Source of the DNA: Acidobacteriota bacterium
GTDB lineage: Bacteria > Acidobacteriota > Terriglobia > Versatilivoradales > Versatilivoraceae
Length of the DNA: 46,022 nt
Reading direction: 5' to 3'
Assembly (NCBI GenBank): GCA_022826755.1
Contig: JAJDUG010000031.1
Span: 1 to 46,022 of the forward strand
Part shown: positions 1 to 46,022 of the stretch, one piece after another
Position numbering within the stretch: the stretch's first letter is position 1
Layout: every line of letters begins with the position of its first letter
Program-made: the position numbers and the translations under genes
The notes under the pieces: model-generated
What the model saw: only the letters and a program-made list of their open reading frames with translations
Told to the model about the DNA's origin: nothing
Databases searched by the model: none

Positions 1-1097
1 ATCTCTTCCACCTTGTGCATCAGGGTCCCGGTGAAGACCACGTTGGGGGTGGGTGAGAGATAGAACAGCGTGGAGAGGGGCTCGGTGCGGCCCTTGAGAC
101 GGGCGGCAAAGGTGAAGTCGTCCACCAGGCCGTTCATCAGCAACATGGTGGCTTTGAGTCCATCCTTGTGCTGGTAGCGGTAGACCACCGGCTCCTTGAC
201 CCATTGCATCATCTGTTCCAGGGTGGGGTATCGGTGATTGACTTTGTCCGCCTGGGCCAGGGTCAGGCTGCGGCAGAGGCAGGTGGCGAAGAGCTGCGGG
301 TCCCAGCCGCCGGCATCGAAGGAGCCTTTTGCCATGGCTTCCCAGACGGGCTCCCCGCGCAGGGCCTCAAGCCAGTCCACACCGGTTTCACCGCCCCGGC
401 GGCGTTCCACCATGCACTGGATGGTCTCCAGGGCGTGGAAATCGTAGCTGTCCACCCCGCCGATGGCCACGCACATGGCTTCCTCGATCTCGGCGCCGTA
501 GGGCATGTCGACGGCCGGCATCCTGAAGGTGACCGGCAAGGAGGACCCGGCCAGCAGGGGGAACCCCATGGCCTGGGCCGTATCCACCATCTCCTTGGAC
601 CAGTCCCATCTCCAGGACAGGTGCTTGTCGTTGAAGACGGGCACGGTTCGGCCGTCCTGCTTGAAGACCTCCACGATCTCCTTGAAGAATTCGTAGCGGG
701 GATAGAGCGTCTGTCCCAGTTCGTTGCGCGGATACCTCCCGTGCTCCCCGATCAGGAGCACCCCATCCACATCCAGCTTGTCCCCGCCGCAGCGCAAGGC
801 TTCGGCGATGGTGGGGTAGAGGGGGAAGCCGAACTCCTGCGAGCGGGCGCGGCTGAGGTCGTTCTCCGGGAACTGGTCCATGTAGGTCGATACCAGCTTG
901 AGGGGGGACCGATGCCAGCGCCCGTCCACGGGATATCCCACCAGGAAGCGCTCCCCCATGTGCCAAGCGTGGGACGGGTACCGCCACTCGGTGGACACCA
1001 TGGCCAGCCGGCTGGGCTTGGAGTCCTTTCCCCGGAGCAACGGAGGAACCGCCAGGCTGCTCCCCAGGGCCCCGATAAAGGTGCGTCGATCGATCAT
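1..1097 (-). CDS. Tat-signal protein of unknown function, 3' end outside window
   Basis: An open frame of at least 365 codons runs off the left edge, so the C-terminus is missing. The start ATG (1095-1097) has AAGGAGAG just upstream. The N-terminus MIDRRTFIGALGSSLA carries a twin-arginine motif (RRTFIG) and a short hydrophobic stretch, suggesting Tat export. The body is soluble with conserved-looking acidic and aromatic patches (VLLIGEHGRYPRNELGQ, PVFNDKHLSWRWDWSKE, GVDSYDFHALETIQCMVERR). I recognise no catalytic domain. It lies 48 bases downstream of the mandelate-racemase-like gene on the same strand and is probably co-transcribed, which suggests a role in the same sugar or sugar-acid pathway (inference). 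The coding call is firm; the function is unknown. Confidence 0.85.
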   Translation of the reverse strand, partial: MIDRRTFIGALGSSLAVPPLLRGKDSKPSRLAMVSTEWRYPSHAWHMGERFLVGYPVDGRWHRSPLKLVSTYMDQFPENDLSRARSQEFGFPLYPTIAEALRCGGDKLDVDGVLLIGEHGRYPRNELGQTLYPRYEFFKEIVEVFKQDGRTVPVFNDKHLSWRWDWSKEMVDTAQAMGFPLLAGSSLPVTFRMPAVDMPYGAEIEEAMCVAIGGVDSYDFHALETIQCMVERRRGGETGVDWLEALRGEPVWEAMAKGSFDAGGWDPQLFATCLCRSLTLAQADKVNHRYPTLEQMMQWVKEPVVYRYQHKDGLKATMLLMNGLVDDFTFAARLKGRTEPLSTLFYLSPTPNVVFTGTLMHKVEE

Positions 1098-1145
1098 GAG
1101 TTCTCTCCTTCCGGTCGAAGTCGAATCAGGCAGGCCCCGTGGTTT

Positions 1146-2258
1146 TCAGGGACTGCTGAAGCTGAGCAGGGTGGCGGCCTCCATGGCATCCCAGTCCACC
1201 TCCACACCCAGACCCGGGCCGCCGGGCGCCCGCACCGTCCCGTCCGGCCCGGTCCGGATCCCATCCTGCATTCCGTACTCGTAGGGGGGGTAGGGAACCG
1301 CCTGCTCGAAGTAGCTGCACAGGTTGAAACCCAGCATGAGGTGCAGGTTGGCCGCCGAAACCAGCGTATTTCCCCAGGACATCACCTCGCACTTCATGCC
1401 GGCGGCCTCAACCAGGGCCATGGCCTTGCGGGCCGGCGTCAGGCCGCTGCAAACGGTGACGTCGGTCCGGGCCCGGCTCCAGGCCTCCCGGCGCAGGGCC
1501 TCCTGGAAAGCGGGCAGGTCCTGGACCCAGTTCCCCGACGGCACGATGGGGATGCCCACCCGGCGGGTCAGCCTGCGGTAGCCCTCCAGGTCGTAGTCCA
1601 TCAAGGGAGCCTCGAACCAGGTAAACTCCAGGTCCTCCAGCTCCCTGGCCACCCGCAGGGCGCTGTCCCAGTCGTAGTTGTTTTCCACGTCCAGCATCAG
1701 GGCCAGCCGGTCTGCAGGATGTTTTCTTCGAACGGCCCGGGCCAGCTCCAGGTCCCGCTCGGGCACGCACCAGCAGTGGAACTTGACGGCGCCAAACCCC
1801 TGCTCCAGCAGTTGGTCCACGAAGTCGAGGTAGGCGGAGACATCCTCCAGCATGGGCGTGCTGGCGTAGGAGGGAATCCGCCGGCGAGCTCCGCCCAGAA
1901 GTTGGTAGATGGGCAAAGTCGCAGCTTTACCCAGCAGGTCCCAGAGGGCGATATCCACCGCCGCCAGGGCTCCGGGGGAAAGGGGAAAGACGCGGGACCA
2001 CAAGCCTTTCCACAGCGCCTCCCGTTCCAGCGGATCCCGCCCGATCAAGGCCGGAACCAGGTGGCGCAGCGTCTCGGCCGTGTAGCGGTCGTGCGCATAG
2101 GAGGTGTAGTTGGACACTCCGGCGACGCCTTCGACGCCATCGTCGGTGAAAATGCGCACCACCGTGTTGGTCATGTACTGTTCCGGCAGGTCGTGGGACC
2201 AGGTGAAGCGCTGCACCTGAGGAGCGACCACCCGAACTTCAACTCGGTCAATTCGCAT
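1146..2258 (-). CDS. Mandelate racemase/muconate lactonizing (enolase superfamily) enzyme
   Basis: 370 residues, the usual length of the family. The N-terminal capping domain (about 1-125) is followed by a TIM barrel. Likely metal ligands are Asp in LALMLDVENNYD, Glu in FTWFEAPL and Asn in VPSGNWVQ; Asn as third ligand is known from glucarate dehydratase. The second-strand motif reads VKFHCW (K-x-H rather than K-x-K). At the end of the barrel, where many members have a His, the sequence reads VMSWGNT, so the His-Asp dyad may be altered. Family knowledge: these enzymes abstract a proton alpha to a carboxylate, mostly dehydrating or epimerising acid sugars. The substrate cannot be told. ATG at 2258 is preceded by GGAAGGGG. 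It leads an operon with the Tat protein downstream. Confidence 0.9.
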   Translation of the reverse strand: MRIDRVEVRVVAPQVQRFTWSHDLPEQYMTNTVVRIFTDDGVEGVAGVSNYTSYAHDRYTAETLRHLVPALIGRDPLEREALWKGLWSRVFPLSPGALAAVDIALWDLLGKAATLPIYQLLGGARRRIPSYASTPMLEDVSAYLDFVDQLLEQGFGAVKFHCWCVPERDLELARAVRRKHPADRLALMLDVENNYDWDSALRVARELEDLEFTWFEAPLMDYDLEGYRRLTRRVGIPIVPSGNWVQDLPAFQEALRREAWSRARTDVTVCSGLTPARKAMALVEAAGMKCEVMSWGNTLVSAANLHLMLGFNLCSYFEQAVPYPPYEYGMQDGIRTGPDGTVRAPGGPGLGVEVDWDAMEAATLLSFSSP

Positions 2259-2635
2259 GGAGCCGGCCCCTTCCGGTCATTCGGCCTCGGATCATGGGGT
2301 GTCGCAGGAACACGGTCCCGACATTCTACCGTTTCCACGGGCCTGCGCCCACGGCTAGTTGCGGGCGCGGCTTGCGCCTGCCCCCGGTTGGAAGCCCCCG
2401 TAAAGCCCTCGTCACTCGCTGCACCTCTTGACCTATAATGAAGAGCCACCGAACACGACTGTGTCGACCTTTGCTCCGACTCCACTCGGAGGGCTTGAAC
2501 GGACAGGTTCCGAGTTCGGGACAGTGGTGCGAGTTTCGACGGCGCAGGGAGACTGGCCATGAACACCATGTGCTGGAGCAGTTTCCCAAGGTGGACTTCA
2601 TCGGACACGCCCAGGGTTGGTGGGGCAACATCGAT
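2259..2635. other. Divergent intergenic region without a clear gene
   Basis: This 377-base stretch separates the enolase-superfamily gene (minus) from the lipoprotein hydrolase (plus). Open frames cross it on both strands, but none has a ribosome binding site or recognisable protein. It should hold the two divergent promoters; I could not pick out convincing -35/-10 pairs. Confidence 0.4.
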
Positions 2636-3754
2636 TTGAATCACGACCAGGAGACCCTCTATCCCACGACTGCGGGCCTCCTCGGCCTCTGCGGGTGTGT
2701 CCTGTGGCTGGCCGGCTGCGCGGCCCCGGAGGCCCCCGTTTACCCGGACAAGCGGGACCTGCTTCACTACCTGGACCGCCAGGGCAGGCCGCATCCCATC
2801 GAGAGCCGCACCCACTGGGACATTCGCCGAATCCACACGCTACAGAACATGCAGAAGGCGATGGGGCCGCTTCCCCGGCTCCCGGACGACCCGCTGGAGG
2901 TCCAGATCCTGGAAACCGAGCGGCTGCCGCAGGTCGAGCGCCGCAAGATCACCTTTGTCAGCCAGGTGGTGGAGGGAAACCCGGACCGCCTTCCGGCCTA
3001 CCTGCTGATTCCCGATGGACTGCCGGCAGAGCAAACCGCTCCCGCCGTGCTCTGCCTCCACCAGACCACCGCCATCGGCAAGGCCGAACCGGCGGGGGTG
3101 GGTGGCAAAGCCGACCTGCACTACGCCCTGGAACTGGCCCGGCGGGGCTACGTCACCCTGGCGCCCGACTACCCGGGGTTCGGAGACTACAAGATCGATC
3201 CCTACGCCATGGGCTATGCCAGCGCCACCATGAAGGGCATCCTCAACCATCGCCGGGCCATCGCCCTGCTTCAATCCCTGCCGCAAGTCGACCCTGACCG
3301 CATCGGCGTCATCGGGCACTCGCTGGGCGGTCATAATGCTCTCTTCCTGTCGGCCTTCGAACCGCGGGTGCGGGCGGTGGCCACCAGTTGCGGCTTCAAT
3401 GCCTTCAGGCACTACTTCGGAGGCGACCTGAAGGGCTGGAGCCACCGGGGGTACATGCCGCGCATCGCCCGACTCTACGGGAGCGACGCCGCCCGCATGC
3501 CCTTCGACTTCACCGAGGTGCTGGGCGTTCTGGCTCCCCGGCCCGTCTTCATCTCGGCCCCGGAGGGAGACCACAACTTCGCCGTTGCCGGGGTCAGGGA
3601 ATGCGTTGAAGCCGCCCTTCCGGTCTACCAACGCCTCTTCCACAGCCCCGACCGGCTGGTCTCCAGGCATCCCGACGTCGGCCACGAGTTTCCGCCCGAG
3701 GTGCGCCAGGAGGCCTACGCATTTTTCGATCGATGGTTGTCCGGGGAGTACTGA
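2636..3754 (+). CDS. Lipoprotein alpha/beta hydrolase (dienelactone hydrolase/acetyl esterase type)
   Basis: The frame is open from an ATG at 2438, but a lipoprotein signal lies well inside it: hydrophobic GLLGLCGCVLWLAGC with a LAGC lipobox, so I place the start at TTG 2636 (about 372 residues). The start is uncertain because no strong ribosome binding site is visible. The hydrolase fold shows a strand/turn VLCLHQT, YPGFGDYK, the nucleophile elbow GHSLGGH, an acid region around APEGDHNF and a C-terminal His in DVGHEF. The charge-relay set (Ser, Asp/Glu, His) is therefore complete. Family members are esterases or dienelactone hydrolases; here it is probably periplasmic and lipid-anchored, acting on acylated carbohydrates (inference). 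The sugar isomerase-like gene follows 34 bases downstream. Confidence 0.85.
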   Translation: MNHDQETLYPTTAGLLGLCGCVLWLAGCAAPEAPVYPDKRDLLHYLDRQGRPHPIESRTHWDIRRIHTLQNMQKAMGPLPRLPDDPLEVQILETERLPQVERRKITFVSQVVEGNPDRLPAYLLIPDGLPAEQTAPAVLCLHQTTAIGKAEPAGVGGKADLHYALELARRGYVTLAPDYPGFGDYKIDPYAMGYASATMKGILNHRRAIALLQSLPQVDPDRIGVIGHSLGGHNALFLSAFEPRVRAVATSCGFNAFRHYFGGDLKGWSHRGYMPRIARLYGSDAARMPFDFTEVLGVLAPRPVFISAPEGDHNFAVAGVRECVEAALPVYQRLFHSPDRLVSRHPDVGHEFPPEVRQEAYAFFDRWLSGEY

Positions 3755-3788
3755 AGTAAAATCAAGCCCATCTCCCCTGGAGGACTGC

Positions 3789-4679
3789 ATGCAACGTCGA
3801 GATCTGTTGCGAACCGCGCCCTTCCTGCTTGCCGGATCCCTGGGATCCTCCGTGCTGGTTCCGACCGGCCGCTCTGAGACCGAGGGTCTTTCCCGAATGC
3901 GGATCGCCATCTGCGCCTACTCCTTCAGGGCCCCGCTGGGGTCGAAGGCCCTGACCTATGTCGACCTGGTCCACATGGCGGTCGAGCAGGAGATCGACGG
4001 GCTGGACCTGACCGTCTACTGGTTTCCGAGCACCGGCGACGATTTTCTGCTTCCCCTCAAGCGACTGGCCTATCGGAATGCGGTGGAGATCTACAGCATC
4101 TCGATTCGGACCGATCTCTGCCGTCCCACGCCGCGGGAGCAGGCTCGCGAGCTTCAGGAGATCGGCAAGTGGATTGAGGTGGCCCATATGTTGGGTGCAG
4201 GGCATATTCGCATCTTCGGAGGGGACGTGCCCCCGGGCGCCAACCTAGGCCAGGCGGCCGAGTGGGCCGTTTCCGTGCTGGGCCGGGCGGCAGAGGAGTC
4301 AGGGAAACGGGGAGTGATCCTGGGCCTGGAAAACCACGGAGGCATCACCGCCAGAGCCGAGACGATGGTCGGGATCCTGGAGAAGGTGGACTCTCCCTGG
4401 GCGGGCATCAACCTCGACACCGGCAACTTCCTGCAGGACCCCTACGGGCAGATCGAAGCCTGCGCCCCCTACGCGGTGAACGTGCAGGTGAAGACCCGGG
4501 TAATGGCTCCCGGGGGCAGGCCGGTTCCGGCCGACTGGGGAAGGATCCTCCAGACTCTGGCCGCCGCCGGCTACAAGGGGTATCTGGCCCTGGAGTACGA
4601 GGGCGAGGAAGACCCGGTCACGGCCGTCCCCCGCTATCTGCAGGAACTGAAGGCCCTGGCGGCGCGCTACGGCGCCTGA
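3789..4679 (+). CDS. Exported sugar phosphate isomerase/epimerase-like TIM barrel protein
   Basis: 296 residues from ATG 3789, which has GGAGGA five bases upstream; the frame is open further back into the preceding gene. The N-terminus MQRRDLLRTAPFLLAGSLG is a likely Tat signal. The mature part is a xylose-isomerase-like TIM barrel (AP endonuclease 2 family): MRIAICAYSFR as first strand, Glu in VILGLENHGG, GINLDTGNF as the metal-binding Asp strand, VQVKTR and ALEYEGEED as the last strands. These match the metal-binding acidic residues and His of the family. Its likely role is isomerisation or epimerisation of a keto-sugar or sugar acid; the substrate is unknown. It probably forms an operon with the upstream lipoprotein hydrolase. 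Confidence 0.88.
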   Translation: MQRRDLLRTAPFLLAGSLGSSVLVPTGRSETEGLSRMRIAICAYSFRAPLGSKALTYVDLVHMAVEQEIDGLDLTVYWFPSTGDDFLLPLKRLAYRNAVEIYSISIRTDLCRPTPREQARELQEIGKWIEVAHMLGAGHIRIFGGDVPPGANLGQAAEWAVSVLGRAAEESGKRGVILGLENHGGITARAETMVGILEKVDSPWAGINLDTGNFLQDPYGQIEACAPYAVNVQVKTRVMAPGGRPVPADWGRILQTLAAAGYKGYLALEYEGEEDPVTAVPRYLQELKALAARYGA

Positions 4680-4738
4680 GGGGCGCCTTCAATGCTCCGG
4701 CGACCCCGCCTTCGGCATGCCGGAGTCCCCGTCCCGGT

Positions 4739-5104
4739 TCAGAGCTGCAGCGGTTGGTCGGACTGCAGGCAGAAGAACTTGCGCACCGTCTCCTCGATGG
4801 TCCAGACCGAGCTGAGCCCCTCGCTGAAGTGCAGCATCTTTCCGGGAACGATCGGACAGCACTCCCCATCCTCCGAGCGAATCTCGCCCTTTCCCGCCAG
4901 GACGTAGATGGTCTCGTTCCAGGTGTACTCCCATCGAAACCGGCCGGGCAGACACTGCCAGATGCCACTGCAGGAGGTCTTGTCCGGGGTGATGTAGACC
5001 AGGGCCCCGGTGGCGTCGGGGCTGCCTCCCAGTATGTTGGCTGCCGGAATCGGCCAGGGGTCCAGCCTCACGTCGTCCCAGGAAAAGGTGGAAAGCGGTT
5101 TCAT
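4739..5104 (-). CDS. Cupin domain protein (DUF861/EutQ-like)
   Basis: 121 residues, a single small beta-barrel cupin. The sequence FRWEYTWNETIYVLAGKGEI, followed by a GKMLHFSEG turn, resembles DUF861 cupins such as the (S)-ureidoglycine aminohydrolase and EutQ families. One His-type metal ligand of classic cupin motif 1 is replaced here (WEYTWNET), so metal binding is uncertain. The ATG at 5104 is preceded by AGGAGACTGAAAC. It converges on the isomerase-like gene and may serve the same pathway. The specific reaction is unknown. Confidence 0.85.
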   Translation of the reverse strand: MKPLSTFSWDDVRLDPWPIPAANILGGSPDATGALVYITPDKTSCSGIWQCLPGRFRWEYTWNETIYVLAGKGEIRSEDGECCPIVPGKMLHFSEGLSSVWTIEETVRKFFCLQSDQPLQL

Positions 5105-5328
5105 GTTTCAGTCTCCTTTCGGGCCGGCGATTGCAGGTTATCTCCGCGTGCCTCGAATTATGGCCAAAAAGAGACTGAAAAACACTGTTCTCTTTCGGAG
5201 GGAAGCTTGACGGCAACCGAATGGACGGCTCGGCAAAGACGCCACCCGGCTGCCGTACGTAAGGGATTGGAGACGGTCCCGAACTTGTTTGTTGGGAGGA
5301 TCGTCCCGACTGCCGGACTACGAACCGA

Positions 5329-7605
5329 CTACTCCACGCCGAAGTTCCAGCGCATCCCGATGCGGAAGCCGCGACCGGGATCGGCTCGATAGTAGGTGGG
5401 ATTCGGACCGTCGAGGTTCGAATCGGTCGAGTCGAAGATGTTGTCTACCAGCCCGAAGAGCTCGAGCCCGGCTCCCAGCGGCTTGGCGAAGTACCAGTCC
5501 CACATCTGGTAGGCGTCGGCCACCAAGGTGGCGCGACGGCCTACGATGGGCCACTTGCCCAGGTAGGTGCCGCGGAAGTTGGTGCGCAGGCCTCCAAGCT
5601 TGTCGGTGGACCACCACACCCGGAAGTTGCCGTGGTGCTTGTGACGATGGCTCAGAAAGGCTCCGGTCTCCTTGTCCCTGGCCTCGAGATAGGTGTAGCC
5701 GGTGGAGACCAGCAGGTTGTCGGCCAGTCTCAGCTCGATCTTGTTCTCCAGCCCGGTGGTGTATACGTTCTCAATGTTCCGGTAGAGGTAGGTCAACCGG
5801 TTCAATCCCGGACCGAATGCCGAATCGATGTTGAACTCCGAAATCAACCCGTCGAGTTGCGCGGGCGTCCGCGGTCTTCCCAGCAACTGGGTGTCGATCA
5901 GGTTCCTGATCCCGTTGCGGAAATAGGTGGAGCTGAACTGCAACCGCTCGGTGATGTTGCTGTCGAAGCCTATTTGGGTCGTTGAGGAGGATTCCGCTTC
6001 CAGGGCCGGATTGCCGATGATCTGATAGGTGCCCGAAGAAGTGAGAAAGCGGTAGTAGAGTTGACCCAGGTCCGGGGCGCGGAAGCCATGTCCGTAGGAG
6101 GCTCTCAGCCGGAACTTGTCCGAAGCCCGGTACAACATGCCGAATCGGGGAACCGCGTGGGTTCCGAAGGCCGAATGATGGGTTATGCGGCCCCCGACCG
6201 TCAGGCTCAGCCGGGGATGGGCCTGGATGCGGTCCTGGAACCAGGCGTCCACCATGCGGACCGACTGTCCGGCGTTGTCGCCGAGAAGACGGTTGTAGCC
6301 GCGGTATTCGTCGCTCATCACGTCGATGCCTCCCTGGAGCAGTTGGCGTCGGCCCAGGACGTGAGAAACGTTGGCGTCGAACCGGTAGAGGCGTTCGTTC
6401 AGGTTGGCGGTGTCATCCATGGTCCCTGGAATGTTAAAGAGATCCACCACCGAGTTCTCGTCGTACTTCCCGTAGTAGCCGCGCGTCTGCAACTGGGTGA
6501 ACGGGGACAACGCCGCATTCAGGGTCAAGCCGTAGTTGATGGCGCTGTCATTGGTGGTGGTGGACTGACTGCCGCTTCTCCCGGAGTAGACGCTGATCTC
6601 GCGATTGTCGAATGCGTTGGCCAGCAGGCTGAGGTCCACGCTATCGGAGATTTCGCGTGTGATCTTCGCCATGTAGTCGTACCTGCGGTACCCCGGTCCG
6701 GTCGTATCGTAATTTTGGGGTGTCAGGTCGTAGGGGTTGCGCTTGTGGCGCTCGGCGGAAAAGAACCCCGACCAGTCTTCGTGGACAAAGCCGGCGTCGG
6801 CTCGATGGTCGGCGGCGCCGCGGGACCCGATCGAACTGGTCAGGTTGGCATCGAACTTCTGGCGGGGTTCCCGCGTGATCATGTTGATGACGCCGGCGAT
6901 CGCGTCCGATCCATAGAGAGCCGAGGAGGCGCCCTTGACGATCTCGACCCGGTCGAGACGATTGGTCGACTGCCGATTCATGTTGAGGATGCCGCTTTTC
7001 ACCCCTCGCGCCCCGACAATGGGAAATCCGTCGATCAGGATCAGGGACTGCCTGGAGTCCACGCCCTGAATCTGGGTCCCGGCCCGGGAGCCCGGCGACC
7101 TGTCGGTGCGGGTCACGATTCCCGTTTCCTCCGACAGGACGTCGCTCACGCGTTCGTATCCCGAATCCAGCAGTTGGCTGCGCGCAATCAGATCCACCTT
7201 GGTGACCGAATCCTCCCGCAGTTCCTCTTCGCGAGAGCCGGTCACGATGATGGACTGGGTCAGGATCGCCGGAGCCAGTTTCAGCACCAGGGGGCCGCTT
7301 GCGCCGCCGGTCAGGTCGACCGTCTGGGAAGCCGTCTGGAAGTCGTTCACGGCCGCGCTCACCCGGTAGCGCCCCGCCCGGACGTCCAGCGAGAACTCAC
7401 CTTGGGAGTCGACGTGCTGAGCCACCTCCAGTCCGGTCTCCAGGTTCTTCACGAAGACGGTGGCGTCCGGGAGCGGTGCGCCGGAAACGTCGAACACGCC
7501 GCCCTGAAGTGTGACCTGGTCTTGGGAAAGTGCGTTGATGGGGCCGGCGGCCAGCAGTGCCAGCACGGCCAGTACCGGTAGCAGGCTTGAATTAATTCGC
7601 TTCAT
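5329..7605 (-). CDS. TonB-dependent outer membrane receptor
   Basis: About 758 residues from ATG 7605 (AAAGGAGAACATTTC upstream); the frame extends 14 codons further back without a better start. Order: signal peptide (MKRINSSLLPVLAVLALLAA), a carboxypeptidase-regulatory-like domain (about 25-105, with VFDVSGAPLPDATVFVKN), a plug domain (about 125-240, with SDVLSEETGIVTR, IQGVDSRQSLILIDG, SALYGSDAIAGVINM) and a 22-strand barrel rich in aromatic strands. The chain ends in RWNFGVE rather than in a terminal Phe. The plug resembles FepA/CirA/BtuB-type receptors. With the Fur box at 8694-8708 ahead of the preceding gene, the ligand is probably a ferric siderophore or haem (inference). It follows the DUF3386-like gene by 51 bases. 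Confidence 0.93.
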   Translation of the reverse strand: MKRINSSLLPVLAVLALLAAGPINALSQDQVTLQGGVFDVSGAPLPDATVFVKNLETGLEVAQHVDSQGEFSLDVRAGRYRVSAAVNDFQTASQTVDLTGGASGPLVLKLAPAILTQSIIVTGSREEELREDSVTKVDLIARSQLLDSGYERVSDVLSEETGIVTRTDRSPGSRAGTQIQGVDSRQSLILIDGFPIVGARGVKSGILNMNRQSTNRLDRVEIVKGASSALYGSDAIAGVINMITREPRQKFDANLTSSIGSRGAADHRADAGFVHEDWSGFFSAERHKRNPYDLTPQNYDTTGPGYRRYDYMAKITREISDSVDLSLLANAFDNREISVYSGRSGSQSTTTNDSAINYGLTLNAALSPFTQLQTRGYYGKYDENSVVDLFNIPGTMDDTANLNERLYRFDANVSHVLGRRQLLQGGIDVMSDEYRGYNRLLGDNAGQSVRMVDAWFQDRIQAHPRLSLTVGGRITHHSAFGTHAVPRFGMLYRASDKFRLRASYGHGFRAPDLGQLYYRFLTSSGTYQIIGNPALEAESSSTTQIGFDSNITERLQFSSTYFRNGIRNLIDTQLLGRPRTPAQLDGLISEFNIDSAFGPGLNRLTYLYRNIENVYTTGLENKIELRLADNLLVSTGYTYLEARDKETGAFLSHRHKHHGNFRVWWSTDKLGGLRTNFRGTYLGKWPIVGRRATLVADAYQMWDWYFAKPLGAGLELFGLVDNIFDSTDSNLDGPNPTYYRADPGRGFRIGMRWNFGVE

Positions 7606-7656
7606 GAAATGTTCTCCTTTTCCGTTCGCTGCCGGCTTGGAGGCCACGAAACGGTG

Positions 7657-8457
7657 TTATCCATCGTTTGCTTCTTCCAGCAGTTCAATGTCGTGCCACT
7701 CGATCAGCAAGGTGCTGTTTCGCCCCTTGCCTGTCCGGAGCACGTGTCGGGAATGGGGGAGATAGTCGCCGCCGACCTCCTGGAAACGAGTGATATAGGT
7801 CCAGGCCTCGCGGACCGAGCCGGAATCGTTGTCGAACACGACCGCGAAGACATGCCGTGGCAGGTAGCGGCCGGAAGCCGTCTTCCTGGTTTCGAGAACC
7901 GTCAGCACCCGGCGGAAGTCGCTCAGCTTTCGGTCCACTTCCAGGATCTGCCGGTCCTTGATCCGGTAGGTGGATTGGTACTTGTCCTCCAGCAGGACTT
8001 GCCTCCCGAGCGAATGGGCGTCCGGTTCGCCATAGCGGGCTTCCGTGGTCACGGCAGTTGACGAGGGGACGCGATGCATCAGCATGTTCCGCACCGCGGC
8101 CTGGACGACCGAAGGAGCCTTGCCGCCGTTCAGCGCGATCTCCAGAGTGCCGGGCACCCGAAACAGGCAGGTGCCGTGATGAGCCTTGCCGTCCATGCGC
8201 ACGGTCAGCTTGCTGCGAAATCCCTGGAAGTCCTTGGTGAAGACCTCCCTGTTCTTGCGGGCCTGTTGCAGCAGATCTGCTGCAGAGATGGGGTCGAGCT
8301 TTCCGTTCTGCCCGGCTGCTGCCAATGGCATGGCTACCGTGGCTGCGACCATGGCCAAGAAAGCCAGTGCCAAGCCGGGTACCGATGTGGCGGTCTTGCG
8401 GCGGCCAGTCTTCAACGCTGTGCTCCGCCGCTGAATCGCATGGGTGTATCGGAGCAT
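7657..8457 (-). CDS. Secreted DUF3386-like protein, Fur-controlled partner of the TonB receptor
   Basis: 266 residues from ATG 8457, which has AGGAGG eight bases upstream. An N-terminal signal (about 23-48, ALAFLAMVAATVAMPLAAAGQ) is followed by a soluble domain starting DPISAADLLQQARKNREVF. The pattern of an 'FQGFRSKLTVRMDGKAHHGTCLF' strand set, a middle YRIKDRQILEVDR segment and a C-terminal SRHVLRTGKG...LIEWHDIEL strand is like DUF3386 proteins, first known from cyanobacteria, and loosely like LolA-type lipoprotein carriers. No enzyme motif is seen. It is the first gene downstream of the Fur box and precedes the TonB receptor, so a periplasmic role in iron or haem uptake is plausible. I am fairly sure of the gene, less of the family. 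Confidence 0.75.
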   Translation of the reverse strand: MLRYTHAIQRRSTALKTGRRKTATSVPGLALAFLAMVAATVAMPLAAAGQNGKLDPISAADLLQQARKNREVFTKDFQGFRSKLTVRMDGKAHHGTCLFRVPGTLEIALNGGKAPSVVQAAVRNMLMHRVPSSTAVTTEARYGEPDAHSLGRQVLLEDKYQSTYRIKDRQILEVDRKLSDFRRVLTVLETRKTASGRYLPRHVFAVVFDNDSGSVREAWTYITRFQEVGGDYLPHSRHVLRTGKGRNSTLLIEWHDIELLEEANDG

Positions 8458-8934
8458 TGTTTCCGTCCTCCTGTTTACGCCCGGTCTCTCTGGGTTGAGG
8501 CGACCGGACACAACTGAGAAGTTGGCATGAATAATGCGGTCACTAAAGGGCCTGGACGACCACTACTCTTCAACGGCTTCGGCGCCTTCCACCTGGGCAC
8601 AATGCTGGCGCCGAGAGGGCAGGGCGCGCAGGAGGCACTGACCTCCAGGTCGAACGCAGAGGGGAAGATATCCCAAAGCCATTTAAATGTAAATGATAAT
8701 GATTTTCATTTTAATAAATAAACTTCGGACGGGAATGGAGGGCGCATTGGTGGCGTTGGGTTGGAGGATCATGGAATCGGGGGGTGGGCTTGCAAGACCG
8801 GTTCGACCGGCAGGGATTGCAAGTTTCTCAGGTGGGCCTTGGAGTGGCGGGGGTGCGGTTGGAGAATTGGCCGCAGGCGAGTCCAGTCGGAGTTTCTCAG
8901 TGAGAGACGTGGCGGCGGCGTCCGGGGATGATCT
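8458..8934. other. Intergenic region with Fur-controlled promoter
   Basis: This 477-base region lies between the iron-related operon (minus, starting 8457) and the end of the SGNH hydrolase gene. It holds an AT-rich island (about 8680-8722) with the Fur box. The 230 bases between the box and the DUF3386-like start form a long leader with no recognisable gene or riboswitch. The part from 8723 to 8934 shows nothing I can name. Confidence 0.5.
8694..8708. promoter_or_regulatory. Fur box
   Basis: TGATAATGATTTTCA matches the 7-1-7 Fur consensus TGATAATnATTATCA at 13 of 14 defined positions. Aligned to the classic 19-bp box GATAATGATAATCATTATC, positions 8695-8713 match at 15 of 19. It lies in an AT-rich island in otherwise GC-rich DNA, 237 bases upstream of the DUF3386-like start. 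No gene starts within 2 kb downstream on the plus strand, so it should control the minus-strand operon of secreted protein plus TonB receptor. Confidence 0.85.
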
Positions 8935-9555
8935 CTACATCGCCTGGAGCTGGTTCCAGATCCAGTCCGCCAGGACCCGGTGTCCCCGGGCGGTCAGGTG
9001 AATGCCATCGGGCCAGAGCAGCCCGGCGGGAACCTGGCCGGTCCGGTAGAAGGGGGCCAGGCAATCCACAAAGTTCACTCCGGCGCGTCCGGCCTCCCGG
9101 GAGGCTCGCAGACTGAACGAGCGAACGGCCTGGTCTCGCTCCGGACAGGGCGTGGGCCCCAGCAGCACCACTGCCGATCCCAGTCGCTTGAGCCGGTTCA
9201 TCATGGTCCCGAGGTGGTGCGCATAGTCGTCGGCGGAACCGGACAGATAGACGTCGTTCAGTCCGAACATGACGAAGCTCAGGTCGGGAGGCGAGGGGCC
9301 GCGCTCGCACCAGTGAATGCGGCCGGCCCCGCCCGCGGCGGTGGCGCCGCCCACGGCGTGGTTGTAGGTCTGGAGCCGGTCGTGCCCCGCCAACTGCTTC
9401 ATTTTGTTCAGAAGGAGATCGGGATAGCCGTGCTGCCGGGAGACGAAGCCGCACCCCTGGGTGATGGAGTCCCCAAGAAAATCGATGCGCTGGATGCGGC
9501 CCTGCCGAATGTCCTCCAGAATCGATTTCTGCCGGGAAGCCTTGTTATCGGTCAT
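8935..9555 (-). CDS. SGNH/GDSL-family hydrolase
   Basis: 206 residues, typical single-domain length. Four blocks of the family are visible: block I FLGDSIT with the nucleophilic Ser, the Gly of block II in NHAVGGATA, Asn of block III in FGLNDVY, and the Asp-x-x-His pair of block V in DGIHLT. No signal peptide is evident, so it is probably cytoplasmic. Members are esterases or deacetylases of carbohydrates and lipids. ATG 9555 has GGAGAGGAGAC upstream. It starts 14 bases after the stop of the gamma-glutamyltransferase gene, so the two are an operon. Confidence 0.9.
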   Translation of the reverse strand: MTDNKASRQKSILEDIRQGRIQRIDFLGDSITQGCGFVSRQHGYPDLLLNKMKQLAGHDRLQTYNHAVGGATAAGGAGRIHWCERGPSPPDLSFVMFGLNDVYLSGSADDYAHHLGTMMNRLKRLGSAVVLLGPTPCPERDQAVRSFSLRASREAGRAGVNFVDCLAPFYRTGQVPAGLLWPDGIHLTARGHRVLADWIWNQLQAM

Positions 9556-9569
9556 GTCTCCTCTCCGCG

Positions 9570-11309
9570 CTAGAAGCCGGCGGCAGCGCTCGCCTTGTAG
9601 GGTTCCACCCCGCTCCGCAGCAGGCCGGACTCGCGATCGATCAGAATGCCGTTGGGCCGGGCGAAGTAAGAGCTGAGGAAATGCTCTTCCCGCACCGAAA
9701 CCGGGTGGCCGAAGGAGCGCACCGCCTCAATCGCCTCGGCCGGCAGCCGGGCATCCAGGTGAAGCGGGCTGCCCTCGCAGTGCATCCTCGGGGCGCTGAC
9801 CGCCGCCTGCATGCCCAGTCCGAAATCCACCACGTTGTGGATGACCTGCTGCACTGCCGTCAGCACCTTGCGTCCGCCCGGGGAGCCCACCGCCAGGAAG
9901 GGCCCGCTCCGGTCGAAAACCAGCGCCGGCGTGCCGGCGTGAAGCGCCCGCTTGCCGGGCGCCATCGAGTTGACCTTCCCCGGTTCGGGGTCGAACCACA
10001 TCATTCCGTTGTTCAGGGTGATCCCGGTGCCGGGCACCACCACCCCCGAACCGAACAACTGGCCCAGCGAGGCTGTCAGCGAGACCAGGTTGCGCTGCTT
10101 GTCCACCACGGTCAGATGAGTGGTGTGCTGTTCGGCGGCGTCGATCCCGCTTGAGGGGCGCATGGCGGCCGGCCTTCCCCCCGGCTGGAACGGCCAGGGG
10201 TCCCCGGCCGGCTGGCTGACCGGAGGCCCGCCCGGTTGGATTTGTGCGCGCCGCTCGGCGGCATAGGCTGCCGATTGCAAGCCCTCCAGGGGAATGGGAT
10301 CGAAGTCGGGGTCGCCGAGATGGGTGAAGCGGTCGGCAAAGGCCATCCGTTGGGCCTCGGCCAGCAAGTGCAGGGTGGGAGCCGTGTTGTGACCGGAAGC
10401 GGCCAGATCGCATCCCCCCAGGATGTTGAACATCTGGGCCACGGTGGGGCCGCCGGTGTTGGTGGAAACCAGCGCGATCCGCCGGCCGCGGTAGTCCACC
10501 CAGAGGGGATCGCGCAGCCTGACGCGATAGTCGGCCAGGTCCCGCGGCGTCAGCAGGCCGCCATGCTCGGCCAGGAAGCCGGCGATGGTCCGCCCGATTT
10601 CTCCCCGGTAGAAGCTTTCGGCGCCCTCCCGGGCAATCACCCGCAGGGTTCCGGCCAGTTCTTTCTGAACCAGCCACTCCTCTTTACCGATGTCGTCGGC
10701 GTTGGCCGTCTTGAGCGGGGTGCCGTCGGAATGAAAGAAAGCGGCCATGGTATGCGGGAAGGGCCGCAGCCGCCTCAGTCCGGCCGCGCAGTTGGCGAAG
10801 ACGTACCAATCCACCGGGAATCCGTCCTCGGCCAGGCGAATGGCCGGCGCCATGACCTCGGGCAGGGACAGAGTTCCCATGGTTTCCAGCAGGCGGGCGT
10901 AGGTGGCGACCGCCCCCGGCACGGCAACCGAGCGGTACCCCGTTTCGGCGGCTTCATCCCGGGTGGCGCGCCAGCCGTAGATGCCTCCGCCCTTGAGGCC
11001 GGGATCCAGCAGTTCGAACAGGTCTTCGCGGGCGGCCCGGGGAAGGACACCGGCTCCATCCAGCGTGAGCGTCCGACCGCTGGCGGCGTCGTGGGCCACC
11101 ACGCAGGCGACGCCTCCCACCCCGCTCATGAAGGGTTCCACCACTCCCACGGCAAAGGCGGCCGCCACGGCGGCGTCGGCGGCGTTGCCCCCGCGCTGGA
11201 GGATCTCGACCCCGGCTTCGGCAGCCAGCGGGTGCATGGCGGCCACCAGGCCGTCGGCAACCGCCACCTCGCTCTTGTCGATGAGCAGTCGGCTGCGCTG
11301 GATCGCCAT
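9570..11309 (-). CDS. ggt: Gamma-glutamyltransferase family protein
   Basis: 579 residues from ATG 11309 (AAGGGAGAGACCCC upstream); the frame runs 78 codons further back but those codons look non-coding. The large-subunit part shows GGNAADAAVA and EPFMSGVGG. The autoprocessing site is EQHTTHLTVVD, with the first Thr (residue 396) the expected nucleophile and N-terminus of the small subunit. Downstream are LNNGMMWFDP, the PGKRALHAGTPA substrate loop and SPGGRKV. Reaction of the family: autocatalytic cleavage, then hydrolysis or transfer of gamma-glutamyl groups (glutathione, gamma-glutamyl amides); some members are cephalosporin acylases. No clear signal peptide is present, unusual for a classical periplasmic Ggt. 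It is co-directional with the SGNH hydrolase. Confidence 0.93.
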   Translation of the reverse strand: MAIQRSRLLIDKSEVAVADGLVAAMHPLAAEAGVEILQRGGNAADAAVAAAFAVGVVEPFMSGVGGVACVVAHDAASGRTLTLDGAGVLPRAAREDLFELLDPGLKGGGIYGWRATRDEAAETGYRSVAVPGAVATYARLLETMGTLSLPEVMAPAIRLAEDGFPVDWYVFANCAAGLRRLRPFPHTMAAFFHSDGTPLKTANADDIGKEEWLVQKELAGTLRVIAREGAESFYRGEIGRTIAGFLAEHGGLLTPRDLADYRVRLRDPLWVDYRGRRIALVSTNTGGPTVAQMFNILGGCDLAASGHNTAPTLHLLAEAQRMAFADRFTHLGDPDFDPIPLEGLQSAAYAAERRAQIQPGGPPVSQPAGDPWPFQPGGRPAAMRPSSGIDAAEQHTTHLTVVDKQRNLVSLTASLGQLFGSGVVVPGTGITLNNGMMWFDPEPGKVNSMAPGKRALHAGTPALVFDRSGPFLAVGSPGGRKVLTAVQQVIHNVVDFGLGMQAAVSAPRMHCEGSPLHLDARLPAEAIEAVRSFGHPVSVREEHFLSSYFARPNGILIDRESGLLRSGVEPYKASAAAGF

Positions 11310-11517
11310 GGGGTCTCTCCCTTGAAGGGTTCGCCTGAAAAGGCGAAATCTTAGAACAGAGGGTGCACTGGCGGCAAGCCGCGGCCGGGGCGTTAAAGAT
11401 TTTGCTTTGTCTCCAATCGGGATATGCCGAACAATAGGCCGGAAGAGTGAAGGCACGCCCGGATTGGCACGGCCGGTGACCGGGACGGCTGCCATCGCGA
11501 GAGAGTGGAGACATCCG

Positions 11518-12033
11518 ATGACCGATTCCCAGGGAGCCGCCAAGGAAGGCTGGCCGGGGCGCTATTTCGAAGACTTCCAGGTCGGGGACGTCTATCGCTA
11601 TCCCCATGGCCGGACGGTCACCCAGTTGGACAACTCCCTCTTCAGCCATATCACGCTGAATACCAACCCCTTGCACTTCGACACCCAGTACACTCGAAAG
11701 ACCCGCTGGGGACGGATTCTGGTCAACAGCACCTTCACCCTGGCGCTGGTCACCGGCATGAGCACCACCGACGTCAGCCAGAACGCCATGGCCAACCTGG
11801 GCTGGGAGAAGGTTCGGTTGCCGAACCCGGTTTTTATCGGAGACACCATTTATTGCCAATCGGAAGTCCTGGCCAAGAGAATCTCCAAGTCCATGCCCGA
11901 GGCCGGGATCGTCAGCGTCCGCTCACTCGGCGTCAATCAGGACGGCAAGGTGGTGATCGATCTGACGCGGCAGGTCATGGTCTACCGGCGCGGCCATGCC
12001 CCCCAACCGGGAGAATTCCCCTCGATCCAGTGA
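11518..12033 (+). CDS. MaoC-like dehydratase (acyl-CoA hydratase)
   Basis: 171 residues from ATG 11518 (GGAGACATCCG upstream); the frame is open further back to 11407. It has the hot-dog fold of MaoC/R-specific enoyl-CoA hydratases: entry motif YFEDFQVGDVY, the hydratase core TVTQLDNSLFSHITLNTNPLHFD with catalytic Asp and His, then GRILVNSTFTLAL and VFIGDTIYCQSEV. The N-P-L-H motif is typical of mesaconyl-/methylmalyl-CoA hydratases and itaconyl-CoA hydratases. It is the first of four co-directional genes (hydratase, lyase, CoA-transferase, permease), diverging from the gamma-glutamyltransferase operon across 208 bases. Confidence 0.92.
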   Translation: MTDSQGAAKEGWPGRYFEDFQVGDVYRYPHGRTVTQLDNSLFSHITLNTNPLHFDTQYTRKTRWGRILVNSTFTLALVTGMSTTDVSQNAMANLGWEKVRLPNPVFIGDTIYCQSEVLAKRISKSMPEAGIVSVRSLGVNQDGKVVIDLTRQVMVYRRGHAPQPGEFPSIQ

Positions 12034-12050
12034 ACCAGCGGGCAGGCGGC

Positions 12051-12947
12051 ATGCGGTTGATGCGTTCATGGCTGTTCGTTCCCGGCAACCGGCCCCGGAT
12101 GATCCGGAAGGCGCCCAGTCTGGGGGCCGACGTGATCGTCTTCGACCTGGAGGACGCTCTTCCCTCGGCCGAGAAAGCCGCGGGACGGGGCCTGGTGGCC
12201 GAGGCGCTCGAGGCTCCGCGGGGCCGCTCACTGCGGTACGCGCGGGTTGAGGCCGATCCCGAAGCCGGCCTGGAGGATGCCCGGGCGGTTTTCCGCCCCG
12301 GCCTGGACGGACTGGTGCTGCCCAAGGTGTCGGAAGCTGCGCATTTGCACCAGATGGACGCCGCCCTTGGAGCCTTGGAGGCCCAGGCGGGATTGGAGCC
12401 GGGAAGCGTGCGCATCCTGGCCATGATCGAGAGCGCGCGCGGGTTGCTGGCAGCCCCCGAGATCGCCGCTGCCTGTCCCAGAATGGCAGGCCTCTTCTTC
12501 GGGGCGGAGGACTTCACCCTGGATCTCGGAGTCTTTGCATCGGAGGAAGAAGGGCCCGACGAGATGCTCTACGCCCGTTCGGCAGTGGCCGTGGCCGCGG
12601 CCAGCCGCGGCCTGGTGGCCGTGGACCGCATCGTTCCCGAGTTCCAGACGCTGGAACCCCTGGCCGCCGACGCCAAGCGGGCCCGCCGGTTGGGCTTTGG
12701 CGGCAAGGGGGTCATCCACCCCCGGCAGATCGCCTGTGTGCACCAGGCGTTCGCTCCCTCGGACAAGCAGATCCAACAGGCGCGGGAGGTGATCGACCGC
12801 TTCGAACAGGCTCATCGGGAAGGCGTGGGCACGCTGCAGGTGGACGGCAAGATGGTCGATTGGCCCATCGTGGAAAAAGCCAGAGGCCTGCTCCGGATGG
12901 CGGAGGCCTCCGAGTCGGAAGAGAGTGAATTCGGGAATGAGGAATAA
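12051..12947 (+). CDS. CitE-like HpcH/HpaI aldolase family lyase (malyl-/citramalyl-CoA lyase type)
   Basis: 298 residues from ATG 12051; a GTG at 12030 overlapping the previous stop is an alternative start that would add seven residues. TIM-barrel CitE features: RSWLFVPGNRP at the N-terminus, DVIVFDLEDAL, the substrate Arg in YARVEADP, the metal ligand Glu in ILAMIESARG and Asp in FGAEDFTLDLG, and FGGKGVIHPRQI near the C-terminus. Family reaction: retro-Claisen cleavage of malyl-, beta-methylmalyl- or citramalyl-CoA to acetyl-CoA plus glyoxylate or pyruvate. Its position between a MaoC hydratase and a class III CoA-transferase supports a C5-dicarboxylate pathway. Confidence 0.92.
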   Translation: MRLMRSWLFVPGNRPRMIRKAPSLGADVIVFDLEDALPSAEKAAGRGLVAEALEAPRGRSLRYARVEADPEAGLEDARAVFRPGLDGLVLPKVSEAAHLHQMDAALGALEAQAGLEPGSVRILAMIESARGLLAAPEIAAACPRMAGLFFGAEDFTLDLGVFASEEEGPDEMLYARSAVAVAAASRGLVAVDRIVPEFQTLEPLAADAKRARRLGFGGKGVIHPRQIACVHQAFAPSDKQIQQAREVIDRFEQAHREGVGTLQVDGKMVDWPIVEKARGLLRMAEASESEESEFGNEE

Positions 12948-12950
12948 GGA

Positions 12951-12977
12951 TGCGGGCAGGACGCCCGCGCTCCCGGG
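12951..12977 (+). repeat. Single arm of the 27-bp inverted-repeat element family
   Basis: TGCGGGCAGGACGCCCGC followed by GCTCCCGGG: 26 of 27 bases match the right arm of the element at 26073-26287. It starts four bases after the lyase stop codon. The match continues past the arm: GCGGCCCGTGCAGATC at 12991-13006 resembles GCGGCCCTTGCAGATC following the 26287 arm, so the unit may extend beyond the arm. No left arm is nearby; this is a solo or truncated copy. Confidence 0.8.
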
Positions 12978-13093
12978 GGGGCCTTGGGGCGGCCCGTGCA
13001 GATCGGAATTTCGCAATAGACTCAACAATCGACAATCCGAAATCCACAATACCTGACTCATCAACGTTCTTTCGGTTCAAGAGATCCAGCCTA

Positions 13094-14290
13094 ATGAAAC
13101 CGCCTGCACCCCTGCAGGACATTCGCATCCTGGCCGTGGAGCAGTTCGGCGCCGGTCCCTGGTCCAGCATGCTGCTGGCCGACCTGGGAGCCGAGGTCAT
13201 CAAGATCGAAAACCCCCTCAGCCGAGGCGACATCGGCCGCCATGTGGCTTCCGAGATCGAGGGCGACGACAGCGTCTACTTCCAGAGCTTCAACCGGAAC
13301 AAGAAGAGCATCACCCTCAACCTGAACCATGCCGAGGCGCCGGTTGTGCTCCATCCCCTGGTGGAACGATCCGACTGCCTCTTCAACAACCTGCGCGGCG
13401 ACCTGCCCGCCCGACTGGGCCTGGACTATTCCAGCCTCTGCCGGGTCAAGCGGTCCATCGTCTGCGCCTCCCTCTCCGCCTTCGGCCGCAACGGCAGTCG
13501 GGCCGCCGAACCCGGGTACGACTACCTGATGCAGGGGTACGCCGGCTGGATGAGCCTGACCGGCGACCCCCAGGGTCCGCCGCAAAAGGCAGGGCTGTCG
13601 CTGGTGGATCTGGGCGCGGGGGCCCTGGCGGCCCTGGGCCTGCTGAGCGCCGTGATGCGCGCCCGGGGCACGGGAGTGGGCTGCGACGTGGACGTCAGCC
13701 TGTTCGACACGGCCCTTTCCCAACTGGGCTATGTGGGGGCCTGGCACCTGACCAACGGCTACCAGCCTGAGCGCACCCCCGATTCCTCCCATCCGACCCA
13801 GGTGCCCAGCCAGTTACTGCCCACCCGGGACGGCTGGCTGGTGGTCATGTGCGCCAAGGAGAAGTTCTACCGCAACCTGGTCCGGATCCTGGGATCTCCC
13901 GAACTGGCCGAAGATCCCCGCTTCGATACCTTTGCCCGGAGGCTGAAGCACCGCCAGGAGCTGGGGCCCCTGCTGAAAGCGCGGACCCGGACCCGCTCCA
14001 CCGCCGAGTGGCTGCGGCTGCTGAAGGGCCAGGTGCCCTGCGCGCCGGTCAATTCGGTGGAGGAAGCCCTTCAGGACCCGCAGGTGAGGGAAAGCGGCAT
14101 GATCGTCGAGACCGACCACCCGGAACTGGGCCTGGTGCGCCAAGTCGCCGGCGCCATCAAGCTCAGCGACCACGAGCCGGTCTACCGCCGCGGACCCGGA
14201 CTGGGCGAGCACACCGACCGGATCCTTGAGGATTATCTCGAGATGACGCCCGCCCGGATCGGCCAGCTCCGGGAGAAGGGTGTCATCTGA
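13094..14290 (+). CDS. Class III CoA-transferase (CaiB/BaiF family)
   Basis: 398 residues from ATG 13094; the frame is open back to 12950 but that part is the repeat arm. Family features: LAVEQFGAGPWSSMLLADLGAEVIKIE at the N-terminus, YFQSFNRNKKSITLNL, a Rossmann part, the expected catalytic Asp in GYDYLMQGYAG, and the linker domain with CDVDVSLFDTALS. Reaction: transfer of CoA between a CoA thioester and a carboxylate, as in formyl-, succinyl- and mesaconyl-CoA transferases. It would activate the dicarboxylate for the hydratase and lyase upstream. No ribosome binding site is strong (AGATCCAGCCT). A permease follows 15 bases later. Confidence 0.93.
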   Translation: MKPPAPLQDIRILAVEQFGAGPWSSMLLADLGAEVIKIENPLSRGDIGRHVASEIEGDDSVYFQSFNRNKKSITLNLNHAEAPVVLHPLVERSDCLFNNLRGDLPARLGLDYSSLCRVKRSIVCASLSAFGRNGSRAAEPGYDYLMQGYAGWMSLTGDPQGPPQKAGLSLVDLGAGALAALGLLSAVMRARGTGVGCDVDVSLFDTALSQLGYVGAWHLTNGYQPERTPDSSHPTQVPSQLLPTRDGWLVVMCAKEKFYRNLVRILGSPELAEDPRFDTFARRLKHRQELGPLLKARTRTRSTAEWLRLLKGQVPCAPVNSVEEALQDPQVRESGMIVETDHPELGLVRQVAGAIKLSDHEPVYRRGPGLGEHTDRILEDYLEMTPARIGQLREKGVI

Positions 14291-14305
14291 GGGCAAGGGA
14301 CCCGA

Positions 14306-15400
14306 ATGTCCATGCTCGACGCGCCATTTTTCAGGAAATACCTGCTGCCCGGCTTCGTCTTTCAGTCCATTGTCATCGGTGGCGGCTACGGCACCGGCCG
14401 GGAACTGGTGGAGTATTTCCTGCAGTTCGGTCCCCTGGGCGGGCTGCTGGGGATGGGGCTGTCGACGGCCATCTGGTCCGCCGTCTGCCTGGTCACCTTC
14501 GAGCTGGCCCGGCGGACCGGTTCCTACGACTACCGGTCCTTCACCCGGCAGTTGCTCCACCGCTGGTGGTTCCTCTACGAGATCTGCTACCTGGTCATGA
14601 TGCTGCTGGGACTGGCGGTCATCGCCGCCGCCAGCGGCAGCATCGTCGAGGCCGTCTTCTCCCTGCCCTACCATGCCGGGGTGATCGGCATCATGGCCTG
14701 CGTGGGATTCCTGGTCTTCAAGGGAACGGCGGTGATCGAGAAGTCGTTCGCGGTCTGGTCTTTCGTCCTCTACGCCATCTACCTGGTCTTCCTGGTCTGG
14801 AGCCTCTCCCGGTTTTTCGGGGATACGCCCTGGCCCCCCCTGGAGATCAAGCCGGGATGGGCCTTGGCGGGCGTCAAGTATGCCGGGTACAACATGGTGG
14901 TTATTCCGGCCCTTCTCTTCTGCATCCGCCATATCGGCAGGTCTCGGGAAGCCGTCGGGGCCGGGGTCCTGGTGGGGCCCATCGGCATGATCCCGGCCCT
15001 CTTCTTCTTTGTGGCCATGGTCACCCGCTATCCGGCGGTGGTGGAACAGACTGTTCCCGCCAATTTTCTGCTGGAGGCCCTGGGGTCGACCGCCTTCCAG
15101 GTTGTTTTTCAGGTGGTTCTGCTGGGCACGCTGATCGAGTCCGGAACCGGGATGATTCACGCCTTCAACGAGCGGGTGGCCGGCGTTCTGGCCGAACGCC
15201 GGGCCGCCATGCCGGCCTACATTCGCCCGGCGGTGGCCATCCTGCTGCTGGTTGCGGCCGCCTTGATCGCCCAACTGGGATTGATCAACCTGGTGGCCAA
15301 GGGCTACGGCACCGCCACCTGGGGCGTGATTCTCTGCTACGTGCTGCCGGTATTGACGCTGGGGGCGTGGAAAATCTGGCCGCGGCGGGGGGAGGGCTGA
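14306..15400 (+). CDS. YkvI-family integral membrane protein (putative transporter)
   Basis: 364 residues, about ten hydrophobic helices. The N-terminal FQSIVIGGGYGTGRELVEYF, with a Gly-rich broken first helix, is typical of the YkvI (COG3949) group, which is distantly related to the LeuT/APC fold. Other helices include LVMMLLGLAVIAAASGSIV, MVVIPALLFCIRHIG and IRPAVAILLLVAAALIAQLG. Substrates of this group are not established. It is the last gene of the CoA-transferase operon, so uptake of the dicarboxylate handled by those enzymes is a reasonable guess. ATG at 14306 overlaps no neighbour. Confidence 0.82.
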   Translation: MSMLDAPFFRKYLLPGFVFQSIVIGGGYGTGRELVEYFLQFGPLGGLLGMGLSTAIWSAVCLVTFELARRTGSYDYRSFTRQLLHRWWFLYEICYLVMMLLGLAVIAAASGSIVEAVFSLPYHAGVIGIMACVGFLVFKGTAVIEKSFAVWSFVLYAIYLVFLVWSLSRFFGDTPWPPLEIKPGWALAGVKYAGYNMVVIPALLFCIRHIGRSREAVGAGVLVGPIGMIPALFFFVAMVTRYPAVVEQTVPANFLLEALGSTAFQVVFQVVLLGTLIESGTGMIHAFNERVAGVLAERRAAMPAYIRPAVAILLLVAAALIAQLGLINLVAKGYGTATWGVILCYVLPVLTLGAWKIWPRRGEG

Positions 15401-15536
15401 GGTGGTGATTCTCGCCTGCGCGCCACCGACATTGACTCATGGGGCGCGTGTCAGCCCCCCCTATGGATCGACTGCGGGCCGCACTGACGGGACGCCGCGT
15501 TGGCCCCCCTCCGGCTCGACGGCGGGCTGCGACCCA

Positions 15537-15750
15537 CCCGGGAACGCGGGCGTCCCGCCCGCATCCTTATTCCTCGCTGGAGGTGGTGGTGCGTCGGCGC
15601 AACGTTGCCGGCAGGCAGCCACCCTGCCGGCGTGAACGGCATTGGCCAGTCCGAATGAAAGGCAAGGCCCCGTTGCCGGTCGATCCAAGTGGCGGAGTCG
15701 GCCGACACTGTGCCGGGCAAATGTGCGGGCGGGACGCCCGCGTTCCCGGG
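15537..15750. repeat. MITE/REPIN-like element, copy 1 (214 bp, perfect 27-bp terminal inverted repeats)
   Basis: Left arm 15537-15563 begins CCCGGGAACGCGGGCG and is the exact reverse complement of the right arm 15724-15750. Each arm contains an inner palindrome GCGGGC-N5-GCCCGC. The core has a segment (about 15640-15700, CGTTGCCGGTCGATCC) shared with the copy at 29152-29357. No open frame in it looks coding. The flanks (15401-15536 and 15751-15967) hold no gene; a second repeat type lies at 15835-15890. Confidence 0.85.
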
Positions 15751-15834
15751 TGGGCCATCATCCACACAACAAACCGGGAACATGATCTACATCACGCCCA
15801 GGAATCGGGCAAGGGGCCGTTTGCAAGCCTCAAG

Positions 15835-15890
15835 AATCACTCCCCCCTTGAGGGGGAGTCGCCGAATGGCGAAGGCTGATGCGGAGGGGG
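15835..15890 (+). repeat. Half copy of palindromic repeat family 2
   Basis: AATCACTCCCCCCTTGAGGG, then GGAGTCGC and GAAGGCTGATGCGG with a G run. The same series occurs at 27855-27918 (ATCACTTCCCCCTTGAGGG, GGAGTCGC, GAAGGCTGATGCGG, G run). Only the right half of that larger palindromic unit is present here. Non-coding. Confidence 0.7.
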
Positions 15891-15967
15891 GCAAACTCGG
15901 GGTCCCGAGAGTGACTATCAAAGTCGTTGCTCAGGTGCCGCGCCGAGAAATGCGGGTTTGCGTGGAT

Positions 15968-16201
15968 TCAGGTCAGCAGATACTTGATGACAGCGCCTGC
16001 AATCGATAGACCGATAGCGCCCAGAAAGACATTCACATACTTCAACCCACCCTTCAAACCGGAAACATCCGCCCTCAGGTCGGCATGTTCCCTGGACAGA
16101 TCGGTGCGGACCTGGTGGATGGCATTGGTCAGTCGGACTTCCATCTCACCCATGGCCTTGGTCAGACGCAACTCCAATTGGGCGATTTCTTCGGTGCTCA
16201 T
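15968..16201 (-). CDS. Small coiled-coil protein with C-terminal membrane anchor
   Basis: 77 residues from ATG 16201 (ACCAGGAACA upstream); an earlier ATG at 16246 would add 15 residues. Residues about 3-48 form an amphipathic heptad pattern (EEIAQLELRLTKAMGEME, VRTDLSREHADLRADV) and the last 22 (VNVFLGAIGLSIAGAVIKYLLT) a single transmembrane helix. The layout resembles small DUF1640-like or haemolysin XhlA-like proteins. It stands alone between a repeat region and the sulfatase operon. Function unknown. Confidence 0.7.
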   Translation of the reverse strand: MSTEEIAQLELRLTKAMGEMEVRLTNAIHQVRTDLSREHADLRADVSGLKGGLKYVNVFLGAIGLSIAGAVIKYLLT

Positions 16202-16394
16202 TGTTCCTGGTCCCTTCGCCTGTTGACTGTCCGGCTTATCGATCAATCTTGTTGACCTGCGCCGGATATCATTGATTCCTTTTGCCTTGCATATAACTGG
16301 CTGAGGGAGTGTTTTGATGATAGCACGGTATCAACCGAGCACGACATGGATGTTGCTGGGCAATCCAGGGGTCACTTGGATGTGAGTGGCAGGG

Positions 16395-18026
16395 TCACTC
16401 TGCAGGACCGCTGTTGCCGGCCCCATTCTCCCCACCCGGAGGCCGGGCAGCTCGCCATCCCGCCTGCATCTGACGGGCGAGCTCTTGCACGGTGCGGGCG
16501 CTGGCCGGAGAGGCGGCCAGGTTGACCAGTTCCAGCGGGTCGGCGTCGTGGTCGTAGAGTTCGGTGCCCTTGAGGTGTCCGTCCAGCCCCACCCATTCGG
16601 TGTAGCGGTAGCGGTCGGTCCGCATGGATTGACCCAGGCTGTGGTCGTGCCGGGGGAAGTGGCTGAAGGCGGCCTGCTTCCAGGACCGTTCCGGGTCGCT
16701 CAGCAGGGGAACCAGGTCGCTTCCCTCCACGTGCCTGGGAATGGGCAGACCGGCCAGCCGGCAGAGGGTCGGGTAGAGGTCCACCAGCTCAACCAGCGAT
16801 TCGATGTGCGAGGCTCGGGCGCGGCCGGGCGCGGCAATCAGCAGCGGCACTCGAGTGGCCCACTCGAACAGGGTCATCTTGGCCCAGGTGCCGTGCTCGC
16901 CCAGGTGCCACCCGTGGTCTCCCCAGAAGACCACAATGGTTTTGTCTGACAGCCCGTGGGTTTCCAGTGCCTGCAGCAGCCGCCCCACCTGGGCATCCAC
17001 GTAGCTGACACAAGCCAAGTAGGCCTGCCACACCCGTGCCTGGAGGGAATCGGAGATGGGGCCGCCGGCAGGGATCCCCCGGTAGCTGCGCAGCTCCCAG
17101 CCGGCAAAGCGGAGCGCCTCTTCCCGGGTGGAGGGGTACTTGGGGAAGTCCAGGTCGATGCGCCAGACTTCCCGGGCCCGGGGGTGCCAGTAGGTCACCG
17201 AGTTGTAGATCGACCAGAGGGGTGCGCCGGCCGGCGGCTGGCGGTGCTGCGGAAGCCGGATGCGGTCGAGCGGATACTTGTCGAAGTATTTCTTGGGAGC
17301 GACCAGGGGCAGGTGGGGCCGGTAGTAGCCCACGGCCAGGAAGAAGGGCCGGTCCTTCACGGCCGCCATGGCGGCGATGGCCTGTCCGGTCATGCGTCCG
17401 CCGTAGAGGGCTTCGTCGGGCACGTCGGGGGCCTGGATGGCGGGGCAATCGTTTCTGGGAGCGATCACGGTGGGGACCCGCGCCCGCTGGGCGAACTCCA
17501 CCTTGGCGATAGCCGCTTCGTCCACCGTCTCCCACATCTCCCGCTTCCGTCCCGGCGAGCTGGGCGCCGACCAGCCCTCGGGATGGTCGGTTTGGTTGTG
17601 ATAGATCTTGCCGAAGGACTGGGTGTGGTAGCCGTGGTTTTTGAAGTGCTCGGGGAGGCTGGGGCTTTCCCGGAAGCGCTCGCGATGGAAGGGGTGGCGA
17701 TTGGAGTAGTGGCCAGTGGTGTCGGGCCGCAGTCCGAACATCAGGGACACTCGCGAGGGACTGCATTGGGGGGCCTGGCAGTAGGCCCGGCGGAAGGTGG
17801 TCCCCCGGGCGGCCAGCCGGTCGATGCTGGGAGTCTCAACGGCCTGTTCGCCGTAGCAGCCCAGCAGGGGGCGCAGATCGTCCGCGGCGATGAAGAGGAC
17901 GTTGGGGCGGTCCTTGGCCTGGGTGGCGGTCGGAGCGGCCGCCAAAGAGGCAGCCAGAAAAGGCAGGGCCGCCCCCACCAGTACCCGGACGACCCATCGT
18001 GGTGGAATCGCCGTCTCGAAAATCAT
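16395..18026 (-). CDS. Sulfatase, iduronate-2-sulfatase-like
   Basis: 543 residues from ATG 18026 (AAGGAG eleven bases upstream). A signal peptide (about 1-37) is followed by RPNVLFIAADDLRPLLGCYG, the metal-binding Asp pair typical of sulfatases. The formylglycine motif CSPSR has Cys at about residue 88, in context QCSPSRVSLMFG. Later come VGYYRPHLPLVAPKKYFDKY, VVFWGDHGWHLGEHGTWAK and the C-terminal region HFPRHDHSLGQSMRTDRYRYTEW. These blocks match the iduronate-2-sulfatase (S1_7-type) group. Likely a periplasmic or secreted exo-sulfatase acting on sulfated polysaccharide. Cys-type activation requires formylglycine-generating enzyme, not in the window. It follows the second sulfatase by 75 bases. 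Confidence 0.93.
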   Translation of the reverse strand: MIFETAIPPRWVVRVLVGAALPFLAASLAAAPTATQAKDRPNVLFIAADDLRPLLGCYGEQAVETPSIDRLAARGTTFRRAYCQAPQCSPSRVSLMFGLRPDTTGHYSNRHPFHRERFRESPSLPEHFKNHGYHTQSFGKIYHNQTDHPEGWSAPSSPGRKREMWETVDEAAIAKVEFAQRARVPTVIAPRNDCPAIQAPDVPDEALYGGRMTGQAIAAMAAVKDRPFFLAVGYYRPHLPLVAPKKYFDKYPLDRIRLPQHRQPPAGAPLWSIYNSVTYWHPRAREVWRIDLDFPKYPSTREEALRFAGWELRSYRGIPAGGPISDSLQARVWQAYLACVSYVDAQVGRLLQALETHGLSDKTIVVFWGDHGWHLGEHGTWAKMTLFEWATRVPLLIAAPGRARASHIESLVELVDLYPTLCRLAGLPIPRHVEGSDLVPLLSDPERSWKQAAFSHFPRHDHSLGQSMRTDRYRYTEWVGLDGHLKGTELYDHDADPLELVNLAASPASARTVQELARQMQAGWRAARPPGGENGAGNSGPAE

Positions 18027-18101
18027 GCCCGCACCATCTCCTTCCGCCGGTCTCCCCACTGCCCCCGAAGCATCCGCGCCGCCGGCCCGGCGGAGCCGGA
18101 A

Positions 18102-19490
18102 CTACTCCCTTCGCGGATTCCACCAGCCATCCAGCAGCCGTTCCATTTCCTGCCGGCGGCTCCTCAGTCGGGGGCTCCCGGCCAGATTGTTCATTTCGTT
18201 GGGGTCGGCAGTCAAATCGAACAGCATTGCCCCCTCATCCGAACCCTCGGGGAGGATCAGCTTGTGGTTCCCCCAGCGCACCCAGCGGTAGAGGACCTCC
18301 GCCTCCGGCTGTTCCAGCTCCATGGCGTAGCCGCGATAAATCTCGCCGAAGACCGGCCGAGGCGGCAGGGTAGCCCCTCCCCGGACAAACGGCAGCAGGT
18401 TCAGCCCCGGAAGCTCCTCGCCCGCCTCCCCGATTCCGGCCGCGGCCAGCAGCGTGGGCGCCAGATCGACGGTGCTCACCAGGCCCGCATGGGTTCCGGG
18501 CCGGGCCTGGCCCTCCCAAGCGATCAGGATCGGGGTGCGGATGCCCTGCTCGAAGGGGGTGTTTTTGCTGCGCACCGACAGGTTGGGATTCTCCGGGTCC
18601 ACCACGTAGCCGTTGTCCACCACGAAGACCACCAGGGTTTGCCTCAGCAGACCCCTCTCCCGCAAGGCGCCCAGCAGTTCCCCTACGGTTTCGTCCAGCC
18701 AGGTGATGCACGCGTAGTAGGGCGCCAGATGGTCGGGCAGGCGGGGGTCTTCCGCATAGGGCTCGAGGTGCCTGCGGGGCGGGTTGTGGGGCAGGTGGGG
18801 CAGGAAAGGGGCGTACCAGACAAAAAAGGGCTTTCCGTCCGCGGACGCCCGGTCGACGAAGTCGTAGATGGGCTGCAGGGTCTGCCGCCCGATGGCCAGC
18901 CCGGCGTCGCCGTTGCCGTGCCCCGATTTCATGCCCAGCGCGGCAAAGGCCGGGTCCTTTTCGATCGGATGAGGCTTGGCCAGGGTCATGCCCTCGTCGA
19001 AGCCCGCGTTGGCGAAGTCGCCTTCCCAGTGCTTGCCGGTCTGCAGGGTGCGGTATCCGGCCCGGGAGAGCAGGCGGGGGAGGGTGTCCACCCGGCGCAC
19101 CAGGTAGCTGGCCCGATGGCGGTTCTCCAGGGTGTGGGGCAGATCGAAATAGGGGCGGTTGAAGGTGACGCCGCTCTGGTGGGGGTAGAGCCCGGTCAGC
19201 AGGGTGGCCAGCGAGGGGCGGCACAGGCTGTTGGGGACATAGCCGTTGACGAATCGGGCCGAGCGGCTGGCCAGGTCGTCGATGTGAGGGGTCCGCACCA
19301 GCGGGTTGCCCATGAAGCCGAAGTCGCCGTAGCCCTGATCGTCGGCGATGATGAGCAGGATGTTGGGAGGGGTGCTGCCCGGTTGGCAAGCCGTCCCCAG
19401 GCAGAGCATCGCCGGCAGCAGGACAGGCAACGCCCATCGTCCTCGCCGGCTCCGCGGCACACCCGGGGCAGCAACCTTGTTTTTCGGCAT
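18102..19490 (-). CDS. Sulfatase-family hydrolase with atypical active-site signature
   Basis: 462 residues. Hydrophobic leader (about 19-35, WALPVLLPAMLCLGTAC) ends in a Cys that could be lipidated, though the -3 position is not a typical lipobox. Sulfatase core: PPNILLIIADDQGYGDFGFMG with metal Asps, the active-site block NSLCRPSLATLLTG, LQTGKHWEGDF, FFVWYAPFLPHLPH and VVFVVDNGYV. The usual signature is C-x-P-x-R; here the Arg position (residue 94) is Leu, while the Cys (90) and Pro (92) remain. VVDNGYV replaces the common 'DHG' metal block. Activity as a sulfatase is therefore uncertain; it may be a phosphatase-like or altered member. First gene of the two-sulfatase operon. Confidence 0.88.
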   Translation of the reverse strand: MPKNKVAAPGVPRSRRGRWALPVLLPAMLCLGTACQPGSTPPNILLIIADDQGYGDFGFMGNPLVRTPHIDDLASRSARFVNGYVPNSLCRPSLATLLTGLYPHQSGVTFNRPYFDLPHTLENRHRASYLVRRVDTLPRLLSRAGYRTLQTGKHWEGDFANAGFDEGMTLAKPHPIEKDPAFAALGMKSGHGNGDAGLAIGRQTLQPIYDFVDRASADGKPFFVWYAPFLPHLPHNPPRRHLEPYAEDPRLPDHLAPYYACITWLDETVGELLGALRERGLLRQTLVVFVVDNGYVVDPENPNLSVRSKNTPFEQGIRTPILIAWEGQARPGTHAGLVSTVDLAPTLLAAAGIGEAGEELPGLNLLPFVRGGATLPPRPVFGEIYRGYAMELEQPEAEVLYRWVRWGNHKLILPEGSDEGAMLFDLTADPNEMNNLAGSPRLRSRRQEMERLLDGWWNPRRE

Positions 19491-19842
19491 CTCTCAGCCT
19501 GCGCTTCCGGCCGTCCGGTGGGGATTGCGCACCTTCTTCGACCGGGGCAGGAGTCGAATTTCAGGTCCGCCCATGCCGCTTGGCGCCCCCAATCCCGGAC
19601 ACCCGCCATCCCGCCTTTCGCTGAAGCATTCGGGGGAAAACTCCGATTGTGCAGCCTGGGGAATGGTCTGTCAATCGGTCCGGAAACTGCGATAGAATGC
19701 CGCGCGAAACGGAAATCACCCCGCGCAAGGAGATGGATTCGGGGCTCCAGGGGCGGACGGCCCCCGAGCCGAGGCGCACCCTGCTCCCTATCCGGACGCG
19801 GCGACCCCGACCGGCAGCCACCGACGCCAAGGACAACCTGTC
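19491..19842. other. Divergent intergenic region
   Basis: 352 bases between the sulfatase operon (minus) and the aldehyde dehydrogenase (plus). It must carry both promoters. Short open frames cross it, but none has a plausible start. I see no operator-like palindrome or repeat arm. Confidence 0.35.
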
Positions 19843-21356
19843 ATGCCCAGCAAGACGATCGAGCCCCAGACACGCCAGGGCAGGGAGTACATCGCGGGGG
19901 AATGGAAGCCCCACCGGCAGGAGTTGGAGGTGCTCAACCCCTCCGACCACTCCACCATCGGAGCGGTCCCCGTCTCTCAAGTCGAGAGCCTGGACCGGGC
20001 CGTGGCCGCCGCCAACGATGCCCTGGATACCTGGGGAAACCATTTGAAGTGGTCCTGGGTCCGGCGGGCGGAAGTGGTGGACACCTGGGTGCAGCATGTC
20101 CGGAAGCACCAGGCCGAGCTGGCCTTCCTGATGGCGGTCGAGAGCGGAAAGCACCTGGACGAGTCCCGGGCCGACGTGGTGGAAGCCATCCACATGCTGC
20201 AGTATTGCGCCGGCCGTGGCCGCCAGCCCATCGGCGAACGGGTGGCCTCGGAGATCCCCGACAAGGAAGCCGAGATCTACCTGGCCCCGCGGGGCGTCTG
20301 CACCGTCATCACTCCCTGGAACTTTCCGGCGGCCATCCCCACCTGGCTGATCGGGCCCGCCCTGGTCTGCGGCAATCCGGTGGTCTTCAAACCCTCCGAG
20401 GAGACTCCCCTGACCGCCCAGTACCTGGTGCGGCTGTTCGACCTGGCGGCCCGGGAACACGGCGCGCCCCCGGGCGTCCTCAGCCTGGTCCACGGACCGG
20501 GGCAGGTGGGGGAGCACCTGGTCCGGCACCCGGACACGGTGGGACAGCTCTTCACCGGCTCTCACGGGGTGGGGTCCAAGGTCAAGCAGATAGCAGCCGC
20601 CCACTACGACAAGTTCGCGGTTTGCGAAATGGGGGGCAAGAACTCGCTGATCGTGCTGGAGGACGCCAACCTGGAGCTGGCCGTCAACGCGGCCATCCTG
20701 TCGGCCTACAAGACCACCCACCAGCGCTGCGTGTCGTCGGACCTGTTGATTGTCCAGAAGTCGATTGAGCCCGAGTTCACCCGGCGCTTCCTGGAAGTCA
20801 CCGACCGGGTCCGCTTCGGAGACCCGCTGAACGCCGCCTTCCTGGCCGGCCCCCTGATCAACCGGAAGGCGGTGGACAAGTTCGAGGACTGCGCTTCCCG
20901 GATCGAGGAAGAGTGTGAAGACCGCCTGCGCCAGGGGGGCGGGAGGGCCCGGGCAACTTCGTCCGTCCCAACGTCTTCCGGATGTCCAATCGTCCGGGGA
21001 CCTTTGCCCTGACCCAGGAGTTTTTCACCCCCAACGTGGTGATCGTTCCGGTGGAGGACTTCGAGGAAGCCATGCAGGTGGCCGGCGCCAGCGAGTATGG
21101 GCTCTCCATGTCGCTGATGACCGATGACTTCCGAAAGATGAGGGAGTTCAAGGTGCTGGGCAGGTGCGGCCTGAAGTACGTCAATCTGCCCACCATCGGC
21201 GCCGAGGTGCACCTGCCTTTCGGGGGCATGAAGCGCTCCGGCACGGGCATGCCCTCGGCGGCCTGGCTTTTCAACTACATGTGCCACGCCACCGCCTTCA
21301 CCGTCAACTACGCCGAGGAGATCAGGATGGCCCAGGGCCTGTCCGCCGAGGTGTGA
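19843..21356 (+). pseudogene. NAD(P)-dependent aldehyde dehydrogenase, single-base frameshift
   Basis: Starts at ATG 19843 (AAGGA upstream). The first part (to about 20950) carries YIAGEWKPHRQ, TPWNFPAAIP (catalytic Asn), FKPSEETPLTA, FTGSHGVGSKV, the general-base Glu in VCEMGGKN and the nucleophile Cys in HQRCVSSD. The second part, one frame over, continues GNFVRPNVFR, FTPNVVIVPV, EYGLSMSLMTDD, the FGGMKRSGTG signature and a normal C-terminus to 21356. The frame changes from 1 to 0 inside GGGCGGGAGGGCCCGGGC (20936-20953), which fits loss of one base. Restored, the protein is about 504 residues, typical of the family. Either a recent mutation or a base-calling error in a G/C run. The substrate is not predictable. 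Confidence 0.85.
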
Positions 21357-21490
21357 ACCGGCGATGGCCGGCCCCGGGAGACAAGCAAGGGAAGCTCCGA
21401 AAGAGATTAGGGGTGCCCGCCGCCAGGCATCGGTCCCGCCTTGCCGGATGCCGCCGGATACCAGCCGCCAGCACTAAAGGAGAGTGAACC

Positions 21491-23293
21491 ATGTCGCCAG
21501 CCAGAGTCCCCGCGAGTCCCGTTATCCGAAAGGATCCAGCCCGGCTGCTGCCGGCCCTCTGCCTGCTCCTGCTGCTGGCGGGGTCCGGCTGTACCCTTCC
21601 CGACTCGACCCCGCCGGAGTTCGAGTCGCTGAGCCTGGGCAAGGACCAGTGGCAGTACATCGGAGGAGCCTGGGAGGAGAGCGAGGAGGGGGTGATGACC
21701 CCGCCCAGGAAGGTGGCCGACGAGCACCTGGCCTTCAACACCAGCCGGGCCTATGCCGACTTCGAAGCCGAGTTCGACTTCCGCTGGAACATCCAGAACT
21801 GCGGCGCCGGGCTGATCTTCCGCGCCCGGGATGCCCGGCAATACTACATGGCCCACTTCCCCTGCACCGGCCAGCAGTACCGGGCCGAGCACTTCTGGGG
21901 GGCCATCTCCAAGGTGGACGCATCGGGGTGGGTGCAATTTCTGCAGAAGGAACTGGTCTCCGGCGCGCCCAGCGAGATCGGGATCTGGCACAAGGTCAGG
22001 CTGGTGGTCGAGGGGCCCGAGTTTCGACTCTGGGTGAACGGCCGGCCGCTGCCGGTGGTCAGGGACGACACCTACGCCGGACCGGGCTTCGTGGGCCTGG
22101 AGAGCTTCAACGCCCGCGACCCCGACACCATCGGCCCCTACGGGGACCCCATCGTCAACATCGGGGCCGGCAGCAGCTTCAGGAACGTGAGGATTCGGGG
22201 GCGAAAAGACGGCTCGGCGGCCTGGGACCCGGGACCCAAGCCGGTCCGGAACTATGTCTACCCCCTGGGCGACACCCCCCTGGGCAAGTGGCAGTATGCC
22301 TCCAGCCTGGGGCGGGCTCCCAACGGCGACCTGATCATGAAGCTGGCGGTGGCCAAGGAGCACCTGGTCCCCGGAGCCGTGCAGGTGCTGCTGCGCTCCA
22401 CCGACAACGCAAGAAGCTGGTCCGAGCCTTGGGAGCTTCCGGAAGCCCTCAAGAACGGATCCTTTCACACCGGTCCCGACGGCCTGCTGCGGCTGCACTG
22501 GGTCCAGCATGAGCCGCCCTTCCGGATTCTCACGGCCGCCTCCAGCGACAACGGCAAGACCTGGGGGGACATCGAGGAGCGGGGCCGGCTCAGGTTCGCC
22601 AAGGACCTGGAGGTCGGAAACGCTTACGTGGGGAAGATTGTGGAACTGAAAAACGGGACTCTGCTGCGCTTCGGCTACGCGGTGGGACCCAACGAGAGCG
22701 TGCACGGCGCCATCATGGAGAAAGGCGGGGTCCGATACTGGGGTCCCATCACCGAGGCCGATTTCGGCTTCTCCATCCGCTCGACCGACGGAGGCAAGAC
22801 CTGGTCGCCGCCGGTCGACGTCAACGGCCCCAACCCCAGCCCCCATTACTTCATGGTGGCCAAGGAGACGGGTTCGGAAGTTTCGGCGGCGGAAACGCGC
22901 CAGGGGCACATCGTGGCCCTGATTCGGGCCTACACCTCGCCCTGGATGTGGGAGAGCTGGTCCACCGACGGCGGCAAGAGCTGGAGTCCGGCCGCCCGGG
23001 GACCCTTCCCCATGTATGCGGCCACCAACTCCATGACCTCCACCGCTTCCGGCTACCTGGTCATCGCCGGGCGCCACCCCGGGGTGGGCCTGCAGGTGAG
23101 CCGGGACGACGGCATGACCTGGCGCACCACCCGGATCGACACGCCCTTCTACGCCAACGGGTTCTCCCTGGAAGTGGAGCCGGACGTGGTGCTCTACATC
23201 TACGACGGCAAGTATTCCGACCCTCGCGTGCGGGCCCAGCTCATCCGGGTCACTCCGGAGAGAGCCGAGCCGGTTCGAGTCAGCGAGGGTTGA
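21491..23293 (+). CDS. Lipoprotein with LamG-like and Asp-box (sialidase-type) domains
   Basis: 600 residues from ATG 21491 (AAAGGAGAGTGAACC upstream). A leader with LLLLLAGSGC suggests lipidation. Residues about 40-240 form a concanavalin-like/DUF1080-type sandwich (AYADFEAEFDFRWNIQN, IWHKVRLVVEGPEFRLWVNG, GFVGLESFNARD). From about 255 on there is a sialidase-like propeller with five Asp boxes of the S-x-D-x-G-x-T-W type: STDNARSW (about 302), SSDNGKTW (350), STDGGKTW (430), STDGGKSW (490) and SRDDGMTW (536). Family members cleave terminal sugars; real sialidase activity cannot be assumed because the catalytic Arg triad was not verified. Co-directional with the aldehyde dehydrogenase and convergent with the next dehydratase. 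Confidence 0.87.
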   Translation: MSPARVPASPVIRKDPARLLPALCLLLLLAGSGCTLPDSTPPEFESLSLGKDQWQYIGGAWEESEEGVMTPPRKVADEHLAFNTSRAYADFEAEFDFRWNIQNCGAGLIFRARDARQYYMAHFPCTGQQYRAEHFWGAISKVDASGWVQFLQKELVSGAPSEIGIWHKVRLVVEGPEFRLWVNGRPLPVVRDDTYAGPGFVGLESFNARDPDTIGPYGDPIVNIGAGSSFRNVRIRGRKDGSAAWDPGPKPVRNYVYPLGDTPLGKWQYASSLGRAPNGDLIMKLAVAKEHLVPGAVQVLLRSTDNARSWSEPWELPEALKNGSFHTGPDGLLRLHWVQHEPPFRILTAASSDNGKTWGDIEERGRLRFAKDLEVGNAYVGKIVELKNGTLLRFGYAVGPNESVHGAIMEKGGVRYWGPITEADFGFSIRSTDGGKTWSPPVDVNGPNPSPHYFMVAKETGSEVSAAETRQGHIVALIRAYTSPWMWESWSTDGGKSWSPAARGPFPMYAATNSMTSTASGYLVIAGRHPGVGLQVSRDDGMTWRTTRIDTPFYANGFSLEVEPDVVLYIYDGKYSDPRVRAQLIRVTPERAEPVRVSEG

Positions 23294-23311
23294 AGGCGGA
23301 CCCGGCAGCCC

Positions 23312-24622
23312 CTACCACCCCTTCCAGCTCCCGTCCTCGTGTCGGTACTGCCGGAAGGGCAGCGGCTGGTAGGGCATCTTGGCGATGTCCTGCTCCTTGA
23401 CCTCGACTCCCAGCCCCGGGAGATCGGTCACGTTGACGTATCCGTCCTCTATCCGCCATTCGTGCTCCACGAAGCGGTCGAACAGATCCCAGTAGCCGGT
23501 CTCCTGGATCAGGAAATTGTTCATCACCGAATCGGCGGCCAGGCTGGCGCCGTAGTAGAGCGGCCCGCCCCCGATGTGGGGGGCCATCAGCATCTGGTTC
23601 TGCTCGGCCGCCTTGGCGATCTCCAGCAGAGCGGTGATCCCGAACGCGTGCAGCGTGTCCGGCTGCAGCACGGCGCAGGCCCGCTGGTCGATGATGGGCT
23701 TGAAGTCGTTCAGGGTAAAGAGCTTCTCTCCGGTGGCGATGGGCACCGGGCTGTTCCTGGAGACCGCCAGCAAGGCATCGATCGAGCCCACCTTGACGGG
23801 TTCTTCCAGAAAGAGCGGCTTGTAGGGGGCCACCCGGCGGGCATAGTCGATGCTGAGCTCCGGGGTGGGGCTTCCATGGGTATCCAGCAGGATATCGAAG
23901 TGGGGGCCCATGGCGCTGCGCATGGCCTCCACGCAGGCCACGCTGTGGGCCACCGCGGCCTCGTCCATGGGCCAGGTGCGGGTCTCCAGGGGATTCCCCT
24001 TGACCCCGGCAAAGCCGGCCTCGGCCACGCTCCTGGCTTTCTCTATGGCCGCCTCGGGGCTGTCGAACAGGGCTCCCCCGGTGTAGACCCTGACCTTGTG
24101 GCGTTTCCGGCCTCCCAGGATGGTGTGGATGGGCACCCCCCAGGCCTTGCCGGCGATATCGTAGAGCGCGATGTTGATGGCCGCGATGGCGGTGCCGAAG
24201 GTGGCCCCGCCCTTCCAGGGGAGCCGGTTCTGGATGTCCTCCGTCAACCGCACCACGCCCAGCGGATCCTGTCCGATCAGCAACGGCTTCCACTCGTGCA
24301 GGGTGGCCTCCACCGAGGGCACCAGCCACTCTCCGCTGCCCTCGCCCCAGCCCACGATGCCGGCATCGGTGGTGATCTTCAGGAAAAGCCAGGGCTTGGC
24401 CGTGCTCGAAATGAGTTCTCCGGTGGTGGGATCGCGGATTTCCTGGCCCGTCGGGACGGAAAACTTGTAGGTCTGGATCCCGGTGATCTTCATGGCTCCT
24501 TTACCTCCTGATTGTGCGTAGCTGCTCTCCGGGGCCACTCCCAGGGCCAGGCCCGCCGATCCGGCCTGGACCATGAAGCCGCGGCGAGACACCCGCTGAC
24601 CCTCGCTTGCCGGCTGGTTCAT
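23312..24622 (-). CDS. D-galactonate dehydratase-like enolase-superfamily enzyme with Tat leader
   Basis: 436 residues from ATG 24622 (GAGAGGGTG upstream). N-terminus GQRVSRRGFMVQAGSAGLALG is a Tat signal. The enzyme proper starts at MKITGIQTYKFSVPTG. Metal ligands: Asp in FDILLDTHG, Glu in LFLEEPV, Glu in IATGEKLFT; acid/base His in MLMAPHIGGGP. This DTHG/EEP/GEKL/PH set is that of acid-sugar dehydratases such as galactonate and gluconate dehydratases. Unusually, a very strong ribosome binding site (AGGAGGTAAAGGAG) lies inside the frame just before an internal ATG at 24493, which matches the normal start of cytoplasmic family members. Two forms, exported and cytoplasmic, are possible. Substrate unknown. 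Confidence 0.9.
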   Translation of the reverse strand: MNQPASEGQRVSRRGFMVQAGSAGLALGVAPESSYAQSGGKGAMKITGIQTYKFSVPTGQEIRDPTTGELISSTAKPWLFLKITTDAGIVGWGEGSGEWLVPSVEATLHEWKPLLIGQDPLGVVRLTEDIQNRLPWKGGATFGTAIAAINIALYDIAGKAWGVPIHTILGGRKRHKVRVYTGGALFDSPEAAIEKARSVAEAGFAGVKGNPLETRTWPMDEAAVAHSVACVEAMRSAMGPHFDILLDTHGSPTPELSIDYARRVAPYKPLFLEEPVKVGSIDALLAVSRNSPVPIATGEKLFTLNDFKPIIDQRACAVLQPDTLHAFGITALLEIAKAAEQNQMLMAPHIGGGPLYYGASLAADSVMNNFLIQETGYWDLFDRFVEHEWRIEDGYVNVTDLPGLGVEVKEQDIAKMPYQPLPFRQYRHEDGSWKGW

Positions 24623-24746
24623 AGCACACCCTCTCGATTCAAAGAAAGTCCTTGCCTGATGGATCAAAACTTAGTCCTTTCCGGACCGATTGTAAAGCGC
24701 CGGGAAGGGGGTGGGTACAGTACAATGCCTTCGGAGGTGAGGGATC

Positions 24747-25676
24747 GTGGGCAGAAAGGCAGGCGCTGGGTTGGTCGCCGTTGCATGGCTGTTGGGCCTG
24801 TGTCTGCCGGCCTCGGCTGAAGGCCTGCTCGAGAACCACCCCGAACTGGGGCAGCAGTTGCGGGAGGGGCTCCGGCTTCTCTACGGATACGAGCTGGACC
24901 GGGCCGATCGAGTCTTCAGCCGGATGGTGAAAGACCATCCGGAGCGCTCGATCGGGTATGTGTACCGGGCGGAAATATTCTGGTGGAAGGCACTGCTGGA
25001 CAAGCGCAACAAGCGGCTGGCCCGGTCGTTCGAGCGATACACCAGGCAAGCCATCGACAAGGGCAAGGCCCTGCTGAAAAAGGACGAGGGAGACTTCTAT
25101 GCCTGGCTCTACCTGGCCAAGGCCTACGCCAATCGCTCCCGTTTCAAGGTCACCGTGACCCGAAGCTACCTGGGTGCGCTGCTGGCGGGCCTGAGGGGCA
25201 GATATCACAACCAGCAGGCCGCCGAGTTGCGGCCGGACACCATCGACTGCCTGATAGGCATCGGCGGCTTCAACTACTTCAGCGGAGCCCTGCCGGCCGT
25301 CATCAAGCCCTTTGCCTTCCTGATCGGAGCCCGCGGCGATCGGGAGGAGGGGCTCAGGCAGTTGGAGACAGCCGCAACCAAGGGGGAATACGGCCAGACC
25401 ACGGCCAAGATCGTGCTGTTGGGAGTCTACTACAGTGAACGCCGCTTCGACGACTACAGTGACCTGCTGTTCCGCCTGATCGGACAGTTTCCCTCCAACC
25501 CCGTCTTCTACGAATGGTTGGCCAATGACTTCATCCATCGGAAGCGGGTCGACGAGGGGATTGACCTGTTCAACCGGTGGATCGAGGAGGCCGGCGGAGA
25601 CGGCGCCCCCGCGCGTCCGCTGGAGTTTCTGGAAACGCAGCGGGATCGCCTGGTGTGGAACAAGGAGAAGTCGTAG
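24747..25676 (+). CDS. Secreted TPR-like repeat protein of unknown function
   Basis: 309 residues from GTG 24747, chosen because GGAGGTGAGG lies directly upstream and a signal peptide follows (LVAVAWLLGLCLPASA). The mature part is helical with TPR-like spacing: LRLLYGYELDRADRVFSRMVKDHPE, DFYAWLYLAKAYANRS, TTAKIVLLGVYYSERRFDDYSDLLFRLIGQFPSNP, NDFIHRKRVDEGIDLFNRWIEE. The central segment (DTIDCLIGIGGFNYFSGALPAVIKPFAFLIGARGD) is more hydrophobic. Such proteins serve as periplasmic scaffolds; no partner is obvious. It diverges from the Tat dehydratase across 124 bases and is followed 30 bases later by the TfoX-like gene. Confidence 0.85.
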   Translation: MGRKAGAGLVAVAWLLGLCLPASAEGLLENHPELGQQLREGLRLLYGYELDRADRVFSRMVKDHPERSIGYVYRAEIFWWKALLDKRNKRLARSFERYTRQAIDKGKALLKKDEGDFYAWLYLAKAYANRSRFKVTVTRSYLGALLAGLRGRYHNQQAAELRPDTIDCLIGIGGFNYFSGALPAVIKPFAFLIGARGDREEGLRQLETAATKGEYGQTTAKIVLLGVYYSERRFDDYSDLLFRLIGQFPSNPVFYEWLANDFIHRKRVDEGIDLFNRWIEEAGGDGAPARPLEFLETQRDRLVWNKEKS

Positions 25677-25706
25677 GGCCGGAGCTCCGGTCGAAGGAGG
25701 GAGGAC

Positions 25707-26036
25707 ATGGCGAACGACGAGCCACTGAACCAGCGGATACGCCAGGTCCTGTCGAAGCGGGAGAGGGTCTCCGAGCGGAAGATGTTCGGCGGCGTCTGCT
25801 TCATGATCAACGGAAACATGTGCATCGGCACATGGAAGGGATCGCTCATCGTGCGGCTCGACAAAAAGCACCACGATGAGACGCTTGCGGAACCCTTCAC
25901 GAAGCCGGCTGACATGAATGGCCGCGTCATGAAGGGATGGGCGCTGGTGGAGCCGGCGGGCATCGAATCAGAAAACGATCTGACCGTCTGGGTAGACAGA
26001 GCCGCCAGGTTCGCCGAATCCCTTCCCCCCAAGTGA
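25707..26036 (+). CDS. TfoX N-terminal domain protein
   Basis: 109 residues; ATG 25707 preceded by GAAGGAGGGAGGAC. The block ERKMFGGVCFMINGNMCIGTWKGSLIVRLD is the hallmark of TfoX/Sxy N-terminal domains, followed by KPADMNGRVMKGWALVEP. Full-length TfoX/Sxy proteins regulate competence with CRP, but the stand-alone N-domain is widespread and its role is unclear. The C-terminal TfoX domain is absent. Probably co-transcribed with the TPR gene. Confidence 0.9.
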   Translation: MANDEPLNQRIRQVLSKRERVSERKMFGGVCFMINGNMCIGTWKGSLIVRLDKKHHDETLAEPFTKPADMNGRVMKGWALVEPAGIESENDLTVWVDRAARFAESLPPK

Positions 26037-26072
26037 AACTCCCGCCAAGCTCCATCTGACAGATGATGCCCA

Positions 26073-26287
26073 CCCGGGAGCGCGGGCGTCCCGCCCGCAC
26101 CATTTCCGGCACGGCCTCGGCCCTCTCCGCCACATGGATTGACCCGGGAACTGCGCCCTGGGTCTGCTTCGATTTGGCTGTTGAGGTTACCGCCGACAGG
26201 CCGGCTACCTTCAGCACCGGACGGAAGCTCAGCGCCGGCCAAAGGAATGATGCACAAGGATGCGGGCGGGACGCCCGCGCTCCCGGG
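26073..26287. repeat. MITE/REPIN-like element, copy 2 (215 bp, perfect 27-bp terminal inverted repeats)
   Basis: Left arm 26073-26099 (CCCGGGAGCGCGGGCG...) and right arm 26261-26287 are exact reverse complements. The core is in the opposite orientation to copy 1: CTCCGCCACATGGATTGACC here corresponds to the complement of the GGTCGATCC...GTGGCGGAG segment there. It sits 36 bases after the TfoX-like stop. After the right arm the sequence (to about 26335) resembles that after the solo arm at 12951. The rest, up to the tRNA at 26508, holds no gene. Confidence 0.85.
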
Positions 26288-26477
26288 GGGGCCATCAGGC
26301 GGCCCTTGCAGATCCGAATTCTGCAAACGGCTCATTGACGCGTTGTTGATTGGCGGGTGAAACAGGATGCCGCAGGCAAGATACTTGACGTGTCGATCCA
26401 ATAACTATTCACCAACCACTATCCACTTTTTACCTTGACGCACAACCTTCCCATTCGCGGGGGCCGCACATGCAGGG

Positions 26478-26495
26478 TGAGACAGGAGTGTCTCA
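26478..26495. other. Perfect 7-bp hairpin downstream of tRNA-His
   Basis: TGAGACA-GGAG-TGTCTCA lies 13 bases beyond the 3' end of the minus-strand tRNA-His. There is no T-run after it on the minus strand, so a standard intrinsic terminator is doubtful; it may be a processing or stability signal. Confidence 0.3.
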
Positions 26496-26507
26496 TGTAA
26501 AGGGGGG

Positions 26508-26584
26508 TGGGGTGAGTGATGGGGATCGAACCCACGACCGCTGGAGCCACAATCCAGTGCTCTACCGACTGAGCTACACTCACC
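26508..26584 (-). tRNA. tRNA-His (anticodon GTG)
   Basis: On the minus strand the gene folds as a full cloverleaf: acceptor GTGAGTG pairing with CACTCAC, D-arm AGCTCAGTCGGTAGAGC, anticodon arm CTGGATTGTGGCTCCAG with GTG, and T-arm GTGGGTTCGATCCCCAT (stem with TTCGATC loop). The extra G at position -1 (26584) opposite C73 is the identity element of tRNA-His and is encoded here. The 3' CCA is also encoded (26510-26508). Confidence 0.95.
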
Positions 26585-26732
26585 GTCAAAGGGAACGGCC
26601 GACATGTCCTCCATCGGCCAGCCACCTAGTCTAGTACAAGGCAGCGGGTCCTGCAAGAGCCGGGAGGCCAACCGGACTGCCCGGCCCAGGTAGAAGCGAT
26701 CTTCCTTGCGGCGCACGCCTTCAAACTGATCC

Positions 26733-26972
26733 CTAAGACTTCAAGTCGGCCAGGGACGCTCCGAAATTGATGTGATAGGGCTTCCCGTCCACGACCATGG
26801 CCGGGACCGAGTTCACCCCGGCCTCTTCGGCCTCGGCGATGCGCTCGGGCGCGGTGCCGAGGTGAACGATCTCCACCGCGTAGCTCTCGGGGTTGAGAGC
26901 TCCGGCAAATTGCGTCTCCGCATCCACGCAGACCGGACAGCCGGCGTGGTAGAAGGTGGCTTGCTTCTTCAT
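26733..26972 (-). CDS. Small thioredoxin-like protein with CPVC motif
   Basis: 79 residues; ATG 26972 preceded by AAGGAGGAATCGTC. The first strand and redox site are ATFYHAGCPVC, with Cys12 and Cys15 spaced C-x-x-C. The cis-Pro loop follows at VNSVPAMVVDGKPYHINFG. This is a minimal thioredoxin/glutaredoxin-like fold without a signal peptide, so cytoplasmic. It lies 76 bases downstream of the MarR-family gene on the same strand and is likely its regulatory target or partner in a thiol-redox response (inference). Confidence 0.85.
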   Translation of the reverse strand: MKKQATFYHAGCPVCVDAETQFAGALNPESYAVEIVHLGTAPERIAEAEEAGVNSVPAMVVDGKPYHINFGASLADLKS

Positions 26973-27048
26973 GACGATTCCTCCTTGCAGGGATCAGGGT
27001 TGTTTAACTGACGACTCAGCCGCCCGCCTTCGCCAGGCGAGAGGTGCT

Positions 27049-27690
27049 TCAATCCGGGGGAGTGGCGGCAAGGAACTTCCTCCAGCGCTGCTTCCTCACG
27101 GATTCGTCGGCCGTCCGGTGGTCGCCGCAATCCAGGCGCAGCGAATCCGTTCCGAAGGGTGCGTCCACGAAATCGCAGTGGTGGGGCCTGGATTGGTCCG
27201 AATGACGGTAGGGTTGGAAGAAGCGGCAGGTGCAACACATCCGCTGGGGTTCGATGGCACCGGATTCCTGCAGCTCCAGGATGACCTTGCTGAGCGCCGT
27301 ATGCAGCGCCCGGCTCTCCAGCGGGCTGAGCCCGGCCAGGGCGTTGAGCAGTGCTTCCGGGAACTCCGTCCGTGACGAAACGACTCGAACGCCCGCCGGC
27401 GCCAGGGACACCAGGGTGGCCCGGCCGTCCGCCGGATCGATGGATTTTCGGACCAGTTGCTTGCGTTCCAGGGCCGAGATGACGCGGCTGGCGGTGGCCA
27501 GTGAAACGCCGAGCAGCTTGGCCAGGGTCCTGACCCGGTTGGCCCCCCGCTGCCTGAGCAGGGTCAGGACGGTGATCTGGGTGGGAGTCAGGCCCAACGC
27601 TTCCCCGGCCTTCCACTGCCTGGTTCTCAAGTAGAGGCTCAACTGCGCCAATCCCGTGGCAGCCTGCTCGATGTCATCGGCCCTTGCCAT
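27049..27690 (-). CDS. MarR-family regulator with cysteine-rich C-terminal extension
   Basis: 213 residues, longer than the usual 140-160. Residues 1-145 are a MarR winged helix: LTPTQITVLTLLRQRG, recognition region LAKLLGVSLATASRVISALERKQLV and wing SIDPADGRATLVSLAPAG. Residues 150-195 hold a cluster of Cys (152, 153, 155, 172, 188) and His (163, 170, 171, 191) in MCCTCRFFQPYRH, RPHHCDF and RLDCGDHR, which could bind zinc, iron or a metal-sulfur centre or sense oxidants. Such tails occur in a subset of MarR proteins. A 21-bp palindrome ends eight bases upstream of the start and suggests autoregulation. The thioredoxin-like gene follows. Confidence 0.9.
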   Translation of the reverse strand: MARADDIEQAATGLAQLSLYLRTRQWKAGEALGLTPTQITVLTLLRQRGANRVRTLAKLLGVSLATASRVISALERKQLVRKSIDPADGRATLVSLAPAGVRVVSSRTEFPEALLNALAGLSPLESRALHTALSKVILELQESGAIEPQRMCCTCRFFQPYRHSDQSRPHHCDFVDAPFGTDSLRLDCGDHRTADESVRKQRWRKFLAATPPD

Positions 27691-27697
27691 GGTTTAT

Positions 27698-27718
27698 ATA
27701 GTTAGCACTACTAAGTAT
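27698..27718. promoter_or_regulatory. Palindromic operator upstream of the MarR-family gene
   Basis: ATAGTTAG-CACTA-CTAAGTAT: two 8-bp half-sites matching at seven of eight positions around a 5-bp spacer, in an AT-rich stretch directly in front of the MarR start (27690). MarR proteins bind such palindromes over their own promoters. A TTGACC hexamer lies a few bases further upstream on the minus strand. Confidence 0.65.
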
Positions 27719-27786
27719 TAACGGTCAAGTTTTTTACAAAACCATGTGATGGTTCTTCACGATATTCACGCATCGGGCGCGGAGTA

Positions 27787-27925
27787 TGCCCACCCCACCG
27801 GCTCGACTGCGGGCTTCGTCCGGCTCTCCCTCAAGGGGGGAGTGATTTTGGGTTATCACTTCCCCCTTGAGGGGGAGTCGCAGAAGTCGAGTCGCATGGT
27901 GAAGGCTGATGCGGTGGGGGGTGTA
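27787..27925. repeat. Palindromic repeat family 2, full copy
   Basis: Centre: CTCCCTCAAGGGGGGAGTGAT (27826-27846; 21 bases in two parts: CTCCCTCAAGGGG, GGAGTGAT) pairs with 27855-27877 around an 8-base loop. The outer ends CCCACCCCACCG and CGGTGGGGGGTG are also roughly complementary, so the whole 139 bases can fold. The right half recurs at 15835-15890. It lies in a 330-base gene-free stretch between the MarR and peptidase genes. Confidence 0.7.
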
Positions 27926-28020
27926 CGGCTGGGCGTCGGGCCGTGGCGCATGGTCCACACGACCCCGGACTCACACCCGCGGACACCGCATTGCAGGCAA
28001 GGTCCGGATACAGGAATGAT

Positions 28021-29046
28021 TCAGGACCCGGGCCAGCAGGGAAGGAGATCTCCCGGTTCCGGCGTGGCATGGCGGATGCCGCGGGCGACGGCCCTGGCAA
28101 GGCAGAGCGAGGCGGCATGGCCAATGGCGACCATGTCGTTGTCTTCCACCGCATGCTTTGCGGTTCCGCCGGCCGCGGCGAAAACCAGGTCGCCGTCGAA
28201 GGGTGTGTGCGACGGAACAATGGCCCTGGCCAACCCATCGTGGGCCGCCACGGCCATGCGCTGGGCCTGGCTTTGGGTGAGGTTGGCGTCGGTTGCGACG
28301 ACGGCGATAGTGGTGTGAGTGCCCGGCGCCAGGGACGTGTGTTTCCCCAGGAAGGTTGCCTCGAGATCGGGCGCCTCCTCGGGGAGGCCCGCCTGTCCGA
28401 ACTCGTCGCCGATTTCAAAGGGAGCCGCCCAGAACCTGCAGCTTCCCGGAATGGTGACCGAGCCGACCGGATTGGCCGCCACCAGCGCCCCGACCGTGAT
28501 TCCGTTGCCGAGCACCAGAGAAGCCGACCCCAGGCCTCCCTTGAGATTGGCGGTGGTCGCCCCCGCGCCGGCGCCGGCGGTGCCCAGTTCAAATTCGGTC
28601 CCGGCGTTCTTCAGCGCCCGCCGGCCGAGCTCCCGGTAGGGGTTCTCCTTCCAGTTCTTGTCGCCGCCGTTGAGCAGGTCGAACAGGATGGCGGCCGGGA
28701 CGATGGGAACCCGGACGGCGCCCACGCGAAATCCGCGTCCGGATTCCGCCATGGCGTCCGCCACACCGGATGCCGCATCGAGGCCGAAGGCCGACCCTCC
28801 GGACAAAACCAGGGCGTCCACTTTCTGCACAAGACGGTCCGGCGCCAGCAGATCGGTCTCCCTGGTTCCCGGGGCGCCGCCCATGACGTGGACGGCCGCC
28901 GTGAACGGCTGTTCCGCCGTCAGCACGGTCGTGCCGGATTTCAGGGTGGCATCGGAGGCGTTGCCGACCAGAAACCCTTCCACGTCCGTGACAAGGTTGC
29001 GCTTGCCGGGTTCCAGGGAGCGGGAACGATGATGTTCCGAAGTCAT
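28021..29046 (-). CDS. P1-family peptidase (DmpA/ornithine acetyltransferase fold)
   Basis: 341 residues. Blocks: KRNLVTDVEGFLVGNA at the N-terminus, VDALVLSGGSAFGLDAASGV (about 76-95) and the autocleavage region GATTANLKGGLGSASL (about 162-177), where Ser174 after Gly would be the new N-terminal nucleophile. The C-terminal part has NLTQSQAQRMAVAAHDGLARAI and PFDGDLVFAAAGG. Family knowledge: self-processing aminopeptidases or beta-peptidases (MEROPS S58). No signal peptide. Its upstream region lacks a clear ribosome binding site, so the start (ATG 29046) is likely but not certain. It stands alone. Confidence 0.9.
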   Translation of the reverse strand: MTSEHHRSRSLEPGKRNLVTDVEGFLVGNASDATLKSGTTVLTAEQPFTAAVHVMGGAPGTRETDLLAPDRLVQKVDALVLSGGSAFGLDAASGVADAMAESGRGFRVGAVRVPIVPAAILFDLLNGGDKNWKENPYRELGRRALKNAGTEFELGTAGAGAGATTANLKGGLGSASLVLGNGITVGALVAANPVGSVTIPGSCRFWAAPFEIGDEFGQAGLPEEAPDLEATFLGKHTSLAPGTHTTIAVVATDANLTQSQAQRMAVAAHDGLARAIVPSHTPFDGDLVFAAAGGTAKHAVEDNDMVAIGHAASLCLARAVARGIRHATPEPGDLLPCWPGS

Positions 29047-29151
29047 GGGTCCGAGTATCCCGAGCGGCCGGTTGGCGCCGATCGAGACTGCCGCGCTTGC
29101 CGCTTTACAGGGGATTCAGGAGAGGGCGATTATACATCCTGCGGGTTTCCC

Positions 29152-29357
29152 CCCGGGAGCGCGGGCGTCTCGCCCGCATGCTATCCCGTTGCCTGCCGCT
29201 CAGTTTTCCCGCGATGCAGCACCCGCCCACCCTGGTGGCGGGAACGGCATGGGCTCGGCCGAAGCAGAGTGCCGGCGCCGTTGCCGGTCGACCCGGGTGG
29301 AGCAGATGGCCGAGGGTGTGCCAGGACTGGTGCGGGCGGGACGCCCGCGTTCCCGGG
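29152..29357. repeat. MITE/REPIN-like element, copy 3 (206 bp)
   Basis: Arms 29152-29178 and 29331-29357 pair at 25 of 27 positions (one left-arm base, T29170, interrupts the inner GTCCC). The core shares CGTTGCCGGTCGACCCGGGTGG with copy 1 over about 20 bases (29276 onward). It fills part of the 614-base gene-free stretch upstream of the peptidase and antitoxin genes. Confidence 0.82.
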
Positions 29358-29523
29358 GGGGCATCATCCCATGACGTCGTCGCGGCAAAGCAGGTCCATC
29401 GGTCTTTGTGTTTATTCGTGTTTCGTCCTCATCAACAATCGTCAGTTTCCTCCTCCAATGATCTGTCCGGCAGGGCAGGGGCGGCGCTTGTGAGAAACAG
29501 AGCCACGATCATGCCAGGACTGG

Positions 29524-29550
29524 TGCAGGCGGGACGCCCGCGCTCCCGGG
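29524..29550 (+). repeat. Solo arm of the inverted-repeat family
   Basis: Matches the right arm of copy 2 at 26 of 27 bases. The preceding CCAGGACTGG is identical to that before the right arm of copy 3 (29321-29330), so this looks like a partial duplication of the right end of that neighbour. Confidence 0.75.
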
Positions 29551-29583
29551 AGGCACACCCTTCGAAATCGTTTTCGACCAGTT

Positions 29584-29645
29584 GTAGCTATAATTGTCTG
29601 GATAGTGTTACTATATAGCTACATATTTCTCTTATTTATAGCTAC
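29584..29645. promoter_or_regulatory. Operator-like repeats ahead of the toxin-antitoxin pair
   Basis: Three copies of a TATAGCTAC-type word: GTAGCTATAA (29584-29593, inverted), TATAGCTAC (29614-29622) and TTATAGCTAC (29636-29645). They sit in an unusually AT-rich 70-base stretch right before the antitoxin start (29661). Such repeated half-sites are typical of autoregulation by Phd/YefM-type antitoxin and toxin complexes. Confidence 0.65.
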
Positions 29646-29660
29646 TTATAGGGAGAAGCC

Positions 29661-29924
29661 ATGCAAGTCTCGGTTCGCGATCTCAAGAACAACCTTTCGA
29701 AGTACCTGAAGCTGGTGCGTCAGGGAGAACCTGTCGTGGTGACTTCTCACCGGACTCCATTGGCGAGGCTGCTGCCCATCCGCGAGATTGAGAATGCCGG
29801 ACTTCGACGCCTGCTACAGCTTGACTGGATCCACTGGAGCGGTAAGAAGCCTCGGGGCGGCACCCTCTGCCCCGAAATCCGCGGAAAGACTATAGCGGAG
29901 AGCGTGCTGGAGGACCGGGGATGA
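29661..29924 (+). CDS. Phd/YefM-type antitoxin
   Basis: 87 residues; ATG 29661 has GGGAGAAGCC upstream. N-terminal DNA-binding fold: MQVSVRDLKNNLSKYLKLVRQGEPVVVTSHRTPLARLLP, typical of Phd/YefM/VapB antitoxins. The C-terminal half (WSGKKPRGG...IRGKTIAESVLEDRG) would wrap the toxin. It overlaps the toxin start by four bases (ATGA), so the pair is translationally coupled. Confidence 0.92.
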   Translation: MQVSVRDLKNNLSKYLKLVRQGEPVVVTSHRTPLARLLPIREIENAGLRRLLQLDWIHWSGKKPRGGTLCPEIRGKTIAESVLEDRG

Positions 29925-30352
29925 TCCTCTATCTCGATACGTCAGCTATGGTCAAAGTCTATGTCACAGAGCCGTTTCGAGAACCTGTCGTTTCGGCAAT
30001 GCGGGAGGCCGAAGCCGTGGCCAGCCACAGCCTTGCCTACGTGGAGGCTCACGCCGCCTTCGCCCGTGCGTTGGGCGAAGAAAAGCTGTCTGAAGGACAG
30101 CACGAAGCCGTCAAGCGAGAGTTCCGTGCCGATTGGGAAAACTACCTGCGAGTGGGGACAAGCCAATCGCTGATCCAAAGGGCCGCGGATCTCGCCGAGG
30201 CTTTTCACTTGCGCGCCTGCGACAGCGTGCACCTGGCGGCCGCCGACATTCTGCGCGCCCAAAGCCGAGAAGCCGTCCTCTTTGCCTGTTTCGACCGCAA
30301 GCTCAACCGTGCCGCGGCTGTGCTGGGGTTGTCCTCGCTGAAGCCGGAATAG
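29921..30352 (+). CDS. vapC: PIN-domain toxin (VapC type)
   Basis: 143 residues. PIN-fold acidic residues: Asp in MILYLDTSAMVKVYV, Glu in HSLAYVEAHAAFARAL, Asp in HLRACDSVHLAAA and Asp in LFACFDRKLNRAA. These four form the Mg-dependent RNase centre. VapC toxins cleave tRNA or rRNA; the target cannot be told. It forms a bicistron with the antitoxin and is followed ten bases later by a degenerate repeat arm. Confidence 0.92.
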   Translation: MILYLDTSAMVKVYVTEPFREPVVSAMREAEAVASHSLAYVEAHAAFARALGEEKLSEGQHEAVKREFRADWENYLRVGTSQSLIQRAADLAEAFHLRACDSVHLAAADILRAQSREAVLFACFDRKLNRAAAVLGLSSLKPE

Positions 30353-30361
30353 GGACCGGAA

Positions 30362-30387
30362 GCGGGCGGGACGCCCCAGCTCCCGGG
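30362..30387 (+). repeat. Degenerate arm of the inverted-repeat family
   Basis: GCGGGCGGGACGCCCCAGCT then CCCGGG: resembles the right arm but the inner palindrome is damaged (CCCAGC instead of CCGCGC). It starts nine bases after the toxin stop codon. Confidence 0.6.
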
Positions 30388-30457
30388 AGTGCCGGATTAC
30401 TCCCCTCTGCCCGACCTTGGGCGAATCCCTCTGAAGCCTTCTCCAACCCCTTGGTGG

Positions 30458-30487
30458 CCCTTCGTCGCCCTTCGTGTCCCTTCGTGG
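30458..30487. repeat. Short tandem repeat, 10-bp unit
   Basis: Three units of CCCTTCGTnn in tandem (30458, 30468, 30478), with a looser fourth CCCTTCGTG at about 30509. Read on the minus strand it is ACGAAGGGnn repeated, ending in TTATCCACGAAGGG. It lies in the 184-base gap between the toxin and the dehydratase stop. Function unknown. Confidence 0.6.
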
Positions 30488-30536
30488 ATAACTCTTTTCT
30501 CCTCCGCACCCTTCGTGAATGCCCCCTCCAGCGGCT

Positions 30537-31697
30537 TTACTTCCACTCCGGATGCCGGTGGGAGCGGAGGGCCTCCATGTCGAAATCCACGCCCAGGCCG
30601 GGTTTTCCGCTGAGGCTGAACTCGCCGCCGTGGAAGTTCATGGGTTCGGTCGTCAGCCGGTTGTAGGCTTCGATGAAGGAGGTGCTGTGCTCCAGCCGGT
30701 AGAAGTTGGGCGTGTTCATCATCACGTGGGAACCGGCCACGATCTGCAGGGGGCCCATGGCGTTGTGGGGGCTCATGGGGACGTAGTAGGGCTCGGCCAG
30801 GCTGGCGATCTTGCGCAGCTCGGTGATGCCCCCGGTCCAGAGCACGTCCGGCATCAGGTAGTCGGCCAGCCCCTGCTGCAGGATGGGCAGGAAGTCGAAG
30901 CGGGTGAAGAGGCGCTCGCCCACGCAGATGGAAGGGGTCACGTGCTCTCGGACCTGCCGCAGGGCGTCGATGCTCTCGGGGGGCACCGGCTCCTCGAACC
31001 AGGCGATCTGCGACTCCTCGTAGAGGCGGTTGGCCAGCCTTATGGCCGTGGGCACGTTGTAGTGGCCGTGGGCGTCGATCAGTATTTCCACCTTTTCGCC
31101 TACGGCTTCCCGCACCGCCCGCACGATGTTGCAGCCCAGCTCTTCTCCCTCGGCTGAGATCTGGCCGTCGAGATAGGCGGTGTGGAAGGGCTGCATCTCC
31201 AGGAAGGGATCCAGCTTGAGGGCCTCATGGCCGGCCTCGACGGTGGCCCTGGCGGCCGCGCCGTACTGCTCGGGCGTGTGGCAGCCGAAGAACCAGCCGT
31301 TGGCGTAGAGCCGGATGCTGTCCCGCAGCTTGCCACCCAGCAGGTCGTAGACCGGCAGGCCCAGGGCCTTCCCCTTGATGTCCCACAGGGCCATGTCCAC
31401 TCCGCTCAAGGCCACCGTCGGCAGGCCCCGCGCTCCCAGGTAGGTGAAACGCCGGTAGTTCTGCTGCCACAGGCTCTCGCTCTGAAACGGGTCCCGGCCC
31501 ACCAGGCTTTGGCGCAGCAGCTCGATGGTCCGGGCGCTCAGCAAGCAGCCGCCGCCGGGAGAGTTGCTGGCCTCGCCCCAGCCATGGATGCCTTCGTCGG
31601 TGTCGATGCGGACGAAGGTCCAGTCCCCCTCGAAGGCGCCGGCGTTGTCCGGATAGCGGGGCCTGATCACGTAAGCCGTGACGTCAGTGATTTTCAT
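30537..31697 (-). CDS. Acid-sugar dehydratase, D-galactonate/mannonate dehydratase-like (enolase superfamily)
   Basis: 386 residues; ATG 31697 has AGGAGGACAGAGACC upstream. N-terminal capping domain MKITDVTAYVIRP, then the barrel: LKLDPF, Asp in EILIDAHGHYN, Glu in IAWFEEPVPPES, Glu in ICVGERLFTRFDF, and the acid/base His in VPMSPHNAMGP. C-terminal TEPMNFHGGEFSLSGKPGLGVDFD closes the active site. This full set matches the galactonate dehydratase/mannonate dehydratase branch. Cytoplasmic. It lies 60 bases downstream of the PIG-L gene and the two probably form an operon. Confidence 0.93.
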   Translation of the reverse strand: MKITDVTAYVIRPRYPDNAGAFEGDWTFVRIDTDEGIHGWGEASNSPGGGCLLSARTIELLRQSLVGRDPFQSESLWQQNYRRFTYLGARGLPTVALSGVDMALWDIKGKALGLPVYDLLGGKLRDSIRLYANGWFFGCHTPEQYGAAARATVEAGHEALKLDPFLEMQPFHTAYLDGQISAEGEELGCNIVRAVREAVGEKVEILIDAHGHYNVPTAIRLANRLYEESQIAWFEEPVPPESIDALRQVREHVTPSICVGERLFTRFDFLPILQQGLADYLMPDVLWTGGITELRKIASLAEPYYVPMSPHNAMGPLQIVAGSHVMMNTPNFYRLEHSTSFIEAYNRLTTEPMNFHGGEFSLSGKPGLGVDFDMEALRSHRHPEWK

Positions 31698-31757
31698 GGT
31701 CTCTGTCCTCCTGAACGGGAAACGGGACGGTAGCTTGCGGCTGAGCCCGCCGGCGCC

Positions 31758-32645
31758 TCAGGCTTTGGACGGCCCGGGCAGCTCTCCCGACATCCGCCGC
31801 AACTGGTCCATGCGCTTGCCTCTGGCCCTCTGCAGGGCCCGATCCGGAACCGGAAGCTCGTCGAACAGGTCGGCGTCGCAGCGGACGAAACCCTCGGCGT
31901 ACTGCGTCCCGCAGACCCAGCCGGCCCGGCCGGCATCCACCTCGATGCGCTTGCGGGCGAAGGCCTCGGTGTGTCCCTGAGTGGCGAAGAGCACCTCGGC
32001 CTGCACTCGCTTTTCGGCCCAGTCGCCGATATCGACATAGAAGTCGATCTCGTCGGTTTCGAAGAAGGCCCCCAGGTAGTAGGTCAGCGCCACGCTATGG
32101 GGAGGAACATCGCTGGAGGGGTCGGGCAGGGAGGCCAGGTGCATGGCCTCGTGGGTGGCGAAGCCTGCTTCGTCGTGCTCGTTGCGCGAGGCCGAGACCA
32201 TGCCGCTGCGCCCCCGCAGGTAGCGCCGGTGAGAGATCATGATGTCGGGGCGCACCTCCAGGATGATCTGCTTGAGGGTCTCCACCGATTCGAGCGTGCG
32301 CTCCATGCGATAGGGCTCCGCAAACCCGTGCACCCGCACGTCGCCGACGCCGAAAAGGCCGCAGACAGCCCGGAATTCGCGCAGTTTCTCCCGGGCGTAG
32401 TCCTCTCGACTCTGGTTGACGATCCGGGGGGCCCTCTCGGCGGGGGGCTTGATCAGCTCGTCGTAGAGACGTTCGTTGTGCTTGGTGGCCCCGTTGGTCA
32501 GAGTCACCACGGTCACGGCGTCTCCCCGGGAAGCGTGGATGCCGCAGGTTCCGGCGCAGTGGGTGAAATCGTGGGGATGGGCCACCACCACCATCAGGCG
32601 CAGGGGCTCCCGGGCAGCATTCGATGGTTGCGGTTGTGGCGTCAT
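31758..32645 (-). CDS. PIG-L family deacetylase
   Basis: 295 residues from ATG 32645; the frame is open upstream but those codons belong to a repeat arm. Metal-binding motif VVVAHPHDFTHCAGT is a variant of the usual AHPDD (His for the first Asp). Later: TLTNGATKHNERLYDE, IMISHRRYLRGRSGMVSASRNEHDEAG, and HSVALTYYLGAF. The family hydrolyses N-acetyl groups from GlcNAc-type sugars or mycothiol precursors using zinc. Here AHPHD keeps the His and second Asp, so zinc binding may be retained. Only about nine bases separate the start from repeat element copy 4, whose end supplies a GGGGGAA in the ribosome-binding position. Operon with the dehydratase downstream. Confidence 0.85.
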   Translation of the reverse strand: MTPQPQPSNAAREPLRLMVVVAHPHDFTHCAGTCGIHASRGDAVTVVTLTNGATKHNERLYDELIKPPAERAPRIVNQSREDYAREKLREFRAVCGLFGVGDVRVHGFAEPYRMERTLESVETLKQIILEVRPDIMISHRRYLRGRSGMVSASRNEHDEAGFATHEAMHLASLPDPSSDVPPHSVALTYYLGAFFETDEIDFYVDIGDWAEKRVQAEVLFATQGHTEAFARKRIEVDAGRAGWVCGTQYAEGFVRCDADLFDELPVPDRALQRARGKRMDQLRRMSGELPGPSKA

Positions 32646-32654
32646 GGCTGTTCC

Positions 32655-32867
32655 CCCGGGAGCGCGGGCGTCCCGCCCGCACCGTCTTCCTGCACAAAGG
32701 ATGCGAGCCACCGCCACTTCCTCCGACTGCGCGCCGGACCGGCAGTTGCGGCGTGGTCTTCCGCAAGGCGGAAGGGAGAATCAGCTCCCTCTCCGCTGGA
32801 TCGAAGGCAGAGCAGACTGGCCTGGCTGCGCCAGGCCCTGGGCGGGCGGGACGCCCGCGCTCCCGGG
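32655..32867. repeat. MITE/REPIN-like element, copy 4 (213 bp)
   Basis: Left arm 32655-32681 and right arm 32841-32867 pair at 26 of 27 bases. It begins nine bases before the PIG-L start codon, so it separates that gene from its upstream sequence. After the right arm GAATTTTTGCAAAAGGCTCC (32910-32929) resembles GAATTCTGCAAACGGCTC after copy 2, again hinting that the unit extends beyond the arm. Confidence 0.85.
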
Positions 32868-32944
32868 GGGGACGACCCCTCCCGACGAAAAATCCCGCTT
32901 ATTGACGAATTTTTGCAAAAGGCTCCATGGGAACTGGATTCCCC

Positions 32945-34378
32945 TCAGGGCCCCCAGCCGCTCGGGTCGGGGGGCGTGCCGAACCTCATGTAGCGCATCC
33001 CCTCCTTGGCCGACAGCATCCGAAAGTCGCCGCTGATGGCGAAGAGCCGCCCTCCGCTGAGTTCCAGTTCCAACTGCACGGCCCGGCCCTTTAGACTACC
33101 GAAACGGGCTCCATCTTTCCATCGGGGAACCCAGGCGGTGCTGTCGGCGCTGCAGGGGCTGCAATCCTCCAGGCCGTAGCCGGGGATGGGATTGCCGTCG
33201 GCGTCGGTGACCCCCACCAGCAGTCGGCCGCCGGGCACCTGCAGGTTGAAGCCGAGGCGGTCTCCCTGAACCAGCAGGGCCCGGGTCTTCAGCCGGCCCT
33301 GCCCGGAGGCGGCTTCCAGGTAGACGAATCCATCCGGCCGCAGGCGGTGCATCAGGATGGCCGACCTCAGGGGGGACTCCTCTCCGAAGACGGCATGCTC
33401 CTGGGCGCTGGCGCAGGAATAGAGGCGGATCTCGCTCTCGGTGGCAACCAGGCTGCAGGGCAGGATGCACCCCGACCCGATCCGGCCCGGCTCGGCATTG
33501 GCCACAAAGGGCTCCCTCGGCCCCCGCTGGAAGTGCCAGCCGTCGTAGCTGTAGGCCAACTGGCAGTCGATCCGGCCCCCCTGGAACTTGCCGTGCTGGG
33601 AGGTTCGCGACGGCGTCCGGTAGACCCAGAGCAACCCGATGAACAGGTTGGCGTAGGGGAAGGTGGGCATCCCGTAGAGCTCGGCCAGGTCGGGGTCCAA
33701 CGCGTCGGGGGACAGGGCCAGCTCGACCCGGGAGAACTCCTTCCAGTCCGGCGTTTCCATCAGGGCGATGCGCCGGTCGCCGTTCTTGGGGCGGATGGCC
33801 AGCACGTAGCTGTCGCGGTAGCGGTTCCAGAAGGCGCAGACGGCGGGGTCGCTGCCGTGGGGATGCCAGAGGCGTCCATCCGGATCGTTCCAGGTCAGCC
33901 CGTCGGGGGAGGTCACGATCCAGGAGTCCTTCTTGCCGGTGCCGGGCCCGTGACCCTTGCAGACAAACCCCTTGATCCGCCGCCGGGGATCCTGAGCCCG
34001 TTCGTCGTAATAGCAGGGACCCCATTCGCCGAAGCGGTGGAGGGGCGCCGCCCCCACCTGGTTGGGGAGCCACCGGTCGGGGAGCGGGAGCGAGTCCTCC
34101 AGGTCAGGGACCCGCCAGTGGATGCCGTCGCTGGAATCCGCCACCGAGGGGACAAAATGGGCCGGCCCCGTGCCTTTAGGCAGTCCGGTCAGGGACTGGT
34201 AGAGCATGCGCCATCCGCCGGTGTCGGGGCGGGGGAGGACGGTGGGATAGGCAAAGCCCAGGTCGATCCCCGGGACCTGGAAGGTGGCCTCGGGAACCGG
34301 GCCGGGCCGGCCCAGGCGCCGCTCCAGGCCCTGTTTCTCCAGAAGCTGGGTGTCGTCGAAGAAAAGCAGGCGGGTCAT
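32945..34378 (-). CDS. Propeller glycosidase-like protein (GH43/GH32-type fold suspected)
   Basis: 477 residues; ATG 34378 overlaps the upstream stop as ATGA, with GAGGTGCC ahead. The chain is made of repeated beta-rich segments as in five-bladed propeller glycosidases: PTVLPRPDTGGWRMLYQSL, VADSSDGIHWRVP, CYYDERAQDPRRRIKGFV, IVTSPDGLTWNDP, LIGLLWVYRTPS, AYSYDGWHFQRG. The repeated 'SxDGxxW' resembles glycoside hydrolase family 32/43/130 blades. No signal peptide. I cannot place it in a named family or point to the catalytic acids. It is the last gene of a five-gene sugar-uptake operon, which supports intracellular sugar processing. Confidence 0.8.
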   Translation of the reverse strand: MTRLLFFDDTQLLEKQGLERRLGRPGPVPEATFQVPGIDLGFAYPTVLPRPDTGGWRMLYQSLTGLPKGTGPAHFVPSVADSSDGIHWRVPDLEDSLPLPDRWLPNQVGAAPLHRFGEWGPCYYDERAQDPRRRIKGFVCKGHGPGTGKKDSWIVTSPDGLTWNDPDGRLWHPHGSDPAVCAFWNRYRDSYVLAIRPKNGDRRIALMETPDWKEFSRVELALSPDALDPDLAELYGMPTFPYANLFIGLLWVYRTPSRTSQHGKFQGGRIDCQLAYSYDGWHFQRGPREPFVANAEPGRIGSGCILPCSLVATESEIRLYSCASAQEHAVFGEESPLRSAILMHRLRPDGFVYLEAASGQGRLKTRALLVQGDRLGFNLQVPGGRLLVGVTDADGNPIPGYGLEDCSPCSADSTAWVPRWKDGARFGSLKGRAVQLELELSGGRLFAISGDFRMLSAKEGMRYMRFGTPPDPSGWGP

Positions 34379-35433
34379 GGCACCTCGGCATCTCGACTCA
34401 GGTGGCGCGCGAACCAGCTCCCGATCTCATCCAGGGTCGCCGGATTGCGCAGATAGGCCCCATGGCCCCCAGAGTACCACACGCAGCGGAAGCGGTCGCC
34501 GGGGCCCAGCAAGGCATACTTTTCCCGGGCCTCGTCCAGCATGGGCTGGACCCCTTCCCGGGGGAAGTCGCTGTCCCCTTCAAAGGCCAGCAGGGGCCGG
34601 GGAGCCATCAGGCTGAACAACTCCTGCCGCGAGGTCCAGCCGCGAACGCCTGGGATCCAGGCGTACCAGCCGGCGTCCCGCTCATGGGCCAGGGCCGCCT
34701 CGTAGGTGATCAGGCAGCTCCCGGTGCAGACGGCCTTGATCCGGGGTTCGGCGATGGCGGTCTGCCAGGCCAGGTTGCCGCCCATCGACCAGCCCATGAC
34801 CCCCACCCGCTTCGGGTCGATGTCGTCGCGCGTCTCCAGGTAGTCCAGGGTCCGGATCACGTCCCAGGTCTCCATGGCGGCCACGCTGCGGCCGTCGATG
34901 AGGGCCCGGCGCATCAGCCAGTGGTACTGGGCATGGGAAGCCGCGGTGAAGGCGGCCCGGCCGGCGGCGCTGTCGGGGCGCGGGCCTGCCCGGGCCCCGA
35001 AGACGCGGCAGTCGATGCTCATGAGGGCGAAGCCGTGAGAGAGGAGACGGGTGAGGGGCAGGGGCTCGCAGTTCCCCAGCTTCTCCACCGGAAACCGATG
35101 GTGGGGAGACTCGATGTCAACGGGCAGCGGCCACTGCTCGTGGCCGAAGAGGGCCAGGTCCTTGGTTCGATGTCCTCCGGGAAGCACCAGGATCAGCGGC
35201 AGGGGCTTGCGAACGGCCGCCGGCCGCACCAGCAATCCGGGGACACGCTCGCCGGGCTCGCTGGAAAACCGCAGCCATTGGGCCGTGAAATCGTCCCCGG
35301 CCGCCTCCCGCACGATCTCGGCCTCAAGGTCGCACCGCTCCGGGCCGATCCCGAGGCAGCGGCGGTAGCGGCCGATCAACTGGCGCCGGCGCCTCAACCA
35401 GCGGTTCCTGTCCTGAGGGTGGCTGCCTGCCAT
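34375..35433 (-). CDS. Alpha/beta hydrolase (acetyl xylan esterase/dienelactone hydrolase type)
   Basis: 352 residues. Hydrolase core: LPLILVLPGGHRTKD (oxyanion strand), nucleophile elbow GVMGWSMGGNLAW, acid region LLAFEGDSDFPREGV and His in YSGGHGAYL. The insertions ahead of the elbow and DVIRTLDYLETRDDIDPKRVG are typical of acetyl xylan esterase-like and prolyl-oligopeptidase-like hydrolases. No signal peptide. Starts 22 bases after the MalG-type permease stop and overlaps the next gene by four bases. Likely removes acyl groups from the imported oligosaccharide (inference). Confidence 0.88.
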   Translation of the reverse strand: MAGSHPQDRNRWLRRRRQLIGRYRRCLGIGPERCDLEAEIVREAAGDDFTAQWLRFSSEPGERVPGLLVRPAAVRKPLPLILVLPGGHRTKDLALFGHEQWPLPVDIESPHHRFPVEKLGNCEPLPLTRLLSHGFALMSIDCRVFGARAGPRPDSAAGRAAFTAASHAQYHWLMRRALIDGRSVAAMETWDVIRTLDYLETRDDIDPKRVGVMGWSMGGNLAWQTAIAEPRIKAVCTGSCLITYEAALAHERDAGWYAWIPGVRGWTSRQELFSLMAPRPLLAFEGDSDFPREGVQPMLDEAREKYALLGPGDRFRCVWYSGGHGAYLRNPATLDEIGSWFARHLSRDAEVP

Positions 35434-35455
35434 GGTCTCCCGGCCGGATCTGAGC

Positions 35456-36361
35456 TCAGCCCTTCACGGCTCCCAGGCGGATGCCCTCGACGAAGTAGCG
35501 CTGGCCCGCGATGAAGACCAGGATCATGGGAAGGGTCATGATCATGGACCCCGCCATCAGCAGGGGCCAGTCCGGATCGGTATAGATCCCCCGGAAGAGG
35601 CTCAACCCCAGGGGCAGATTGAAGAGATCCTCCGAGCTGCTGACGATCAGCGGCCACATGAAGGTCCTCCAGGAGCCCACGAAGGCCACGATGGACAGGG
35701 CGGCCAGGGCCGGGGTGGAGAGCGGCAGGGCGATGCGCCAGTAGAGGCCCAGCGGGCTGCAGCCGTCGATGCGGGCGGCGTCCTCGATCTCCCGGGGAAT
35801 GGTCAGGAAGAACTGCCTCAGCATGAAGGTGCCGTAGGCGGTGAAGACCGCCGGCAGAATGACCGCCTGGTAGGTGTCCACCCAGCCCAGCTCCCGCAGC
35901 AGGATATAGGAGGGAATCATGGTGACCGTGGCCGGAATCATCAGGGTGGCCAGGTAGGCGAAGAAGACCTGATTGCGGCCCGGGAAGCGAAGCCGGGCAA
36001 AGGCGAAGGCGGCCAGGCTGCTGGTGATCACCTGTCCCAGGGTGATGGCCAGGGCGAAGAAGACCGTGTTGAGGACGAAGCGGCTGAAGCCCCGCGGACC
36101 GCTCCCGGGTTCCACCAGGCGTTGCCAGGCCAGCAACTGGCTGTAGTTTTCGGTTCCGGAACGGAAGAACCAGCGGGGATCCTCCACCACCTGCTCGGCC
36201 AGTTGCCTTCCGGGAAGCAGCTTGGGCTCGGTGGAGAACACGTCCGCCTTGGCCTTCAGGGAAGTGATCGCCATCCAGTAGAAGGGGAACAGCATGGAGG
36301 CGGCCAGCACCAGGAGCAGGCCGTAGACGACCAGGCGGCCGCTGTCGATTCGGTTGCGCAT
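35456..36361 (-). CDS. Sugar ABC transporter permease, MalG type
   Basis: 301 residues; ATG 36361 overlaps the upstream stop by one base (TGATG). The frame continues further upstream, but those codons overlie the other permease. Six hydrophobic helices (first LVVYGLLLVLAASMLFPFYW, last MAGSMIMTLPMILVFIAGQRYF). The cytoplasmic EAA loop is EIEDAARIDGCSPLGLYWRIALPLSTPAL. This is the carbohydrate uptake CUT1 MalG/UgpE family. Pairs with the MalF-type protein encoded just before it. Confidence 0.93.
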   Translation of the reverse strand: MRNRIDSGRLVVYGLLLVLAASMLFPFYWMAITSLKAKADVFSTEPKLLPGRQLAEQVVEDPRWFFRSGTENYSQLLAWQRLVEPGSGPRGFSRFVLNTVFFALAITLGQVITSSLAAFAFARLRFPGRNQVFFAYLATLMIPATVTMIPSYILLRELGWVDTYQAVILPAVFTAYGTFMLRQFFLTIPREIEDAARIDGCSPLGLYWRIALPLSTPALAALSIVAFVGSWRTFMWPLIVSSSEDLFNLPLGLSLFRGIYTDPDWPLLMAGSMIMTLPMILVFIAGQRYFVEGIRLGAVKG

Positions 36362-37284
36362 CAGTACTCCACCCGTTTCTCGGCCAGGCGCCAATTGATC
36401 ATGGTCAACAGGAAGACGATCAGAAAGAGGACCCAGGCCACCGCCGAAGCGTAGCCCATGCGGAAGAACTCGAACCCCTGGCGGAAGAGGTAGAGGCTGA
36501 CCGTGGTGGTTCCGAAGCTGCCGCCGGTCATGACGTAGGGAGCGTCGAACCCCCCTTCCAGGCCGGAGATGATGGAGATGATGAAGATGAAGAAGGTCAC
36601 CGGCAGGAGCATGGGCACGGTCACGTGGCGCAACTGCTGCCAGCGGCCGGCGCCGTCCAGGGCGGCCGCCTCGTGCAGCTCCCGGGGGATCTGCTGCAGC
36701 CCGGCCAGGTAGAGAATCATGTTGACGCCGCCGACGCCGGCCCAGCTCGCCATCAGCATCAGGGCCGGCTTGGCCCAAAAGTAGCTCTGCAGCCAGTCGG
36801 GCCCCTGGATGCCCACCCAGGCCAGCACCTGGTTGATGCTGCCCAGGTCCTTGTTGAACATCCACATCCAGAGGAGCATGGTGCCCACCCCGGCGGTGAT
36901 GGAGGGCAGGAAGAAGGCGGTGCGAAAGATCGCCATGCCCCGCATCTTCCGGTTCAGCAGGACCGCCAGAAACAGTGAGGCCGCCATGTTGAAGGGGATG
37001 GCCAGCATCATGAAGACGGTGTTGTAGAGGGCTTCCCAGAAGCGGGGGGTGTTGGCGACCCAGGAGGTCTGACCCGCGGGTCCGGTCTGGCCGTGGAAGC
37101 CGAGCAGGTCCTGGTAGTTGCGGAATCCGGCCGGCTCAATGGCGCTGATGGGCTGGGCCACCGGGTCCCAGCGGCAGAAGCTCAAGGCGAAGGAAGCCAC
37201 CACCGGAAAGAGGGTGAAGGCCAGAAACCCCAGCAGGTTGGGCAACAGAAACAGGGCGGCGATACCCAGGGCCCGCGATTTCAT
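36361..37284 (-). CDS. Sugar ABC transporter permease, MalF type
   Basis: 307 residues from ATG 37284, which overlaps the binding-protein stop by one base (TGATG). Helices: LGIAALFLLPNLLGFLAFTLF, VFMMLAIPFNMAASLFLAVLL, TAGVGTMLLWMWMF, FFIFIISIISGLEGGF. EAA loop ELHEAAALDGAGRWQQLRHVTVPMLLP. CUT1 MalF/UgpA family. No ATPase gene lies in this operon; sugar importers of this class often share a remote MsmX/UgpC-type ATPase. Confidence 0.93.
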   Translation of the reverse strand: MKSRALGIAALFLLPNLLGFLAFTLFPVVASFALSFCRWDPVAQPISAIEPAGFRNYQDLLGFHGQTGPAGQTSWVANTPRFWEALYNTVFMMLAIPFNMAASLFLAVLLNRKMRGMAIFRTAFFLPSITAGVGTMLLWMWMFNKDLGSINQVLAWVGIQGPDWLQSYFWAKPALMLMASWAGVGGVNMILYLAGLQQIPRELHEAAALDGAGRWQQLRHVTVPMLLPVTFFIFIISIISGLEGGFDAPYVMTGGSFGTTTVSLYLFRQGFEFFRMGYASAVAWVLFLIVFLLTMINWRLAEKRVEY

Positions 37285-38540
37285 CAGTAGGTCCTCCCCA
37301 GGATCTCCCGGAACTGGCGGGCGCACTCCCGCAGCCCGGCTTCGGGGCTCTGCTGCCGCGTCAGGACCAGCCGCTGGGTCTCTGCCAGAGCCTGCTGCAG
37401 CTCGTTGATCCTGGGGTGCCGGGGGAAAGGGTTGAGGGCCTCCATGCTGTCCAGGATGACCTGGCGGTTGTGCGGGGGGCTGGCCATGCCTGCGATGACC
37501 TGCCGGGCGCTATCCCGATGGGCGGGAACCAGGATGTCTCCCAGGCGCCGCTGGGTCTCGGGCGCCACCAGGTACTTGAGCAGGCGCACCGCCTCGGCCC
37601 GGTGGGGGGTGTGGCGGGAAACGGCGAAGCCCTGGGTGCTGGAAGCGCAGGCCCGCCGGGCCCCCAGAGGCAGCGGCGCGATATCCCAGCGGAAGTCCGA
37701 AATCTCTTCCCGCATGGTCCGGAAGTGGAATCCGTCGGAGATCATGGCCGCCTGCCCCCGGTAGAAGGCCTGGCGACTGGTCAGGACTCCGGCGCCCGGG
37801 ACCTCCACTTGGGAGGGCATGGAGCCGTCCTCGAAGATCAGCTTCAGGTGAAAGTCCAGGTAATCCCTCCACTCCGGCCGGTCGATGCGTTCCTCCGACA
37901 TGTCGGGACTGAGGACCTCGGCCCCGAAGACCCCCGGGTCGATCTCACCGAAAAAGCCCCACTGGCGGACCTGGCCCCCCTCGCGAACCGTCAGACGCCT
38001 GGCCGTCTTCCGGAAATCCTCCAGGGTCCAGTCCGGGTCGGGAGTCGGGAGGCCGGCCTGCTCGAACAGGTCCCGGTTGTAGACGATGACGGCGAAATCG
38101 GCCCCCATCGGAAATCCCATCAGGCGGCCGTTGAAACGGTAGCAGTCCAGGACCGACTCGTAGTATTGGCCGGGGGGGATCCGGAACTCGTCCTCCACGT
38201 CCAGAAAAGCGTTTCGGGAGGCGAACTGGGCCATTCCCTTGCCCATCCACATCACGTCGGGTGCGGTGCGCCCGGCGAACATCACCAGCAACTTGTCGTA
38301 GTAGCTTCCGGGAATGCCCTGCAGCCTCACCAGCAGGTCCGGATTCCGCCGGTTGAAGTCGTCCACCAGAACCTGGTAGGTCTCCATCGCCTGCCCGGTG
38401 TAGAGCGCAGCCAGCCGCAGGTGGACCCGGTGGTCCGCCGGGGCCTGGAGGGATCGGGTCGATTGCAGCCACACCCCCAGCAGCAGGGTCGCAGCCAACA
38501 CCCCGGCAGTGAAGAAGAGGCTCTTTCCTCGCAAGGGCAC
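37284..38540 (-). CDS. Sugar ABC transporter substrate-binding protein
   Basis: 418 residues from GTG 38540; no good ribosome binding site is visible there, so the start is the least certain part. N-terminal hydrophobic SLFFTAGVLAATLLLGVWL serves as signal or anchor, without a lipobox Cys. Family 1 binding-protein features: YQVLVDDFNRRNPDLLVRLQG, APDVMWMGKGMAQFASRNAFLDV, NGRLMGFPMGADFAVIVYNRDLFEQAGL, AAMISDGFHF, DIAPLPLG and AVRLLKYLVAPETQRRLG. First gene of the five-gene operon 38540 to 32945, all joined by overlaps or very short gaps. Confidence 0.9.
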   Translation of the reverse strand: MPLRGKSLFFTAGVLAATLLLGVWLQSTRSLQAPADHRVHLRLAALYTGQAMETYQVLVDDFNRRNPDLLVRLQGIPGSYYDKLLVMFAGRTAPDVMWMGKGMAQFASRNAFLDVEDEFRIPPGQYYESVLDCYRFNGRLMGFPMGADFAVIVYNRDLFEQAGLPTPDPDWTLEDFRKTARRLTVREGGQVRQWGFFGEIDPGVFGAEVLSPDMSEERIDRPEWRDYLDFHLKLIFEDGSMPSQVEVPGAGVLTSRQAFYRGQAAMISDGFHFRTMREEISDFRWDIAPLPLGARRACASSTQGFAVSRHTPHRAEAVRLLKYLVAPETQRRLGDILVPAHRDSARQVIAGMASPPHNRQVILDSMEALNPFPRHPRINELQQALAETQRLVLTRQQSPEAGLRECARQFREILGRTY

Positions 38541-38883
38541 CCCGCTGGTGGAGAGGTCGTTCCGATGGACGTGGCCGTCACTCTAACCCAGGCGGCGGTG
38601 CCTGTCCATACGGCCGCCAAGTCGTTTACAATCGCTTGCGGTCGTGCTAATTTGAGCAGGCTTGGACATGGCATCCTGAAGCATCGTTCGATCTCTGATG
38701 CCGGCGAGGCTGATGCTCATCGGGATGCCCGGTCAAAAGTCGGGTGGGTGAAAGGGCTCGTAAGTATTTCGGAGTCAGGCTTTCGCCTGCTGGAAGCATT
38801 CACCCGAAGCTGTGACGAGAGCCGGTACGCATGACACCACCTTCAGAACGCCCCCCATACCCAATCCCTCCCGGGTAACTCGT
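38541..38883. other. Intergenic region between sugar operon and tRNA-Lys
   Basis: 343 bases that should hold the promoter of the ABC operon (minus) and of tRNA-Lys (plus). On the plus strand TTTACA-N17-TAATTT (about 38626-38654) is a weak promoter-like pair. No gene and no repeat arm is seen. Confidence 0.3.
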
Positions 38884-38959
<76 letters not shown>

Positions 38960-39067
38960 AAATCATCAACACTTACTTGAAATTGGGGAATCGGGGGAAA
39001 CGGCAAATCACTAATAAGTCACCACAAAGGCTGTAAGGCCTGGCGTTTCCGAGAAAAGAGAACGAGC

Positions 39068-40213
39068 GTGCCGCACCCCCATCTACTATTCTGTCCCTAT
39101 CTCCCGCTCCCTCCGAGGGACAATCCTGTCAAATTCGCTGAATGGGCACTAGGATCGTTGCAGTCCTTTGAAGATAGGTGGGCTGACTCCCGGTTCAAAG
39201 TTCAAGCCATAACCTTTCTGCACAAGTTCGTAAGTTCATTCGGCGAGCCGATTGAGAATCCAGCACTCCTGTGCAGGAAAGGGAAGCAACTGGATGGTCA
39301 AAAGCCGTCGGACGAGGAAATGCGGGCACTTGAGCTCTCACTCGCGTTCGCTTTCATCGACCGCAATCCAAGGTTGCTTCCAGAGAACGCTGACGAAGCA
39401 TGGGGGTGGGTAACAGCCGACAACATGGAGTTGTATCTGTGGCCTATTGATCTGGAGCAAGGGCGTGTCACAACAAACAATGGCCTAATCATTTCGGTGA
39501 GGACCGGCGGCTATCACATCGGCGATACCAAATTGGTCTTAAGGCCACCCCTTGACCTCCACTTGCACAGTATGGCTTGTTCACCTGACCTTCTGGTGTT
39601 GACTGGCATCTACGAGACAGTGCTTGAGTCGCTTCGCTCTCCAGGTGAAGGCTCTGACTCCGATCGGGTTCGCATTGCTCTTGAGTGGTTCGTCAAGGCT
39701 TGGCGCAATTCTGCAACCCTTCACTTCCCAGAGAGGTTGGTGTTTCTGAAGACAGCTTTTGAAGCGTTAACAGGCGCGAGCATGACGCACGAAAGTGCCC
39801 GCATACTTCGGCGGATCTTTGAGGAGTTGCCGGACACGACAGCGAAGGATGCCGAGTACCTGGTGTGGTCTCCTGAGGAGGAACCCGTCTCTCGTACCTG
39901 GATTGATAGGCATGGTCAAAGCAGGAGCGAGCTCATGACGGACTTGGAGGTTTGGTTAAGTGAGTTGGGTGCCGCGCGTAACAGCATCATCCATGAGGGT
40001 GCACTCCCGGAGCTCAAATACCCTGGTTCGAACCCTGTCTATCAACCGACCACGTTGAACTCTGCCTACCACGGCGATATCTTCTTCACCGCCGAGTTCT
40101 TGCTTCGCGGCGTGATCAAGGCACTGCTGTCGAAGAAACCCGGCTATGAAGACGCATGGCGAAGCGAAATTTACAGGGACTTAAAGGCTGCCAGCGCAGA
40201 TACTAGTCCCTGA
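39068..40213 (+). CDS. Apea-like HEPN domain protein of unknown role
   Basis: 381 residues, start GTG 39068 by default (weak AGAGAACGAGC upstream). The C-terminal part (about 230-375) is helical with FPERLVFLKTAFEALTG, SELGAARNSIIHEGAL and FFTAEFLLRGVIKALL. R304-x4-H309 in RNSIIH is the R-x4-6-H motif of HEPN RNases, in the context seen in Apea-like HEPN proteins. The N-terminal 200 residues are not recognisable. GC content is visibly lower than its neighbours and codon use differs. It lies 108 bases after tRNA-Lys, a common island entry point, so it was probably acquired horizontally. A role in RNA cleavage, toxin or phage defence is inference. Confidence 0.78.
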   Translation: MPHPHLLFCPYLPLPPRDNPVKFAEWALGSLQSFEDRWADSRFKVQAITFLHKFVSSFGEPIENPALLCRKGKQLDGQKPSDEEMRALELSLAFAFIDRNPRLLPENADEAWGWVTADNMELYLWPIDLEQGRVTTNNGLIISVRTGGYHIGDTKLVLRPPLDLHLHSMACSPDLLVLTGIYETVLESLRSPGEGSDSDRVRIALEWFVKAWRNSATLHFPERLVFLKTAFEALTGASMTHESARILRRIFEELPDTTAKDAEYLVWSPEEEPVSRTWIDRHGQSRSELMTDLEVWLSELGAARNSIIHEGALPELKYPGSNPVYQPTTLNSAYHGDIFFTAEFLLRGVIKALLSKKPGYEDAWRSEIYRDLKAASADTSP

Positions 40214-40352
40214 TTCTGTTGGCGGACAGTATCGCTTGGTTGAGAACCCGTCCCTGGAACTCCCCCTCAGGGCATGAGCTGGTACCCGTCATCATCAGCT
40301 CGACCTCTATCAATCCGGCTAGGCCAGCAACCAATCCACGCAACGATACCGC

Positions 40353-41192
40353 ATGAAACCTGAAACACATTCCCGCAGTACGTCGGAAGAACCCTATCTG
40401 CTCGGCACCGATCCGGACGAGGGGAGACGCCTCGAAACCCAGCACCGCTTGTGGAGGGAGGCAGCGCATGACCTTTGGGACCGCGCCGGTTTCGGGACGG
40501 GGGCGCACCTGCTGGATCTCGGCTGCGGGCCGGGTTTCGCTTCTCTTGAGTTGGCGGCCCGGGTCGGGCCCCAAGGCCGAGTGCTGGCTGTCGACGAGTC
40601 GCCGCGCTTCATCGCCGCTCTGGTCCGCGAAGCGGGCCGGCTCGGGGTCGAGCAGCTCACGGCACGGGTGGAGAGGGCCCAGCAACTGCAGCTCGAGCCC
40701 GCCTCGCTGGACGGCGCCTTTGCGCGCTGGATCTTCTGCTTTCTGCGGCACCCCGCGCCGGTCATCGACCAGGTCGTGTCGGGACTGCGTCCGGGCGGCC
40801 GACTGGTGATCTGGGACTATCTGAACTACCGCGCCACCACCCTCCAGCCGCGGAGCCCGGTGTTCGATCGGGTGCTCGCGGCGGTCAAGGAAAGCTGGAA
40901 ACCCACCGGGGGCGACCTGGACGTGGGCGCCCGTTTGCCGGGGTTGGTTGTGGAGTCGGGGTGCCGCTTGGTCGACCTGGTTCCGCTCGTAAAGTTCATC
41001 AGACCCGGCACCGGGTTCTGGGACTGGCCCACGCAGTTCTTCTTCGGCTACGTGCCGCGGTTGGTCGAAGCCGGCTTGCTGACGGAGGAGGATCGATATG
41101 CCTTCGAAACCGAATGGCGTGCTCGCGAGCGGGATCCGGGCACCTTCCTGTCGTCGCCGCCAATGATCGGGATCATCGCCGAGAAGACATGA
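40353..41192 (+). CDS. Class I SAM-dependent methyltransferase
   Basis: 279 residues. SAM-binding motif I is HLLDLGCGPGFASLELA (about 51-67), the acidic end of strand 2 VLAVDESPRF, and motif III around DGAFARWIFCFLRHP and LRPGGRLVIWDYLNY. The substrate domain after 155 (GTGFWDWPTQFFFGYVPRLVEAG) is family-specific and unrecognised. No clear ribosome binding site precedes ATG 40353. Substrate unknown. Confidence 0.88.
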   Translation: MKPETHSRSTSEEPYLLGTDPDEGRRLETQHRLWREAAHDLWDRAGFGTGAHLLDLGCGPGFASLELAARVGPQGRVLAVDESPRFIAALVREAGRLGVEQLTARVERAQQLQLEPASLDGAFARWIFCFLRHPAPVIDQVVSGLRPGGRLVIWDYLNYRATTLQPRSPVFDRVLAAVKESWKPTGGDLDVGARLPGLVVESGCRLVDLVPLVKFIRPGTGFWDWPTQFFFGYVPRLVEAGLLTEEDRYAFETEWRARERDPGTFLSSPPMIGIIAEKT

Positions 41193-41220
41193 CACACCCC
41201 AGGTTCGCAACCTCGCCCGG

Positions 41221-41973
41221 CTACTTCCAGGTCACTTCCATGGCGAAGAAGTGGTCGAACACCTGGCGGTTGGGAGTGTTGGCATCGTTGGTTTCGGGAC
41301 TGCGGATGTAGAAGTCCAGTTGCTGGAGGGCCGGGTTGACGGCGCCGGCTTGGGACTTTTTCTCGGGGAGAGGATAGTGGGCCACCAGGTTTCGATCCCG
41401 CATGCCCTGGGTGACCATGAAGTGAATCTGGTAATCCTGGTGGAGCGGCTTTCCGTTCAGGGTGGCGGAGCCGATTCCCCAGCCGGCCACGTAGAGAATG
41501 CTCTTGGGCCAGTAGGCATCCCCGCAGCCTGAATCTCCGTGCTCGAACAGCCAGGCCGCGATGCCGCCGTCCTGGCAGGGTGAGAATTCCTTGAACTCTT
41601 CCAACTCGATCACGTAGCTGCCCTCGGGGAGCTTGAGCTCGGCGCGAAACGATCCCGTGTTGTTGATCTCGTCGACATCCAGCTCGACCGTGCCGCCCAC
41701 TTTCCGCAGATTGGATCCGTCGTTGCCCATGTGGTCCCAGGGGCTCTCATCGTTCAACGTGCCCACTTGATAGATTCGCGCTCCCGAGATGATGAAGCGG
41801 CCATCGTAGAGGTCATGCTGTTCGGGCGCATAGATCTCCATGGTAGTGCCCGGCTGGGTGCGCGGCCCGCGTACGGGAGGATCGGCCGGGGCAGTGCCGT
41901 CGGTGACCGTCACGTTGCAGGCGGGCAGCCATAGCAGACACAAGGGAAGAAGGGTTTTCAGGGGTTGTTTCAT
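41221..41973 (-). CDS. Lipoprotein of unknown function
   Basis: 250 residues. Leader MKQPLKTLLPLCLLWLPAC ends in LPAC, a lipobox-like site, so an anchored periplasmic or surface protein is expected. The mature part is beta-rich (EIYAPEQHDLYDGRFIISGARIYQVG, SFRAELKLPEGSYVIELEEF) with Cys pair SPCQDGG...DSGCGDAY. I do not recognise the family. It converges with the methyltransferase gene; no ribosome binding site is obvious. Confidence 0.75.
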   Translation of the reverse strand: MKQPLKTLLPLCLLWLPACNVTVTDGTAPADPPVRGPRTQPGTTMEIYAPEQHDLYDGRFIISGARIYQVGTLNDESPWDHMGNDGSNLRKVGGTVELDVDEINNTGSFRAELKLPEGSYVIELEEFKEFSPCQDGGIAAWLFEHGDSGCGDAYWPKSILYVAGWGIGSATLNGKPLHQDYQIHFMVTQGMRDRNLVAHYPLPEKKSQAGAVNPALQQLDFYIRSPETNDANTPNRQVFDHFFAMEVTWK

Positions 41974-42150
41974 GGGGTGTCAACTCGGGTCCGGGTGGTT
42001 GGCCGTAGTCTACCAGCAGCCGACCCCGGAATGAAGCCGGCATTGCGCTTGATTATGCGACCGGGGCAGGGACGCGCAGGCCATTGCCGAATCATCTATA
42101 CTGCCCTTGCAGTACTTTGACATCTCCCACTACTCGAGGAGGACAGGATC

Positions 42151-42588
42151 ATGCATGAAGTCAACTTGCTTGCGGTACTGGTGGCCGGAATCGTTCCCAT
42201 GATTGTCGGCTTCCTCTGGTACGGTCCGCTGTTCGGCAAGCGATGGCTCGAACTCATGGAGACCACCGCCGAGGAGATCCAGAAGAACTTCAATCCCCTG
42301 AAGACCCACGTGGCCAGCTTCGTGCTGGCGCTGGTCACCGCCTACATCCTGGCCCAGCTATTTGCGGGGATGGGTGGGCCCGAGAGCGTCTCCTCGATGA
42401 CCGGCAGCGGCGGCAACGCCCTGGTGGGGGTCCACCTGGCGCTGATGGCCGTAATCGCTTTCGTTCTGCCGGTCTCCTATCAGTCGTGGGCCTACGAGGG
42501 ACGCAAGGCGGGACTCTTCTGGCTCAACCTGAGCTACAACGGCGTGGCTCTTCTGGGGCAGGCGGTGGTCATCGCCGTCTGGAGCTGA
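42151..42588 (+). CDS. DUF1761 membrane protein
   Basis: 145 residues; ATG 42151 preceded by GAGGAGGACAGGATC. Four transmembrane helices: LLAVLVAGIVPMIVGFLWYG, HVASFVLALVTAYILAQLF, ALVGVHLALMAVIAFVLPVS, LFWLNLSYNGVALLGQAVVIAV. WYGPLFGKRWLELM after the first helix is typical of DUF1761. Function unknown. It is followed 18 bases later by a secreted protein, so they are likely co-transcribed. Confidence 0.9.
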   Translation: MHEVNLLAVLVAGIVPMIVGFLWYGPLFGKRWLELMETTAEEIQKNFNPLKTHVASFVLALVTAYILAQLFAGMGGPESVSSMTGSGGNALVGVHLALMAVIAFVLPVSYQSWAYEGRKAGLFWLNLSYNGVALLGQAVVIAVWS

Positions 42589-42606
42589 AGGCGAGGAACC
42601 TCCTCC

Positions 42607-43374
42607 ATGAGATCTGCTGCAAAGCCGCCGGTGCTTTATCTCTGTTTTCTGCTGCTGGCGCTGGACGGATCCCTTCACGCTCAGCAATCGACCCCCCGGG
42701 CGCAGGGCCGTTGGGAGGGGGCGATCGAGATTCCCGGTCAGACCCTGGGAGTCATCGTCGAACTCGCCCGTTCCCCGGTGGGAGTCTGGTCCGGCAAGAT
42801 CAACATTCCGCTACAGGGGCTCTCGGATTTCCTTCTCTCCAAGGTGAAAGTGGACGAGGGCAAGGCGGCCTTCTCAATGGAGGGTGTGCCGGGGGCTCCT
42901 CGATTCACCGGACAACTCTCCAAAGACGGCCGGCAACTGTTTGGTACCTTCAGCCAGGGGGGTGCCCGCTTTCCCTTCACGCTCGAACGAACAGGTGACG
43001 TCGATCCGGCGAGAGTGGCGGCCCCGAAGCCGCCACCGCCACCCATCCACGGGGTTCCGGGCAAGGGCCTGGCCGGGATCTGGTTCGGTCGGCTGGAGGT
43101 CGCGCAGATCAGCTTGCGGCTGCTCTTCAGGATCGACGGTGACCAGGAGGGAGGCTTCAGCGGGACGCTCGACAGCCTGGATCAGGGGGCGATGGGGCTG
43201 AGGCTCTCCCGCATAAGGCTCGAGGACAACTCCGTGCGGCTCAGGCTCGCCAGGCCGCCCGCAGCCTTCCAGGGAACCCTCAGCCCGGACGGGTCCGAGA
43301 TCGTGGGCCACTGGATGCAGGGAGGCCAATCCACTCCCCTGACCATCAAGCGTCAGAAAAGTGCCCCCGAGTAG
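42607..43374 (+). CDS. Secreted protein with two tandem copies of a hydrolase-associated beta domain
   Basis: 255 residues with signal peptide (VLYLCFLLLALDGSLHAQ). Two related halves follow: about 33-130 (GRWEGAIEIPGQTLGVIVELA, GKINIPLQGLSDFLLSKVKVD, FTGQLSKDGRQLFGTFSQGG) and about 155-250 (GIWFGRLEVAQISLRLLFRI, GTLDSLDQGAMGLRLSRIRLE, FQGTLSPDGSEIVGHWMQGG). They are joined by a Pro-rich linker (APKPPPPPIHG). This domain usually precedes an alpha/beta hydrolase; here no hydrolase follows. Likely a periplasmic binding or remnant protein; function unknown. Confidence 0.82.
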   Translation: MRSAAKPPVLYLCFLLLALDGSLHAQQSTPRAQGRWEGAIEIPGQTLGVIVELARSPVGVWSGKINIPLQGLSDFLLSKVKVDEGKAAFSMEGVPGAPRFTGQLSKDGRQLFGTFSQGGARFPFTLERTGDVDPARVAAPKPPPPPIHGVPGKGLAGIWFGRLEVAQISLRLLFRIDGDQEGGFSGTLDSLDQGAMGLRLSRIRLEDNSVRLRLARPPAAFQGTLSPDGSEIVGHWMQGGQSTPLTIKRQKSAPE

Positions 43375-43459
43375 AACCCGAAGAAGGGGCCCATACGCCC
43401 ACCGAGCCTTTGCAACATTCGTCAGGTAGCTGGCATCTTTGCCGGGAGAGGTTGTGCCC

Positions 43460-43600
43460 CCCGGGAACGCGGGCGTCCCGCCCGCACAAGAGCTGGCAGG
43501 GGCGTAGCGATTGGATTCATGGGGTTGGCCGGTTCACCCGCCCACCGGCGCCGGGGCGGCGCCTTTACAGGTATGCGGGCGTCCCGCCCGCGCTCCCGGG
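43460..43600. repeat. MITE/REPIN-like element, copy 5 (141 bp, short core)
   Basis: Left arm 43460-43486, right arm 43574-43600. The right arm's outer part (GCTCCCGGG) and inner stem match, but its 5-base loop reads GTCCC instead of GGGAC, as if the small inner hairpin had flipped. The core is about 70 bases shorter than in the other copies. The remaining gene-free DNA (43375-43459 and 43601-43863) shows nothing recognisable. Confidence 0.8.
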
Positions 43601-43863
43601 GGGCACCCATGGCCAGCCAGGTGCAGATCCGTCCAGAGCCGGCAGATCATTACCGTTGCCACCCGAATGTCATGCCCGACTCCGCCTATTGCAAAAGCCT
43701 CCCACCCTCAAAGGCAGGAGCGAATCCCACCTGACGCAGCCCGCCGCCTCTGCCGGTTGAGCCTGAGCAGCCGCCGTTCGGCTTGAGGCGTCGGAAGGAT
43801 TCGTAGACGCCTTGTTTCCGGGCGGAGACGGGAATCCACCTCCCGCGACTCTTCCGCCGCCGA

Positions 43864-45588
43864 TCAGGCTCCGGCCGCCCGGTTCTTGAACCCTTCGAAC
43901 CTGATGGCGCTCAGCAGCCGGGAATAGCCCCAGGTTCCAACAGCGATCAACAGGAAGGCCACCGCGATGTCCCGGGGGCTTCCGTCGAGGGAGAAGGCGG
44001 GAACGTAGCCGAAGAGGAAGGGCGCCAGGTAGAGGAACTTGGCGAACTTGAAGGCGCTGAAGGCGGTCTTCCACATGTTGGCCTTGGCGATCGCGGCTCC
44101 GGTAAAGGCCGCAATGCAAACCGGAGGGGTGATGTTGGAATCCTGCGACAGCCAGTAGACGATCATGTGCGCGGCAATGGGGCTGATGCCCAGTTCCGTC
44201 AAGGGAGGCACGGCTACCACGGCGGTGATCAGGTAGGCGGCGGTGACCGGAACGCCCATGCCCAGGACGAGCGAGGCCAGGGCGATGAGAAGAATGGTGA
44301 GCCAGAGCCTTCCGTCAGCCAGTGCGATCACGATATCCGCGAAGGTGAGCACCAGCCCGCTGTAGGTCAGCACCCCGATGATGATGCCGATGACGCCCAC
44401 GGTGGCGCCGATCTTGAGGCTGTTTTGGGTGCCGGTTCGGGCGGCCGCCAGGAAGCGTTTCGGACCGATCCGGGTGTCCCTGCGCAGCCAACTGACCCCG
44501 ATACAGGCGATGAGCCCCAGGATGGCTGCATAGCCCGGGGAATAGCCCATCAGCATCAGCACCGTGATCACCACCAGAGGCAGGCTGTAGAACCAGCCCT
44601 GCCTGAAGATCCTTCCGGCGCCGTCCGGCGACCTCTCGCCCCGGATGCCGTGGCGCCTGGCCTCGTAGTGCGCCATGACGAAGACGCTGAAGAAGTACAT
44701 CAGCGCCGGAAAGACGGCTACCAGCATGATGGTGGAGTAGGGCACGCCGGTGAGCTCGGCCATGATGAAGCCGCCGGCGCCCATGATGGGAGGCATGAAC
44801 ATGCCGCCGATGGAAGCCGCCGACTCGATGCCGCCGGCCACATGGGGCTTGAAGCCGGCTTTCTTCATCATGGGGATGGTAAAGCTGCCAGTGGATACGG
44901 TGTTGGCAATGGCGCTGCCGGAGATGGACCCGAACAGGCCGCTCGCGATGACCGACACCTTGGCCGGTCCTCCAACCCTGTGCCCCACCGCCGCCAGCGG
45001 GAAGTCCACGAAAAAGCGCTGGGCGCCGCTGGCCTCCAGAAAGGCGCCGAAGATGACGAACAGGATCACGTAGGTGGCCAGCACGTTGGCCATGATTCCG
45101 AACACGCCGTCGCTCTTGTAGAAAATGCTGGTGCAGAGTTCGGGGAAAGTGTCGCCGGCGTGAGAGATGAGCTCGGGGGCGTAGTCGCCGTAGACACCGT
45201 AGACCAGCATGACGGCGGCCAACACCACGAAAGTGTGCCCGACCACCCGCCGCGCCAGCTCGACTCCCAGCAGCACCCCCGCCATGGCGATCCACTGATC
45301 CAGCTCGGTTTCGGCGCCGGCCCGATAGTTGATGGCCTCGAAGTTTCCCATCCAGTAGCCGATGCAGACCACCGACCCGGCCATCAACAGATAGTCGATC
45401 CCTCTGCCCAGGCTGGATCTCGACCGGTAGAGGAGAAACACCAGCACGTAGGTGATGAGGATGTAGATTCCGCGGTGGTACTGGGTCGCGGCGGGATCAA
45501 GCACCGCGGAGTAGGAGTAGAAGACCACCAGGGCCAGCGACAGGACGTCGAAGATCCATCGCTCCACCTGGTTCAGCTTCTCGAACAT
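43864..45588 (-). CDS. TRAP transporter fused permease (4TM-12TM)
   Basis: 574 residues; ATG 45588 preceded by GAGGAATTGGG. The small DctQ-like part (about 1-110: WIFDVLSLALVVFYSYS, YLLMAGSVVCIGYWMG) is fused to the large DctM-like part with signatures FGSISGSAIANTVSTGSFTIPMM, GGIESAASIGGMFMPPIMGAGGFIMAE and GMGVPVTAAYLITAV. C-terminal helices include QDSNITPPVCIAAFTGAAIAKA. These fused permeases pair with TAXI-type binding proteins, as the next gene confirms. Sodium-driven uptake of carboxylates or related solutes; the actual substrate is unknown. Confidence 0.94.
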   Translation of the reverse strand: MFEKLNQVERWIFDVLSLALVVFYSYSAVLDPAATQYHRGIYILITYVLVFLLYRSRSSLGRGIDYLLMAGSVVCIGYWMGNFEAINYRAGAETELDQWIAMAGVLLGVELARRVVGHTFVVLAAVMLVYGVYGDYAPELISHAGDTFPELCTSIFYKSDGVFGIMANVLATYVILFVIFGAFLEASGAQRFFVDFPLAAVGHRVGGPAKVSVIASGLFGSISGSAIANTVSTGSFTIPMMKKAGFKPHVAGGIESAASIGGMFMPPIMGAGGFIMAELTGVPYSTIMLVAVFPALMYFFSVFVMAHYEARRHGIRGERSPDGAGRIFRQGWFYSLPLVVITVLMLMGYSPGYAAILGLIACIGVSWLRRDTRIGPKRFLAAARTGTQNSLKIGATVGVIGIIIGVLTYSGLVLTFADIVIALADGRLWLTILLIALASLVLGMGVPVTAAYLITAVVAVPPLTELGISPIAAHMIVYWLSQDSNITPPVCIAAFTGAAIAKANMWKTAFSAFKFAKFLYLAPFLFGYVPAFSLDGSPRDIAVAFLLIAVGTWGYSRLLSAIRFEGFKNRAAGA

Positions 45589-45641
45589 CCCAATTCCTCA
45601 ACGAGTCCCGAGGCGGCGTTGGGATCCAGGGTAGGCCGGGA

Positions 45642-46022
45642 TCAGAGCTGGCCCTGTTCCTTCCAGAACCTTTCCGCTCCCGGGTGGAGAGGAGTCACGA
45701 TTCCCCTGACTCCGTTGCGGAGGCTCATGTCCTTGAAGGTCTTCTTCTGGCTTCCCAGGTAGGCGAGCCCCTCGTTGGTGTAGATCTTGGAGAGAAGGTC
45801 ATGCACCACTCCGTCCGGGACGCGGGCATTGGCCACCCAGAGCGCGGAGTCATGGAAAGAGGGAACCGCTTGCTCGACGCCCCGATAGGTGCCGGCGGGA
45901 ATCACGCCCTTGGAGAAATAGGGGTACTTTTCGAAGAAGCCGCTGGTCTCGGCGTCGGCTGCCAGATCGACCAGGGCAATGTCGTTGGTCTGGGCCGCCA
46001 GGATCACGGCCCCGCTGGGCAG
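45642..46022 (-). CDS. TAXI-family TRAP transporter solute-binding protein, 5' end outside window
   Basis: The last 126 codons of a gene that enters from the right edge (no stop or start in between). Segments IALVDLAADAETSGFFEKYPYFSKGVIPAGTYRG and VPDGVVHDLLSKIYTNEGLAYLG, and the C-terminal ITPLHPGAERFWKEQGQL, are typical of TAXI (TRAP-associated extracytoplasmic) proteins. It lies 53 bases upstream of the fused permease on the same strand and forms its operon partner. Confidence 0.92.
   Translation of the reverse strand: MPSGAVILAAQTNDIALVDLAADAETSGFFEKYPYFSKGVIPAGTYRGVEQAVPSFHDSALWVANARVPDGVVHDLLSKIYTNEGLAYLGSQKKTFKDMSLRNGVRGIVTPLHPGAERFWKEQGQL

Follow-up and report, generated by a model that had tools for sequence, protein, structure and literature searches.

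The question raised by this locus, on the minus strand of a 46,022-nucleotide stretch of Acidobacteriota DNA (here called the window), is whether a single gene for a sugar-acid dehydratase-like enzyme specifies one protein or two, residing on different sides of a membrane. An earlier note on this DNA had described a Tat leader opening at 24622, and this description was borne out: following the ATG at that position, the leader comprises MNQPASEGQRVSRRGFM, a hydrophobic core, and then SYA ahead of QSGG, and it scores 18.8 bits against NCBIfam TIGR01409 (TAT signal; cut-off, 16.7 bits) and 23.9 bits in a second search. On the basis of this signal model, the long form is a predicted Tat substrate that would be exported and cleaved, the likely signal peptidase site lying between SYA and QSGG.

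The remainder of the protein belongs to the MR/MLE (enolase-superfamily) enzymes, with matches to Pfam PF02746 (50.5 bits; gathering score, 22) and PF13378 (171.3 bits; gathering score, 29.4), its best match among solved structures being a putative D-galactonate dehydratase (PDB 3rr1). The motifs LDTHG (from residue 246; LDTHG/LDFHG), EEPV (273), TGEK (297; GEK/GER), and APH (347) align with those of 3rr1, and we take them to represent the metal-ligand and acid/base residues of galactonate-dehydratase-like enzymes. While the protein resembles acid-sugar dehydratases of the galactonate dehydratase type in its Pfam domains and in these aligned motifs, it differs from them in its Tat leader and in scoring below every listed NCBIfam equivalog cut-off, including that for galactonate dehydratase (NF010624; 266.6 against 311 bits), and a substrate was, therefore, not assigned; it is probably a sugar acid. 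Two further MR/MLE relatives are encoded on the minus strand of the window, at 30537 to 31697 (35% identity) and 1146 to 2258 (26% identity), the former being close to solved putative dehydratases.

Table 1. Coordinates of the gene, its leader, and its two candidate translation starts in the window
Feature	Position	Strand	Remark
Whole ORF, 436 aa	23312..24622	minus	Tat leader plus MR/MLE (enolase-superfamily) sugar-acid dehydratase-like enzyme
Tat signal peptide, residues 1-36	24515..24622	minus	Predicted cleavage site
Twin-arginine motif SRRGFM, residues 12-17	24589-24572	minus	
Enzyme domain, residues 44-436	23315..24493	minus	Full length of leaderless relatives
Leader-start Shine-Dalgarno GAGAGGG	24629..24635	minus	Weak
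15-nt run ACAATCAGGAGGTAA	24501..24515	minus	Invariant in 7/7 orthologues
Internal Shine-Dalgarno AGGAGG	24504..24509	minus	10 nt 5' of internal ATG
Internal ATG (Met44)	24491..24493	minus	Start of predicted cytoplasmic form MKITGIQTY

The linker between signal peptide and enzyme, QSGGKGA, is encoded by CAA TCA GGA GGT AAA GGA GCC, after which the ATG of Met44 follows; the DNA here reads CAATCAGGAGGTAAAGGAGCC ATG AAG ATC ACC. The earlier note had placed a ribosome-binding site just before this ATG, at 24493, and had recognized the latter as the canonical MKIT start of the family, both of which hold; 20 leaderless relatives begin there. Of the 14-nt motif that it had singled out, the AGGAGGT part proved to be conserved, whereas the second GGAG is confined to the window's own genome, AAAGGC, AAAAGC, or AATGGC occupying that position in the six remaining orthologues. 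The AGGAGGT sequence is encoded by the Ser-Gly-Gly-Lys portion of the linker, with the Shine-Dalgarno (SD) element spanning codons 38 to 40, just behind the predicted signal peptidase site, in a stretch that is presumably under little constraint at the protein level. The computed SD:anti-SD duplex energy is -11.6 kcal/mol at 37°C, the 10-nt spacing between AGGAGG and ATG is on the long side, and the computed accessibility is middling (0.37 to 0.59 unpaired). In the genus, the SD of the leader start is the weaker of the two (-7.2 against -12.8 kcal/mol for the internal SD at 30°C), while in the sister genus (genome G008) the leader start is preceded by AGGAGG and both elements are strong (-11.2 and -12.8 kcal/mol, respectively, at 30°C). 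These energies assume an anti-SD sequence for the genus, an exact match to the 16S 3' end having been recovered in one (G008) of the five genomes searched; the 16S rRNA model RF00177 found no match in G000 or G001, even though G001 is a single 5.1-Mb contig. Given a weak leader SD and a strong internal one, most of the product made in the genus may be the cytoplasmic form.

A strong match to the gene is present in 9 of the 12 genomes of the family, namely, seven of the genus, G008 (81% protein identity), and G007 (56%, from another subgroup). The 5' end is available in G008 and in all but one of the seven genomes of the genus (the copy in G005 being cut at residue 200), which yields seven orthologues. 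All seven retain the Tat leader, AGGAGGT, the 10-nt spacing, and the Met44 ATG. The longest invariant DNA run in the 1,308-nt gene, 15 nt (ACAATCAGGAGGTAA), lies at the SD, and the second longest, 11 nt, lies at the EEPV motif. Such identity persists across a shift in GC3 from 0.84 to 0.88 in the genus to 0.29 in G008, with synonymous sites saturated to the extent that dS between them (NG86) is not computable. Among 326 degenerate codons specifying the same amino acid in all seven sequences, 54 (17%) are identical, and codons 37 to 40 represent four consecutive cases. These observations are evidence for nucleotide-level constraint on the internal SD, although the carriers belong to two genera only and are effectively two independent lineages.

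It was previously suggested that two translation products from one gene would give two locations, and this proposal gains support from conservation, the SD being the best-preserved DNA stretch of the gene. We judge it somewhat probable that one mRNA with two starts gives rise to an exported and a cytoplasmic dehydratase. Tat exports folded proteins. Initiation at 24622 would produce a Tat precursor, which would fold in the cytoplasm, be moved across the membrane by Tat, and be cut near the junction of SYA and QSGG, while ribosomes recruited by the strong AGGAGGT and starting at 24493 would produce the same dehydratase in a leaderless form that stays cytoplasmic. The two forms would be distinguishable by their N-terminal peptides, (M)KITGIQTYK as opposed to QSGGKGAMKITGIQTYK. 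This model implies that ribosomes use both starts and that both forms are active, with products in two compartments.

The earlier note had considered enolase-superfamily dehydratases to be normally cytoplasmic, a generalization that fails for this lineage: the MR/MLE paralogues L006 and L010 of the window's genome lie at Tat-model matches, and neither carries a Met where the family starts. In that genome (G000), contigs C33 (L166, paralogue L010) and C65 (L161, paralogue L006) encode enolase-superfamily-like proteins behind Tat leaders, as do L129, L155, and L165 as judged by a look at their N termini, and in most such proteins of G000 the family-start Met is absent. In this lineage, Tat export of the enolase superfamily, thus, seems to be common. 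An additional paralogue, L009 (G000:C46:25865-26971), contains one in-frame TGA inside the match and may be a pseudogene or reflect a sequencing error. The window's genome contains 73 Tat-model matches (taken at E values up to 10), behind whose leaders 101 (37 plus 64) in-frame ATGs were found, part of the scan reaching only some 250 bases past each match and 100 ahead of it. The SD of the window gene is the strongest, the next reaching -10.3 kcal/mol. A genome-wide dual-start rule was rejected, as no other of the 73 attains -11.6 kcal/mol at an internal ATG.

The same comparison bears on the possibility that the leader start alone is used and that the SD-like sequence acts as a programmed elongation pause that aids folding or targeting. 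Tat export is post-translational, which speaks against such a role; moreover, a pause would require no ATG at a set distance, whereas all seven orthologues retain Met44, and among the other Tat-model matches of the genome none places a comparable element ahead of an ATG. The position of the SD would suit a pause, in that it falls inside the codon 16 to 60 range in which, according to excerpts of Fluman et al. 2014 (PMC4359368), pauses partly dependent on SD-like sequences are enriched in E. coli membrane proteins, although N-terminal pauses are apparently depleted in periplasmic proteins in those same excerpts. Taken together, we regard this explanation as unlikely.

Equally unlikely, in our estimation, is that the element is a relic, whereby an upstream Tat leader became joined to an ancestrally cytoplasmic enzyme, whose old ribosome-binding site and ATG persist as functionless linker codons. 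Its appeal stems from the leaderless relatives (L035 to L052, L060, and L061; 54 to 72% identity), all 20 of which have starts aligned at Met44, with Met in 17 and GTG-coded Val in three (L044, L046, and L048), which marks Met44 as the start of the cytoplasmic family; some have in-frame codons farther upstream, where no Tat-type leader was discerned by eye. In a 36-row tree, the clade (support, 100/100) is placed with leaderless rows at a fork that the tree does not resolve, and a second Tat-leadered group (95/94), which also includes two leaderless rows, stands elsewhere, a topology which fits separate leader gains without proving them. None of the 20 leaderless relatives, however, has an SD beyond -7.4 kcal/mol, and a strong ancestral ribosome-binding site is, therefore, not evident. 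Furthermore, the SD codons are unchanged despite saturated synonymous sites and their rarity in the GC-rich genus.

Other Tat-leadered relatives (L029, L053, L055 to L059, L062, L116, L117, and L169 to L172, some from the same contig or from near-identical species) occur in other Acidobacteriota, in Planctomycetota, and in metagenome-assembled genomes filed under other phyla. These distant relatives (53 to 59% identity) have the enzyme family and the Tat leader in common with the window gene but lack a strong internal SD, theirs being weaker than -7 kcal/mol in all cases, and Met44 is replaced by Leu in L055, Val in L058, and Pro in L116 and L117. The substitution of Pro for the family start Met in the latter two (genomes G343 and G366; about positions 1440 to 1600; 58% identity) indicates that the exported form alone can be made, which makes them a naturally occurring contrast to the window gene. 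As regards relatives lacking either feature, which the earlier note had named as grounds for refutation, both features are retained in all seven clade orthologues with a 5' end, while outside the clade the 20 leaderless relatives possess only the MKIT-type start and the more distant Tat-leadered ones the leader without a strong internal site. Because leader and strong internal site do not co-occur outside the clade, the dual-start design is, among the sequences compared, specific to it.

A further explanation is coincidence, in which the codons of a Gly-Gly linker form an SD by accident. Sequences of the form GGN-GGN are indeed SD-prone, and the linker peptide, recoded with genome codon usage, averages -7.4 to -7.9 kcal/mol; however, an SD as strong as that observed arose in only 0.6 to 0.8% of trials for the window's genome (P = 0.006 to 0.008; 0.0077) and in 3.7% for G008 (P = 0.0372). 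The product for the two genomes is 2.9e-4 (about 2 to 3e-4) if they are independent, an assumption made plausible by saturation, though not certain. Across 249 genes of the window's genome (429 kb, representing the window plus 20 stretches and about 9% of the genome), none of 1,516 internal in-frame ATGs reaches the energy of the internal SD, and a second gene-calling rule gave 0 of 1,281 in the same genome and 0 of 414 in G008, the genes having been called by simple ORF rules rather than by a trained gene finder. SD strength is otherwise a poor start marker in this genome, where first-ATG starts average -4.35 kcal/mol.

Codon shuffles within the gene returned an SD energy at least equal to that observed in 34 of 10,000 cases for the window gene and in 544 of 10,000 for the G008 gene. 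When the window gene's own codons were shuffled, the match at codons 37 to 40 was reproduced in 0 of 10,000 cases, while shuffling only synonymous codons in G008 gave identity at codons 37 to 40 in 189 of 5,000 and a run of at least 15 nt anywhere in 201 of 5,000. The match is reproduced at these rates in G008 because that AT-rich genome favours these codons (GGA, 0.38; GGT, 0.36), and cross-genus identity is, as a result, only moderately significant by itself. The weight of the conservation test rests instead on the retention in the GC-rich genus of codons that are rare there (TCA, 4%; GGT, 11%). Set against these results, coincidence appears to be quite improbable. A slowdown caused by rare codons was likewise set aside, since the codons are common in the sister genus and yet are kept there too.

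That the internal ATG is the sole real start and the leader a mis-called extension, as its weaker SD in the genus might suggest, is highly improbable in view of a recognizable Tat signal above the family cut-off, a leader retained between orthologues of 81% protein identity (70% identity between genera across leader residues 11 to 30) together with a dN lower than dS among genus members (0.038 and 0.153, L001 versus L026), and an upstream region that is invariant over at least 18 nt in six genus members and carries AGGAGG in the sister genus. Over its full length, however, the leader is less conserved than the enzyme (58% against 84% identity between genera), which counts against the two-start reading.

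The window gene is probably on its own transcript, as a 124-nt upstream gap separates it from a TPR gene that is read divergently, and the gene on its other side is convergent, the latter neighbour also being present in G008. No sigma-70-type site for an internal promoter was found at 24450 to 24800 in a search based on consensus only. Neighbouring genes (16395 to 18059, 18102 to 19490, 19843 to 21012, and 21491 to 23293) encode two sulfatases, an aldehyde dehydrogenase, and a BNR/3-keto-disaccharide hydrolase-like protein, perhaps representing a neighbourhood for the use of sulfated glycans.

N-terminal proteoforms that differ by a signal peptide are already known in bacteria. In-frame alternative starts give rise to short forms of Salmonella OmpX and PagC without the Sec signal, as reported in excerpts of PMC11005335, and the window gene is similar in that one gene has two in-frame starts, with a short form devoid of the export signal. 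As described there, the Salmonella long forms are outer-membrane barrels with a Sec signal and the evidence is from ribosome profiling, whereas the window gene has a Tat leader and the evidence is evolutionary. Since the leader is of the Tat type, the exported form would cross the membrane as a folded enzyme, and activity could be expected of either form. Among open-licence papers, none was found that describes a conserved internal start behind a Tat leader.

We give about even odds to a fuller account, in which a cytoplasmic sugar-acid dehydratase acquired a Tat leader and the linker gained, or retained, a strong start that was then maintained by nucleotide selection, such that one mRNA would supply folded, active enzyme to both periplasm and cytoplasm. 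The ratio would be set by the two SDs, a weak one followed by a strong one in the genus and two strong ones in the sister genus. If this is true, placing a start site behind a Tat leader would offer a simple means of having one metabolic enzyme at work on either side of the membrane, from a gene to which automatic annotation gives one product. That the SD is the most conserved DNA of the gene across a large GC shift suggests a screen by which other dual-location enzymes may be sought.
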